Source: Synechococcaceae cyanobacterium SM2_3_2
Lineage (GTDB): Bacteria > Cyanobacteriota > Cyanobacteriia > Thermostichales > Thermostichaceae
NCBI GenBank assembly: GCA_012031565.1
Contig: JAAUUM010000007.1
Location: forward strand, 1 to 46,232
DNA length: 46,232 nt
Direction: 5' to 3'
Below are positions 1 to 46,232 of this stretch, in pieces (the stretch's first letter is position 1; each line of letters starts with the position of its first letter). The notes under the pieces are model-generated. The model had not been told where the DNA came from, searched no databases, and was given only the letters and a program-made list of their open reading frames with translations. The position numbers were made by a program, and so were the translations under genes.

Positions 1-630
1 GCTGCTTCAATCGCATGAACGACCTGATCCCCGGCGCCGGTGGAGGGATCCCTGACCTATCACGGCAAAGACCTCTACGCCTCCAACGTGGATCCCGTGG
101 CAGTCCGCCGTCGTATCGGCATGGTGTTCCAAAAGCCCAACCCCTTCCCCAAGAGCATCTTTGACAACATCGCCTATGGCCCCCGCGTCTTGGGCATGGA
201 TGTGGACATGAACGAGGTGGTGGAAACCTCTCTCAAGCAAGCCGCCCTCTGGGATGAGGTTAAGGACAAGCTCAAGGCCAGTGGCACCTCCCTGTCCGGT
301 GGTCAGCAGCAACGGTTGTGTATCGCCCGCGCCGTCGCTGTCCAGCCGGATGTGATTTTGATGGATGAACCCTGCTCAGCCTTGGATCCCATCTCCACCC
401 GCCGGATCGAAGAGCTGATGAAGGAGCTGCGGCAGCAGTACACCATCGTCATCGTCACCCACAATATGCAGCAGGCCAGCCGTGTCTCCGACATGACCGC
501 CTTCTTTAGTGTGGAAATGCAGGACAACCGCCGCATCGGGGAACTGATGGAGTTCAACCCCACCGAGCAGATCTTCAACAATCCCGCCCAAGAAGCCACC
601 CGCGACTATGTGGAAGGTCGGTTCGGCTGA
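1..630 (+). CDS. pstB: Phosphate ABC transporter ATP-binding protein PstB (5' end missing, frame break near base 39)
   Basis: ATPase subunit of the high-affinity PstSCAB phosphate importer, acting on the cytoplasmic face of the inner membrane. The window opens inside the gene, so the Walker A loop is off the edge. Visible parts are the family stretch [13 protein letters not shown], the ABC signature [14 protein letters not shown], Walker B VILMDEP, the D-loop SALDPIS and the switch histidine in VTHNMQQ. The ending GRFG is typical of PstB. Bases 3-38 read as [12 protein letters not shown] in frame 3, while the rest from base 40 reads VEGSLTYHG in frame 1. One Arg codon is expected between them and only one base is left, so two bases are missing (or one is extra). 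The GTG at 40 is therefore an internal Val codon, not a start. Identity is certain; whether the break is real is not. Confidence 0.93.
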
Positions 631-740
631 TTTGGTGAGAGGAATGGATGGAGCGACAACAGTAGGGATCCCTGGGTTGAGGCTTGGGGATCTCTATCAT
701 GTAGAGGGATCCTGGCAAGGGCATCGAGCTTGATTAGATC

Positions 741-1346
741 ATGACCGTTACTCAGACGCTAACTTTTGATAGATTTTTGGCTCTTCATGGCGATGACAAC
801 CGCTACGAACTGGCTGATGGAGATTTAGTAGACATGGATCCCACCGGCCCTCACGAAGTTGTGGCTGGCAAGTTGGCGTTGTATCTAGGGATGGCCATCA
901 TTCAAGCCAAAAAGCCTTGGATCTTGCCCCGCACCTGTCTGATTCGCCCTTTTGCCAGTGCCGCCACAGCCCGCCGCCCGGACTTGATCGTTTTGGATGA
1001 AACCCTGTTGCCCTACGAACCTCGCTGGCAGCAAGAACCCGTTATCACCTTAAGTCAGACCATCAAGCTAGTGGCAGAAGTGGTCAGCACCAATTGGGAA
1101 AATGACTACGCCCGCAAAGTAGACGAGTATGCCCTCTTCGGGATCCCGGAATACTGGATTGTCGATTATCGGGGACTGGGTGGCAGCGCCTTTATTGGCA
1201 GACCCAAACAACCGGTTCTGACCCTCTGTACGCTAGAGGCCGGCGACTATCAACAAAAACAGTATCGAGTTGGACAGTTGATTCAATCACGGCTGTTTTC
1301 CAACCTCCAACTTTGTCTTGATGATCTATTGCCCAAATCGGTTTGA
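741..1346 (+). CDS. Uma2 family endonuclease-fold protein (DUF820)
   Basis: A 201-residue protein of the Uma2/DUF820 family, a PD-(D/E)xK nuclease-fold group greatly expanded in cyanobacteria, mostly without a known biological role. Visible family features are the N-terminal YELADGDLVDMDP block (about residues 22-34), RRPDLIVLDE (79-88) with the likely catalytic Asp81, LVAEVVS (110-116) with Glu113, the following KVDEY and the IPEYWIVD block (135-142). Length is normal. It stands alone between pstB and the PLD gene. The ATG at 741 fits the family N terminus. The stop codon lies inside a 10-bp tandem duplication (1341-1360). It may be a stand-alone nuclease or a domesticated selfish element; the sequence does not tell which. 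Confidence 0.85.
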   Translation: MTVTQTLTFDRFLALHGDDNRYELADGDLVDMDPTGPHEVVAGKLALYLGMAIIQAKKPWILPRTCLIRPFASAATARRPDLIVLDETLLPYEPRWQQEPVITLSQTIKLVAEVVSTNWENDYARKVDEYALFGIPEYWIVDYRGLGGSAFIGRPKQPVLTLCTLEAGDYQQKQYRVGQLIQSRLFSNLQLCLDDLLPKSV

Positions 1347-1360
1347 GTCAATTTGAGTCA
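1341..1360. repeat. 10-bp tandem duplication over the Uma2 stop codon
   Basis: Two 10-bp copies (GTTTGAGTCA, ATTTGAGTCA) differing at one base. The TGA stop of the Uma2 gene is in the first copy. It is one of several locus-private tandem duplications in this window. Confidence 0.7.
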
Positions 1361-1407
1361 AGTGAACACAACCTAAGACGGTAGATAACGCCTAGAGAGG
1401 GATCCCC

Positions 1408-3087
1408 ATGCGTAGCTGGAAAAAATACATACCCTGGGCTGTCATTCTGCTGGTGCTGGTGGGCATCGGGTATGTGGTCGGCCCCCGGCTCAGCCCCGAA
1501 GAACCCTTGGGGTTGGTGGATGGGCAACAGACGTTACAGACCCTGGATCCGCTGCCCCAACACCCTCAGATCAAGGTCTATCTCAACCAATCTCAGGCCA
1601 ACACCTACACGGATCCCTATCGCCAGATCTATCGCCATGGGGACAATCTGGAGCAATTCATCCTCGATCAGATTGACTCCGCCCAGCAGTCTATCGACAT
1701 GGCAATCCAAGAATTAAACCTGCCCCTGATCGCCCAAGCCCTGGCCCAAAAACAAGCCGCCGGGATCCCAGTGCGGGTGATCACTGAAAACACCTACGTT
1801 CGACCTTGGGATCAGATCGCCACCGCCCCAACCGAGGATCCGGATATACCCGAACTCTCAGAACGAGAAGCCGTCAAAGTCGAGGAATATATTGCCCTGA
1901 TCGATGTCAATCGGGACGGAGAGTTAGATCCCGACGAGATCGCCAGCCGTGATGTCTACCAGATCATGGACAACGCCGGGATCCCGTGGCTCGACGATAC
2001 CGCAGATGGCTCGGCGGGCAGCGGCCTGATGCACCACAAATTTATCCTGATCGACGGCCAAAAGCTGGTGACGGGATCCGCCAATTTCACCCTGTCAGAT
2101 ATTCACGGGGACTTTGGCGAAGATCTAAGTCGGGGCAACGCCAATCACATGCTGCTGATCGCCAGCTCCCAAGTGGCGGGCGTCTTTGCCCAAGAATTTG
2201 ACCTGATGTGGGGGGATGGCCCCGGTGGACAGCCAGATAGTTTATTTGGTGTCCAAAAGCCCGAACGCCCTATCCAAACGGTGCAGGTGGGAAACGCCAC
2301 AGTGGGGATCCATTTTTCCCCCGCCAGCCACTCGCTACCCTATGCAGACACCAGCAATGGGGCCATTGTGGCAACCCTTCAGCAAGCCCAACAGAGTGCC
2401 GCCCTGGCTTTGTTTGTCTTTACCGACTCCGGCATCGCCAACAAGCTACACCGGATGCACCACGACCGCAATGTGACGATTCGGGGGGTGTTTGATCCCG
2501 GTTTTGCCTATCGAGACTACAGTCGCACCCTGGATTTATGGGGGGTGACCCCGCTGGAGGATGGTTGCCTACTGGATCCTGACCGTCAGATCTGGAGTGA
2601 CCCGATCATCGACAGCATCGGGATCCCACAGCTCCACAGCACCGACAAGCTGCACCACAAATTTGGCCTGCTGGATGCGGACAGCCCCCAAGCCACTCTG
2701 ATCACGGGATCCCACAATTGGTCAGTTGCCGCCAATCACAGCAACGATGAGGCTCTGCTGATCATTCAAGATCCCGTCGTGGCCGCCCATCTGGAGCGCG
2801 AGTTTGAGCGATTGATCGTCTCCGCCCGCTTTGGCCCCTCCCGCAGCCTCAGCGAACGAACCCAGGCTCAAGCCACCGCCTGCCCCAATCCGATTTTGGC
2901 GGGATCCCAGCTGATCAACCTCAACACCGCTTCTGTGGAGGAATTGACCCAATTACCGGGCATCGGCCCCACCCTAGCCGAGCGCATTGTTGCCGCCCGC
3001 CCCTTCTCTTCTCTCGAAGACCTGGATCGGGTCAACGGCATTGGCCCCAGCCGCATCGCCGCCATCCAAGAGCGGGTGGAATGGTGA
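1408..3087 (+). CDS. Membrane-anchored phospholipase D-fold protein with EF-hand and C-terminal helix-hairpin-helix
   Basis: 559 residues. Residues 8-25 form one hydrophobic segment with no clear cleavage site, suggesting a membrane anchor with the rest outside the cytoplasm. Two PLD half-sites follow. The first is HHKFILID (about 209-216) with GSANFT after it; the second is HHKFGLLD (about 416-423) with GSHNWS after it. Both keep His, Lys and Asp, so an active HKD enzyme acting on a phosphodiester (lipid or nucleic acid) is expected. Inserted in the first half is an EF-hand-like loop, DVNRDGELDPDE (166-177), that could bind calcium. Residues 503-556 are a ComEA-like double helix-hairpin-helix (LNTASVEELTQLPGIG, then VNGIGPSRIAAI), a non-specific DNA-binding module. 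The combination suggests an envelope nuclease rather than a lipase, but that is inference. Start ATG follows a GAGAGGGATCCCC stretch that may serve as the ribosome site. Confidence 0.85.
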   Translation: MRSWKKYIPWAVILLVLVGIGYVVGPRLSPEEPLGLVDGQQTLQTLDPLPQHPQIKVYLNQSQANTYTDPYRQIYRHGDNLEQFILDQIDSAQQSIDMAIQELNLPLIAQALAQKQAAGIPVRVITENTYVRPWDQIATAPTEDPDIPELSEREAVKVEEYIALIDVNRDGELDPDEIASRDVYQIMDNAGIPWLDDTADGSAGSGLMHHKFILIDGQKLVTGSANFTLSDIHGDFGEDLSRGNANHMLLIASSQVAGVFAQEFDLMWGDGPGGQPDSLFGVQKPERPIQTVQVGNATVGIHFSPASHSLPYADTSNGAIVATLQQAQQSAALALFVFTDSGIANKLHRMHHDRNVTIRGVFDPGFAYRDYSRTLDLWGVTPLEDGCLLDPDRQIWSDPIIDSIGIPQLHSTDKLHHKFGLLDADSPQATLITGSHNWSVAANHSNDEALLIIQDPVVAAHLEREFERLIVSARFGPSRSLSERTQAQATACPNPILAGSQLINLNTASVEELTQLPGIGPTLAERIVAARPFSSLEDLDRVNGIGPSRIAAIQERVEW

Positions 3088-3397
3088 TCTGCGTATCCAC
3101 CCGAGCGTCGGGGGAACAATCGGGCCGATAGCCTGCACAACATCGCCAGGGCTCCCTGGAGGGAACCATCCTGTCATCCTTCACCGACAACGCCATCGAC
3201 GGGATCCACTATGACTGCGACCTGCCCGCCCGCCAGGGATCCACGCTCTACTAAGTGAACATACACCAGCCGCCTGCCCAGAGCGTCACGTTGATCACAG
3301 TCCAGGGATCCAGAAATGATAGGCTTCTAGGCGAATCCAAACTCAACACAAGTTCACTCTTATCCAAGTTCATTCTTATCAATGGGGATCCAAGGCA
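3088..3397. other. Spacer between PLD gene and argG, with coding-like relic
   Basis: This 310-base spacer holds no intact gene. Around 3145-3254 one plus frame reads a protein-like tail (GTILSSFTDNAIDG, then IHYDCDLPARQGSTLY and a stop). Just upstream, a different frame reads GNNRADSLHNIAR. The two could be a frameshifted remnant of a small gene or chance open frames; I recognise no family. GGGATCC motifs occur, and a 16-bp tandem duplication lies directly before argG. Confidence 0.3.
3350..3381. repeat. 16-bp tandem duplication upstream of argG
   Basis: Two adjacent 16-bp copies, AAGTTCACTCTTATCC and AAGTTCATTCTTATCA, end 16 bases before the argG ATG. They lie in the expected leader or promoter region, so copy number could affect argG expression, although nothing here proves that. 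Confidence 0.7.
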
Positions 3398-4603
3398 ATG
3401 GGGCGAGCAAAAAAAGTGGTGTTGGCCTATTCAGGCGGCGTGGACACTTCGGTCTGTATTCCTTATCTCATGAATGAGTGGGGGGTGGAGGCGGTGGTCA
3501 CTCTGGCGGTGGATCTGGGCCAAGGGGCCGAACTGGAAGCAATTCAGGCCAAAGCCCTCAAAGCGGGAGCAGAGCAATCGTTGGTGCAAGATGCCGTCAC
3601 CACCCTGATCACCGACTACGCCTTTCCCGCCCTCCAGGCCAACGCCCTCTACGAAAACCGCTATCCCCTCTCCACCGCCTTGGCCCGCCCCCTGATCGCC
3701 AAATTGCTGGTGGAAGTGGCCGACAGCGTCGGAGCTGATGCGGTGGCCCACGGCTGTACTGGCAAAGGCAATGACCAAGTTCGCTTTGATCTGGCCATTG
3801 CCGCCCTCAATCCCAACCTCAAGGTCTTAGCCCCCGCCCGCGAGTGGGGCATGAGCCGCGAGGAAGCCATCGCCTACGGAGACAAATACGGGATCCCGGT
3901 GCCCGTGAAAAAATCCAGCCCCTACAGCATTGACCTCAATATCCTGGGCCGCAGTGCCGAGGCTGGCATATTGGAAAATGCCGATGCCGAACCTCCCGAA
4001 GAAGTCTACGCCCTCACCCGCGCCGTCAAAGATACCCCCGACGAACCCACCTATGTGGAGATCGCCTTTGAGCGTGGGATCCCGGTGGAGCTGGATGGCC
4101 AAAAGCTGGATCCCCGCACTCTGTTTGAGCGGCTTAACAAGCTGGCGGGAGATAATGGCGTCGGTCGCATCGATATGGTGGAAAACCGCTTGGTGGGGAT
4201 CAAGTCCCGCGAGATTTATGAATGTCCCGCCCTGCTGGTGCTGATCGCTGCCCACCGCGAGTTGGAAAGCCTGACCCTACCCCGCGAGCTGAGTCAGTAC
4301 AAACTGGGGGTCGAGACCACCTACAGCCAACTGGTCTACAACGGTCTCTGGTATTCCCCCCTCCGCAATGCCCTGGATGGCTTTGTGGGATCCACGCAGG
4401 AGCAGGTAACCGGGGTGGTACGGATGCGCCTGTTCAAGGGGCAAGCGGTGGGGGTGGGTCGCCGTTCCCCCTATTCCCTCTACGATGCCGCTTTGGCCAC
4501 CTACGGCCAGGATGATGCCTTTGATCACAAAGCTGCCGAAGGCTTTATCTATGTCTGGGGTCTGCCCACCCGTACTTGGTCAAAACTGCACAACCAAGGC
4601 TAA
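3398..4603 (+). CDS. argG: Argininosuccinate synthase
   Basis: 401 residues, the usual length. It joins citrulline and aspartate using ATP to form argininosuccinate, the penultimate step of arginine synthesis, in the cytoplasm. The N-type ATP pyrophosphatase P-loop SGGVDTS is at residues 12-18. Further family blocks are [13 protein letters not shown], the SPYSID stretch, and the C-terminal half with [11 protein letters not shown]. The ATG at 3398 gives the family-typical start [14 protein letters not shown]; an upstream in-frame extension is not needed. No other arginine gene is adjacent, as is common in cyanobacteria where arg genes are scattered. Two GGGATCCC octamers at 3890 and 4076 are read as Gly-Ile-Pro. 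Confidence 0.98.
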
Positions 4604-4617
4604 CGGTACTGGTCAGC

Positions 4618-4651
4618 GGGATCCCTGTGGTGTGCCACGGCCAGGGATCCC
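4618..4651. terminator. Inverted repeat built from two GGGATCCC octamers after argG
   Basis: GGGATCCCTG (4618-4627) pairs perfectly with CAGGGATCCC (4642-4651), and the loop holds a further TGG/CCA pairing. It starts 14 bases after the argG stop. There is no U-tract, so it may be a weak or factor-assisted terminator or an mRNA-stabilising hairpin. Confidence 0.45.
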
Positions 4652-4820
4652 AGCTCGCTTGATTCACCCCATAGTCGCCTAACCTAATCGATCAGCGCCC
4701 CACTGTGAAAACGTAGATCCGCGCTCAAATGTGCAGGATCCCGCAGGGGGCCTGGGGCCAGTTCGGGCGAGGCCGTTGATATAATCCATCTAGCCAAGTT
4801 CCCCAGTTCGGTTTTCATGT

Positions 4821-6887
4821 GTGGTGTGCGGTATGCAGTCAGATCGTCAACGTCGGCCAGCTCATCAAAATCAGAACCGCCGCCAGTCCTGGATCCCGAC
4901 TTTGGGATGCAGCTCTTTGTTGATGGTAGCTTTACTATCTCCTCCTCCTGCCCTAGCTCAGGATCCCGTGCAGTTTGACTTCACCAATCCAGGCTCAGCC
5001 CCAATGCCTGATCTGGACATTGACCTCAGCCCTAGCACTGAGATCCCCAGCACTGAAGGGGATCCCGCTTCATCACAGGCCCAACCGGGCACCTTGGATT
5101 TTCGCACGGATGAGGCGACTCCCCCCCCATCTCCGGGTGCTCCAGCCCCCGCTGCTCCCCCGCCCGCCAATGGTGAGCCAGAGGTTTTGGTGGCAGAGGT
5201 TTTGGTGCAGGGCACGGAGGATCCCGATTTGGTGGATCGGATCTATCGCGTCATTGGCACCCGAGCTGGTCAAGTGACAACACGAAGTCAATTGCAACGG
5301 GACATCGATGCCGTTTTTGCCACCGGCTTGTTTGCAGATGTCCAAGCCTTGCCCTCTGACACCAGCTTGGGGGTGAGGGTCACATTTGAGGTACAGGCCA
5401 ATCCGGTTTTACAGGCAGTGCAGACAGAAGGAGCAACGGTACTGCCGGAGGAAGTCCTCGATGAGTTTTTTGGGGACTTGCAGGGGGAGGTGATCAACTT
5501 TGGGGAATTGCAGGCCAGTGTCCAGGCCATCGAAGATTGGTACACCGACAACGGCTATGTGCTGGCTCAGGTGACAGATGTGCGCTCAGGTGAGGATGGC
5601 ACCGTCACCCTCGATGTCTCGGAAGGGCAGATCGAAGATATTCGCGTCCAGGGCAATGACCGCACCCGCGATTTTATTGTCACCCGCTCTTTGGCAGCAG
5701 AGCCGGGAGATATTTTTAACCGCGACCGCATCCAGGAGGATCTACAGCGGGTTTTTGAGCTGAATCTATTTGAGGATGTGAATGTGTCGCTGGATCCCGG
5801 CCAGGATCCCGAAAAAGTGGTGGTGGTGGTCAACGTGGAGGAACGCCGCACGGGATCCCTAGCTGGTACATTGGGGGTCAGCTCCGCCAGTGGGGTGTTT
5901 GGGGGTGTCAGCGTCTCGGATCAAAATCTGGGGGGCAACAACCAACAGGCCAGCGCCAATGTTCAAGTGGGATCCAATGAGACCCTATTTGACCTCAACT
6001 TCACGGATCCCCGCATCGCCACGATGGAGATTCCCACCTCGTATAACATCAACCTCTCCAGTCGCCAGTCTGGCAGCTTTGTCTTTAATGAGGGTTTCAG
6101 CTTGCCCAATGGTGAGTCTGTCCGCATCCGACGGATTGGTGGCGGGGTGACTTTCTCTCGTCCGATTGGGGGCAATTGGCGAGGCAGTCTGGGCACCGAA
6201 GTCCAAGTGGCCGAAGCCCGTGATAGCGAAGGCAACCAACAGCGGTTTGATGTCTTGGGCAACCCGATTGTTTTTAGTGAGACTGGTCAAGATGTCTATA
6301 CTCGGGCACGGTTGGGGATCAGTCGCGACACCCGCGATAGTGGCACCATTCCCACCCAGGGATCCATTCTGCGGGCTTCTACAGAGCAGTCGGTAGGGGT
6401 ATTTGAAAATGGTCTGACTGGCAACCGCATCCAAGTCAGCTATAGCCAGTTCATTCCCGTAGATTTGTTTGAAACCCGCTCTGAGACCCAGCAGGTGCTG
6501 GCGCTGGATCTGCGCGGCGGCACAGCCTTAGGGGATCTGGCCCCTTACGATGCCTTCTCGCTGGGCGGCGGTAGTAGCGTCCGGGGCTTCTTTGAGGGGG
6601 GCATCGGATCGGGTCGCAGCTTCGCCCAAGCCTCGGCAGAACTGCGCTTCCCCATCTTTGATCCGGTGGGGGCTGTGGTGTTTGCTGACTACGGCAGCGA
6701 TTTGGGTACTGCTGCTCAGATTGTCGGGAATCCGGCTGGGGTGCGGGGCAAGCCAGGAGATGGGCTGGGCATTGGCCTGGGCTTACGGATCCAATCGCCG
6801 CTGGGGCCACTTCGGATCGATTATGGTCTAGGCCAGGGCACAGCGGGAACCTCTCAGTTGCACTTTGGCATTGGCGAGAAGTTTTAA
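4821..6887 (+). CDS. bamA: Omp85-family outer membrane assembly protein (BamA/Toc75 type)
   Basis: Inserts beta-barrel proteins into the outer membrane; the cyanobacterial form is related to the chloroplast Toc75. The longest reading is 688 residues. A signal peptide ends at about residue 46 (ALA before QDP). A Pro/Ala/Ser/Thr-rich linker runs to about 115, typical of cyanobacterial Omp85 proteins. Three POTRA-like modules cover about 118-340, including FATGLFADVQ and FELNLFEDVNVS. The remainder is a 16-strand-type barrel with the conserved VRGF motif (587-590, usually VRG[FY]) and a terminal Phe. The first possible start is GTG at 4821; ATG at 4833 (MQSDRQRR) is an equally good and perhaps better start. 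The gene stands alone and is followed by an exported cyclophilin, which could also help fold envelope proteins. Confidence 0.93.
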   Translation: MVCGMQSDRQRRPAHQNQNRRQSWIPTLGCSSLLMVALLSPPPALAQDPVQFDFTNPGSAPMPDLDIDLSPSTEIPSTEGDPASSQAQPGTLDFRTDEATPPPSPGAPAPAAPPPANGEPEVLVAEVLVQGTEDPDLVDRIYRVIGTRAGQVTTRSQLQRDIDAVFATGLFADVQALPSDTSLGVRVTFEVQANPVLQAVQTEGATVLPEEVLDEFFGDLQGEVINFGELQASVQAIEDWYTDNGYVLAQVTDVRSGEDGTVTLDVSEGQIEDIRVQGNDRTRDFIVTRSLAAEPGDIFNRDRIQEDLQRVFELNLFEDVNVSLDPGQDPEKVVVVVNVEERRTGSLAGTLGVSSASGVFGGVSVSDQNLGGNNQQASANVQVGSNETLFDLNFTDPRIATMEIPTSYNINLSSRQSGSFVFNEGFSLPNGESVRIRRIGGGVTFSRPIGGNWRGSLGTEVQVAEARDSEGNQQRFDVLGNPIVFSETGQDVYTRARLGISRDTRDSGTIPTQGSILRASTEQSVGVFENGLTGNRIQVSYSQFIPVDLFETRSETQQVLALDLRGGTALGDLAPYDAFSLGGGSSVRGFFEGGIGSGRSFAQASAELRFPIFDPVGAVVFADYGSDLGTAAQIVGNPAGVRGKPGDGLGIGLGLRIQSPLGPLRIDYGLGQGTAGTSQLHFGIGEKF

Positions 6888-6936
6888 CTGAAGGGATCCC
6901 TGGGGTTTGATCCTGGTGAACTGTGGGTTTCTCAAC

Positions 6937-6969
6937 CCAGATCACAGCCAGATCATAGCCAGTTCACAG
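6937..6969. repeat. 11-bp triplicate upstream of the cyclophilin gene
   Basis: Three adjacent copies: CCAGATCACAG, CCAGATCATAG, CCAGTTCACAG. The array ends 39 bases before the chosen start at 7009. An 11-bp period puts the copies on one face of the helix, which would suit an operator, but the unit is not a known box. Confidence 0.6.
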
Positions 6970-7008
6970 AACGTACACATGACCTTTTTTGAGCGGGAAA
7001 TAACAACC

Positions 7009-7626
7009 ATGCAACGACTTTTAATTTCGCTGACACTACTGCTTGTGCTGGGAATGGGACTTGTGGCCCCTGGATTTGCTCGAACCCTGCTCTCACAAAA
7101 TGCAGTCGAGGGCAAAACCTTTACCGCTCCTCCCGAGATGACGATTGATCCTGAGACCACCTACACCGCCACGGTCGAAACTTCGGCGGGGACGATGATA
7201 CTGGAGTTACTGCCCCAAGAAGCCCCCAAAACGGTCAATAACTTTGTCTTTCTGGCCAACGAGGGGTTCTACGAGGATGTCATCTTTCATCGGGTGATCG
7301 AGGGGTTCATGATTCAGGGGGGGGATCCCACGGGTACGGGTGCGGGTGGCCCCGGCTATCGCTTTGAGGATGAGCCGGTGCAGCGCCCCTATAACCGAGG
7401 CACGGTGGCGATGGCCAATGCTGGCCCCAATACCAACGGCAGCCAGTTCTTCATCATGCACGCTGATTATCCCCTGCCACCCAATTACACCGTCTTTGGT
7501 CAGCTGATCGAAGGGGAAGATGTCTTGGATGCCATCGCCACCGCCCCCACTGCTGGGATGGATCGTCCTACAGATCCCGTGGTGATTGAGTCCATTACCA
7601 TTGAAGAAACCGAAGCGGAAGGCTAA
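7009..7626 (+). CDS. Exported peptidyl-prolyl cis-trans isomerase, cyclophilin type
   Basis: Speeds up cis-trans isomerisation of peptidyl-proline bonds in folding proteins, probably in the periplasm or thylakoid lumen. The chosen ATG at 7009 begins a signal peptide (MQRLLISLTLLLVLGMG, with likely cleavage after VAPGFA), which is why the longer open frame from 6907 was not used. The cyclophilin domain covers about residues 55-200. It has FHRVIEGFMIQGGDPTGTG, holding the catalytic Arg and the FMxQGGD motif, and NTNGSQFFI. Total length is 205 residues, normal for cyanobacterial exported cyclophilins. Single-domain, with no TPR or other extension. It follows bamA by about 120 bases in the same direction and might share its job in envelope protein folding, though co-transcription is not shown. 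Confidence 0.93.
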   Translation: MQRLLISLTLLLVLGMGLVAPGFARTLLSQNAVEGKTFTAPPEMTIDPETTYTATVETSAGTMILELLPQEAPKTVNNFVFLANEGFYEDVIFHRVIEGFMIQGGDPTGTGAGGPGYRFEDEPVQRPYNRGTVAMANAGPNTNGSQFFIMHADYPLPPNYTVFGQLIEGEDVLDAIATAPTAGMDRPTDPVVIESITIEETEAEG

Positions 7627-7677
7627 AGTTCTGATTCTGTTGATAATTTTGTTGACCTGAGAACGAATTCACTCGTC

Positions 7678-7714
7678 AAGCCGGGATCCTTAATGAACGA
7701 AGGGATCCCGGCTT
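7678..7714 (+). terminator. Perfect 12-bp hairpin after the cyclophilin gene
   Basis: AAGCCGGGATCC (7678-7689) pairs perfectly with GGATCCCGGCTT (7703-7714) around a 13-base loop. It lies 52 bases after the stop codon. Downstream is only a short T-rich stretch (TGACTTT), so termination is likely but not textbook. The stem is made from GGGATCCC motifs. Confidence 0.6.
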
Positions 7715-8218
7715 TGACTTTGGGCCGCACCCCAATTCAGGTCTCCAACTTGTCGAATTGACAAGAGATAGCCCTGAGGCAATCCATCAACCAAAATCTC
7801 ATCCAAAGTGGCGTTCTGTTCTCATGCCTCTTTCTATTCCTTTTTTGCGACAGGCCACCTATGGAGAGGTGCCCTTTGAAGCGAAAGGCCTGAATCAATG
7901 GCGGGCTACCTCCCTCTAGTACATCTGGCAATTGGTGCGGCAAGGTTGTGCCCAATGAGAAGGTGACAAATTCTGATGCAAAGCGAACTATCACATTTTT
8001 GACTATGGCGATGAACGAAATTGATGCCAGTTTGGGGGAGGATCTAGAAATGCCTGGGCCGGAGGTAAATTTTTCTGCTGGTGAAATCTTCACTATGGAA
8101 AATGATCTAGATTTCGGGATCCCTGACTGATTTTGGGGATGAGATGAAAGGATCAAAATCTACTGAGTTTTCCTATCTCAAACCCCCACGAAGCTTGCGA
8201 CCATTGCCTATCAATCTA
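7715..8218. other. Gene-poor stretch, no convincing coding sequence
   Basis: I find no gene I can defend. A short plus-strand frame (7948-8130, 60 residues, beginning MPNEKVTNSDAKRTITF) and a 139-residue minus frame overlap each other. The plus frame has plausible composition but no recognised family. The block MPLSIPFLRQATYGEVPFE at 7825 ends at a stop after 31 codons. The whole may be decayed coding sequence. Confidence 0.3.
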
Positions 8219-8545
8219 TCAGTACTGCTTTGGTGGTGAGAGATTAAATCGGCCTGATTCGACTGCTGCCCGGTCGAGAAAACGCTTATGATCTTGAGTG
8301 ATCCGGTAGTCATTGAGATTGATAGGATTGGCACCTTGGTCAATTTGATGAAGTCAGGATGTTAGCGATTCTCACCTGGGATCCATTGTCCATGAGGGTT
8401 ATATCCGGTGCTGAAATACAACTTAAGCGTACCTAGCTCATAACGATCAACGGCCCGTCTCAGCCGGGACTTGATGTAAGCGAGACTGAATATAAGAGGG
8501 TATGACGCTTCACCATGCCCATCTCGGTCAAATACCCCCAGTCTC
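8219..8545 (-). pseudogene. Decayed coding relic of unknown family
   Basis: On the minus strand two neighbouring frames read protein-like text. The upstream piece (about 8545 down to 8362) has no start codon and reads GVFDRDGHGEASYPLIFSL, then AYIKSRLRRAVDRYELG, and ends in IPGENR and a stop. The downstream piece (about 8352 down to 8219), in another frame, reads IDQGANPINLNDYRITQD, then KRFLDRAAVESGRFNL, and ends in PPKQY and a stop. Charge pattern and composition look coding, unlike the surrounding spacer. I do not recognise the family. It looks like the C-terminal part of a lost gene split by a frameshift. Confidence 0.35.
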
Positions 8546-8730
8546 TATTCATTCCCCTATCGTGCTATCATCACCCGTTTTTGTCCCTGCGGCATGGCAG
8601 TGAGCTTGTCAGAGTGGGGTGACAAAGTTGCAAGTTAAGAAATGTAACATAGCAGGTCATAAAGCGTATCATCGGTTTGCTCCCTAATGGATATGTCAAC
8701 AGCTAAAGTATAAAAAAATGTTGCGCTACC

Positions 8731-9885
8731 ATGATGTTGTTTAATTATTTTATCCCCCACGCCCACTGCTATCTCTGGCGGCCTGATCTGATATTGCTCC
8801 ACGGGATCAGTGATAGCCTGATCAGCATTGCCTATTTTTCAATTCCTCTCTTGTTGATTTATTTTATTCGACAGCGTCAGGATGTTCCGTTTCGCAAAAT
8901 CTTTGTTCTGTTCAGTGCTTTTATTGTTTCCTGCGGGTTTACGCATACCTTAGAAGTTTGGACATTGTGGGTGCCTGCCTATTGGGTTTCTGGAGGTATG
9001 AAGATGGTAACTGCTTCAGTTTCTATCTATACTGCCTTTAGCCTTATTCCTATCATACCTCAGGCTTTGGCCCTTCCGAGTCCCCGTGAACTTGCACTTC
9101 TTAACCAAACCTTGTCAGATGAAATACAAGAGCGCAAACAAGCAGAGGGTAAGATCAATACTCTGAATGAACAACTTCAGGAGAAAATCTCTGATTTGGA
9201 ACAACTAGCCATCTTAAAAGATGAATTTATGAGTACCATTTCTCATGAACTTAGGACTCCGTTAGCCAGTATGAAGATGGCAATAACGATGTTAAATACT
9301 ACCCAAGATCCTGAGAGACAAAAAACCTATCTGAATATCTTGGAATCAGAGTGGAAGCGAGAACTCAAGCTAGTCAATCAACTGTTAGATCTACAAGCTC
9401 TCTCGGCTGGCAACAAGATTTTCTGTGTCAAGGAAATAAATCTAGCTGAGTGGATCCCTACATTGCTGGAGCCTTTTATCATGCGTTGCCAGAACTACAC
9501 TCAAGAGTTGAGTCTGCAATTTTCCCAGTCTCCTCTGGCTCTCTCCACCGATCCTGATCTACTAGAACAAGTCGTTCTAGAACTGATGAATAATGCTTGT
9601 AAGTACACGCCTGCTCATCAACGAATCAGCTTTGTCTGTAACTCGATCGCAACTGGCTGTCAGATCACGCTCACCAATACTGGGGTTACGATTCCAGAGG
9701 CAGATCAATCGCAATTGTTTGATAAATTTTATCGCAATGCCAGTTTGGATCACTTTAACCAGGGTGGCACTGGTCTGGGATTAGCGATTGTCAAAAAAAC
9801 TGTAGAGCTTTTGCAGGGCACAATTGAGGTTACCAGCATCAATCAAGTAACCAGCTTCATTCTCACCGTGCCCCATCTCGCTTGA
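8731..9885 (+). CDS. Ethylene-receptor-like sensor histidine kinase
   Basis: 384 residues. The N-terminal 110 residues carry three membrane helices that match the ethylene-binding domain of plant ETR1 and Synechocystis Slr1212. Asp28, Tyr35, Ile65, Cys68 and His72 sit at exactly the spacing of ETR1 Asp25, Tyr32, Ile62, Cys65 and His69; the Cys and His hold the Cu(I) that binds ethylene. A short coiled coil (about 120-160) then leads directly into the HisKA domain (phospho-acceptor His172 in SHELRTP) and the HATPase domain (N-box ELMNNACKYTP, G-box GGTGLGLAI). There is no GAF domain and no attached receiver, making it shorter than ETR1 or Slr1212. A soluble partner regulator is therefore expected; the PatA-like gene that converges on it is a candidate. 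The N terminus (PHAHCYLW) is typical of the bacterial family. Confidence 0.9.
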   Translation: MMLFNYFIPHAHCYLWRPDLILLHGISDSLISIAYFSIPLLLIYFIRQRQDVPFRKIFVLFSAFIVSCGFTHTLEVWTLWVPAYWVSGGMKMVTASVSIYTAFSLIPIIPQALALPSPRELALLNQTLSDEIQERKQAEGKINTLNEQLQEKISDLEQLAILKDEFMSTISHELRTPLASMKMAITMLNTTQDPERQKTYLNILESEWKRELKLVNQLLDLQALSAGNKIFCVKEINLAEWIPTLLEPFIMRCQNYTQELSLQFSQSPLALSTDPDLLEQVVLELMNNACKYTPAHQRISFVCNSIATGCQITLTNTGVTIPEADQSQLFDKFYRNASLDHFNQGGTGLGLAIVKKTVELLQGTIEVTSINQVTSFILTVPHLA

Positions 9886-9969
9886 CTGATCTGGCCCAAG
9901 GATGGCCATAGTTCATCATCTAACAAGCTATGGGTCTGTAGCTATAGGCCTGTCAAAAGAGTGAGGGGA

Positions 9970-11175
9970 TCAAGAATTAACCAAAGGCACCACCGCTAAA
10001 GAGGGATCCGTAATTCGTCTGGGGTTGAGATCCGTGATAATTCCTGAGCTGATCAGGAGTTTCTCCACCGCTTGATTGAGTTGGATTTCATCAATGGGTT
10101 TGGTCAAGTAGAGGGAAGCTCCAGACATTTTGCCCTTGACCCGATCGATGATGCCATCCCGAGCCGTCATCATGACGATGGGAAGTGACTTAAACTCCTC
10201 GATCCCCCGTATTATTCGGCATAACTCTAGACCATCTAGCCCCGGCATGGTCACATCCATTAGCAGCAGATCAGGATGATGGCGATACAAAAGCCCCAGT
10301 AATTCGGATGGGTGACCCGTGGTCAAAACTCGGTAGGTGGGCAAGGCATTCCGCATCATTTCCTGGGCCACCACACTGTCATCGATAGCCAGGATCAAGG
10401 GGGGCTTGGGTGTGGTTTCACTCAGAGTTCGAGCCTGTTGAATGGTGAGTAATCCCTTGGCTGCCCAATCGGCAAAGAGCTGAGCCACCTCTAAGGGATC
10501 CCGAGACAATTGGATGGCAATGCGCTGCAAAGAATGCCCATCTTTGGCGATGTAGCGCAATTTTTCCCGTTTACCCTCGCTGAGGGAACATTTTTCTAAT
10601 CGATCCCAATTCAGGACTGGCACGGCCTCCATACTATTAATCATCGGTTGCAAGGCTTTCCACCGATCTTGCCGCTCGGCTGCTCGCTTGAGACAGGGAT
10701 CCAATTCAAAGCCTGCGATGGGAGCTGTCTTAGCCAAGCTGTCGTGAACCTCAAACCGACAGGTGCCCCCCCGTTGATAGAGATAGCGATCAAAATCCGT
10801 CATCAAGCTCAGCCAGAGGGCATCTGCCACCTCCCCCTCTTTGAGCAGACCCAGCTCTGTCATGGCGGTGACCAAACTGGTGAGAGAGTCATTCTGCACC
10901 ACCCGCTCCTGGATCAGCCGCATCGCCCGCCGCGACCACCCCAGCCGTAGACGAGGCACAAATCGCCCCAAGACTTTGGCAAAACTGCGGATGGTGAGGG
11001 GCTGATCGCCAGAATAGACCAATCGCCCTTGCCGAAAGGCCAGCAGCCAGGTTTCATTGGCCATCGGCTGTCCCTGTGTCCGCAGATCAAAGCGCAGATA
11101 GCCACTGGAAAACTGCCGCTGGTGTTGGCGCAGCAGCCAGGGCAATTCGGCAGGATCAAAGACGTAGCGGGCCAT
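9970..11175 (-). CDS. PatA-like response regulator (DUF4388 N-terminal domain, C-terminal receiver)
   Basis: 401 residues. Residues 1-250 resemble the N-terminal part of PatA/PixG/TaxP1-type cyanobacterial regulators: a DUF4388 domain (first 130 residues or so) and a helical region. Residues 258-372 are a CheY-like receiver with the acidic pair Asp265/Asp266, phospho-acceptor Asp307 in LLMDVTMPG, the Thr in MMTARD and Lys359 in LTKPI. There is no DNA-binding domain, so output is probably by protein contact; relatives control type IV pilus motility, phototaxis or heterocyst pattern. It converges with the ethylene-receptor-like kinase (85 bases between stops) and stands alone otherwise. Pairing with that kinase is inference from position only. 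Confidence 0.85.
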   Translation of the reverse strand: MARYVFDPAELPWLLRQHQRQFSSGYLRFDLRTQGQPMANETWLLAFRQGRLVYSGDQPLTIRSFAKVLGRFVPRLRLGWSRRAMRLIQERVVQNDSLTSLVTAMTELGLLKEGEVADALWLSLMTDFDRYLYQRGGTCRFEVHDSLAKTAPIAGFELDPCLKRAAERQDRWKALQPMINSMEAVPVLNWDRLEKCSLSEGKREKLRYIAKDGHSLQRIAIQLSRDPLEVAQLFADWAAKGLLTIQQARTLSETTPKPPLILAIDDSVVAQEMMRNALPTYRVLTTGHPSELLGLLYRHHPDLLLMDVTMPGLDGLELCRIIRGIEEFKSLPIVMMTARDGIIDRVKGKMSGASLYLTKPIDEIQLNQAVEKLLISSGIITDLNPRRITDPSLAVVPLVNS

Positions 11176-11367
11176 GAGGCAGCAACTGTAAAGAAAACTT
11201 ACGGCCTTGTACCAAGCTCAGTGTGCCCGTTCAGGCTCTTGATGAAAACATCATAAACCGGATTCTGCCCCGCTGCTCTGGCCCCCTGCTCTGGAGAGAA
11301 AGGGATCCCGCCAGTCGTGTTGGGGATCCAGTTGAGGATCCATCAGGCTATCCCTCAAGTCTTAACC

Positions 11368-14175
11368 CTAGAACGTGCCCGCCAAGGCTCCCACACAGCG
11401 TTCGCACAGCTCGGGATGCTCCGCCGACTCGCCCACATGGGTGGAATAGTTCCAGCAGCGCACACACTTGTGTCCAGACGCGGGCTGCACCACCACTTGG
11501 ATCCCAGCTTGGGCCGAATCAAGGCTCAGGTCTACCTCAGAGACGATGAGCAGATAGCGCAATTCATCGGCATGGGATTGCAGGATCTCCAACAGGGCGG
11601 GATCCCTGACGGTGAGGAAGAGTTTTGCTTCGACAGCAGCTCCGATGGTCTTCTCTGCCCGTGCCTTCTCCAGCACCTTATTCGCTTCCAGACGAACCTG
11701 CCGCAATTGCATCCAGGTGGTGGCTAACTCAGGTTGGCTCCATTCAGGATCCATCTGAAGCCAGCCCGCCGCAAAGACTGACTCAGCAGACTTGGCATAA
11801 GGGATCCCGCTCCAGATCTCCTCAGCCATGTGAGAGAGGATGGGGGCGATGGCCCGCGCCAGGTTTTCTAGCATTAAGGCCATCACCGTCTGGGCTTGCC
11901 GTCGCCGGGGGGAGTTGGCGTGGCTGATGTAGAGACGATCTTTGCAGATATCCAAATAGAAGTTGGAGAGATCCACCACACAAAAGTTCTGCACCGCCTG
12001 AAAGACCCGGAAGAATTGATAGACCTCGTAGGCGCTGGTGATCTCTTGATTGATCTCATCCATCCGATGCAGCATATAGCGATCCAGCTCTGGCAAATCG
12101 CCATAGGGCACCGCATCCTGAGCCGGGTCAAAATCAAACAGATTGCTCAACAAAAAGCGAGCGGTATTGCGAATCTTGCGATAGACATCCGCCATCTGCC
12201 CTAGGATGGTATTGCCCAGCGGCACATCGCCAGAGTAGTCCACACTGGACACCCACAGCCGCACCACATCGGCCCCATAGGCGGGTTCTTTTTTCTGGTC
12301 TTTGCCGCCATTGACCAGACTCATGGGATCGATGACATTGCCCAGCGATTTGCTCATCTTGAGACCCTTTTCATCCAGCACAAATCCGTGGGTTAATACC
12401 GATTTGTAGGGGGCATGGCCGTGGGTGGCCACAGAAGTGAGCAAGCTCGATTGGAACCAGCCGCGATGCTGATCGGATCCCTCTAGGTAGAGATCCACCG
12501 GATAGCCCAGCCCTCGCCCTTGGGCCACTGCTGCCCACGAAGAGCCGGAGTCAAACCAGACATCCATCGTATCCATGCCCTTGCGGTAGGTCTTGCCATC
12601 ATTGCGATAGGCCTCTGGCAACAGTTCCTCCACCGGGCGTTTCCACCAAGCGTCGGATCCCTCCGCCAAAAAGATCTCCCGCACATGCTGGATCGTCTCC
12701 TCCGTCAGCAAGGGATCCCCGGTTTCGGTGTCATAAAAGACGGGAATCGGCACCCCCCAAACCCGCTGCCGTGAGATACACCAATCGGAGCGATCTGTCA
12801 CCATCGGGGTGATGCGATTTTCCCCCACCGCCGGGATCCATTTCACCTGTTTGATCGCCGCCAAGGCCGCATCCCGAAAGCCCGCCACCGAGGCGAACCA
12901 CTGCTCTGTGGCCCGGAAAATGGTGGGTTCTTTGGTGCGCCAATCGTAGGGATATTTGTGTTGATAGCGTTCTTCTTTGAGCAGGGATCCCGCTTTTTGC
13001 AGGGCTTGAATCACCGCCTCATTGCCACTTTTGCCTGCTTCTTTGCTCAGGACATTGAGGCCGACAAACTCAGATCCCGCCTCATCGGTAAAGTTGCCTT
13101 GATCATCGACCGGACTGAGGATGGGGATCCCGTATTTTTGTCCGGTTTTGAAGTCGTCCTCCCCATGTCCGGGGGCGGTGTGGACGATGCCAGTGCCCGA
13201 CTCAGTGGTGACATAGTCCCCCATGACGCAGAGGCTATCCCGCCCATAGAGGGGATGCTGCCCCAGGGATCCCTCCATCACTTGGCCGGGGAAGGTGGTG
13301 GCCACTGGCAGGGGGGTCGCCAAGATCTGCTCCAGCCGTTCCCGCAAATCTGCCGCAACGATCAGGGATCCCCACTGGTCTGAAGTCACCACCGCATAGG
13401 TGAGCTTGGGGTTAAAACAGAGAGCTAAGTTGGCCGGGATCGTCCAAGGTGTCGTCGTCCAGATGGCGATGCTCAGATCTGACCCATAGCTGGCCAAAAG
13501 TTCTTGGGCGGCTGGAGCCAAGGACTTGATCGAAAACTTGACATAGATGCTGCGGGAGGTGTGGCCTTCGGGATACTCCAGCTCCGCTTCCGCCAAAGCG
13601 GTCTGGGAACTAGGGCTCCAATGGACGGGCTTGAGGCCGCGATAGATGTAGCCCTTGAGGGCCATCTGGCCAAACACCTCGATCTGAGCTGCTTCATATT
13701 CCGGTTGCAGGGTCAGATAGGGTTGCTCCCAGTCGCCCCAGATGCCCAGGCGTTTGAAGCTGGCCTTTTGCCGTTCGATGGCTTTGTGGGCAAAATCGCG
13801 GGCTTTGTAACGGAGCTTGAGGGGGGTGAGATTGGCCCGCTGCTCGGGATCCATGCTCTGCAACACCTTCAGCTCGATCGGCAAGCCGTGACAGTCCCAC
13901 CCCGGCACATAGCGCACCTTATGCCCCCGCAGGATCTGATATTTGTTGACGATGTCCTTGAGGATCTTATTCAGGGTGGTGCCCATGTGGATATCGCCAT
14001 TGGCATAGGGTGGCCCATCATGCAGCACAAAGGGATCCCCGGCATTGGTCTGGGCCAGAGTTTGGTAAATCTGCTGCTGCTGCCAGTAGGACTGAATCGT
14101 CGGTTCCCGTTGGGCGGCATCCGCCTTCATGGGAAAGTCGGTCTGGGGCAGATTGAGGGTGCTCTTGTAGTCCAC
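11368..14175 (-). CDS. ileS: Isoleucyl-tRNA synthetase
   Basis: Class I synthetase that charges tRNA-Ile and edits misactivated valine. 935 residues, the bacterial length. Visible are the ATP-binding HIGH-type motif as HMGT in PYANGDIHMGTTLNK (about 56-70), the editing domain in the first half (TTPWTIPANLAL), the KMSKS loop in LKMSKSLGNV, and a C-terminal zinc finger with two Cys pairs (CVRCWN and CERC). This is the zinc-finger-bearing bacterial form. Start ATG at 14175 gives MDYKSTLNLPQTDFPM, the usual N terminus. No T-box leader is expected in cyanobacteria and none was seen in the 200-base upstream spacer. Confidence 0.98.
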   Translation of the reverse strand: MDYKSTLNLPQTDFPMKADAAQREPTIQSYWQQQQIYQTLAQTNAGDPFVLHDGPPYANGDIHMGTTLNKILKDIVNKYQILRGHKVRYVPGWDCHGLPIELKVLQSMDPEQRANLTPLKLRYKARDFAHKAIERQKASFKRLGIWGDWEQPYLTLQPEYEAAQIEVFGQMALKGYIYRGLKPVHWSPSSQTALAEAELEYPEGHTSRSIYVKFSIKSLAPAAQELLASYGSDLSIAIWTTTPWTIPANLALCFNPKLTYAVVTSDQWGSLIVAADLRERLEQILATPLPVATTFPGQVMEGSLGQHPLYGRDSLCVMGDYVTTESGTGIVHTAPGHGEDDFKTGQKYGIPILSPVDDQGNFTDEAGSEFVGLNVLSKEAGKSGNEAVIQALQKAGSLLKEERYQHKYPYDWRTKEPTIFRATEQWFASVAGFRDAALAAIKQVKWIPAVGENRITPMVTDRSDWCISRQRVWGVPIPVFYDTETGDPLLTEETIQHVREIFLAEGSDAWWKRPVEELLPEAYRNDGKTYRKGMDTMDVWFDSGSSWAAVAQGRGLGYPVDLYLEGSDQHRGWFQSSLLTSVATHGHAPYKSVLTHGFVLDEKGLKMSKSLGNVIDPMSLVNGGKDQKKEPAYGADVVRLWVSSVDYSGDVPLGNTILGQMADVYRKIRNTARFLLSNLFDFDPAQDAVPYGDLPELDRYMLHRMDEINQEITSAYEVYQFFRVFQAVQNFCVVDLSNFYLDICKDRLYISHANSPRRRQAQTVMALMLENLARAIAPILSHMAEEIWSGIPYAKSAESVFAAGWLQMDPEWSQPELATTWMQLRQVRLEANKVLEKARAEKTIGAAVEAKLFLTVRDPALLEILQSHADELRYLLIVSEVDLSLDSAQAGIQVVVQPASGHKCVRCWNYSTHVGESAEHPELCERCVGALAGTF

Positions 14176-14357
14176 GGCTGGCCTGAAATAGCGATAAAGC
14201 GGGGGTGCATTGGATGCCAGGATCCACAGGGATCCCGTTGTAAGTCTTATGGTAAGCGAATTTTCAACATTGTTATGTTTGGCCCTATGTCTGGCCTACT
14301 GGATATCTGGCCAACTGGGCTGGGGTCAAAGCCCACCCCCCACAGCCGGGATACTTT

Positions 14358-14390
14358 AGTTATGACGCAGTTATGACGCTAGCTATGCCG
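14358..14390. repeat. Tandem duplication at the 3' end of the oxidoreductase gene
   Basis: Copies AGTTATGACGC and AGTTATGACGCT are followed by AGCTATGCCGC, a diverged copy that belongs to the gene's last codons (minus strand). The TAG stop (14379-14381) sits at the junction, so the array seems to have grown outward from the gene end. Confidence 0.6.
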
Positions 14391-15458
14391 CTCATGGTTG
14401 GACATCTGCACCACAGACGATTGGTTCCAGGCGCAGCCATCCAGGGCAATTCGCTCCACCTCAGCCGCAATGCGAAGGGCTTTGAGGGCTTGTTCGCCTC
14501 CGACCGAGGGCTGACTCCCCCCCCGCACACAGTTGATGAAGTGCTGCAATTCGGCGCTGAGCTTGTCGATATTGTCGGTGTGAACCTCCTCGATCAGACA
14601 TTCCCGCTGATAGTGGGCTTGGCCAAAGTCGCTGGGAATCGGGGAGGATCCCTGCCGGTAGATGGAGATGGCATTGTCAAGGAAATCCGCCTCCACTAGG
14701 GCATCCTTGCAGTGGACAGCGATGCAGCGCAGCTTGCGATGGGTGACCTTACTGGCGGTCAAGGTGGCGATGATGCCATTGGCAAAGGTCAAGGTGGCGG
14801 TGACATGATCCAGATTGCCGAGGTGACTAGCTCGATTACCACTGGCACTGACCTTGCTCACCGGAGAGGGAATCAGCTCCAACAACAGATCGATGTCGTG
14901 GATCATCAGATCAAACACCACCGACACATCGGTGGCTCGGTTGGAATAGGGACTAAGGCGATGGGCTTCAAACGCAATCGGATTCTCACCCGTCAACACC
15001 TGCCCCAACACCTGAAAGGCGGGGCTGAACCGCTCGATATGTCCCACCTGTAAAATGCAGCCACAGTCAGCAGCTTTGTTGACCAAAGATTCCGCCTCGC
15101 TGATATTGGCGGCAATTGGCTTTTCTAACAAAACATGCACCCCAGCCGCCAGACAGGCTAGACCCACCTCATGGTGCAACACCGTCGGCACGGCTATCGC
15201 CACCGCCGCCACCTGGGTGAGCATCTCATGAAAATCTTCGTAAAAATGCACCCGGAAACGGCTGGCTACATCAAGTCCGCGCTCCACATTGATATCCGCT
15301 ACCCCCACCACCTCAACATCCTTCATGCGACTGAAGACACGGGTGTGGTGCTGCCCCATATTCCCCACCCCAATCACACCGACAGGGATCCGGGTCTGAC
15401 CGCTGTACTGGTTTTGGGACGCCGATACGGGTCTGGGTCTGCCCATTGCGGAATGCAT
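14379..15458 (-). CDS. Gfo/Idh/MocA family NAD(P)-dependent oxidoreductase
   Basis: 359 residues. The Rossmann motif GVIGVGNMGQHH (27-38) binds NAD(P), and ADINVERG follows the second strand. The family Lys-Pro of LLEKPIA, which lies at the active site, is present, as is the HDIDLLLEL stretch of the C-terminal domain. Members act on sugars, inositol, biliverdin or sugar-nucleotides; nothing visible fixes the substrate. A GDP-fucose synthase and an SGNH protein elsewhere in the window concern cell-surface sugars but are far away. Start ATG at 15458 leaves about 20 extra residues ahead of the Rossmann fold; ATG at 15446 (MGRPRP) is also possible. It is followed at short distance by ileS in the same direction and preceded closely by the CbiO-like ATPase (30 bases). 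Confidence 0.85.
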   Translation of the reverse strand: MHSAMGRPRPVSASQNQYSGQTRIPVGVIGVGNMGQHHTRVFSRMKDVEVVGVADINVERGLDVASRFRVHFYEDFHEMLTQVAAVAIAVPTVLHHEVGLACLAAGVHVLLEKPIAANISEAESLVNKAADCGCILQVGHIERFSPAFQVLGQVLTGENPIAFEAHRLSPYSNRATDVSVVFDLMIHDIDLLLELIPSPVSKVSASGNRASHLGNLDHVTATLTFANGIIATLTASKVTHRKLRCIAVHCKDALVEADFLDNAISIYRQGSSPIPSDFGQAHYQRECLIEEVHTDNIDKLSAELQHFINCVRGGSQPSVGGEQALKALRIAAEVERIALDGCAWNQSSVVQMSNHERHS

Positions 15459-15488
15459 ATTTTACTACCTAAAACCTCGCAAATCTTA

Positions 15489-16277
15489 TCACGCTCGATT
15501 AGCCAAAGAATAGGGCTTTTCTAGGCTGTACCGCTGCATGAGAGACTCGTTGCCCAAGATCCCTGCACAACTGCCATCCGCCACGATCCGACCCTGATGC
15601 AAGAGCACCACTCGGTGACAGACTTCTAAAACAAATTCCAAATCATGGGAGGCGATCAAGAGGGTTTGATCGGTTTGGGCCAAAAATGTAATCAGCCGTC
15701 GTCTGGCCCGCAAATCTAAACTAGCGGTCGGTTCATCACACAACAGCAGACGGGGCCGCATCGCCAAAAGTCCGGCCATTGCCACCATCTGTTTTTCGCC
15801 GCCGGAGAGATGATGGGGGGGACGCTGGGCCAGGGCTTGGATCCCTGTAACGGTCAAAGCCTGCTGCACCCGCTGCTCAATCTCCGTTGCATCCAATCCC
15901 ATCTGGGTGGGGCCAAAGGCGATATCTTCCAGCACAGAAGCCGAAAACAGTTGATCATTGGGATCCTGAAACAGGAAGCCCACCTCGGGGTAAAACTGTC
16001 CCGGCATCACCGGCTGATCGAACAACGTGATCTGGCCCGCATCAGGCCGCAACACTCCACAAATCAACTGAAACAGGGTGGTTTTGCCACAGCCATTGTG
16101 ACCCACCAACGCCACCCGCTCCCCCACCTGGATCCCACAGGAGATCTGCTGCAAAACACAGGTGGCCCGCTCGATTTCGGTGCCGGTGCGATAGGTGAAA
16201 CTGACATCCTGGATCCCGACAGCCCATCGTGGCGATGAGAGATGAGGGGGGGCGACAGTATCAGGATTGGAGAGCAT
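15489..16277 (-). CDS. Energy-coupling factor (CbiO-like) ABC transporter ATP-binding protein
   Basis: 262 residues of one ABC ATPase domain: Walker A GHNGCGKTT (59-67), a Q-loop in LFQDPNDQLF, signature LSGGEKQ (157-163), Walker B LLLCDEP (177-183) and switch His in ASHDLEF. The motif QDPNDQLFSASVLEDIAFGP is characteristic of CbiO/EcfA-type ATPases that energise uptake of cobalt, nickel or vitamins by ECF transporters. No transmembrane T component (CbiQ-like) or substrate-binding component is beside it; the neighbours are an oxidoreductase and a DUF3285 gene. Its membrane partners must be elsewhere, so the substrate is unknown. The first 18 residues are extra relative to the core. ATG at 16277 follows directly from the spacer after the DUF3285 gene. 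Confidence 0.88.
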   Translation of the reverse strand: MLSNPDTVAPPHLSSPRWAVGIQDVSFTYRTGTEIERATCVLQQISCGIQVGERVALVGHNGCGKTTLFQLICGVLRPDAGQITLFDQPVMPGQFYPEVGFLFQDPNDQLFSASVLEDIAFGPTQMGLDATEIEQRVQQALTVTGIQALAQRPPHHLSGGEKQMVAMAGLLAMRPRLLLCDEPTASLDLRARRRLITFLAQTDQTLLIASHDLEFVLEVCHRVVLLHQGRIVADGSCAGILGNESLMQRYSLEKPYSLANRA

Positions 16278-16370
16278 AAAACATCAGTTAAGGACAAGTG
16301 AGTCGCAGTCAAACCAGAAATCCTAATGGGTGAAAAATGGGTCAAAAGAAAACCCCAATGAAAAGCCCCC

Positions 16371-16586
16371 TCAATGAAAGACGACTGACAGGCCCACCAA
16401 AAGTCCAAGGATCCCAAGGGTGGTGAGGACAAAATGAAACAGGGATGTGCCACCCCGACGCACCATATTTTTCATAGCGAGCTTGGTATAGCTATCCTCT
16501 GGCTTGGCCAGATAGGGAGAAGATAACTCCCCCTGCGCTCCCGGATGACGTTCTGAAGCGGCGGTTTCCGTCTCAAGGTCGCTCAT
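16371..16586 (-). CDS. DUF3285 small membrane protein
   Basis: 71 residues. The C-terminal half reads YTKLAMKNMVRRGGTSLFHF and then a hydrophobic helix to the end (about 51-70), a layout I recognise as the cyanobacterial DUF3285 family. The N-terminal 35 residues are polar and variable. It is probably a single-pass membrane protein with its basic, conserved segment on the cytoplasmic side. Function is unknown. It lies 93 bases upstream of the CbiO-like gene in the same direction and may share a transcript with it. Conservation of the MKNMVRRGGTS block is the main reason to believe this short frame. Confidence 0.75.
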   Translation of the reverse strand: MSDLETETAASERHPGAQGELSSPYLAKPEDSYTKLAMKNMVRRGGTSLFHFVLTTLGILGLLVGLSVVFH

Positions 16587-16749
16587 GCTCTATCTACCTA
16601 CTAAGTTCGCAATGTTTCGTTACATCCAGACTAGCTTACCTTGGGCAGGAGGGGCGGTGGCGAGGGCGGCGTTACCGTTTTGGATATACCCCCCAATAGA
16701 GCCGTGGATCTGGCTAAGCTGGGGCTATTCAGATTGAGCAGAACCCGCC

Positions 16750-17546
16750 ATGTTGACACCATTCAATCACACCTCTCATCATCCCCATCATGGCCTCAGG
16801 AGTGGGATCCTGGGGGGGCTAGCCGCTCTCTTGGGGATTGCCGTCGTGGGGTTGGCCACCCCTTTTGGGATGCCGTTAACCGCTGCCGTTCAAGCTCAGG
16901 AGTCTGATGTTATGTCACAAGCTAACCTGCTGACGGTATCGGGCCAAGGATTGGTGACGGTGGAGACCTCGATTGCGGTGGTGCGGCTGGCGGTTTGGGT
17001 GGAAGGTGAGTCTGCCGCTGCTGTCCAGGCAGAAGTGGCGGAGCGCACCAACAGTTTGGTGGAGCAATTACGCCAAGAAGAAGTGCAGAAATTGCAGACC
17101 ACGGGCATCAGTCTTAACCCCCGCTATACCTATCAAGGTGGCGTCACAGAACAAGTGGGGGTGGAGGGGCAAAATGCTGTCCAGTTTGAGGTGCCCATTG
17201 ACCGGGCTGGAGGGGTCTTGGATGGAGCGATTGAGGCAGGGGCGACCCAGATCCAGTCCGTCAGCTTCAAAGCCGCTGATGATGTGATCCAGCGGCCCGC
17301 CAAGAAGCGATTCGTCTGGCCATCGCCGATGCCCAAGACCAGTCCGGGGTTGCTTTGGCTGCTCTCAACCTGTCTCAGGAGGGGATTGCCAGCATTGACA
17401 TTCATGGATCCAATCAGCCTCCTGCTCCGGTGGCGATGATGATGGCGGACTCCTACAGCGCCTCGTCTCGTGAATCAAGCCCCACTCCTGTCATCGGTGG
17501 TGAGCAGATGATCCAAGTCAATGTCACTCTGAAAGTTCGTTACTAA
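16750..17546 (+). pseudogene. SIMPL-domain (DUF541) exported protein, frameshifted
   Basis: SIMPL/DUF541 proteins are periplasmic or secreted, of poorly known role. Residues 1-50 hold a signal sequence (hydrophobic GILGGLAALLGIAVVGLA, cut after about AVQA). The first frame gives the N-terminal domain (LLTVSGQGLVTVETSIAVV) and the AGATQIQSVSFKA block. It then goes wrong near 17293 and ends at 17439 with unrelated text. From the same point the next frame reads ARQEAIRLAIADAQDQSGVA, then LNLSQEGIASIDIHG, ending in VNVTLKVRY at 17546, exactly the missing half of the family. Restoring one G in CAGCGGCCCGCC rejoins both. Sequencing loss of a G is as likely as real decay. Confidence 0.82.
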
Positions 17547-17570
17547 AGTTCGCTACTAAAGTTTGCTACG
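17532..17570. repeat. 13-bp triplicate across the SIMPL gene stop codon
   Basis: Three adjacent copies: AAAGTTCGTTACT, AAAGTTCGCTACT, AAAGTTTGCTACG. The first is coding (KVRY) and the TAA stop lies at the first junction, so the array copies the gene's own last codons. Confidence 0.75.
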
Positions 17571-17605
17571 CAGGGATCCAATAGACCGAGACAGGGGTCT
17601 GATAA

Positions 17606-17667
17606 CCTTGAGCTGGCCCTGACCTTGAGCTGGCCCTGACCTTGAGCTGGCCCTGACCTTGAGCTGG
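17606..17667. repeat. 17-bp tandem repeat, 3.6 copies
   Basis: Exact unit CCTTGAGCTGGCCCTGA at 17606, 17623 and 17640, then a partial copy at 17657. Each unit contains AGCT and a GGCC core. The copies are identical, which means they are recent or kept homogenised. The repeat lies in the spacer before the STAS-like gene. Confidence 0.9.
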
Positions 17668-17781
17668 TTGTGAAGAGGACGTTAGCTTTTTCGACAGGGG
17701 ACAGCCCCATCCGTCCTGCTCTGATACACTCGGGGCAGGAAAACTACCGTTCGTTCCAACTCAGCTTCAGGATTGCAACCC

Positions 17782-18132
17782 ATGACCATGGATATTCAAA
17801 CCGAAGATTTCCATATTTGGTTTGATCCCAGCACTAGCAGCGTTCACCTCTCAGGTGTGATCCGGCTAGCAGGGCCAGATGCCTATGCCCCCATTAGTCA
17901 TCTATTGGAACAGGCAGCTGATACTTCAAGCAATAGCCTGACGCTTGATGTCAAAGAGCTGAAGTTACTCAATAGTTCTGGCATCCACATGCTCTCCAAG
18001 TTTATGATTCGGCAACGCAAACAGGAGTCTCTGCAAATGCGGATCGTGGGATCCCGTCAGTTGGAATGGCAGAATAAAACATTGGTGACATTGAAGCGAT
18101 TACTGCCCAGTTTGATTTTGGATATTGATTGA
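17782..18132 (+). CDS. Small STAS-like regulator (Slr1659-type)
   Basis: 116 residues. It has the layout of an anti-sigma-factor antagonist-like STAS domain: strand VHLSGVIRL, strand SLTLDVKELKLL, then NSSGIHMLSKF, where the Ser in NSSG is at the usual phospho-serine place. The shape matches the cyanobacterial Slr1659-type regulator group. Such proteins usually act by partner switching with a serine kinase and phosphatase; none is adjacent. The open frame starts at a TTG (17773), but ATG at 17782 (MTMDIQTEDF) is preferred, and ATG at 17788 is also possible. Confidence 0.72.
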   Translation: MTMDIQTEDFHIWFDPSTSSVHLSGVIRLAGPDAYAPISHLLEQAADTSSNSLTLDVKELKLLNSSGIHMLSKFMIRQRKQESLQMRIVGSRQLEWQNKTLVTLKRLLPSLILDID

Positions 18133-18650
18133 TTTCAATGAAATATCTGGGGATTAGTCAACATCACAGAAAACCAAGTTGATCTATCAGTGTCTCCGGT
18201 ATTCATAAGGCTTTGCAAAATCAATGCACTGGCGGATTACCACTTTTTATCTCTATTTTTCCATTCATAATATTCTCTCGAATCTTTTATTTTGATGACT
18301 CTCCGGGATTGGTGGTGATTACACAAGAAGTCTATATCGTCAAACCCTTTTAGGGCGACGATCTTAGAGATCTCATTTCACCAGCTCACCGTATTTTTAA
18401 GGGAGCGATCTGGTTCTATTGATAATAGAAATTTCAAAAGTATATGGTAGGGAATTGATAGATAAGGTGAGATAGGTTCAACTCATTAACCGTCAGGAGG
18501 GCAATTTCGTCGTTTGGCTGACTCTTATGACGGGAAACCCTAAAGTATCAGTATTATGTCAGGGAGCAACCCTTGTGCGTTTTTTTTGATGGGTTCAATC
18601 GGTCTTTAAGTCCTGAACTTTGTTTAAGAACAGATTAAAAAGAGGATCCC
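18133..18650. other. AT-rich spacer upstream of the CBM20-SGNH gene
   Basis: 518 bases, clearly lower in GC than its surroundings and almost free of GGGATCCC. No intact gene. One plus frame near 18295-18355 reads DSPGLVVITQEVYIVKPF and stops; a following frame reads DDLRDLISPAHRIFKGAI. These may be decayed coding text or chance. The last 70 bases (T-run, AT-rich, then AGAGGATCCC before the ATG) would be the leader of the next gene. Confidence 0.35.
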
Positions 18651-20833
18651 ATGCAGGTTAGGTTTCAGGTTAATGCTCATACCTGTCTCGATGAACAGCT
18701 TTTTTTGGTCGGATCCGCACCTGCCCTGGGATCCTGGGATCCCCAGCAAGCTCTGCCACTCCAGACCAGCTCCAGTGACTATCCTCTGTGGTGGGTGGAT
18801 GTGGAAGGTTTAGGAGAGGGAGAATCCAGGATCGAATACCAATATCTGCGCCGATCTGCTCAGGGCACTGTCTGGGAAACTTTGGGGGCCAACCGCTGGA
18901 TCCCTGCTGAAAAAACATATCATTCTAGCCGGATTGTGGTGGTAGACGGCTGGTTTGGAGAGATTCCTGTGTGGCCCCACAGCTATTGGCAGAATCCACC
19001 CATACCAACGGCTGAGCCGCAAGGGGGACTGACGATCCTTGTGTTAGGCAGTTCTGTGGCCGTGGGCAGTGGGGCCTGGTTATTACGCGGCTGGGCAACC
19101 CAATTGGGCGAGCAATTGAGGCAACGGTTTGGACATCGAGTAATCAATCAGTCTCAACTGGGAGCCAGTGTGGCGACTACCCATGCCCAGTTTGGAGAGC
19201 TTGTTGAACCCCATCAACCGGACATCGTGATAGTCGCTCTATCCTTGGCCAATGAAGGTCTACCCCAAGCGACAGGTACTCAGCAAGCCAGGATCCAGCG
19301 ACAGTTTGAAAGCGGACTGCTGCACCTGATCGAACGCATTCACGCCCTGGGTGCGCTGGCAATTGTCGGGGGACTCTATCCTCATCAGGACTACTCGCCT
19401 GTTCACTATGGTGGGTTGCGGCACACCCAAGCCCGCATGAACAGTTGGGGGATCCCAGTTATGGATTGGTTATCGGCTGTGGATGATGGTCACGGTCACT
19501 GGCAAGCGGGTCTAGCCTGGGATGCTGGCCACCCCAACAGCAAGGGGCATCAGCGGATGTTTGAGAAGATAGATTTATCGCTTTTTGCCTGTCAAGATAA
19601 ATCTGCTTTGCAAGCCACTCGCCAGGGATCGATCCCCATTTTCAGGATCCCGGCGGACTCCAGATCAGCCGCTCTGCTTATACACTCCAGCTTCACAACC
19701 CCTCCCAGTACACCTATGGGTTATGCCCAGATTGGGCCGATTTGCAAACAGCCGTCCACGCTCACCCCACCCTCTTGCCGGGGCTGTATGTCTCCCCGAC
19801 GCTGCCAACGTTAGCCTTGAGTGAACAGCGCCGTTTGATTACCCACCTGCAAATTCCGGCCCAGACTCAAGGAGAATGGCGACCCGCCACGTATCTTTTG
19901 CATCAGCATCAAGTGCTGTTTGATGACGGGCAGGTGGGGATCCTGAAGGACACCGACGGCACTCTCCATCTGCTCAACGAATCTGTCCATCCCTACAATA
20001 TTCATCCCATGTGGAGGGAAGTTCGTCTAGCCTTCAAAGGTGTCACCCCGGGGGTATATGAGGATCCCCAAGCGCTGGGGGCTGAATTTCGGACAGCCAT
20101 GATCGGCCCTTCTGGGCTGGAAAGCCGCGTTAAACTTCCCCCCTATAGTTACCTCCGCCTCACCTACCAGGGATCCCTAGCCAGTCGGCAGCGGATCGGG
20201 ATCCTGCCCCTTGGGGATCGCTGTGCCGTGCGGATGATGCTCTACAAAATGGAATATGACGGCCCCGCTTTTCCCTTTGATCTGACCCGTACCACCCATT
20301 TGAGCGATGTTGCTGACATCATTGCCCATGATTTTGTTGGAATGTGGGATCCCGATAGTCTGGAATACCGCCCTGAAGCCTACCGCATTTATCATCGTCG
20401 TTGGCAGGGGTTATCCTTTGCCCATGAAGTGGAGGATGACGAGGATCCCAGCCATGATATGACCCCCGTTTATGCCCGCATGCAACGTCGCTATCAAGCC
20501 CGTGCCGAGCGGTTCCGCGCCATGATGCGCCAAGCTGACCAGATTCTATTTGTCCGAACTGGGTTAGCCCAACGGGGGGAAGTTGAGGATTTGCTACACC
20601 AACTCAATCGCTGGGGAAAAACGTTTCGTTTACTGATCCTATCCGACCAGTCCGGCGCAGAATTTTCAGGGTTGGAAGGGGTGATCCATCATGCCCTGAC
20701 TTTGAATCCAGACCGGATGTATGAAGATGAAAACCATTGGCTGGCCTGCACACAGAGGTTTCGAGAGATTCTAAACTCTCTAGGGGTAACGAGCCGCACT
20801 TTGTTTTGGTGTCCTCCTACATCGGCAGGCTGA
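18651..20833 (+). pseudogene. CBM20-SGNH hydrolase-DUF1796 composite protein, frameshifted
   Basis: The first frame (18651-19814) begins with a starch-binding CBM20-like domain (residues 1-105; VGSAPALGSWDPQQALPL is the classic start). An SGNH/GDSL esterase domain follows: nucleophile Ser135 in LGSSVAVG, Gly171, Asn201, and Asp291/His294 in DAGHPN. After about base 19630 it turns to unrelated text. The next frame continues protein-like from there (PHFQDPGGLQISRSAYTLQL, then CPDWADLQTAV) through 20833. Its last half resembles DUF1796, a putative papain-like Cys peptidase family (LGDRCAVRMMLYKME, FPFDLTRT, ILFVRTG). One lost base between about 19600 and 19680 explains the split; a full protein would be about 727 residues. 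No signal peptide is visible. It may modify or bind polysaccharide, but that is inference. Confidence 0.7.
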
Positions 20834-20852
20834 AGGTAAATTGAGGGTAAAT
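20831..20852. repeat. 11-bp duplication starting at a stop codon
   Basis: TGAAGGTAAAT followed by TGAGGGTAAAT, with a third diverged start TAGGG. The first TGA is the stop of the composite gene. Confidence 0.6.
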
Positions 20853-21033
20853 TAGGGAAAGCATATTCCCAGTGCAAAGCTTAGAGGAACAGAGCAATCA
20901 CAACTCCCATACCAGAGGTCTTTTAGCAGAGGGCTGACAAGTCGCTGAAGCGGGTTACCAAGGTTCTCTAGCGCCGCTGATCTTGCCCGATATTCTGACT
21001 CAGTTCTCAAGAAAGGAAGGGATCCCGCTACCC

Positions 21034-23043
21034 TCATCCAGCCGCAGAGAAGCCTGAGGCGGCGTACTCATCAACGGTCATCAGCCGCCAATCGGTGCCT
21101 TCGGTGAGCTGCAATACCAACTGGTGATAGGCCAGCAAACTGGGCCGATGGCCGACGCTGATATAGCTGAGATTCATATCCCGCAGTTGCATATAGAGCA
21201 GCCGTTCATTCGCCACATCCAGCGCACTGGTGGCCTCATCCAAAATGATGTAAGGAGCCTTATTGGTCAAAATGCGGGCAAATGCCAACCGCTGCTGCTC
21301 CCCTAACGACAAGACATTGGGCCAATCCTGCACCACCTCAAAGCCCCCCATCCGTTCCGCCAGGGATCCCAAGTTGACCTGCGTCAGCACCCGTTGCAGA
21401 TCGGCGATAGTCAGATCCGTTCGGTTGCTGGGATAGATCAATTGCTCCTGAAGGGATCCCAGCAACATATAGGGCTTCTGGGGCAAAAATAACATCTGGT
21501 CATTGGGGGGGCGACTGATGGATCCCTGGCCATTTGTCCACAGGCCCGCGATGGCCCGCAGTAGCGAACTCTTGCCACAACCACTGGATCCCACGATCAA
21601 CAGTTGCTGGCCCCGCTGGAGTTCTAGACTCAGATCTTGCACCAATGTCTGTTCAGAATTTGGGGTCAACAGGGTGACCTTATTGAGAGCAAACTGGGAT
21701 CCCTCCATGCTGTCAATACTGCTTTGCCGGGATCCCCCATACCGACTGTCAGGATCTGCCAATACCTCGTTAAAAGCCCCCAAGCGATTGATCCCTGCCG
21801 CAAAGCTAGAGATGCTCTGGATCTGGTTGGTGACAATCGACAATGCCCCCAACACTTGCGAAAAGGCAATGGTGGCCTGCGTAATGGTGCCCAAGTCCGT
21901 TTGATCTGCAAAGTAGAGGGGAGCAACAATCACATAGGGCACAATGCGGGTGAAGTAGTTGTAGCCGTACTGGAAAAGATCGATCAAAGACTGCCAAATG
22001 ATCAACAGATCCTGATTGCGAATCGCCTCGCCCAATCGATCTACCACCTGCCGAATTTCTTGGGATTCACCGCGATAAAAAGCAATGGACTCAGCATTAT
22101 CTCGCACATGCACCATGCCATAGCGAAAATTAGCCTCTAAGCGCAGTTGATTAAAGTTGATGCCAATCAGCCGTCGCCCAGCCAAAATCGTCACCGCTGT
22201 CCCAAAGGCTGCATAGATTAAAAGACCCAATGTCAGAGTTCGAGAAATGCTATACAACAGGGCTGTGAAGGAGATCAACGTCAAAATAGAATCTAAAACA
22301 TCCAGCAAAAAAGTCAGGGTAACTGATGTAAAGAACCTGACATCTTCGGTGATCCGTTGATCTGGATTGTCAATCTCAGTATTGGCAGCATTCGAGTCCA
22401 GCTCATAATAAGCCCGTTGCTCAAAATAGCGATTGAGAAACAGTTTGGTCAGCCAATCTCGCCAAAACAACGCCAGCTTCAAGCGGGTAAAGCGATAGAG
22501 CACCAAAATCGGGATCGCAGAGACGATGAGGCCGGCATAGATAAACAAAAACCGCCAAAAGGTAGCCTGTTCTCGTTCGTTGAGGGCGGTATCAATGAAA
22601 CGAAAAATGAAGCTGAGGGAGACGTTGGCCCCATTGACCACAAAAGACAACACCAACAACACAAAGAGCAGACTCCACTGCCGCCATCGCCCCCGCAGGG
22701 ATCCCCGGTTGGCAGCAAAGACGATGGAGGCAAAGATAAACAGGGCGATGGCCAGCGGCAGAAAAGGGGATGAGGCAAACCACTCCGCCTGACTGACCAA
22801 CCCAGCCGCCACATTGGCAAAGAATCCCGGCAGCACCAGCCGCCCCCCCAAGCTAAAGCCCAGATAGAGGAAAAAAGTGGTGGTCACCACCAGCATCAGC
22901 AGCACCACCAACAGTCCCAAAAATCGCCAAGCACTCTGCTCCGCTGGGATCCAGTAGGGTTGAGCGTTGGTGATAAACCGCTTCCAGAGGGAGCGATCAA
23001 AGTTGAAATGGGTGGGGGGGTGGACTTGGGGGGTAGCAGTCAT
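21034..23043 (-). CDS. ABC exporter of the SbmA/BacA-ABCD type (fused membrane and ATPase domains)
   Basis: 669 residues. The N-terminal 400 residues hold about six membrane helices and the ABC_membrane_2 stretch shared by YddA, SbmA/BacA and peroxisomal ABCD proteins (LFWRDWLTKLFLNRYF, YYELDSN, NPDQRITEDVRFFT). The C-terminal ATPase has Walker A VGSSGCGKSSLL, signature LSLGEQQRLAFAR and Walker B YIILDEATSALD. Relatives move peptides, cobalamin or long-chain acyl compounds; the substrate here is unknown. It probably works as a homodimer in the inner membrane. The ATP site looks complete. The gene is alone: scpB lies upstream in the same direction with a 77-base gap, and the composite SGNH gene converges from the other side. 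Confidence 0.9.
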   Translation of the reverse strand: MTATPQVHPPTHFNFDRSLWKRFITNAQPYWIPAEQSAWRFLGLLVVLLMLVVTTTFFLYLGFSLGGRLVLPGFFANVAAGLVSQAEWFASSPFLPLAIALFIFASIVFAANRGSLRGRWRQWSLLFVLLVLSFVVNGANVSLSFIFRFIDTALNEREQATFWRFLFIYAGLIVSAIPILVLYRFTRLKLALFWRDWLTKLFLNRYFEQRAYYELDSNAANTEIDNPDQRITEDVRFFTSVTLTFLLDVLDSILTLISFTALLYSISRTLTLGLLIYAAFGTAVTILAGRRLIGINFNQLRLEANFRYGMVHVRDNAESIAFYRGESQEIRQVVDRLGEAIRNQDLLIIWQSLIDLFQYGYNYFTRIVPYVIVAPLYFADQTDLGTITQATIAFSQVLGALSIVTNQIQSISSFAAGINRLGAFNEVLADPDSRYGGSRQSSIDSMEGSQFALNKVTLLTPNSEQTLVQDLSLELQRGQQLLIVGSSGCGKSSLLRAIAGLWTNGQGSISRPPNDQMLFLPQKPYMLLGSLQEQLIYPSNRTDLTIADLQRVLTQVNLGSLAERMGGFEVVQDWPNVLSLGEQQRLAFARILTNKAPYIILDEATSALDVANERLLYMQLRDMNLSYISVGHRPSLLAYHQLVLQLTEGTDWRLMTVDEYAASGFSAAG

Positions 23044-23120
23044 GGGGGCGACGCAAACTCAATGAAAAAAACACTGAATGAAGCCTAACCGAATCTGACC
23101 CCTATCGCTGCCACTACTCT

Positions 23121-23735
23121 CTATTCATCCAGTCCAGACTCATCCAAGTCAGGCTCGTCCAGGTCAGGCTCTTGATCTGAAGAGGCACCGGGATCCCAGG
23201 CTCCATCGTCTAGGTGAGCCGCCGCCAGCTCATCCACCGAAAAGTAGCGGTGAAACTTATCCGTCACCCGCAAAAAGGCCGACCGACTGCCCGCCTTGCG
23301 ATACTTGCTGACAAAACCCTTCTCCACCAGCTCCGCCACATGATGATAGGCTCCTGGCCCCCGCATCTCCACCAGTTGCGATTGAGACAATGGCCCCTTC
23401 AGGATGATGGTGGCCAAAGTGCGAGATGTCCCCACCCCAATTTCGGGAGGCAAGAGGTCATTGACTAAGGCTAAAAACGGATCCCGTAGTTGCAGGGCAA
23501 ACCGATCCGCCTCCGCCACCACCTCCAGGGCCGAATCTCGATAGGCATAGTCCTCCACCAGCTCTAAAACCGCCTCATAGGCATCGTCTTGAGAACAGCG
23601 GGCCAACTGAGCCAAGGTGCTGAGATCGAGGGATTCGCCTTTGAGATACAGAATCGCCTCAATATGATTTTTGAGGGCAAAGGATTCCCCCATCTTTTCT
23701 GCTGAAGGGTCGATCAAGGACTCGTCGTGTGCCAT
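23121..23735 (-). CDS. scpB: Segregation and condensation protein ScpB
   Basis: 204 residues. ScpB is the winged-helix kleisin partner that, with ScpA and SMC, compacts and segregates the chromosome. The N-terminal region (IEAILYLKGESLDLSTLAQLARCS) and the second winged helix (LATIILKGPLSQSQLVEMRG, then LVEKGFVSKYRKAGSRSAFLRVT) match the family. The last 20 residues or so are an acidic repeat (PDLDE, PDLDE, SGLDE) encoded by near-identical tandem DNA. This tail is outside the conserved fold and probably unstructured. No scpA is adjacent, as is common in cyanobacteria. Confidence 0.93.
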   Translation of the reverse strand: MAHDESLIDPSAEKMGESFALKNHIEAILYLKGESLDLSTLAQLARCSQDDAYEAVLELVEDYAYRDSALEVVAEADRFALQLRDPFLALVNDLLPPEIGVGTSRTLATIILKGPLSQSQLVEMRGPGAYHHVAELVEKGFVSKYRKAGSRSAFLRVTDKFHRYFSVDELAAAHLDDGAWDPGASSDQEPDLDEPDLDESGLDE

Positions 23736-23783
23736 CAGCTCTGAGCAAGAAACTCTGCTGGACTAGGATAGCTCACCCTCAGA

Positions 23784-23816
23784 GGGCAGTTACCGGGCAG
23801 TTATCGGGCAGTCATT
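23784..23816. repeat. 11-bp triplicate in the scpB-sat divergent spacer
   Basis: Three adjacent copies: GGGCAGTTACC, GGGCAGTTATC, GGGCAGTCATT. They lie about 50 bases upstream of scpB and 110 upstream of sat, where an operator could serve both genes. The unit does not match the Pho box. Confidence 0.6.
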
Positions 23817-23923
23817 CAGTCTAAAACGTCCAGACTTGGGCTGGAATTCATGTCCAGATACTCCCTTTTGATAGACACTGGGATCAAGGTACTGAGACAT
23901 AAAACGTTACTGGAGAATATGTA

Positions 23924-25093
23924 GTGGATCCTGTTCGTCCCGCTTTGATTCAGCCGCATGGTGGATCCCTGGTGCAGAGAGTGGCCAGCCCCGCCGAACG
24001 CGATGCCATGAAGGAACACTTCCCTCAGTGGGCGCAGATCAGCTTGAGCGAGCGTGCCCAGTCCGATCTAGAGATGATCGCCATTGGGGGCTTTAGCCCG
24101 CTGACCGGATTCATGGGCAAAGCGGACTACGTTAGCGTGGTCAACACCATGCGCTTCGCCAATGGCCTGCCTTGGTCGATCCCCATCACATTGCCCGTGG
24201 ATCCCTCGGTGGCGGATGGCTTGGTGATAGGCCAGCAGATCGGCCTGCTTTCGGCCACGGGATCTGCAATTGGCGTGCTCCAGCTCAGCGAAAAGTTCAC
24301 CTACGACAAAGAGCAGGAAGCTCAGCAGGTCTACGGCACCACAGAGGTGGCCCACCCCGGTGTCAAAGTGATCTATGACCAGGGATCCGTCTATCTGGCC
24401 GGAGAGATCACCCTGCTACAGCGGGATCCCCATCCCCTCTTTCCCGATTATCAAATCGATCCAGCCGCCTCTCGGCAAATGTTCTTAGACAAAGGCTGGA
24501 GAACTGTGGTGGGCTTCCAAACCCGCAATCCCATCCACCGCGCCCATGAGTACATCCAAAAATGTGCCCTCGAAATCGTCGATGGCCTGTTTTTGCATCC
24601 CCTGGTGGGAGCCACCAAAAGCGATGACATCCCCGCCGATGTGCGGATGCGCTGCTACGAGGTGTTGATCGAAAAATACTATCCCCACGATCGGGTGATC
24701 TTGGCCATCAACCCCGCTGCTATGCGCTATGCTGGCCCCCGCGAGGCGATCTTTCATGCCCTGGTACGCAAAAACTACGGCTGCACCCATTTCATCGTCG
24801 GTCGAGATCATGCCGGGGTGGGAGACTATTACGGCACCTACGATGCCCAATATATCTTCGACCAGTTTGAAGCCGCTGAACTGGGGATCCAACCGCTGAA
24901 ATTTGAGCACGCTTTCTACTGCACCGTCACCGAGACAATGGCCACCGCCAAAACCAGCCCCAGCACCCCAGAGCAACGGATCCATCTGTCGGGCACCAAA
25001 GTGAGAGAGATGTTACGCAACAGGCAGATCCCACCGCCACAATTCTCTCGGCCTGAGGTGGCGCAACTATTGGCCGATGCCATGCACGACTGA
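23924..25093 (+). CDS. sat: Sulfate adenylyltransferase (ATP sulfurylase)
   Basis: Makes adenosine 5'-phosphosulfate from ATP and sulfate, the first step of sulfate assimilation, in the cytoplasm. 389 residues, the single-domain monofunctional type without an APS kinase. Visible blocks are the PUA-like N terminus ([11 protein letters not shown]), the active-site [12 protein letters not shown] with its HxxH-type motif, and [18 protein letters not shown]. The start is GTG at 23924 ([14 protein letters not shown]); the only nearby ATG (23917) is followed at once by a stop. The end is 27 bases from the convergent NDH-2 gene. Confidence 0.97.
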
Positions 25094-25119
25094 GGCCATC
25101 TGTTCTCTCAAGGGACTTG

Positions 25120-26376
25120 CTAGGATCCCCTGTCCCCGACCGTTTGCAGCCAGTTGGGCCAGTCGCTGAGGGGACGGGTGATCCAGCTCCAACCCACCCG
25201 GATCTGATGTTCTAGGGTCGGCATTCTGGCCAGATAGACCGTGCGGCGGGCCATATAGCCCCAAGCCCCAGTCAGGGTCAGGCCCATGCTGGAGAGCACC
25301 GCTGTATCCACCCCGAGGCTGAGCATCTCTCCCAACGGCTCATAGCGAAAGGGTAGCAAAGGCCGTTCTGCCGTCGCTAAGGCCCAGATATTCCAGGCAC
25401 AATAGCCCGCCTGTTGAAAGGCAGCTTGGGCGGTGGCCGGGATCCGCTCACCCGTGGCATCCACCACAGCCGCTAGGTCGCCTAAGGCAAATACATCAGG
25501 CCGATCCTGGGTCTGAAGAGTGGGCTTGATCTGAATCCGGTTACGCTCATCCCGGCTCAGATCTAAGGCTTGAATCAAGGGGATCGGCTGGGTGCCCGCA
25601 GTCCACAACACCCCATTGACGGACAACATTTCCGGTGTCGGCAGATGATCGGATCCCTGGGGCTGATGCCGCTGCCATTGGATCCGATCCGGCCCAATCT
25701 CCGTCACCTCGCTGTTCAATTCCACCGGGATCCCCCGTTGATCCAAGGCTTGACGGGCGGCGGCGGTACTGGCGGCACTAAAGCCCCCCAAGATCTCAGA
25801 TCCCCGCTCGATCAGATGGATCTCCCCCTGGGATCCCAGTCGATCGGACAGCTTGCAGGCCAGTTCTACGCCGCTGGCTCCCGCCCCGACAATGGCGATG
25901 TGGGCAGGGATCCCAGTGGTTTGGGTGGCCTGTTCCCACCTGTCCAAGGCTTGCCGCAATCGGTACACATCCGCCAACTGTCGAAATGGGATGGCATGGT
26001 CGGCGGCTCCCGGTACTTGGTGCAGTGGGGTTTCGCTGCCCAGAGCCAGGGTGAGATAGTCATAGTCCAGGGTCTGACCGGATCCCAGCTTGACCTGATG
26101 GCCATCCAGATCGATGGTTTCCACCGTATCTTGGCAAAACTTTAGCTTGACCGATTTCTGGGCTTGAACCTCTGCAATCAGATCGACATAGCGGGGGGCC
26201 ACCTGCCAATCTTCCATTTCCCCCGTCAACAGCTCGTACAACAGAGGCAAAAAAACAAATCGCTCATGGCGATCAACCAACGTAATGGTGGGGGGCGTCT
26301 GCCAAGGAAGCTGGCAAAGTTCCAGCGCCGTATACAAACCACCAAAGCCGCCGCCAAGAATACAAATGCGGGTCAT
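25120..26376 (-). CDS. Type II NAD(P)H dehydrogenase-like FAD oxidoreductase (NDH-2 family)
   Basis: 418 residues from the chosen start. NDH-2 enzymes are peripheral membrane flavoproteins that pass electrons from NAD(P)H to quinones without pumping protons. Two dinucleotide folds are visible: the FAD site RICILGGGFGGLYTALE at the very N terminus and the NAD(P)H site IAIVGAGASGVELACKLSD in the middle, followed by the FAD-contact LGDLAAV. In cyanobacteria related Ndb proteins act in redox balance or vitamin K1 synthesis; which one this is cannot be told here. The longer open frame begins at 26418, but ATG at 26376 places the GxGxxG motif directly at the N terminus as in the family. Confidence 0.88.
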   Translation of the reverse strand: MTRICILGGGFGGLYTALELCQLPWQTPPTITLVDRHERFVFLPLLYELLTGEMEDWQVAPRYVDLIAEVQAQKSVKLKFCQDTVETIDLDGHQVKLGSGQTLDYDYLTLALGSETPLHQVPGAADHAIPFRQLADVYRLRQALDRWEQATQTTGIPAHIAIVGAGASGVELACKLSDRLGSQGEIHLIERGSEILGGFSAASTAAARQALDQRGIPVELNSEVTEIGPDRIQWQRHQPQGSDHLPTPEMLSVNGVLWTAGTQPIPLIQALDLSRDERNRIQIKPTLQTQDRPDVFALGDLAAVVDATGERIPATAQAAFQQAGYCAWNIWALATAERPLLPFRYEPLGEMLSLGVDTAVLSSMGLTLTGAWGYMARRTVYLARMPTLEHQIRVGWSWITRPLSDWPNWLQTVGDRGS

Positions 26377-26519
26377 GGGAGAGGAGAGAAAAGGGCAAAG
26401 GGCCATAACCAGCTTCAACAGCCAGCGTCAGGCGTTCCCACCTTAGCAGAGTCATTGGGATCAGGGCTGGAGCAGTTGCGTAGCAGCGCAGTAGAGCAGC
26501 GATCCAAGACAGGGATGCT

Positions 26520-27201
26520 TCAGGTTCCTGGGGCATCTGTTGACACATTTGACGAGGTATGGACGAGTCGATAGGGCTTTCCTGGCTTGCCGATGGAGCG
26601 ATAAAAGTCTTTGCAGACGTTGTGGGTGAGGCGGTCGCTCATGCTCCGAGTGACTTGACAGACCACATTGGATCCCACCCGATAGACCATAGGACGGGGA
26701 AAAGCCTGCAAAAAGCGAGGCAAGCTCATGTGGATATCCAAGTCCAGCCGCCAGTGGACACGGGTTTGCAGTTGCTCACTATCTGGGGCTAATTGCTCCA
26801 ACCCAAAATAGGCTTGACAACCGACGGTATAGGGCAACCCCTCATCGCTGGGTAGTTTGATAGAACTGAGCCGAAACATCCGGTCGGATTCCTGCCAGAT
26901 CCGCACCCCAAAGCTGGGCTCCAACTCAAACCCCAATCCGCCGATCTTGAAAAATTGCAGCCGATAGCAGTGGCCCGCCACAGAGGGTGAGCTAGGGTCA
27001 TCCTCGGATGGTAAATGACCCAAAATCCAGCCCTAACGGCTCCACCTTGAGCGGCTTAAAGCAGCGGGAGATCCAGTCTTGATGAGCTTGTAGGTAATGG
27101 GCTAACTCGGCTTGCCCAGTCTCCAAATCTACTTGGCCCTGCTGCTGAACTGAGATCTGGATCGAGCCGGATCCCCACGATTGGTCAAAAGAGCTATCCA
27201 C
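26520..27201 (-). CDS. DUF1997 family protein, probable frame break near 27000
   Basis: DUF1997 proteins are conserved in cyanobacteria and plants, with unknown function. The downstream frame (26520-27010) reads [38 protein letters not shown], and [19 protein letters not shown] near the end, typical of the family's C-terminal half. The N-terminal half ([20 protein letters not shown], then [21 protein letters not shown]) lies just upstream in a different frame that stops at 26998. A one-base gain or two-base loss close to 27000 would rejoin them. The proposed start is GTG at 27201, which overlaps the hisIE stop by 8 bases (GTGGATAG), implying translational coupling. If there is no frame error, the product would be a shorter protein beginning near 27023. 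Confidence 0.6.
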
Positions 27202-27973
27202 GTGAGTTGGGGGCAGGGTTGGTGCGACTGCGCCGGGTCTGGAGCTGGCGATAGACATCCTGAAGATCCACCTGATGATGAGCAAGGGCGACGAGACAGT
27301 GATACCAGAGGTCGGCAACCTCACTGGCAATGGCAGCGGGATCTTGATCCTTTACGGCCATCACCACCTCAGCGGTTTCCTCGCCGATTTTTTTTAAGAT
27401 AGCGTTATCACCCTTGGCCAACAGCTTGCTGGTATAGGAATCCGGCTGGGGATCCGCTTGCCGCTGTTTGACCACGGCGAACACTTGAGACAGGGTATCT
27501 CCCACTAGGGTGGGCATTTTGTGCGCTTGATCACCATGTTTCTGAATTGATTCGGGCTTTTGATCTGTAGGCTGATTAGAACCATAGGCATCAAAGCCAC
27601 CAAAGAAACAACTGCGGGATCCCGTGTGACAGGCGATATCCCCCACTTGCTTCACCTGAATCAGCAGCACATCTCGGTCGCAGTCAAAGCGGATATCCTG
27701 CACTTTTTGAATGTGGCCAGAGGTGTCACCTTTGGGCCAGAGGCTTTGACGAGAGCGGCTCCAAAACCAAGTGCGACCTGTTTCTAGGGTTTTTTGCAGA
27801 GATTGGCGATCCATCCAGGCCATCATCAAGACGGTGCCATCCAAATAATCCTGCACAATGGCGGGCATCAAGCCTTGTGGATCCCAGGCGAGGGCATCGA
27901 GGCGGGACAGATCAGCCACCGACAGCTCCAGAGGGGTGGCCATGTCGGCTGGAGCGAGATCTTGGACAACCAT
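27194..27973 (-). CDS. hisIE: Bifunctional phosphoribosyl-AMP cyclohydrolase / phosphoribosyl-ATP pyrophosphatase
   Basis: Carries out steps two and three of histidine synthesis in the cytoplasm. 259 residues. The HisI half covers about residues 25-130: [15 protein letters not shown], the [19 protein letters not shown] block, and metal-ligand regions [13 protein letters not shown] and [11 protein letters not shown]. The HisE half covers about 160-250: [20 protein letters not shown], then [10 protein letters not shown] and [14 protein letters not shown] 30-residue linker separates them. Start ATG at 27973 leaves a 20-residue lead; ATG at 27943 (MATPLELS) is an alternative. Its stop overlaps the proposed start of the DUF1997 gene. 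Confidence 0.95.
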
Positions 27974-28009
27974 TGGGGATAGGGAATAACAAAATAACCG
28001 TCACACCAG

Positions 28010-28035
28010 ATTAACAGAGGGAATTGACAGAGGGA
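28010..28035. repeat. 13-bp tandem duplication upstream of hisIE
   Basis: ATTAACAGAGGGA and ATTGACAGAGGGA, adjacent, one base different. They lie 37 bases upstream of the hisIE ATG, in its leader or promoter region. Confidence 0.6.
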
Positions 28036-28078
28036 CACCCTTAGCCAGCAATACTCATGTCGGCTCTTGAATGCCCCG

Positions 28079-28110
28079 AAAAAACGGCAGAGACCCAGGG
28101 ATCCCTGCCG
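28079..28110 (-). terminator. Intrinsic terminator of phoX
   Basis: On the minus strand, CGGCAG (28110-28105) pairs with CTGCCG (28090-28085), with further G-U and Watson-Crick pairs inside, and a run of six T follows at 28084-28079. It lies about 40 bases after the phoX stop. The loop side contains GGGATCCC. Confidence 0.85.
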
Positions 28111-28150
28111 CTCATTTAGGTTTTCAAGCGTTTGCTATCTGGCTTGAGGA

Positions 28151-30211
28151 TCAAGCACCAATGATGCCGCCATCTTCACGAGTGATCACCACCGTCGCAG
28201 AACGGGGGTAGATATTTTGGTCATTGTTGGGCCAACGAGATTTGACCGTGCCTGCTGCAAACTCTTCCTCAGTAGTGGTGGCACCAGGGTGCTGCACGTT
28301 GATGAACAAGGTGCGGCGATCTGGGGTCATGATGCAGCCAGTGATCTCTTGACCAATGGGGCCAGTCAAGAAACGACGGATTTCGCCAGACTCGGGATCC
28401 GCTGCCAGCATTTGGTTGTTGCCAAACTGAGCGAAGTCATCTTTATTTTGGCTATCTTCACCGATATCGGTTTGGATCCAGAGACGGCTTTCGGCATCCA
28501 CCCATAGGCCATCAGGGTTGACAAACATGCTCTCTTCATTCAGAGCTTCACCGGAGAGGGTTTCGCTGTCATCCATTGGGCCAGCCAGGACGAACAGATC
28601 CCATTCAAACGCTGTGCCCGTAAAGTCTTGACTGGACTCATTCCAACGGACGATGTGTCCCCAGCGGTTCTCTGGGCGGGGGTTGGAGGCATCTTCTGCC
28701 CCAGCTTCCCGTCTGGTGTTGTTGGTCAGGGTGAAGTAGACCGCGTTGGTATTGGGATCCACAGCGCCCCACTCAGGCCGATCCATCTTGGTGGCACCGA
28801 CAAAATCAGCCGAGGTACGGGTATTGATCAACACATCTGCCTGACTTGTGAATCCATTTTCCGCCGTCAAGCCATTTTCCCCAAACACCAACGGTAGCCA
28901 TTGGCCGGATCCATCTTCATTGAACTTGGCCACGTACAGGATACCGGTGTCTAGCAGATCACCGCTAGCGGTATCCTTGGTGAAAGACTGAGCGGAAACA
29001 TACTTGTAGATGTACTCAAAGCGGGCGTCGCAACCCATGTAGGCCACCACAGGCTGCCCCTCAACCGCAGGCTGAAACACCACACCCTCATGGGCAAAGC
29101 GACCCAGCGCAGTCCGCTTTTTGGGCATGCTTTCGGGCGCAAACGGATCGATCTCCACCACCCAACCGGAGGTGTTGGCCTCGTTGCGATAGTCATCCAT
29201 CGGGCTGTCGCCCTTGATAGAAATATCAAAACGGACATACTCATCGGCCTCGTTGGCAGCTAGCTCCCAGCCGTAGCGAGAGGGTTCGCCAGCCACCACG
29301 CCATAGCGAGACTGTTCGCGGGGGATATCAGCAGAATCTTCGGCCAAGGCAGCATTGGTGAAATAGCCGGCCCAGTTCTCTTCCGTGGCTAGGTATGTAT
29401 TCCAAGGGGTAACGCCGTGAGCGCACTGGTTGAACATCCCTCGGGTCATGGTGCCGTCGTTGCTGTACTTGGTCTTGACAAAATCAGTGCCCCGCACAGG
29501 CCCATGAATTTCCATCGGGGTGAGGCCGGTGAGGCGACGGTTAAGGTTGTCCCGCACGATTTGCCAAGAGCCATCTTCTTGCTTGGCGATATGCACCACA
29601 CTGACGCCGTGGGCATTGATCTCTTTCAGAACTTCATCGGGATCCCGCTTGCCATCTGCCATCACCGGATAGGCACCTGAGTCTAAAGCCTGACCCACCG
29701 CCGCCACGTGCATGAAGCGAGGTTCGACATATTCGTGGTTGATCACCAGCAAGCCTTCTTCAGAGCTGCCGTTATAGGGATCCTCGCCCTCAATCGGGAA
29801 GAAGTGCATACCGTCGTGGTGGGATCCCACCTGCATACCCTGCTCTTCGCCGGTGTTCTCTAGTTTGTATTCGGGATAGCTGCCGGTAATAGGGGTGCCC
29901 CATTCCACAATGGTGGTGGCTTTGTAGCCTTCGGGCACCACAATCGTGTCGGCCTCACTGATGGGAACGGCCTTGAAGCCTAATTTGCTGCTGCCTTGAG
30001 CTTTGGCGATACGGGTCAGACCGTTAATGGCTGGGGTGCCAAAAAAAGAGGCCACAGCAGCGGCAATGCCACCCTGGAGCACTTGGCGACGCTGGACGCG
30101 ACTAGAAACGATATCACTAAAAAAGGAATTATTGGAACGATTCCGAACGGGCTCATTCCCGTTATGAGAGGGCCGTTGAGGATGGTTATTCACGCTGGGT
30201 TCTCCTGTCAA
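28151..30211 (-). CDS. phoX: PhoX-family alkaline phosphatase, Tat-exported
   Basis: Calcium- and iron-dependent phosphomonoesterase of the PhoX/DUF839 family that releases phosphate from organic esters outside the cytoplasm. 686 residues. Residues 40-70 carry a twin-arginine signal (RRQVLQGG, then a hydrophobic stretch AAAVASFF), so the folded, metal-loaded enzyme leaves by the Tat route. Family blocks include VVPEGYKATTIVEWG, LVINHEYVEP, VVEIDPF and YMGCDARFEYIYKYVS. Start ATG at 30211 gives a 40-residue polar lead before the Arg pair. A three-copy Pho box 209-238 bases upstream and a strong terminator downstream mark it as a single-gene unit induced by phosphate shortage. Confidence 0.95.
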   Translation of the reverse strand: MTGEPSVNNHPQRPSHNGNEPVRNRSNNSFFSDIVSSRVQRRQVLQGGIAAAVASFFGTPAINGLTRIAKAQGSSKLGFKAVPISEADTIVVPEGYKATTIVEWGTPITGSYPEYKLENTGEEQGMQVGSHHDGMHFFPIEGEDPYNGSSEEGLLVINHEYVEPRFMHVAAVGQALDSGAYPVMADGKRDPDEVLKEINAHGVSVVHIAKQEDGSWQIVRDNLNRRLTGLTPMEIHGPVRGTDFVKTKYSNDGTMTRGMFNQCAHGVTPWNTYLATEENWAGYFTNAALAEDSADIPREQSRYGVVAGEPSRYGWELAANEADEYVRFDISIKGDSPMDDYRNEANTSGWVVEIDPFAPESMPKKRTALGRFAHEGVVFQPAVEGQPVVAYMGCDARFEYIYKYVSAQSFTKDTASGDLLDTGILYVAKFNEDGSGQWLPLVFGENGLTAENGFTSQADVLINTRTSADFVGATKMDRPEWGAVDPNTNAVYFTLTNNTRREAGAEDASNPRPENRWGHIVRWNESSQDFTGTAFEWDLFVLAGPMDDSETLSGEALNEESMFVNPDGLWVDAESRLWIQTDIGEDSQNKDDFAQFGNNQMLAADPESGEIRRFLTGPIGQEITGCIMTPDRRTLFINVQHPGATTTEEEFAAGTVKSRWPNNDQNIYPRSATVVITREDGGIIGA

Positions 30212-30895
30212 GTCTGACTGTTAAATGCGATGAAGGGATGAGCCTGATCGATGATTCGATGAACTTTTGTCTCAAAATTGGCGTCAAAAAGCCAACTCGG
30301 ATCTAATGAATCTTCTTTTGATACCACTTGTCCTGAAGTCAGACCAGAGCAGCACCTCCAGAGCAGCATCTTTTGATCGAGAGTCAATCAATTAAGCTCG
30401 GGCTCATCGTAGGGCAGCAAGGTTATCAAGGGGATAACACCGGGTTAACAAAGGGATCCCATCTGAGATCCAGGGTCTCTTCAGATCAGCAGCAGACCAG
30501 ATTTGTCTCACGTATAAACCCCAGACAACCGGCTGGATAAGGCATTATTTTTTAGGTCAAGACAGGGATGCCAAACCTTAATTTTTCCTGTAATTCGTTT
30601 CACCATCTTGGCGAACATTGCCAACAATCAAGGAAGAGATGGACTCTGCATTTGGCTGTGCGGCCATGGTTTTAGTTAGGTATCCCCAAACACAAGGATT
30701 TTCACTTTTCCTACCCTTAACAATCGGTGAAAGTGGCAGAAGTGAAATCCCCCATCACAACGATTGCCATCACAAAGATTGAGTTTTGGATCCTGTGACA
30801 ACGCCGTCGGGATCCCTGCCCCCGAAGATCTTTAGGCCCCGAAGATCAGAGCCGATGGGTGGCAAGATGGTGAGTGGTCTTTATCTCAGACGATC
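30212..30895. other. Divergent spacer between phoX and the MsbA-like gene
   Basis: 684 bases without a gene. It holds the Pho box at 30420-30449. The part nearest phoX is relatively AT-rich and would contain its promoter. The part nearest the exporter gene contains GGGATCCC and paired CCCCGAAGATC copies (about 30820-30850). I see no RNA gene here. Confidence 0.5.
30420..30449 (-). promoter_or_regulatory. Predicted Pho box (SphR site) of phoX
   Basis: On the minus strand three 8-bp repeats with 3-bp gaps: GTTAACCC, GTTATCCC, GATAACCT. The 11-bp period and similarity to CTTAACCT match the published cyanobacterial Pho box. It lies upstream of a phosphatase gene in the right orientation. Confidence 0.75.
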
Positions 30896-32635
30896 TTGGG
30901 TTTAGCCCGTGCCTATCGACGGCTGGTGCCTCATGTGCGTCCTCACCTGAGCATGATTGCTGTGGCCTTGGCCTCTACGGTGGGATTTGTGCTGACCATG
31001 CCGCTGCTGGCTTTTATGATCGAGCAGTTGGCCCGCTCCGTCAACGGCGGCGATCTGGCCGGAATCTTTCGGCTGGCCTGCTTCGGCATCGTGCTCTTTG
31101 TGGTGCGGGGATCCTTTCAGTATGGGCAAGATGCCCTGATGGCCAAGGCCACGCTGCAAATTGTGCTGGAGCTGCGCTGTCAGGTTTATGCCCATTTGCA
31201 GACCCTCGATCTAGATTATTTTTCTACCAATCGCACGGGCGATCTCACCTATCGAATCACCGAAGATCTCGATCGGGTGGGGGAGGCGATCCACAAGTTT
31301 TTTCACCAATTTATCCCCAGCGTTCTGACCATTTTGGCGGTGCTGGGCTACATGATCTATCTGAATGGCACCCTGACCCTGGCCACCCTGATCGTGGCTC
31401 CGCTGATGGGGATCTTGATCAGCTGGTTTGGGGAAAAGCTGCTGACCCAATCTCGCCGCAGCCAAGAGCAAGTCTCAGATCTGGCCTCGCTGTTGACCGA
31501 AACCTTTAACGGGATCCATCTGATCCGCGCCTTCGCTGCCGAGAGCTTCGAGCAGGGGCGGTTTGGGGCCATTGCCGAACGCAACCGCGCCGCCCGCTTT
31601 CGCACCGAGCATGTCAAGGCGATCCAAAATCCGGTGGTGGGCTTTTTGTATGCCATCAGCGTCTTGGTGGTGTTTATGTTGGGGGGATGGCAGATCAGTC
31701 AGGGACGGCTGACGGGCACCCAATTTTTGGGCTTTGTGGCGGGGTTGGCCCTGTTGATCGACCCAATAGTGCTGATCACCAACAACTACAGCGAGCTGAA
31801 AGCTGGGGAAGCCTCGGTGGATCGAGTCTTTGAGCTATGGCAAGCCCAAGCCCAGGTGCGCGAACTACCCCAAGCCCCAGCCCTGCCCCCCGTGGCGGGA
31901 TCCGTCAGCTTCGAGCAGGTCAGTTTTGCCTATCATGCCGATCAGCCGGTGCTAAAAAATATCAATCTGCATGTCAAGCCGGGTGAAATTGTCGCTTTGG
32001 TGGGATCCTCTGGAGCTGGCAAATCCACTTTGGTCAGCCTCATCCCCCGCTTCTACGATCCGGTGCAGGGGCGCATCTACATCGACGGGATCGATATCAA
32101 AACCGTCACCCTCAAGAGTCTGCGGACGCAAATTGGCATCGTGCCGCAGGATGTGGTGATGTTCTCGGGCACCATCGCCACCAACATCGCCTATGGCCGG
32201 GATCCCTTTGATCTGGCGGATGTGGAACGGGCTGCTCGGATTGCCAATGCCCACGACTTCATCACCGCATTGCCAGACGGCTATGGCACCTGGGTGGGAG
32301 AACGTGGGGTGACTCTATCGGGGGGACAACGGCAGCGGATCGCCATCGCTCGGGCAGTATTGCTGCGACCCAAGATTTTAATTTTGGATGAGGCCACCTC
32401 CGCCCTCGATAGCGAATCGGAATCGCTGGTACAAGAAGCCCTGCAACGGCTGATGCAGAGTTGCACCGTGTTTGTCATCGCCCACCGCCTGTCTACGGTA
32501 CGGGACGCCCATCGCATCTTGGTGCTAGAGAAAGGGGAGATTGTGGAATCTGGCGACCATGAGCAGCTGTTGGCCCAAGGGGGGCGCTATGCTCAGTTCT
32601 TACTCCGCCAGTTCGAGCAGACGGTCTCTGGCTAG
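30896..32635 (+). CDS. MsbA-like ABC exporter (fused membrane and ATPase domains)
   Basis: 579 residues in the longest uninterrupted reading, a typical half-exporter that would work as a homodimer in the inner membrane to move lipids, glycolipids or drugs. Six membrane helices span about residues 15-300, including the family stretch LDLDYFSTNRTGDLTYRITED. The ATPase domain has Walker A VGSSGAGKSTLVSLIPRFYD, signature LSGGQRQRIAIARA, Walker B ILILDEATSALD and switch His in IAHRLSTV. The only start in this frame is TTG at 30896. Alternatively, ATG at 30867 in another frame reads MVSGLYLRRSW and would join GLARAYRR if one G were restored near 30898, so the true N terminus may be ten residues longer. 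It is divergent from phoX. Confidence 0.9.
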   Translation: MGLARAYRRLVPHVRPHLSMIAVALASTVGFVLTMPLLAFMIEQLARSVNGGDLAGIFRLACFGIVLFVVRGSFQYGQDALMAKATLQIVLELRCQVYAHLQTLDLDYFSTNRTGDLTYRITEDLDRVGEAIHKFFHQFIPSVLTILAVLGYMIYLNGTLTLATLIVAPLMGILISWFGEKLLTQSRRSQEQVSDLASLLTETFNGIHLIRAFAAESFEQGRFGAIAERNRAARFRTEHVKAIQNPVVGFLYAISVLVVFMLGGWQISQGRLTGTQFLGFVAGLALLIDPIVLITNNYSELKAGEASVDRVFELWQAQAQVRELPQAPALPPVAGSVSFEQVSFAYHADQPVLKNINLHVKPGEIVALVGSSGAGKSTLVSLIPRFYDPVQGRIYIDGIDIKTVTLKSLRTQIGIVPQDVVMFSGTIATNIAYGRDPFDLADVERAARIANAHDFITALPDGYGTWVGERGVTLSGGQRQRIAIARAVLLRPKILILDEATSALDSESESLVQEALQRLMQSCTVFVIAHRLSTVRDAHRILVLEKGEIVESGDHEQLLAQGGRYAQFLLRQFEQTVSG

Positions 32636-32852
32636 GCAGAAGAGATCTCCTTGAGGATCCCTGGATAGCCTGGATAGTAGGATCTCTGACTAGACTCGGA
32701 GAGAAGTTCAGGGGCAACGGGATCCAGAGCACTCTCAGGGATGTTCTCACCATTGATCGTGCAGGATGGCCAGAAGGACAAGACAAAAAATAGGCTGACA
32801 GGGGGTGATGTCACCTGCTACTATTGATGATCGCGAGTTTGGACACCCCCTC

Positions 32853-33215
32853 ATGAATGCCGAAGCGATTATCCGCTCTATTGAAGAAGAGTATTTGAAA
32901 ACAGATCTGCCCCAAATCTTTATTGGAGATCGGGTTCGCATTGGCGTCCGGATCCAAGAAGGGGGCAAAGAACGGATCCAGCCCTATGAAGGCATCGTGA
33001 TTGCAGCCCGTAACAGTGGCATTAATCGCACCATCACTGTTCGCAAAGTCTTTCAGGGCATCGGTGTCGAGCGGGTCTTCTTGCTTCACTCCCCTCGTGT
33101 CGAATCCATCAATGTTTTACGTCGGGGTAAAGTCCGCCGCGCCAAGCTCTACTACTTGCGGGATCTGGTCGGCAAGGCTACCCGGATCAAGCAGCATCCC
33201 AGCCGCCCGCTTTAG
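32853..33215 (+). CDS. rplS: 50S ribosomal protein L19
   Basis: 120 residues. L19 sits at the interface of the two ribosomal subunits. The family blocks are all present: [51 protein letters not shown] and [16 protein letters not shown]. The open frame extends upstream to 32805, but ATG at 32853 ([16 protein letters not shown]) matches the usual cyanobacterial N terminus. It heads the conserved cyanobacterial order rplS, tRNA-Trp, secE, nusG. Confidence 0.96.
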
Positions 33216-33447
33216 TAATCTTTACTAATATAGGCATCCTCTCAGTCCGACTGAACCGGGATCCCTATCGAGGAAGAGGGTAAGAGTGATGAAGATTGAT
33301 GGTGGAGAGCCGCCTAGGGCCAGCGGGGGCGCTGAGATCGGCATAGGATCCCTTTCGGCGGGCGGTTCAAAGCTGTTAAGCTATCTGTTGAGCAACTGTT
33401 CGTGAGACAGTAGTCTTCTCAGATCAGATCTTGTTCAGCACAGATGA

Positions 33448-33520
33448 GCGTCCTTAGTTCAGTTGGTAGAACGTCGGTCTCCAAAACCGAATGTCGGGGG
33501 TTCAAGTCCTCCAGGGCGCG
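33448..33520 (+). tRNA. trnW: tRNA-Trp (anticodon CCA)
   Basis: 73 bases without encoded CCA. Acceptor arm GCGTCCT pairs with AGGGCGC (one G-U), discriminator G. The D-arm has AGTTCAGTTGGTAGAAC, the anticodon loop is CTCCAAA, and the T-arm has GGGGGTTCAAGTCCTCC. It lies between rplS and secE, a place where cyanobacteria usually carry this gene. Confidence 0.97.
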
Positions 33521-33533
33521 TTCACACCCCTTC

Positions 33534-33557
33534 ATGCTCTGTTTGATGCTCTGTCTG
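33534..33557. repeat. 12-bp tandem duplication after tRNA-Trp
   Basis: ATGCTCTGTTTG and ATGCTCTGTCTG, adjacent, one base different, starting 14 bases after the tRNA 3' end. They could lie in the tRNA trailer. Confidence 0.55.
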
Positions 33558-33728
33558 CCCCCAGATCCAAGCCAGCATGAAGTGCAAAGAATAGATTAGA
33601 TTTTTATCAATTAGCTCGCTTTGATCCATAACCACCTCTGTAAAGGTTGAAGATCAGAGTTTTAGAGTCTAGTTGGGTGAGTCTCCTACGAGTTTGGTCG
33701 AGAGTTTGTTCCCAAGGAGTTGAGTCCC

Positions 33729-34013
33729 GTGGTTAAAAGCAGTCCCTCCAACAAAGTCAAAAAAGTGTCTCCCAAATCTGAGGAGCGGCTGGATCCCAGT
33801 GCGCGAGGGAGTTCCAAGGTTGCGGGCAGCGAGCCTAAAGGCATTGCAGGGTTTTTGGCTGGCACCCGCGATGAGCTTGGCAAGGTGGTTTGGCCCAGTC
33901 GGACTCAGCTCATCGGCGAATCCACTGCGGTGTTGTTGATTGTGCTGCTGTTCGCGGCCTTCATTTACTCCATCGATCAGTTCTTTAGCTGGGCTGCCTC
34001 CCAGATTTTTTAG
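33729..34013 (+). CDS. secE: Preprotein translocase subunit SecE
   Basis: 94 residues, a single-span SecE that clamps SecY in the translocon. The conserved FLAGTRDELGKVVWPSRTQL block (amphipathic helix and WPSR motif) precedes one membrane helix (VLLIVLLFAAFIYSIDQFF). The N-terminal 40 residues are basic and variable. The open frame begins at a TTG (33720), but GTG at 33729 has a good AAGGAG (33714-33719) nine bases ahead, so GTG is chosen. It lies upstream of nusG as usual. Confidence 0.94.
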   Translation: MVKSSPSNKVKKVSPKSEERLDPSARGSSKVAGSEPKGIAGFLAGTRDELGKVVWPSRTQLIGESTAVLLIVLLFAAFIYSIDQFFSWAASQIF

Positions 34014-34210
34014 CCTGAGGGTGCCCCTGGGATCCCTGGTCAGGGCTGTGATTGTGCCTGATCGCCCCAGCCCGAGCAAGGATGCACTTGATGAATAGGA
34101 TGGGTTTGGGGCCAGTCAGCAGCCAGTCAGATCAGGGGGCAGGTCAGTCAGCAGAGCGGCCAACCTTTGGCACGAACAGAGGGAACAGCAGATAGATAGG
34201 GAACAGGATC

Positions 34211-34885
34211 ATGATTGATCAAGATTATGAACAACTTCATGGCCTCACACTTGATGCCAGCTCATCGGATGACGATGACTCAATGGACTTGCCTGAATCT
34301 GGGCAAGACCAAAAACGCAAGCGAATTTTCCGCTGGTACATCGTTCAGGTGGCCTCCGGCTGTGAGAACAAAGTCCAGAGCACACTGATGCAGCGGGCCA
34401 TTGCCTTAGATGCTCAGGACAAGATTGCCGAAGTGGTGATCCCGAAGCAGTCGGGATTTAAGTTGGATAAGGGGGGCAAACGCCAGGGCACCGAAGAGAA
34501 GGTGTTTCCGGGCTATGTCTTGGTCAAGATGGATATGACCGATGATTCCTGGCAGGTGGTCAAAAGCACCCCCAACGTGATCAACTTTGTGGGCACCGAA
34601 GAACGCCGCCGTTATGGACGAGGCCGGGGGCATGTTACCCCCAGACCGCTCAGCCACTCCGAGATGCAGCGCATCTTTAGCCGCACCGATACCGAGGATG
34701 TGCCCCTCAAGATCGAGATGGCAGTGGGAGACAAGATTGAGGTGCTGACCGGCCCCTTCCAAGGCTTCCACGGCGAGGTGATCGAAGTATCACCTGAGCG
34801 CAGTAAGTTAAAAGCCTTAATCTCCATCTTTGGTCGGGACACCCCAGTCGAGTTGGAATTTGGTCAGGTTAACCGCGAAGATTAA
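34211..34885 (+). CDS. nusG: Transcription termination/antitermination factor NusG
   Basis: 224 residues. NusG binds RNA polymerase and influences pausing, termination and coupling to translation. The NGN domain begins at about residue 40 (RWYIVQVASGCENKVQ) and includes EKVFPGYVLVKMDMTD and TPNVINFVG. The C-terminal KOW domain reads GDKIEVLTGPFQGFHGEV. An acidic N-terminal extension of about 35 residues (SSSDDDDSMDLPE) is longer than in many bacteria but common in cyanobacteria. The gene normally continues into rplK-rplA-rplJ-rplL; here a minus-strand CIA30 gene ends 7 bases after its stop, so the ribosomal block has been cut. Confidence 0.97.
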   Translation: MIDQDYEQLHGLTLDASSSDDDDSMDLPESGQDQKRKRIFRWYIVQVASGCENKVQSTLMQRAIALDAQDKIAEVVIPKQSGFKLDKGGKRQGTEEKVFPGYVLVKMDMTDDSWQVVKSTPNVINFVGTEERRRYGRGRGHVTPRPLSHSEMQRIFSRTDTEDVPLKIEMAVGDKIEVLTGPFQGFHGEVIEVSPERSKLKALISIFGRDTPVELEFGQVNRED

Positions 34886-34891
34886 AGCCAA

Positions 34892-36025
34892 TTACCCTCC
34901 ACAGCCCACAAGGGATCCCACCTGAGCTGGCCAGCTTTCTGGGGTGGGGGAAACAATTTGATAGCGAATCCCAGTGCTGTGCAAGCTCGGTATCGGATCG
35001 TGCTCTGGGGCTGGATCTTGGTTGGAGATGAGGATCCATTGAGGCATCGGGATCCCGCCGTAGGCACCGATCCAGTCCAGTTGCAGGCCAAATGGCCCCG
35101 GCGTAAAGAAGGGATTAAGGGCCTTATCCTGCTCAAACTTGCTCAACATCAGTTGAACTGAGTGGATCCGACTCAGATCCAGAGCAGGTGCATCGGGAAT
35201 GGTTTTGGCTCGAAATAGTGGCATCATCTGGGCAAAAGGGAGTTCGACGGTTAGCCATCGCCCTGGGATGGTGTCAAAGGAGTGAGCGTAGGCAAGGCTA
35301 TCCCACCCCGGATCGGTTCGGACAAAGAGTTTGTAGCGTTTGCCATCCCCCATCACCCGTAATACCAGACCCTGATATCCCCTCAGATCCAGTGGCGGCT
35401 CCATTGATCGGGTGCGAATGGAGGCAAACCCGCCCGAGTTGGCGGTGGAGACCGTCCCTGCAAACAGTCCTGTCTCTGGCAACAATTGCAGATGACTCTC
35501 GCTGACGCCCCCCATCACCACATCATCCACACTGCCCCATAGCGATTTCAAGCTCTCGGTGGGCAAACGAAAATCAAAGATCATCCGCTCAGGCAGGTCT
35601 TGCCAAAAGCGACTCACCCAGCTAATCAGCTCCTGCACCTCAGGGATCCCGTCATCTCTACCGCTGATCACCGCCGGGATCCCGGCCAATCCTCGCTGCT
35701 GTAGGTCAGCCAAGGTGAGGGATGGGATCCCCGCCGTTGCCGCCCATGTCTGCGACCCCCAGCCATAGACTTGCCATCTCTGAGCCTGGAAATAGGCTAC
35801 CAAAGGGATCCCCAGGTCGGCAGCCAGCCCCACCAAGAGAATGCTGGGCTGCTCAATGCTGATGGACTCTGTATCTTTCATGCCTATCCAACTCCTGATC
35901 TGGTCACCCCACTGCCGAACGGCGGCGGATCCCGGCAAGGCATCATAAAACATTGCCGTCTCGATTAATCGTCTAGGATCCCAGCGTTGAGCCATCGTTG
36001 TCCCTGCAGCTATCTCCTTCTGCAT
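34892..36025 (-). CDS. CIA30-domain protein
   Basis: 377 residues. Residues 165-340 match the CIA30 (NDUFAF1-like) domain: MIFDFRLPTESLKSLWGSVD, then DVVMGGVSESHLQLL, FAGTVSTANSGGFASIRTR and YKLFVRTD. In mitochondria CIA30 helps assemble complex I; in plants and cyanobacteria CIA30 proteins are linked to photosystem assembly or NDH complexes. The N-terminal 160 residues are an unrecognised region with a hydrophobic LLVGLAADLGIPLVAYF stretch. The start could be ATG at 36025 (MQKEIAAG) or ATG at 35992 (MAQRWDPRRL); the second may be better because residues before it look like leader. It is convergent with nusG. Confidence 0.8.
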   Translation of the reverse strand: MQKEIAAGTTMAQRWDPRRLIETAMFYDALPGSAAVRQWGDQIRSWIGMKDTESISIEQPSILLVGLAADLGIPLVAYFQAQRWQVYGWGSQTWAATAGIPSLTLADLQQRGLAGIPAVISGRDDGIPEVQELISWVSRFWQDLPERMIFDFRLPTESLKSLWGSVDDVVMGGVSESHLQLLPETGLFAGTVSTANSGGFASIRTRSMEPPLDLRGYQGLVLRVMGDGKRYKLFVRTDPGWDSLAYAHSFDTIPGRWLTVELPFAQMMPLFRAKTIPDAPALDLSRIHSVQLMLSKFEQDKALNPFFTPGPFGLQLDWIGAYGGIPMPQWILISNQDPAPEHDPIPSLHSTGIRYQIVSPTPESWPAQVGSLVGCGG

Positions 36026-36073
36026 CTTGACATTTCTCTAGCGGTTCTACTCCGTACCCCCAGCACCAAAACC

Positions 36074-36106
36074 AAAAAAAGGATCCCCCAGTTGAAAGAG
36101 GGATCC
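36074..36106 (-). terminator. Intrinsic terminator of the nucleotidase gene, stem from a GGGATCCC pair
   Basis: On the minus strand GGATCCC (36106-36100) pairs with GGGATCC (36087-36081), followed by seven T (36080-36074). It lies about 43 bases after the nucleotidase stop and just before the CIA30 gene. Confidence 0.8.
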
Positions 36107-36148
36107 AAGTCAAGATTAGTCAAGACTGGCTAGAGGAGCAGTCTGAGG

Positions 36149-38536
36149 TTACAGCCCTGTTAAGACAGTATCGGCCCGCTGGCTGATGTCTTGGATCCGG
36201 TTACGGTCGGCAGGGTTGACAGGATCCGGCTGAGTGAAGGGGCTGTTGGCGGCCAAGAAATCGGCCAAAGCCTTTTGTTCGCCGCCCACTTGTGAGAGCC
36301 CTTCGCCTTCTTCTTCTAACTGCACCACATCAGAGGCAAAGACTGGGAACGGATAGCGGTCACCCCCCAATCCAGGGTTCTGGGAAGAGGGAGCAGCTAA
36401 GAAGTTGAGGGTGACTAGGCGGATATCGGCACCCGGCACCACCACACCATTCTGAACAATCGCCTCAATCGGATTGCCGTCTGCATCAATGAGCGCGACA
36501 TTACGGATCCGGGTGCCTGGAGTGGCGATGGATCCATCCCCATTGAAAGCAATCGCAGTGCCCGCTGGGTCAAAGCTGAAGCTGACTCCACCCACCTGAA
36601 TGGTCTGACCACCCCCGATATTGGCCACTCCATGCTCCAGGATGGCTTTTAACCCCTCGCGGCTGACGGTCAATAGGGTCAAGGTGTTGTTAAACCGCAG
36701 CGAATTCTCGATATCGAGTGCCGAGATATCCCCATCCTGCTTGCCAAAAGCATTGCCCACCGGCGGAATCAGATTGCCATCAGGTCCCGGCTCCACAGCT
36801 CCAATTGAAGCTCGGATCCCGCCGCCATTTTTGATGGATACCGCCACGGTTGAATCCGTCTGGCGAGCCGTAAACAGGTTGGCATCAGCAGTCAAATTAC
36901 CCAAATTGGTCTCGCGGGTACGGACGTTTTGGCGTTCCCCCTGCAAAAACACAGTGGTGGATCCAAAAATGCTGTCCCCCCCATCTTTTTCGGCGATCAC
37001 CTCTTGGACACTAGCAACGGCCTCAACCACCTCAGGAATCGGGGATCCACCACTTTCAGCCACCCCTTGCTCATCAGCAGCATAGGCTCCACTGAGGGGA
37101 TTGATTCGAGCCAAGATGCCATCCTCATCGAAGCTAGCAATCAAACGACCCACATAGCGGTATTCGCGGTCAGTATTCACCAAAGCCACTGGCTCATTGG
37201 TGGCAGAGTTAAACAGCAATGGGTAGAGACCAGAAGGAGACTTGCCAAACTGAGTCAAAATCCGATTACTGGGATTGGCCAGCAACGTATCGGATCCACC
37301 GGCCACGATGATGTCAACGTCTTGTAAGAGGCCCGCCAAGGTGATCTCATTTTGGATCTGTTGCAGGTGAGCCAAGAGAATAATCTTGTTGATGCCCTGG
37401 GCTGTGAAACTATCCACCTGTTGTTGAGCAATGGCCGCCAAAGCCGCCAGATCGCTGGGATTGGATGGCTCCACAATTACATTGCCTGGAGAGGCGATAT
37501 TGGGCAACAGTGGGGTGGTCAGGCCAACGACACCGAAGGTCTCTCCCCCTACGGTGATGGTGGTGGACTTAGCCAATTGGCCGGGGATCGTGTCGGCAGG
37601 CTGGCCATCATCTACCACCAGTCCTGACAAATCGCTGTTGGGGCTAAAGTCTAGGTTTGCGCTCAGGTAGGGGAAAGTTGCCCGCCCAATTAGCCCTGAT
37701 AATGGGTTAGTACCCAAATCAAACTCGTGATTGCCCAAAGCAGCAGCCTGGAAGCCGAGGGCACTGTTGATGTTGATGTCTGCAACACCGCCAGTGGCAT
37801 TGTAAAACGGCCCAGGGATCCACAGATCTCCTGAAGCGACTGTAATGGTGTTGTTAAACTGTGCCCGCAAGCCATTGAGGACTGCAGAGAAACGGGGGGC
37901 AAATTCAATGGCATCCACGCCCGCTTCTTGGTCAGCTGCATGGAGCACCTGCACGGTAAACACAGGAGCACTGCTTGACAAGGCAACATCAGGATCGCTC
38001 TGCAGTGGCAACCCCAGACCTGGGGGAAAAGGTGTGGCGGCAGGCCCAGGGATCAGAGTGCCGGGGGCAATGTTGCAGGACTGGCCCAGGATATCTAGGC
38101 ACATGGCCTCAGCCGCTGCCACATCAGAAGCGTTCATGAGAGCAGCAATAGCCACCCCAAGGTCTTCGATGGTGCCAGGGGTGCCGTCGCCATTCAGATC
38201 AAAGTTGGCCAGAGGATTGGGGCCAGCTCCGGTAATGTCAGCATCCGTGAGGGTGACATCAAAAATATCTTGAGCAGTCTGCTGGATTTCAGCAATAGTG
38301 GCATCCGGGTTGAGAAACAGAGCAACCGCAACGGCTAAATCATTGATCTCAAACGTTTGGGCGTCGCCATCAAAGTAGAGGGTAACAGTAGAACTGTCAG
38401 AAGCCCCCAGTTCCTCCAGGGATCCGAGTGCAGTGGGGGAAGTGTTGGTACCCCCGCAGGCCACGGCTAGGCTGATCAGAGAGGCTGCCCCTCCAATCCA
38501 CAGAAGATTCTTCACACCATGTTTAGGCTGAGTCAT
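36149..38536 (-). CDS. Exported metallophosphatase/5'-nucleotidase lipoprotein with dockerin-like N-terminal region
   Basis: 795 residues from the chosen start. A hydrophobic N terminus ends in a lipobox-like AVAC at about residue 27, so it is probably a lipoprotein. About residues 45-140 contain two helix-loop units resembling dockerin/EF-hand repeats (NPDATIAEI and the calcium-loop-like DLNGDGTPGTIED). The calcineurin-like domain follows: VLHAADQEAG, SGDLW, GNHEFDLG. The 5'-nucleotidase C-terminal domain reads TNLGNLTADA and NGGGIRASIG. The first metal motif reads DxE where the UshA type has DxH. It probably releases phosphate from nucleotides or other esters outside the cell. ATG at 38536 was chosen over 38566 because AAAGGA lies 7 bases ahead. 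A three-copy Pho box lies about 150 bases upstream. Confidence 0.88.
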   Translation of the reverse strand: MTQPKHGVKNLLWIGGAASLISLAVACGGTNTSPTALGSLEELGASDSSTVTLYFDGDAQTFEINDLAVAVALFLNPDATIAEIQQTAQDIFDVTLTDADITGAGPNPLANFDLNGDGTPGTIEDLGVAIAALMNASDVAAAEAMCLDILGQSCNIAPGTLIPGPAATPFPPGLGLPLQSDPDVALSSSAPVFTVQVLHAADQEAGVDAIEFAPRFSAVLNGLRAQFNNTITVASGDLWIPGPFYNATGGVADININSALGFQAAALGNHEFDLGTNPLSGLIGRATFPYLSANLDFSPNSDLSGLVVDDGQPADTIPGQLAKSTTITVGGETFGVVGLTTPLLPNIASPGNVIVEPSNPSDLAALAAIAQQQVDSFTAQGINKIILLAHLQQIQNEITLAGLLQDVDIIVAGGSDTLLANPSNRILTQFGKSPSGLYPLLFNSATNEPVALVNTDREYRYVGRLIASFDEDGILARINPLSGAYAADEQGVAESGGSPIPEVVEAVASVQEVIAEKDGGDSIFGSTTVFLQGERQNVRTRETNLGNLTADANLFTARQTDSTVAVSIKNGGGIRASIGAVEPGPDGNLIPPVGNAFGKQDGDISALDIENSLRFNNTLTLLTVSREGLKAILEHGVANIGGGQTIQVGGVSFSFDPAGTAIAFNGDGSIATPGTRIRNVALIDADGNPIEAIVQNGVVVPGADIRLVTLNFLAAPSSQNPGLGGDRYPFPVFASDVVQLEEEGEGLSQVGGEQKALADFLAANSPFTQPDPVNPADRNRIQDISQRADTVLTGL

Positions 38537-38680
38537 AACACAATCCTTTTGATCCAAAATAGGCATCAGCGTTTTGGGAGCTACCCCACGTCCCCCCCAA
38601 TCAGATAAGGTCAGAATGTGCGGTCATCTTGCTACCTCAGTCAACCTACCAGCCTGAGGCCGGATCCCTAGCTATGAAGA

Positions 38681-38710
38681 CATTAAGGATGGTTTAAGCC
38701 CTGATTAAGC
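38681..38710 (-). promoter_or_regulatory. Predicted Pho box (SphR site) of the nucleotidase gene
   Basis: On the minus strand three 8-bp repeats with 3-bp gaps: GCTTAATC, GCTTAAAC, CCTTAATG. The 11-bp period and CTTAA cores match the cyanobacterial Pho box. It overlaps the stop codon end of the alkyltransferase-like gene. Confidence 0.75.
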
Positions 38711-39067
38711 TGGATCCCCGTCCCAGCCATGTTGAGCCAGATCGATGCGCCCCTTTGGATCAAACTGGATCCCTTCGGCTTCGAGGAGCACCCGCTGCTG
38801 ATCGTCGCTGCCATAACGCATCGGGGAGCGGGAGATCATCCCCTGGGCATTGACCACCCGCTGCCAAGGAACATCCCCATCACGAGCCTCCACTAGCCGA
38901 AACAGTGCATACCCCACCTGTCGGGCATAGCCCGGGTAGCCCGCCCATCGAGCCACCTGACCATAGGTAGCCACTCGTCCCGCCGGGATCCGCCGCGTCA
39001 CCCCATAGATGCGCTGATAGAAGCGAGAATGATGATCATCTTCAGACACAGGAGAGGATTTCCCCAA
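38705..39067 (-). CDS. Alkyltransferase-like protein (ATL, MGMT DNA-binding domain)
   Basis: 120 residues. The DNA-binding domain of O6-alkylguanine-DNA methyltransferase is clear: IPAGRVATYGQVARWAGYP with the recognition helix, then ARQVGYAL. The active-site Pro-Cys-His-Arg-Val of the enzyme is replaced by VPWQRVVNAQG, so the acceptor Cys is Trp. Such ATL proteins cannot remove the alkyl group but bind and flip O6-alkylguanine and hand it to nucleotide excision repair. Length and lack of an N-terminal domain fit the ATL group. The stop codon overlaps the Pho box of the next gene downstream. Confidence 0.92.
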   Translation of the reverse strand: MGKSSPVSEDDHHSRFYQRIYGVTRRIPAGRVATYGQVARWAGYPGYARQVGYALFRLVEARDGDVPWQRVVNAQGMISRSPMRYGSDDQQRVLLEAEGIQFDPKGRIDLAQHGWDGDPA

Positions 39068-39073
39068 CGTAAT

Positions 39074-39097
39074 TTCTAGTGCTACTTCTAGTGCTCA
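39074..39097. repeat. 12-bp tandem duplication at the 3' end of the SGNH lipoprotein gene
   Basis: TTCTAGTGCTAC and TTCTAGTGCTCA lie directly beside the stop codon (39099-39101, minus strand). The last codons of the gene look like a third, diverged copy. Confidence 0.6.
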
Positions 39098-39098
39098 A

Positions 39099-40097
39099 TT
39101 ACCAATGCTCAGCCACAAAGGCTGCCAACTCGGCCCGATTGAGATCAGCCAGATTAAGATCAGCCCGATTGAGATCAGCCAGGGATCCCTTGATGGAACG
39201 CCCTAGATCCTGGAAGGAGCACTGAGTGGGCGGGGTGGGATTTTGGATCCCGTTGAAAAACAACTCAGCCAGTCGGGCATAGCCTAAATCGTTGGGATGA
39301 AAACCATCTGCCAGTGGCCCTGGAAAGAAGGAGCTAGTCTCATAGGAGAGGGGATCACACCCCACATCCACCACCGGGATCCCTTCTTGGGCCAGCGGAT
39401 TGATCACCTCTTGATTGATGGTTACAGAAATCTCCCTCAGTAATCGTTGAATGCTGGCAGGTTGCGATTGACCGACTGGCGTCAGGGCAAAGTTGGGGAT
39501 ATTGGCCACCACCAGACGGGCATTAGGGGCCTGTTGTTCGATGCTGATGAGCAATGTTTGAAATTCAGCCCTAAAAATGCCCACCTGTTGAGCAATCAGA
39601 GGAGCGGCATCCCCCCCTTGCAACACAGCGGTGGCCGTAGCCAGTGCGATTTGGGTGGTGTCATTATTGCCCGTCCACAGGGTCAAGAGGGTGGCATCTG
39701 CCGGGATCCTGGGCACTTGGTCGGTCAAAATATCGGCAGGAGCACGACCCTGGCTCAAATTGCGTACCTGTGGCCCGATCACAGCACTGGTCAGGCCCAA
39801 ATTGACCACTTGATCAGCCCGCAGCGACTGGGACAACAGGGGTACATAGCCTGTGCCGCCTGGACAATTTAAGGGATCCGATTGCCGGGGCTGTCTCCCG
39901 TCTTGATTGGCTGGCCCATCGCAGGAAACACTGGCATTAAACCCCACCGCATCGCTGGCCCCCAGAGCCACATAGACCAGCGGCCCGTCGGGAATTTGGG
40001 GATCCACCCGGCTGACAGTGGTGGAGGTTGAGGATCCGCACGCCATGACAGAACTGGACATCACCAGAACAAAGAGCTTGGGTAATAAGTGAGGCAT
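39099..40097 (-). CDS. SGNH/GDSL hydrolase lipoprotein with short pentapeptide-repeat tail
   Basis: 332 residues. A signal with lipobox-like VMAC puts the lipidated Cys at residue 20. SGNH blocks follow: nucleophile Ser47 in LGASDAVG, the third block Asn in WTGNNDT, and the catalytic Asp/His pair in DGFHPND. It is expected to be an esterase or lipase at the envelope. The last 25 residues contain four pentapeptide repeats of the A(D/N)LxX type (ADLNR, ADLNL, ADLNR, AELAA), encoded by near-identical tandem DNA. Four repeats are too few for a full pentapeptide helix. nadK lies downstream in the opposite sense of distance (66 bases upstream on the same strand), so the two may be co-transcribed. 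Confidence 0.85.
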   Translation of the reverse strand: MPHLLPKLFVLVMSSSVMACGSSTSTTVSRVDPQIPDGPLVYVALGASDAVGFNASVSCDGPANQDGRQPRQSDPLNCPGGTGYVPLLSQSLRADQVVNLGLTSAVIGPQVRNLSQGRAPADILTDQVPRIPADATLLTLWTGNNDTTQIALATATAVLQGGDAAPLIAQQVGIFRAEFQTLLISIEQQAPNARLVVANIPNFALTPVGQSQPASIQRLLREISVTINQEVINPLAQEGIPVVDVGCDPLSYETSSFFPGPLADGFHPNDLGYARLAELFFNGIQNPTPPTQCSFQDLGRSIKGSLADLNRADLNLADLNRAELAAFVAEHW

Positions 40098-40163
40098 GGG
40101 GGCAGTTTTTTCACAAACAAGCCTTCATAACCTATCATCTCGCTCGTGGAGACAGGCGCTATC

Positions 40164-41168
40164 TCAAGGCAGCTCCACCGATGTGGGCTTGGAGGCATGG
40201 GTGAGACCCCAACCCAGTTTTTCTCGCAAGACCCGAAAGAACTCTGGGGATTGCAGCCGCACCAAATCGGTATGGCAGTCAGAGAGAGTAACGCGGATTT
40301 TATCTTCAGGGGTGATGTAGCAGCCCGCATTGCCATCCACCACTAAGACCACGGGGCGGTTGACCACGGGACGGATTTCTACCTCCTCAGAGTCGGCAAA
40401 CACCAGGGCGCGGGAGGCCAATGAGTGAGGACAGATGGGAATGATCTGAAAGACAGGTACCTGGGGAGTGACCACCGGCCCGCCCGCCGACAGTGCATAG
40501 GCTGTGGATCCGGTGGGGGTGGCCAAAATCACGCCATCTGCCGCGACATCTAAGGAGGAATGGGATCCGATCGTCACCTCAAAGTGACACATACTGGTCA
40601 ACGGTTCCCGGTGCAACACCAGCTCATTCAGGGCCAGCACCTCCCAGCGCAGCTCGTCGTCCCGATAGACCTGCACCTTGATCATGCTGCGGCGATCCAG
40701 GGTATAGGCTCCCTCCACCATGGCGGCAACGGCTTCTTCCAATTGCCCCAAATAGGTCTCGGTCAAAAAGCCCAAATGCCCAGTATTGATCGCCAAGAGC
40801 GGGATCCCATGAGGTGCCACCTGCCGCGCCGCCGCCAATACCGTCCCATCCCCCCCCAGCACCGTGGCAAATTGCATCTGTGGATCAAAATGGGGGGGCA
40901 ACAGGCCATCAAAAGGGCTATGACAGACTGGACTGTCGGGACGGGCAAACCCCAATAAGCCTCCCCAGGTGGGGGCCGAACAGACCTGCCAGCCCCGTTT
41001 CTGAAACCATCCCTCAATCCGCTGACTGGCCCGAACTGCGGCAGGCTTGGTGTCGTTGTAAAGGATGCCGGTGGACTGTGAACGCCGAGGTGGGATCCCG
41101 GAGCCGCTGCCATTGCGGGATGCCTGGGTCAGGAGCAGGGGATTGGCGCTTCGGAATCGATCATCCAT
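40164..41168 (-). CDS. nadK: NAD(+) kinase
   Basis: 334 residues. Phosphorylates NAD to NADP using ATP or polyphosphate in the cytoplasm. The key GGDG motif is at residues 105-108 ([11 protein letters not shown]), followed by [10 protein letters not shown] (128-137) and the second conserved block [21 protein letters not shown]. The N-terminal 30 residues are Ser/Arg-rich and not part of the core; a later start may be used, e.g. near [12 protein letters not shown], but no clear ATG is available. Cyanobacteria usually carry two NAD kinases; I cannot say which this is. It is followed by the SGNH lipoprotein gene. Confidence 0.95.
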
Positions 41169-41187
41169 GAGCCGCAGTTAGATCCTT

Positions 41188-41211
41188 AAGATGTCAAAAA
41201 AGATGTCAAAA
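41188..41211. repeat. 12-bp perfect tandem duplication upstream of nadK
   Basis: AAGATGTCAAAA twice, followed by a diverged third start AGTGTCAA. It lies 20 bases upstream of the nadK ATG. Confidence 0.6.
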
Positions 41212-41359
41212 AGTGTCAAGCGTGAAGGAGACGGGCGGGCAGGATACCAGGGGAGTGAAGATCTGCAAAAACAGGGACTGAGACTATGAGTCTAGGGATC
41301 CCTAAAGAGAGCGTTAGATGCCCTGAAGAGAACTCCTAGACAAGCCACAACTGGGTTAG

Positions 41360-42294
<935 letters not shown>

Positions 42295-42468
42295 TAGATG
42301 CCCCTCCAGTGCGTATGCCTTGGTTCCCTACTACTCGGCGGCATGGATCTACCAATCACAAACAAGGGTAGACAGATCTCCGCCAAGGCGTACTGGTCAC
42401 TTGTATCAAACCCGTATCAGAAGGGTAGCGCAATCTGGTGGATGCTTCAGGTTTCTCAGCCAGCGGGT

Positions 42469-43929
42469 TCAAGATGCAGGGCTAGGACACCAAATGCCAT
42501 GAAAACTGTGGGGCACGACGCTGGGCAAGCCCAATCGACAGACGGGATCCGCCTGGAGCTGATGGGCCGCAAAGATCCAGACCTCGCTGCTGTTGTGGTT
42601 GCCATCAAAGACTACGGTGAGCAGCCAGCCCCGCCCCGGTTGACTGGGATCCGGGGCAAAAATTGGCTCGCTGGGGTAGCGGTTTGGCCCCAGATCTCGC
42701 AGCACAAAAGACTGACGCCGGGGATCCCCATCCGTGAGGTCAAGGCAGCCAATCGCCCCAAAGAAGTCATGCACGCTATCCGCCCCCGGACGATGGGTCA
42801 GCACGTAGACAGCTTGGTGGGGATTTCCCACTTCAGCAGCAGCGAGGGTGGGAAACTCGCACGGGTGAGGGATGAGGGGATCCAAGCTGAGCACTTTGGC
42901 GGTGGCAGGATCCAGCTTGAGGCGATTGAGATAGCCCGGTGCATGGGTGCTGGGGGTGCCACTGGGCACTTGGGCAAGATACTCATTGGTGGCAAAATCC
43001 CCATACTTAACGAAATCGATGTAGATCTCCCCCTGCCGATCCACAAAGCCATTGGCAAAATGCCACTGAAACCAGGGATCCGTCTGTCGCCGCGCCACCA
43101 CCTCTAAGCTCTGTCGATCCACAATCAGGATCTCGGTACCCAGGTGGGGTTTCCATTGCAGAGACTGGCTATAACTCTGCCATCCTGCCACCACAGGCCA
43201 CAGATTGAGCCGCACGGGCGGAATACAGAACACCCAATGGGATCCGGCCAGCACAGCATCATGAATCAACGGGATCCCGGACAGAGGAATGGCGGCTTGC
43301 CGTTGGATCCGGCCCTGAGCATCGCTGACATACAGCTTTAGGAGAGTGCGCCGTCCGATCTGCACCCCAAAGTTGAAAATCTCTCCAGTGACGGGATCCC
43401 GTTTGGGATGGGCTGAATAAGGCTGTCCCACCGCTAAGGTGCCGCCCAAATCTGACAGCCCCACGGTATCCAGCGTCTCCAGATCCAGTTGATGCGGGGA
43501 TCCTGCCTCCCAGAGGGCTAGGAGTTGATCGCCAAGAGCCAGCACCGACGTATTGGCAACATTCTTGACCATGCGCCCCCACCGTTGCCACAGAAGTCCG
43601 GGTGCGGTCATGCCATAGCCCCCATACCGGAAGCGATCCTGCTGGGACTCCACCTGATAGCCGTGGGTCTTAACGAAGCGGTAAAGCCCTGTGGCCTGCT
43701 GGAGGTTCGATCCAAAGTGGATCCCCAAAATGGCTCCATCCCCATCGAACCAGTGGCCGACCCGCTGTCCCCCCCGCTCCAACCGTCCAGGGCCATTGCG
43801 ATAGAGGGATCCCTGTAATTGGGGAGGCAGAGATCCTGACAATATCGGCAACTGAAGGGGGCCAAATTCGAGAGCAGGATAGGCCAGAGCTTCAGCCCAG
43901 GGCAAGGTGGTTGACGAAAAAGGTGGCAT
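42469..43929 (-). CDS. Carotenoid oxygenase (apocarotenoid-15,15'-oxygenase type)
   Basis: 486 residues of the RPE65/carotenoid cleavage family; cyanobacterial members split apocarotenals to retinal. Family blocks are GSLYRNGPGRLERGG, HWFDGDGAI, the SAHPKRDPVTGE block and FNFGV. The four iron-binding histidines are visible at about His174 (SAHPK), His223 (LIHDA), His290 (WHFANGF) and His477 (SFHGIW), spaced as in Synechocystis Diox1. No signal peptide. The start is ATG at 43929 (MPPFSSTTLPW). It may supply retinal for a rhodopsin or recycle apocarotenoids; no rhodopsin gene is in the window. It stands alone. Confidence 0.94.
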   Translation of the reverse strand: MPPFSSTTLPWAEALAYPALEFGPLQLPILSGSLPPQLQGSLYRNGPGRLERGGQRVGHWFDGDGAILGIHFGSNLQQATGLYRFVKTHGYQVESQQDRFRYGGYGMTAPGLLWQRWGRMVKNVANTSVLALGDQLLALWEAGSPHQLDLETLDTVGLSDLGGTLAVGQPYSAHPKRDPVTGEIFNFGVQIGRRTLLKLYVSDAQGRIQRQAAIPLSGIPLIHDAVLAGSHWVFCIPPVRLNLWPVVAGWQSYSQSLQWKPHLGTEILIVDRQSLEVVARRQTDPWFQWHFANGFVDRQGEIYIDFVKYGDFATNEYLAQVPSGTPSTHAPGYLNRLKLDPATAKVLSLDPLIPHPCEFPTLAAAEVGNPHQAVYVLTHRPGADSVHDFFGAIGCLDLTDGDPRRQSFVLRDLGPNRYPSEPIFAPDPSQPGRGWLLTVVFDGNHNSSEVWIFAAHQLQADPVCRLGLPSVVPHSFHGIWCPSPAS

Positions 43930-44065
43930 GGTATGGGGTGATTTGAGCTAGCAATCCAAATAGGAAAGGAACTGACTAGAGTTACTCTATCTGGAGTTTG
44001 GAGGAGAAAAAAAGCTGACTTTGAGGCTATGCTTGCTCATGCAAAAAACGTGTTTCTCAATCAAC

Positions 44066-44260
44066 CTATCTCGCAATTAGGCATAAAAAAGCAGGCTCAT
44101 CGCCTGCTGAGGAAGGATGGGGCTGATCCCCGATTCCTTGTTTGAGTCTTTTGAGCAGGGCGCGGTTGCGCTTGTCCAACTGCTTTTTGCGGGCGGTGCC
44201 ACCTCGGCCCCGATCATTACGACCCTGGTGACGAGGGGATTCATGAGATTTGAGACGCAT
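44066..44260 (-). CDS. Small very basic protein, frame running through a terminator
   Basis: 64 residues, strongly basic at the N terminus (RLKSHESPRHQGRNDRGRGG, then TARKKQLDKRNRALLKRLKQ), which looks like an RNA- or ribosome-binding peptide. I do not recognise the family with certainty. The last 14 residues are encoded by the intrinsic terminator at 44085-44108 and its T-run, so either the true stop was lost or the terminator acts after translation of a fixed core. The ATG at 44260 has AAGAGGGATCC ahead of it, a plausible ribosome site. It is downstream of the Na/Pi symporter in the same direction. Confidence 0.5.
   Translation of the reverse strand: MRLKSHESPRHQGRNDRGRGGTARKKQLDKRNRALLKRLKQGIGDQPHPSSAGDEPAFLCLIAR
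44085..44108 (-). terminator. Intrinsic terminator after the Na/Pi symporter and small basic gene
   Basis: On the minus strand AGCAGGC (44108-44102) pairs perfectly with GCCTGCT (44096-44090) around a 5-base loop, and a T-run follows (44090-44085). Textbook form. Confidence 0.85.
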
Positions 44261-44385
44261 TGGATCCCTCTTGAGTGCGATTGGTTACTATCTTGGCATA
44301 GGGGGCAAGATGGTTCCAGGGCTTTCCCCGTTCCCTGCTCTTTTCGTCCACACCCGCTGAACTGCGAGATCTGACCCTACACCAT

Positions 44386-45594
44386 CTACAACAGGTTGGA
44401 GATTTCTATGCAGAGGGCGGGCAAGCCAAAAAATACACCCACCACATAGATGAGGGCGATCACCTTGCGGCGACTGGCGGCGGTTGCCAACCCTTCTGCC
44501 AGCAGCACCGGCAGCGGTCGTAGTGCCGGGATCCCAAAAATGATCAGCACCGCCCACACATTGAAGAACAGATGCACCAGGGCGATTTGGAGTGGTGCAG
44601 ACCCCCCCACGGCACCGGCGGCGATCAGGGCGGTGAAACAGGTGCCGATATTGGCCCCCAATGTGAAGGGATAGATGGCCCGCAGTTCCAATAAACCGGA
44701 TCCCGCTAGGGGCACCATCAAACTGGTGGTAGTGGATGACGATTGCACCAACACCGTCATCACCGCCCCCATGAGAATGCCACTCAGGGATCCCTGACCC
44801 AAGGCGTGGTGAAACAAATGGGAGACTCGCCCCACCAGCACCGATTGCAGCAGGCGACTCAGCCCCAAGATCGAGCCCAGGCTCAAGCCCACCCCCAGCC
44901 CCACCTGGATCAGCCCCGACCCAGGATCCCCCCATCCAGAGGTAGCCTGACCAATCAACTCTGTGGCTGGAGCCGCCAGAGAGGATAACCCTGTCAGACC
45001 ACTCAGGGATCCCACCCCCACCCAATGGTGTGCCGCCCAGTGGCTGGCCAGTTCCAATGGGTGCCACCACCGTTCTATCGGGAAGAACAGCAGCACCGCT
45101 AGGAGGTTGAACATATCTTGAACCGTGCCCGCCGCAAAAGCTCTCTGAAAATTGGCCCGATCCCCCACATAACCCACACTGAGGAGGGTATTGGTCAAAG
45201 AGGTGCCCAGATTGGCCCCCATGATCATCGGGATCCCGCTGCTGATCGGCATTCCCCCCGCCACCAATCCCACCACAATCGACGTAGTGGTGGCAGATGA
45301 CTGGATCAAAGCGGTGCTCAGCAACCCCACCATCAACCCCAAAAAGGGATTGGTGGCAAATCCAAACAAGTCAGCGGCTTGCTCTCCCACCGACTGCCGC
45401 ATGCCCGACCCAATCAACCCCACCGCCACCAGGAGGCCATAGACCAACAGGGCCAGCCCCCCGCTTTTGGCCAGACCTAACCCAAGAGTCAAAGCGGTCT
45501 TGGGCACCGACGTAGCCACTGGGATCCCTGAGCTGTCTGGGGGCAAGCCTGCCGGGATAATCTCGTCGGGGAGTGAGTCTTCTGGATTCAACAT
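44386..45594 (-). CDS. Na/Pi cotransporter family protein
   Basis: 402 residues of the NptA/PF02690 sodium-phosphate symporter family, an inner-membrane importer (or exporter) of phosphate. The fold is two inverted repeats, each with the QSS motif: QSSATTTSIVVGLVAGG with GANLGTSLTN, and QSSSTTTSLMVPLAGSG with GANIGTCFTA. About eight to nine hydrophobic helices can be seen. There is no C-terminal PhoU-like domain, unlike the long bacterial form. The start ATG (45594-45592) lies in the first unit of a 13-bp tandem repeat that fills the whole gap to the upstream WD40 gene; other ATGs in the repeat are out of frame. No Pho box is visible in the gap, so any promoter would be upstream of the WD40 gene. 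Confidence 0.93.
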   Translation of the reverse strand: MLNPEDSLPDEIIPAGLPPDSSGIPVATSVPKTALTLGLGLAKSGGLALLVYGLLVAVGLIGSGMRQSVGEQAADLFGFATNPFLGLMVGLLSTALIQSSATTTSIVVGLVAGGMPISSGIPMIMGANLGTSLTNTLLSVGYVGDRANFQRAFAAGTVQDMFNLLAVLLFFPIERWWHPLELASHWAAHHWVGVGSLSGLTGLSSLAAPATELIGQATSGWGDPGSGLIQVGLGVGLSLGSILGLSRLLQSVLVGRVSHLFHHALGQGSLSGILMGAVMTVLVQSSSTTTSLMVPLAGSGLLELRAIYPFTLGANIGTCFTALIAAGAVGGSAPLQIALVHLFFNVWAVLIIFGIPALRPLPVLLAEGLATAASRRKVIALIYVVGVFFGLPALCIEISNLL

Positions 45595-45648
45595 GTGGAT
45601 TCAACATGTGGATTCAATATGTAGATTCAATATGTAGATTCAATATGG
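45584..45648. repeat. 13-bp tandem repeat, five copies, spanning stop and start codons
   Basis: Units start at 45584, 45597, 45610, 45623 and 45636 (GGATTCAACATGT diverging to AGATTCAATATGG). The Na/Pi start ATG (45594-45592) is in copy one and the WD40 stop TGA (45642-45640) is in copy five, so the gap consists only of repeats. Confidence 0.92.
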
Positions 45649-46232
45649 CAGAGGGCCAAGATGCCAGACGGCGATATCGCCATTGCAGTTGCCGCTGATC
45701 AAGTGCTGACCATCGGGGCTAAAGGTAACGGCACAGGGGCGGGCGAGGCTATCTCGCAGGGATCCCAACCGCTGTCCGGTGACTAAATTCTTGAGGCTGA
45801 TCAGGTAGTCGTCAGCCGCTGCTGCCAATAGGCGACCATCAGGACTAAAGGAGATCGCCCGGATCCAGTTGTCATGGTCAGGGCTGATCCCTAGCAGGGC
45901 GCCACGCTGCCAATCCCAACTCTTGAGGGCATAGTCATCACCGCCTGCCACCAAGATAGTGCCATCGGGGCTAAAACTGAGGCTGTGAATAATGGCCCCA
46001 GCTCCTATCCGATGCAGCCGCTCTCCGGTGATCAGATCCCAAATCAATACTGAACTATCATCTCCGCCACTGGCCAAAAAAAGACCACCCGGACTGAGTG
46101 CCAGGGCGTGAACCTCCCCCTCATGGCCTTTGAGGGCTCGAAACGGCTCTCCCCGTTCCAGATCCACCATCAACAGAGTGGGATGTCCCCCCGCCATGAC
46201 CAACCGCTGTCGGTCAGAACAGAGCGCACGCG
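45640..46232 (-). CDS. WD40-repeat protein (5' end outside window)
   Basis: About 197 residues are visible; the frame runs out of the window at 46232 without a stop, so the N-terminal part is missing. At least four WD40 blades can be counted, with GHEGEVHALALSPGGLFLAS, SGGDDSSVLIWD, HSLSFSPDGTILVAGGDD, AISFSPDGRLLAAAADD and AVTFSPDGQHLISG. WD40 propellers are protein-interaction platforms; in cyanobacteria they often form the C-terminal half of large kinases or NACHT/ATPase proteins, so the missing part decides the function. The ATG at 46201-46203 is probably internal, because the frame reads on upstream (CSDRQRLV). Its stop is within the 13-bp repeat. Confidence 0.85.
   Translation of the reverse strand, partial: RALCSDRQRLVMAGGHPTLLMVDLERGEPFRALKGHEGEVHALALSPGGLFLASGGDDSSVLIWDLITGERLHRIGAGAIIHSLSFSPDGTILVAGGDDYALKSWDWQRGALLGISPDHDNWIRAISFSPDGRLLAAAADDYLISLKNLVTGQRLGSLRDSLARPCAVTFSPDGQHLISGNCNGDIAVWHLGPLPY

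Follow-up and report, generated by a model that had tools for sequence, protein, structure and literature searches.

In Bacillus subtilis and related bacteria, one strand of incoming DNA is degraded by the metallo-beta-lactamase domain of ComEC, as described jointly with the nucleases EndA and NucT in PMC8579336, PMC12455585, PMC5031224, and PMC5714352. Where this domain is degenerate, as in Streptococcus pneumoniae, the membrane-bound EndA degrades one strand (PMC8579336, PMC5031224), and in Helicobacter pylori, whose ComEC lacks the domain, the periplasmic, membrane-associated phospholipase D (PLD) nuclease NucT is implicated in transformation (PMC5714352, PMC12455585). The nuclease that makes single-stranded DNA in cyanobacterial transformation has been described as poorly understood (PMC7690421). 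ComA of Synechocystis sp. PCC 6803 (Slr0197, also called ComEA) is membrane anchored, periplasmic, and needed for transformation (PMC7690421, PMC10667661); slr0197 knockouts are non-transformable (PMC10667661; cited in PMC7690835), and a 1999 prediction already gave ComA DNA-binding and endonuclease domains (via PMC7690421). Cyanobacterial ComA appears to be membrane anchored, resembling the Gram-positive form (PMC6567925), and an RB-TnSeq study applies the name comEA to a gene of S. elongatus (PMC7125226).

The window analyzed here is a stretch of 46,232 nucleotides from Synechococcaceae cyanobacterium SM2_3_2 (contig JAAUUM010000007.1), and all features described below lie on its forward strand. 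A comA-like gene at 1408 to 3087 encodes 559 amino acids plus a stop, with a single in-frame start downstream of the preceding stop; its product consists of an N-terminal anchor, a first PLD half with an EF-hand insert, a second PLD half, and a helix-hairpin-helix (HhH) tail. No second full copy was found in a search of the organism's own genome. The protein is almost certainly the local ortholog of Synechocystis ComA, judging from its homologs in that genus, which match at E values of 1e-142 to 1e-149, with one match per genome and about 44 to 49% identity, and which carry the assignment to slr0197 with high confidence. Synechocystis sp. PCC 7338 (G076, identified through a plasmid match of 100%) has one full homolog (L068) with all features, including the EF-hand and tail, while its other listed small HhH open reading frame (ORF) of 182 codons is shorter than the slr0197 ORF, which spans at least 844 bp (PMC10667661); from these two facts we infer orthology. 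The original prediction had proposed a calcium-gated nuclease at the cell envelope; an envelope nuclease with calcium binding is supported by the sequence comparisons, but the known ComA family had gone unrecognized. The protein is thus a member of an established family whose requirement for transformation has been shown for slr0197, and a literature search for the architecture by name returned nothing but an unrelated match. What goes beyond the literature found is the conservation of the calcium loop, the lability of the tail, a cysteine pair, and a reciprocal pattern with the ComEC nuclease motif. Directly upstream of the gene, at 741 to 1346, lies a Uma2/DUF820-like gene (named by eye), which is not a conserved neighbor in the families compared. 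The palindrome GGGATCCC occurs at 78 sites across the whole window versus 2.8 expected and is apparently a HIP1-like over-represented octamer of the lineage.

Homologs were gathered by genome-wide searches, and 85 were aligned. Pfam PLDc_2 matches the window protein twice (E = 1.2e-37), and the chain contains two copies of HxK(x)4D(x)6GSxN, the signature by which PLD superfamily nucleases are recognized. The first (H209-K211-D216 ... G223-S224-A-N226; 2032 to 2085) has the exact spacing, reading H209-x-K211-x4-D216-x6-GSAN, and its H, K, and D are invariant in 85/85 homologs; in the second (H416-K418-D423 ... G434-S435-H-N437; 2653 to 2718), the spacer between D and GS is longer in the window protein, and the motif H416-x-K418-x4-D423...GSHN is intact in 84 of the 85, the sole exception being a truncated ORF. 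The two intact HKD sites claimed at the outset are therefore borne out, and a check of domain order finds both motifs and the calcium loop widespread in homologs of the Cyanobacteriia, with the HhH tail in 39/85. One homolog is broken in two: in G062, an N-terminal part (L093) and a part with the second HKD motif and HhH (L152) are separated by about 53 kb of the same contig.

AlphaFold2 models built from five sequences fold into two PLD halves, the EF helix-loop-helix preceding the first HKD motif, at a mean pLDDT of 70.9, which is moderate confidence; the structure prediction called for with the original prediction thus places the loop between two helices ahead of that motif. In Foldseek searches, the best PDB matches are the mammalian lysosomal single-stranded DNA (ssDNA) exonucleases PLD3 and PLD4, followed by other PLDs, including bacterial ones. 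PLD3 and PLD4, the nearest solved folds, are likewise anchored, have two HKD motifs per chain, and act on ssDNA outside the cytosol, but they are only 12 to 16% identical, lack an EF-hand and HhH, and have no part in competence. Since the fold also matches lipid-acting PLDs, which counts against a nuclease role, and since two HKD motifs in one chain are the usual layout of lipid PLDs, with bacterial PLDs among the fold matches, the alternative of an envelope enzyme acting on lipids, a phospholipase D or transphosphatidylase, has to be weighed; however, nucleases are the best fold matches, the core's closest PDB sequence matches are the mitoPLD/Zucchini group, 39 of the 85 members carry an HhH tail, and the distribution tracks that of ComEC, and we regard a lipid substrate as quite improbable. 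NucT is among the nearest curated sequence models, but the window protein is not a member of the NucT equivalog (52.8 bits against a cutoff of 297 in NCBIfam); NucT is a short protein that has a single PLD domain, lacks both EF-hand and HhH, and affects transformation only modestly. EndA is an unrelated metal-finger nuclease whose active site differs and which lacks a DNA-binding tail. A weak NCBIfam match to the PLD nuclease DrmC of the DISARM anti-phage system (41.7 bits) falls far under the cutoff of 133, so that the protein is not a member; with no DISARM genes seen adjacent, near-universal occurrence in the class, and an envelope anchor, a DrmC-like defense function has almost nothing to recommend it.

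The EF-hand helix-loop-helix lies at 1861 to 1977, with its 12-residue loop, DVNRDGELDPDE, at residues 166 to 177 (1903 to 1938). Pfam EF-hand models match residues 158 to 178 weakly and under their cutoff (E = 0.017 to 0.057). Among loop-bearing homologs, however, position 1 is D in 74, position 3 is N or D in 75, position 5 is D or N in 75, and position 12 is E in 75, whereas positions 2, 4, 7, and 10 vary freely; because the ligand positions are conserved while those in between vary, we take the loop to be genuine despite its Pfam score. In the AlphaFold2 model, the DxDxDG loop sits between helices at 152 to 165 and 175 to 190, the layout of an EF-hand. The loop is canonical in 74/85 homologs, absent by deletion in 10, and degenerate in 1 (G320), which upholds the claim of a calcium loop within the first PLD half, before the first HKD motif; this strong conservation also supports the predicted calcium binding. 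Parsimony places 4 changes of the loop on the tree, read as about four losses, and by this pattern the putative calcium loop is real and old. The passages on cyanobacterial ComA found in the literature mention neither the EF-hand loop nor the cysteine pair.

As to what calcium might do, a catalytic role is unlikely by analogy, because NucT is cation independent and its assays contain EDTA; since NucT is active in EDTA, calcium would act structurally or allosterically. A gating role, as originally proposed, is conjectural, and about four lineages retain the enzyme after losing the loop. We give an even chance to the reading that keeps the nuclease role and makes the EF-hand a structural staple, in which periplasmic calcium would always be bound and the enzyme would be constitutive, without regulation. 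The cation independence of NucT (PMC5714352) and the clean deletion of the loop in several clades that retain both HKD motifs favor such a staple, and the strong constraint on the ligand positions across the class, the point to set against it, is compatible with a staple or a switch alike.

The tail is a C-terminal HhH pair at residues 501 to 557 (2908 to 3078), where Pfam HHH_3 matches at E = 2.5e-17 (63.2 bits against a cutoff of 27). Profile searches put it closer to ComEA (TIGR01259, E = 4.4e-12) than to PsbU (E = 2.4e-7); the TIGR01259 score of 46 bits is under that model's full-length cutoff of 152. A pair of the ComEA type, as originally proposed, is thus confirmed. ComEA of Bacillus, Vibrio, and Thermus shares the C-terminal HhH pair but has no nuclease domain, whereas in the window protein the pair is joined to such a domain, and HhH is missing from many of the fusion's relatives; the small ComEA layout of anchor and HhH only is not matched by 559 amino acids with PLD domains. 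The tail is present in 39 of 85 homolog ORFs and absent in many other lineages, and it is not universal, as shown by tailless members that include S. elongatus PCC 11801 (G036, named from a 100% plasmid match). It is not missing from homologs with the same anchor: transmembrane-anchored relatives carry it in the window's own family, in the genus Synechocystis, and in family f19. Parsimony counts at least 17 state changes of the tail, which makes it labile; the tree was a quick one built without loop and tail, with SH-aLRT support only and many open forks, tails were scored as present in G062 (split copy) and G374 (frameshifted copy), and such counts alone cannot separate gain from loss. Because the loop changes rarely and the tail often, the conserved unit is the two-HKD enzyme with its calcium loop, and the tail is an accessory.

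Candidates for a split ComEA in tailless lineages were considered and rejected: an HhH protein of about 180 to 200 amino acids, without signal or anchor, reads as a cytosolic family, one of about 143 amino acids is PsbU-like, and matches of about 720 amino acids are, presumably and by length only, Tex. The protein of about 180 to 200 amino acids (L151, L154, L157 to L160) is conserved and widespread in cyanobacteria and could pass for ComEA. Tails hidden behind a frameshift account for one case only (G374). A tailless, EF-positive homolog with 40% identity was also seen on a Bacteriovoracales MAG contig (L035), by lateral transfer or mis-binning.

At the N terminus (1408 to 1482), two lysines are followed by about 17 hydrophobic residues with no lipobox cysteine, modeled as a helix at residues 4 to 24; this bears out the claim of membrane anchoring, and the segment is predicted to be a transmembrane helix or an uncleaved signal. 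A hydrophobic anchor without lipobox cysteine is found in the window's family, the genus Synechocystis, and family f19. Most homologs are probably lipoproteins, because 65 have a cysteine at the lipobox position (43 with the regular lipobox pattern). Cys387 (2566 to 2568) and its predicted disulfide partner Cys492 (2881 to 2883), the sole other cysteine of the protein, are both present in 82/85 homologs, a pattern that would fit an extracytoplasmic disulfide.

A ComA homolog is present in 153 of the Cyanobacteriia genomes sampled, and the family extends through nearly the whole class. ComA and ComEC are found together in 151 class genomes, ComA only in 2, ComEC only in 4, and neither in at least 19; many of the last belong to one picocyanobacterial family (f20), so that Fisher p-values overstate independence. 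Further joint absences are seen in f6 (G147, G183) and f21 (G111, G123). Two of the ComEC-only genomes (G051, G157) have a full-length ComEC with no ComA detected; in the other two, one ORF is just 333 amino acids and one starts 92 bases from the contig start. G051 and G157, like the two genomes with ComA in which no ComEC was detected, count against the link between the two proteins. This pattern indicates that the ComA family is lost together with ComEC. Damaged-looking comEC genes were also seen, with an internal TAA in G286 (L231) and the 333-amino-acid ORF in G264 (L232), where comA is undetected too. The organism's own genome encodes ComEC, a secretin, and DprA. No conserved operon with competence genes was found around comA homologs; the commonest specific neighbor is a divergent cysteine-desulfurase-like gene (21 loci).

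The C-terminal H-x-[DHG]-x-D-H motif of ComEC is present in 0/42 Cyanobacteriia sequences (L162 to L173, L204 to L233), of which those of G286, G264, and G326 are incomplete and the own-genome copy is cut at its N terminus by the contig end, versus 20/30 outside the class; in the aligned region of class ComEC, the metal motif is replaced. Pfam Lactamase_B is likewise absent from 4/4 class ComEC proteins tested and present in 3/3 outside. That cyanobacterial ComEC is without the domain was already known, since a published survey describes it as mainly DUF4131 plus Competence (PMC6299819); the present comparison adds how relatives differ and the connection to ComA. The pattern has its limit: outside the class, the metal motif is also missing from 10 of the 30 ComEC proteins, yet none of these is accompanied by a ComA of the present type. 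Outside the class, 14/30 comEC loci have a ComEA-like ORF no more than about 1.5 kb away, compared with 0/42 inside. Some genomes outside the class have double-PLD relatives, and neither EF-hand nor HhH was found in those of f32, f35, and f36. Since cyanobacterial ComEC lacks its usual nuclease part, incoming DNA is probably cut by ComA, which would have taken over strand processing from ComEC. The match to ComA/Slr0197, the co-occurrence with ComEC, and the loss of the ComEC nuclease motif give good support to the proposal that an envelope nuclease acts on incoming DNA.

The same distribution bears on whether ComA might instead scavenge DNA at the envelope for nutrient or phosphorus recovery, with only an indirect role in transformation. 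H. pylori NucT is implicated in purine salvage (PMC5714352), and a pstB-like gene (read by eye) lies near the comA-like gene in the window; however, loss of slr0197 abolishes transformation (PMC10667661), comA and ComEC are jointly absent in several lineages, and no phosphate-gene neighborhood is conserved at the loci compared, which together make scavenging unlikely.

Our preferred reading, which we consider likely, is that the window protein, as an ortholog of ComA, is an anchored periplasmic PLD superfamily nuclease, working within the DNA-uptake machinery of the type IV pilus, with an EF-hand predicted to bind calcium. DNA entering via PilQ would be bound by the HhH tail in those members that have one, and cleaved at the single-chain active site formed by the two HKD motifs; the resulting strand degradation or nicking would allow one strand through ComEC. 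Calcium would bind to the EF-hand of the first PLD half on the outer side of the cytoplasmic membrane, where it most likely stabilizes or positions that half of the active site. The cyanobacterial ancestor may have combined a PLD protein with an EF-hand and a tail of the ComEA type as the nuclease of ComEC disappeared; many later losses of the tail would have followed. A stronger version, in which a calcium-controlled ComA, with its inserted EF-hand and fused ComEA-type tail, replaced the metal-dependent nuclease of ComEC in oxygenic cyanobacteria and made uptake depend on periplasmic calcium, is a tentative proposal that we think doubtful as a whole.

For cyanobacterial transformation, these findings name a candidate for the strand-processing nuclease, with H209, H416, D166, and E177 as the residues of interest. 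Natural variants without the loop or without the tail are available as a comparison set, and the candidate may bear on improved transformation of cyanobacterial laboratory strains.
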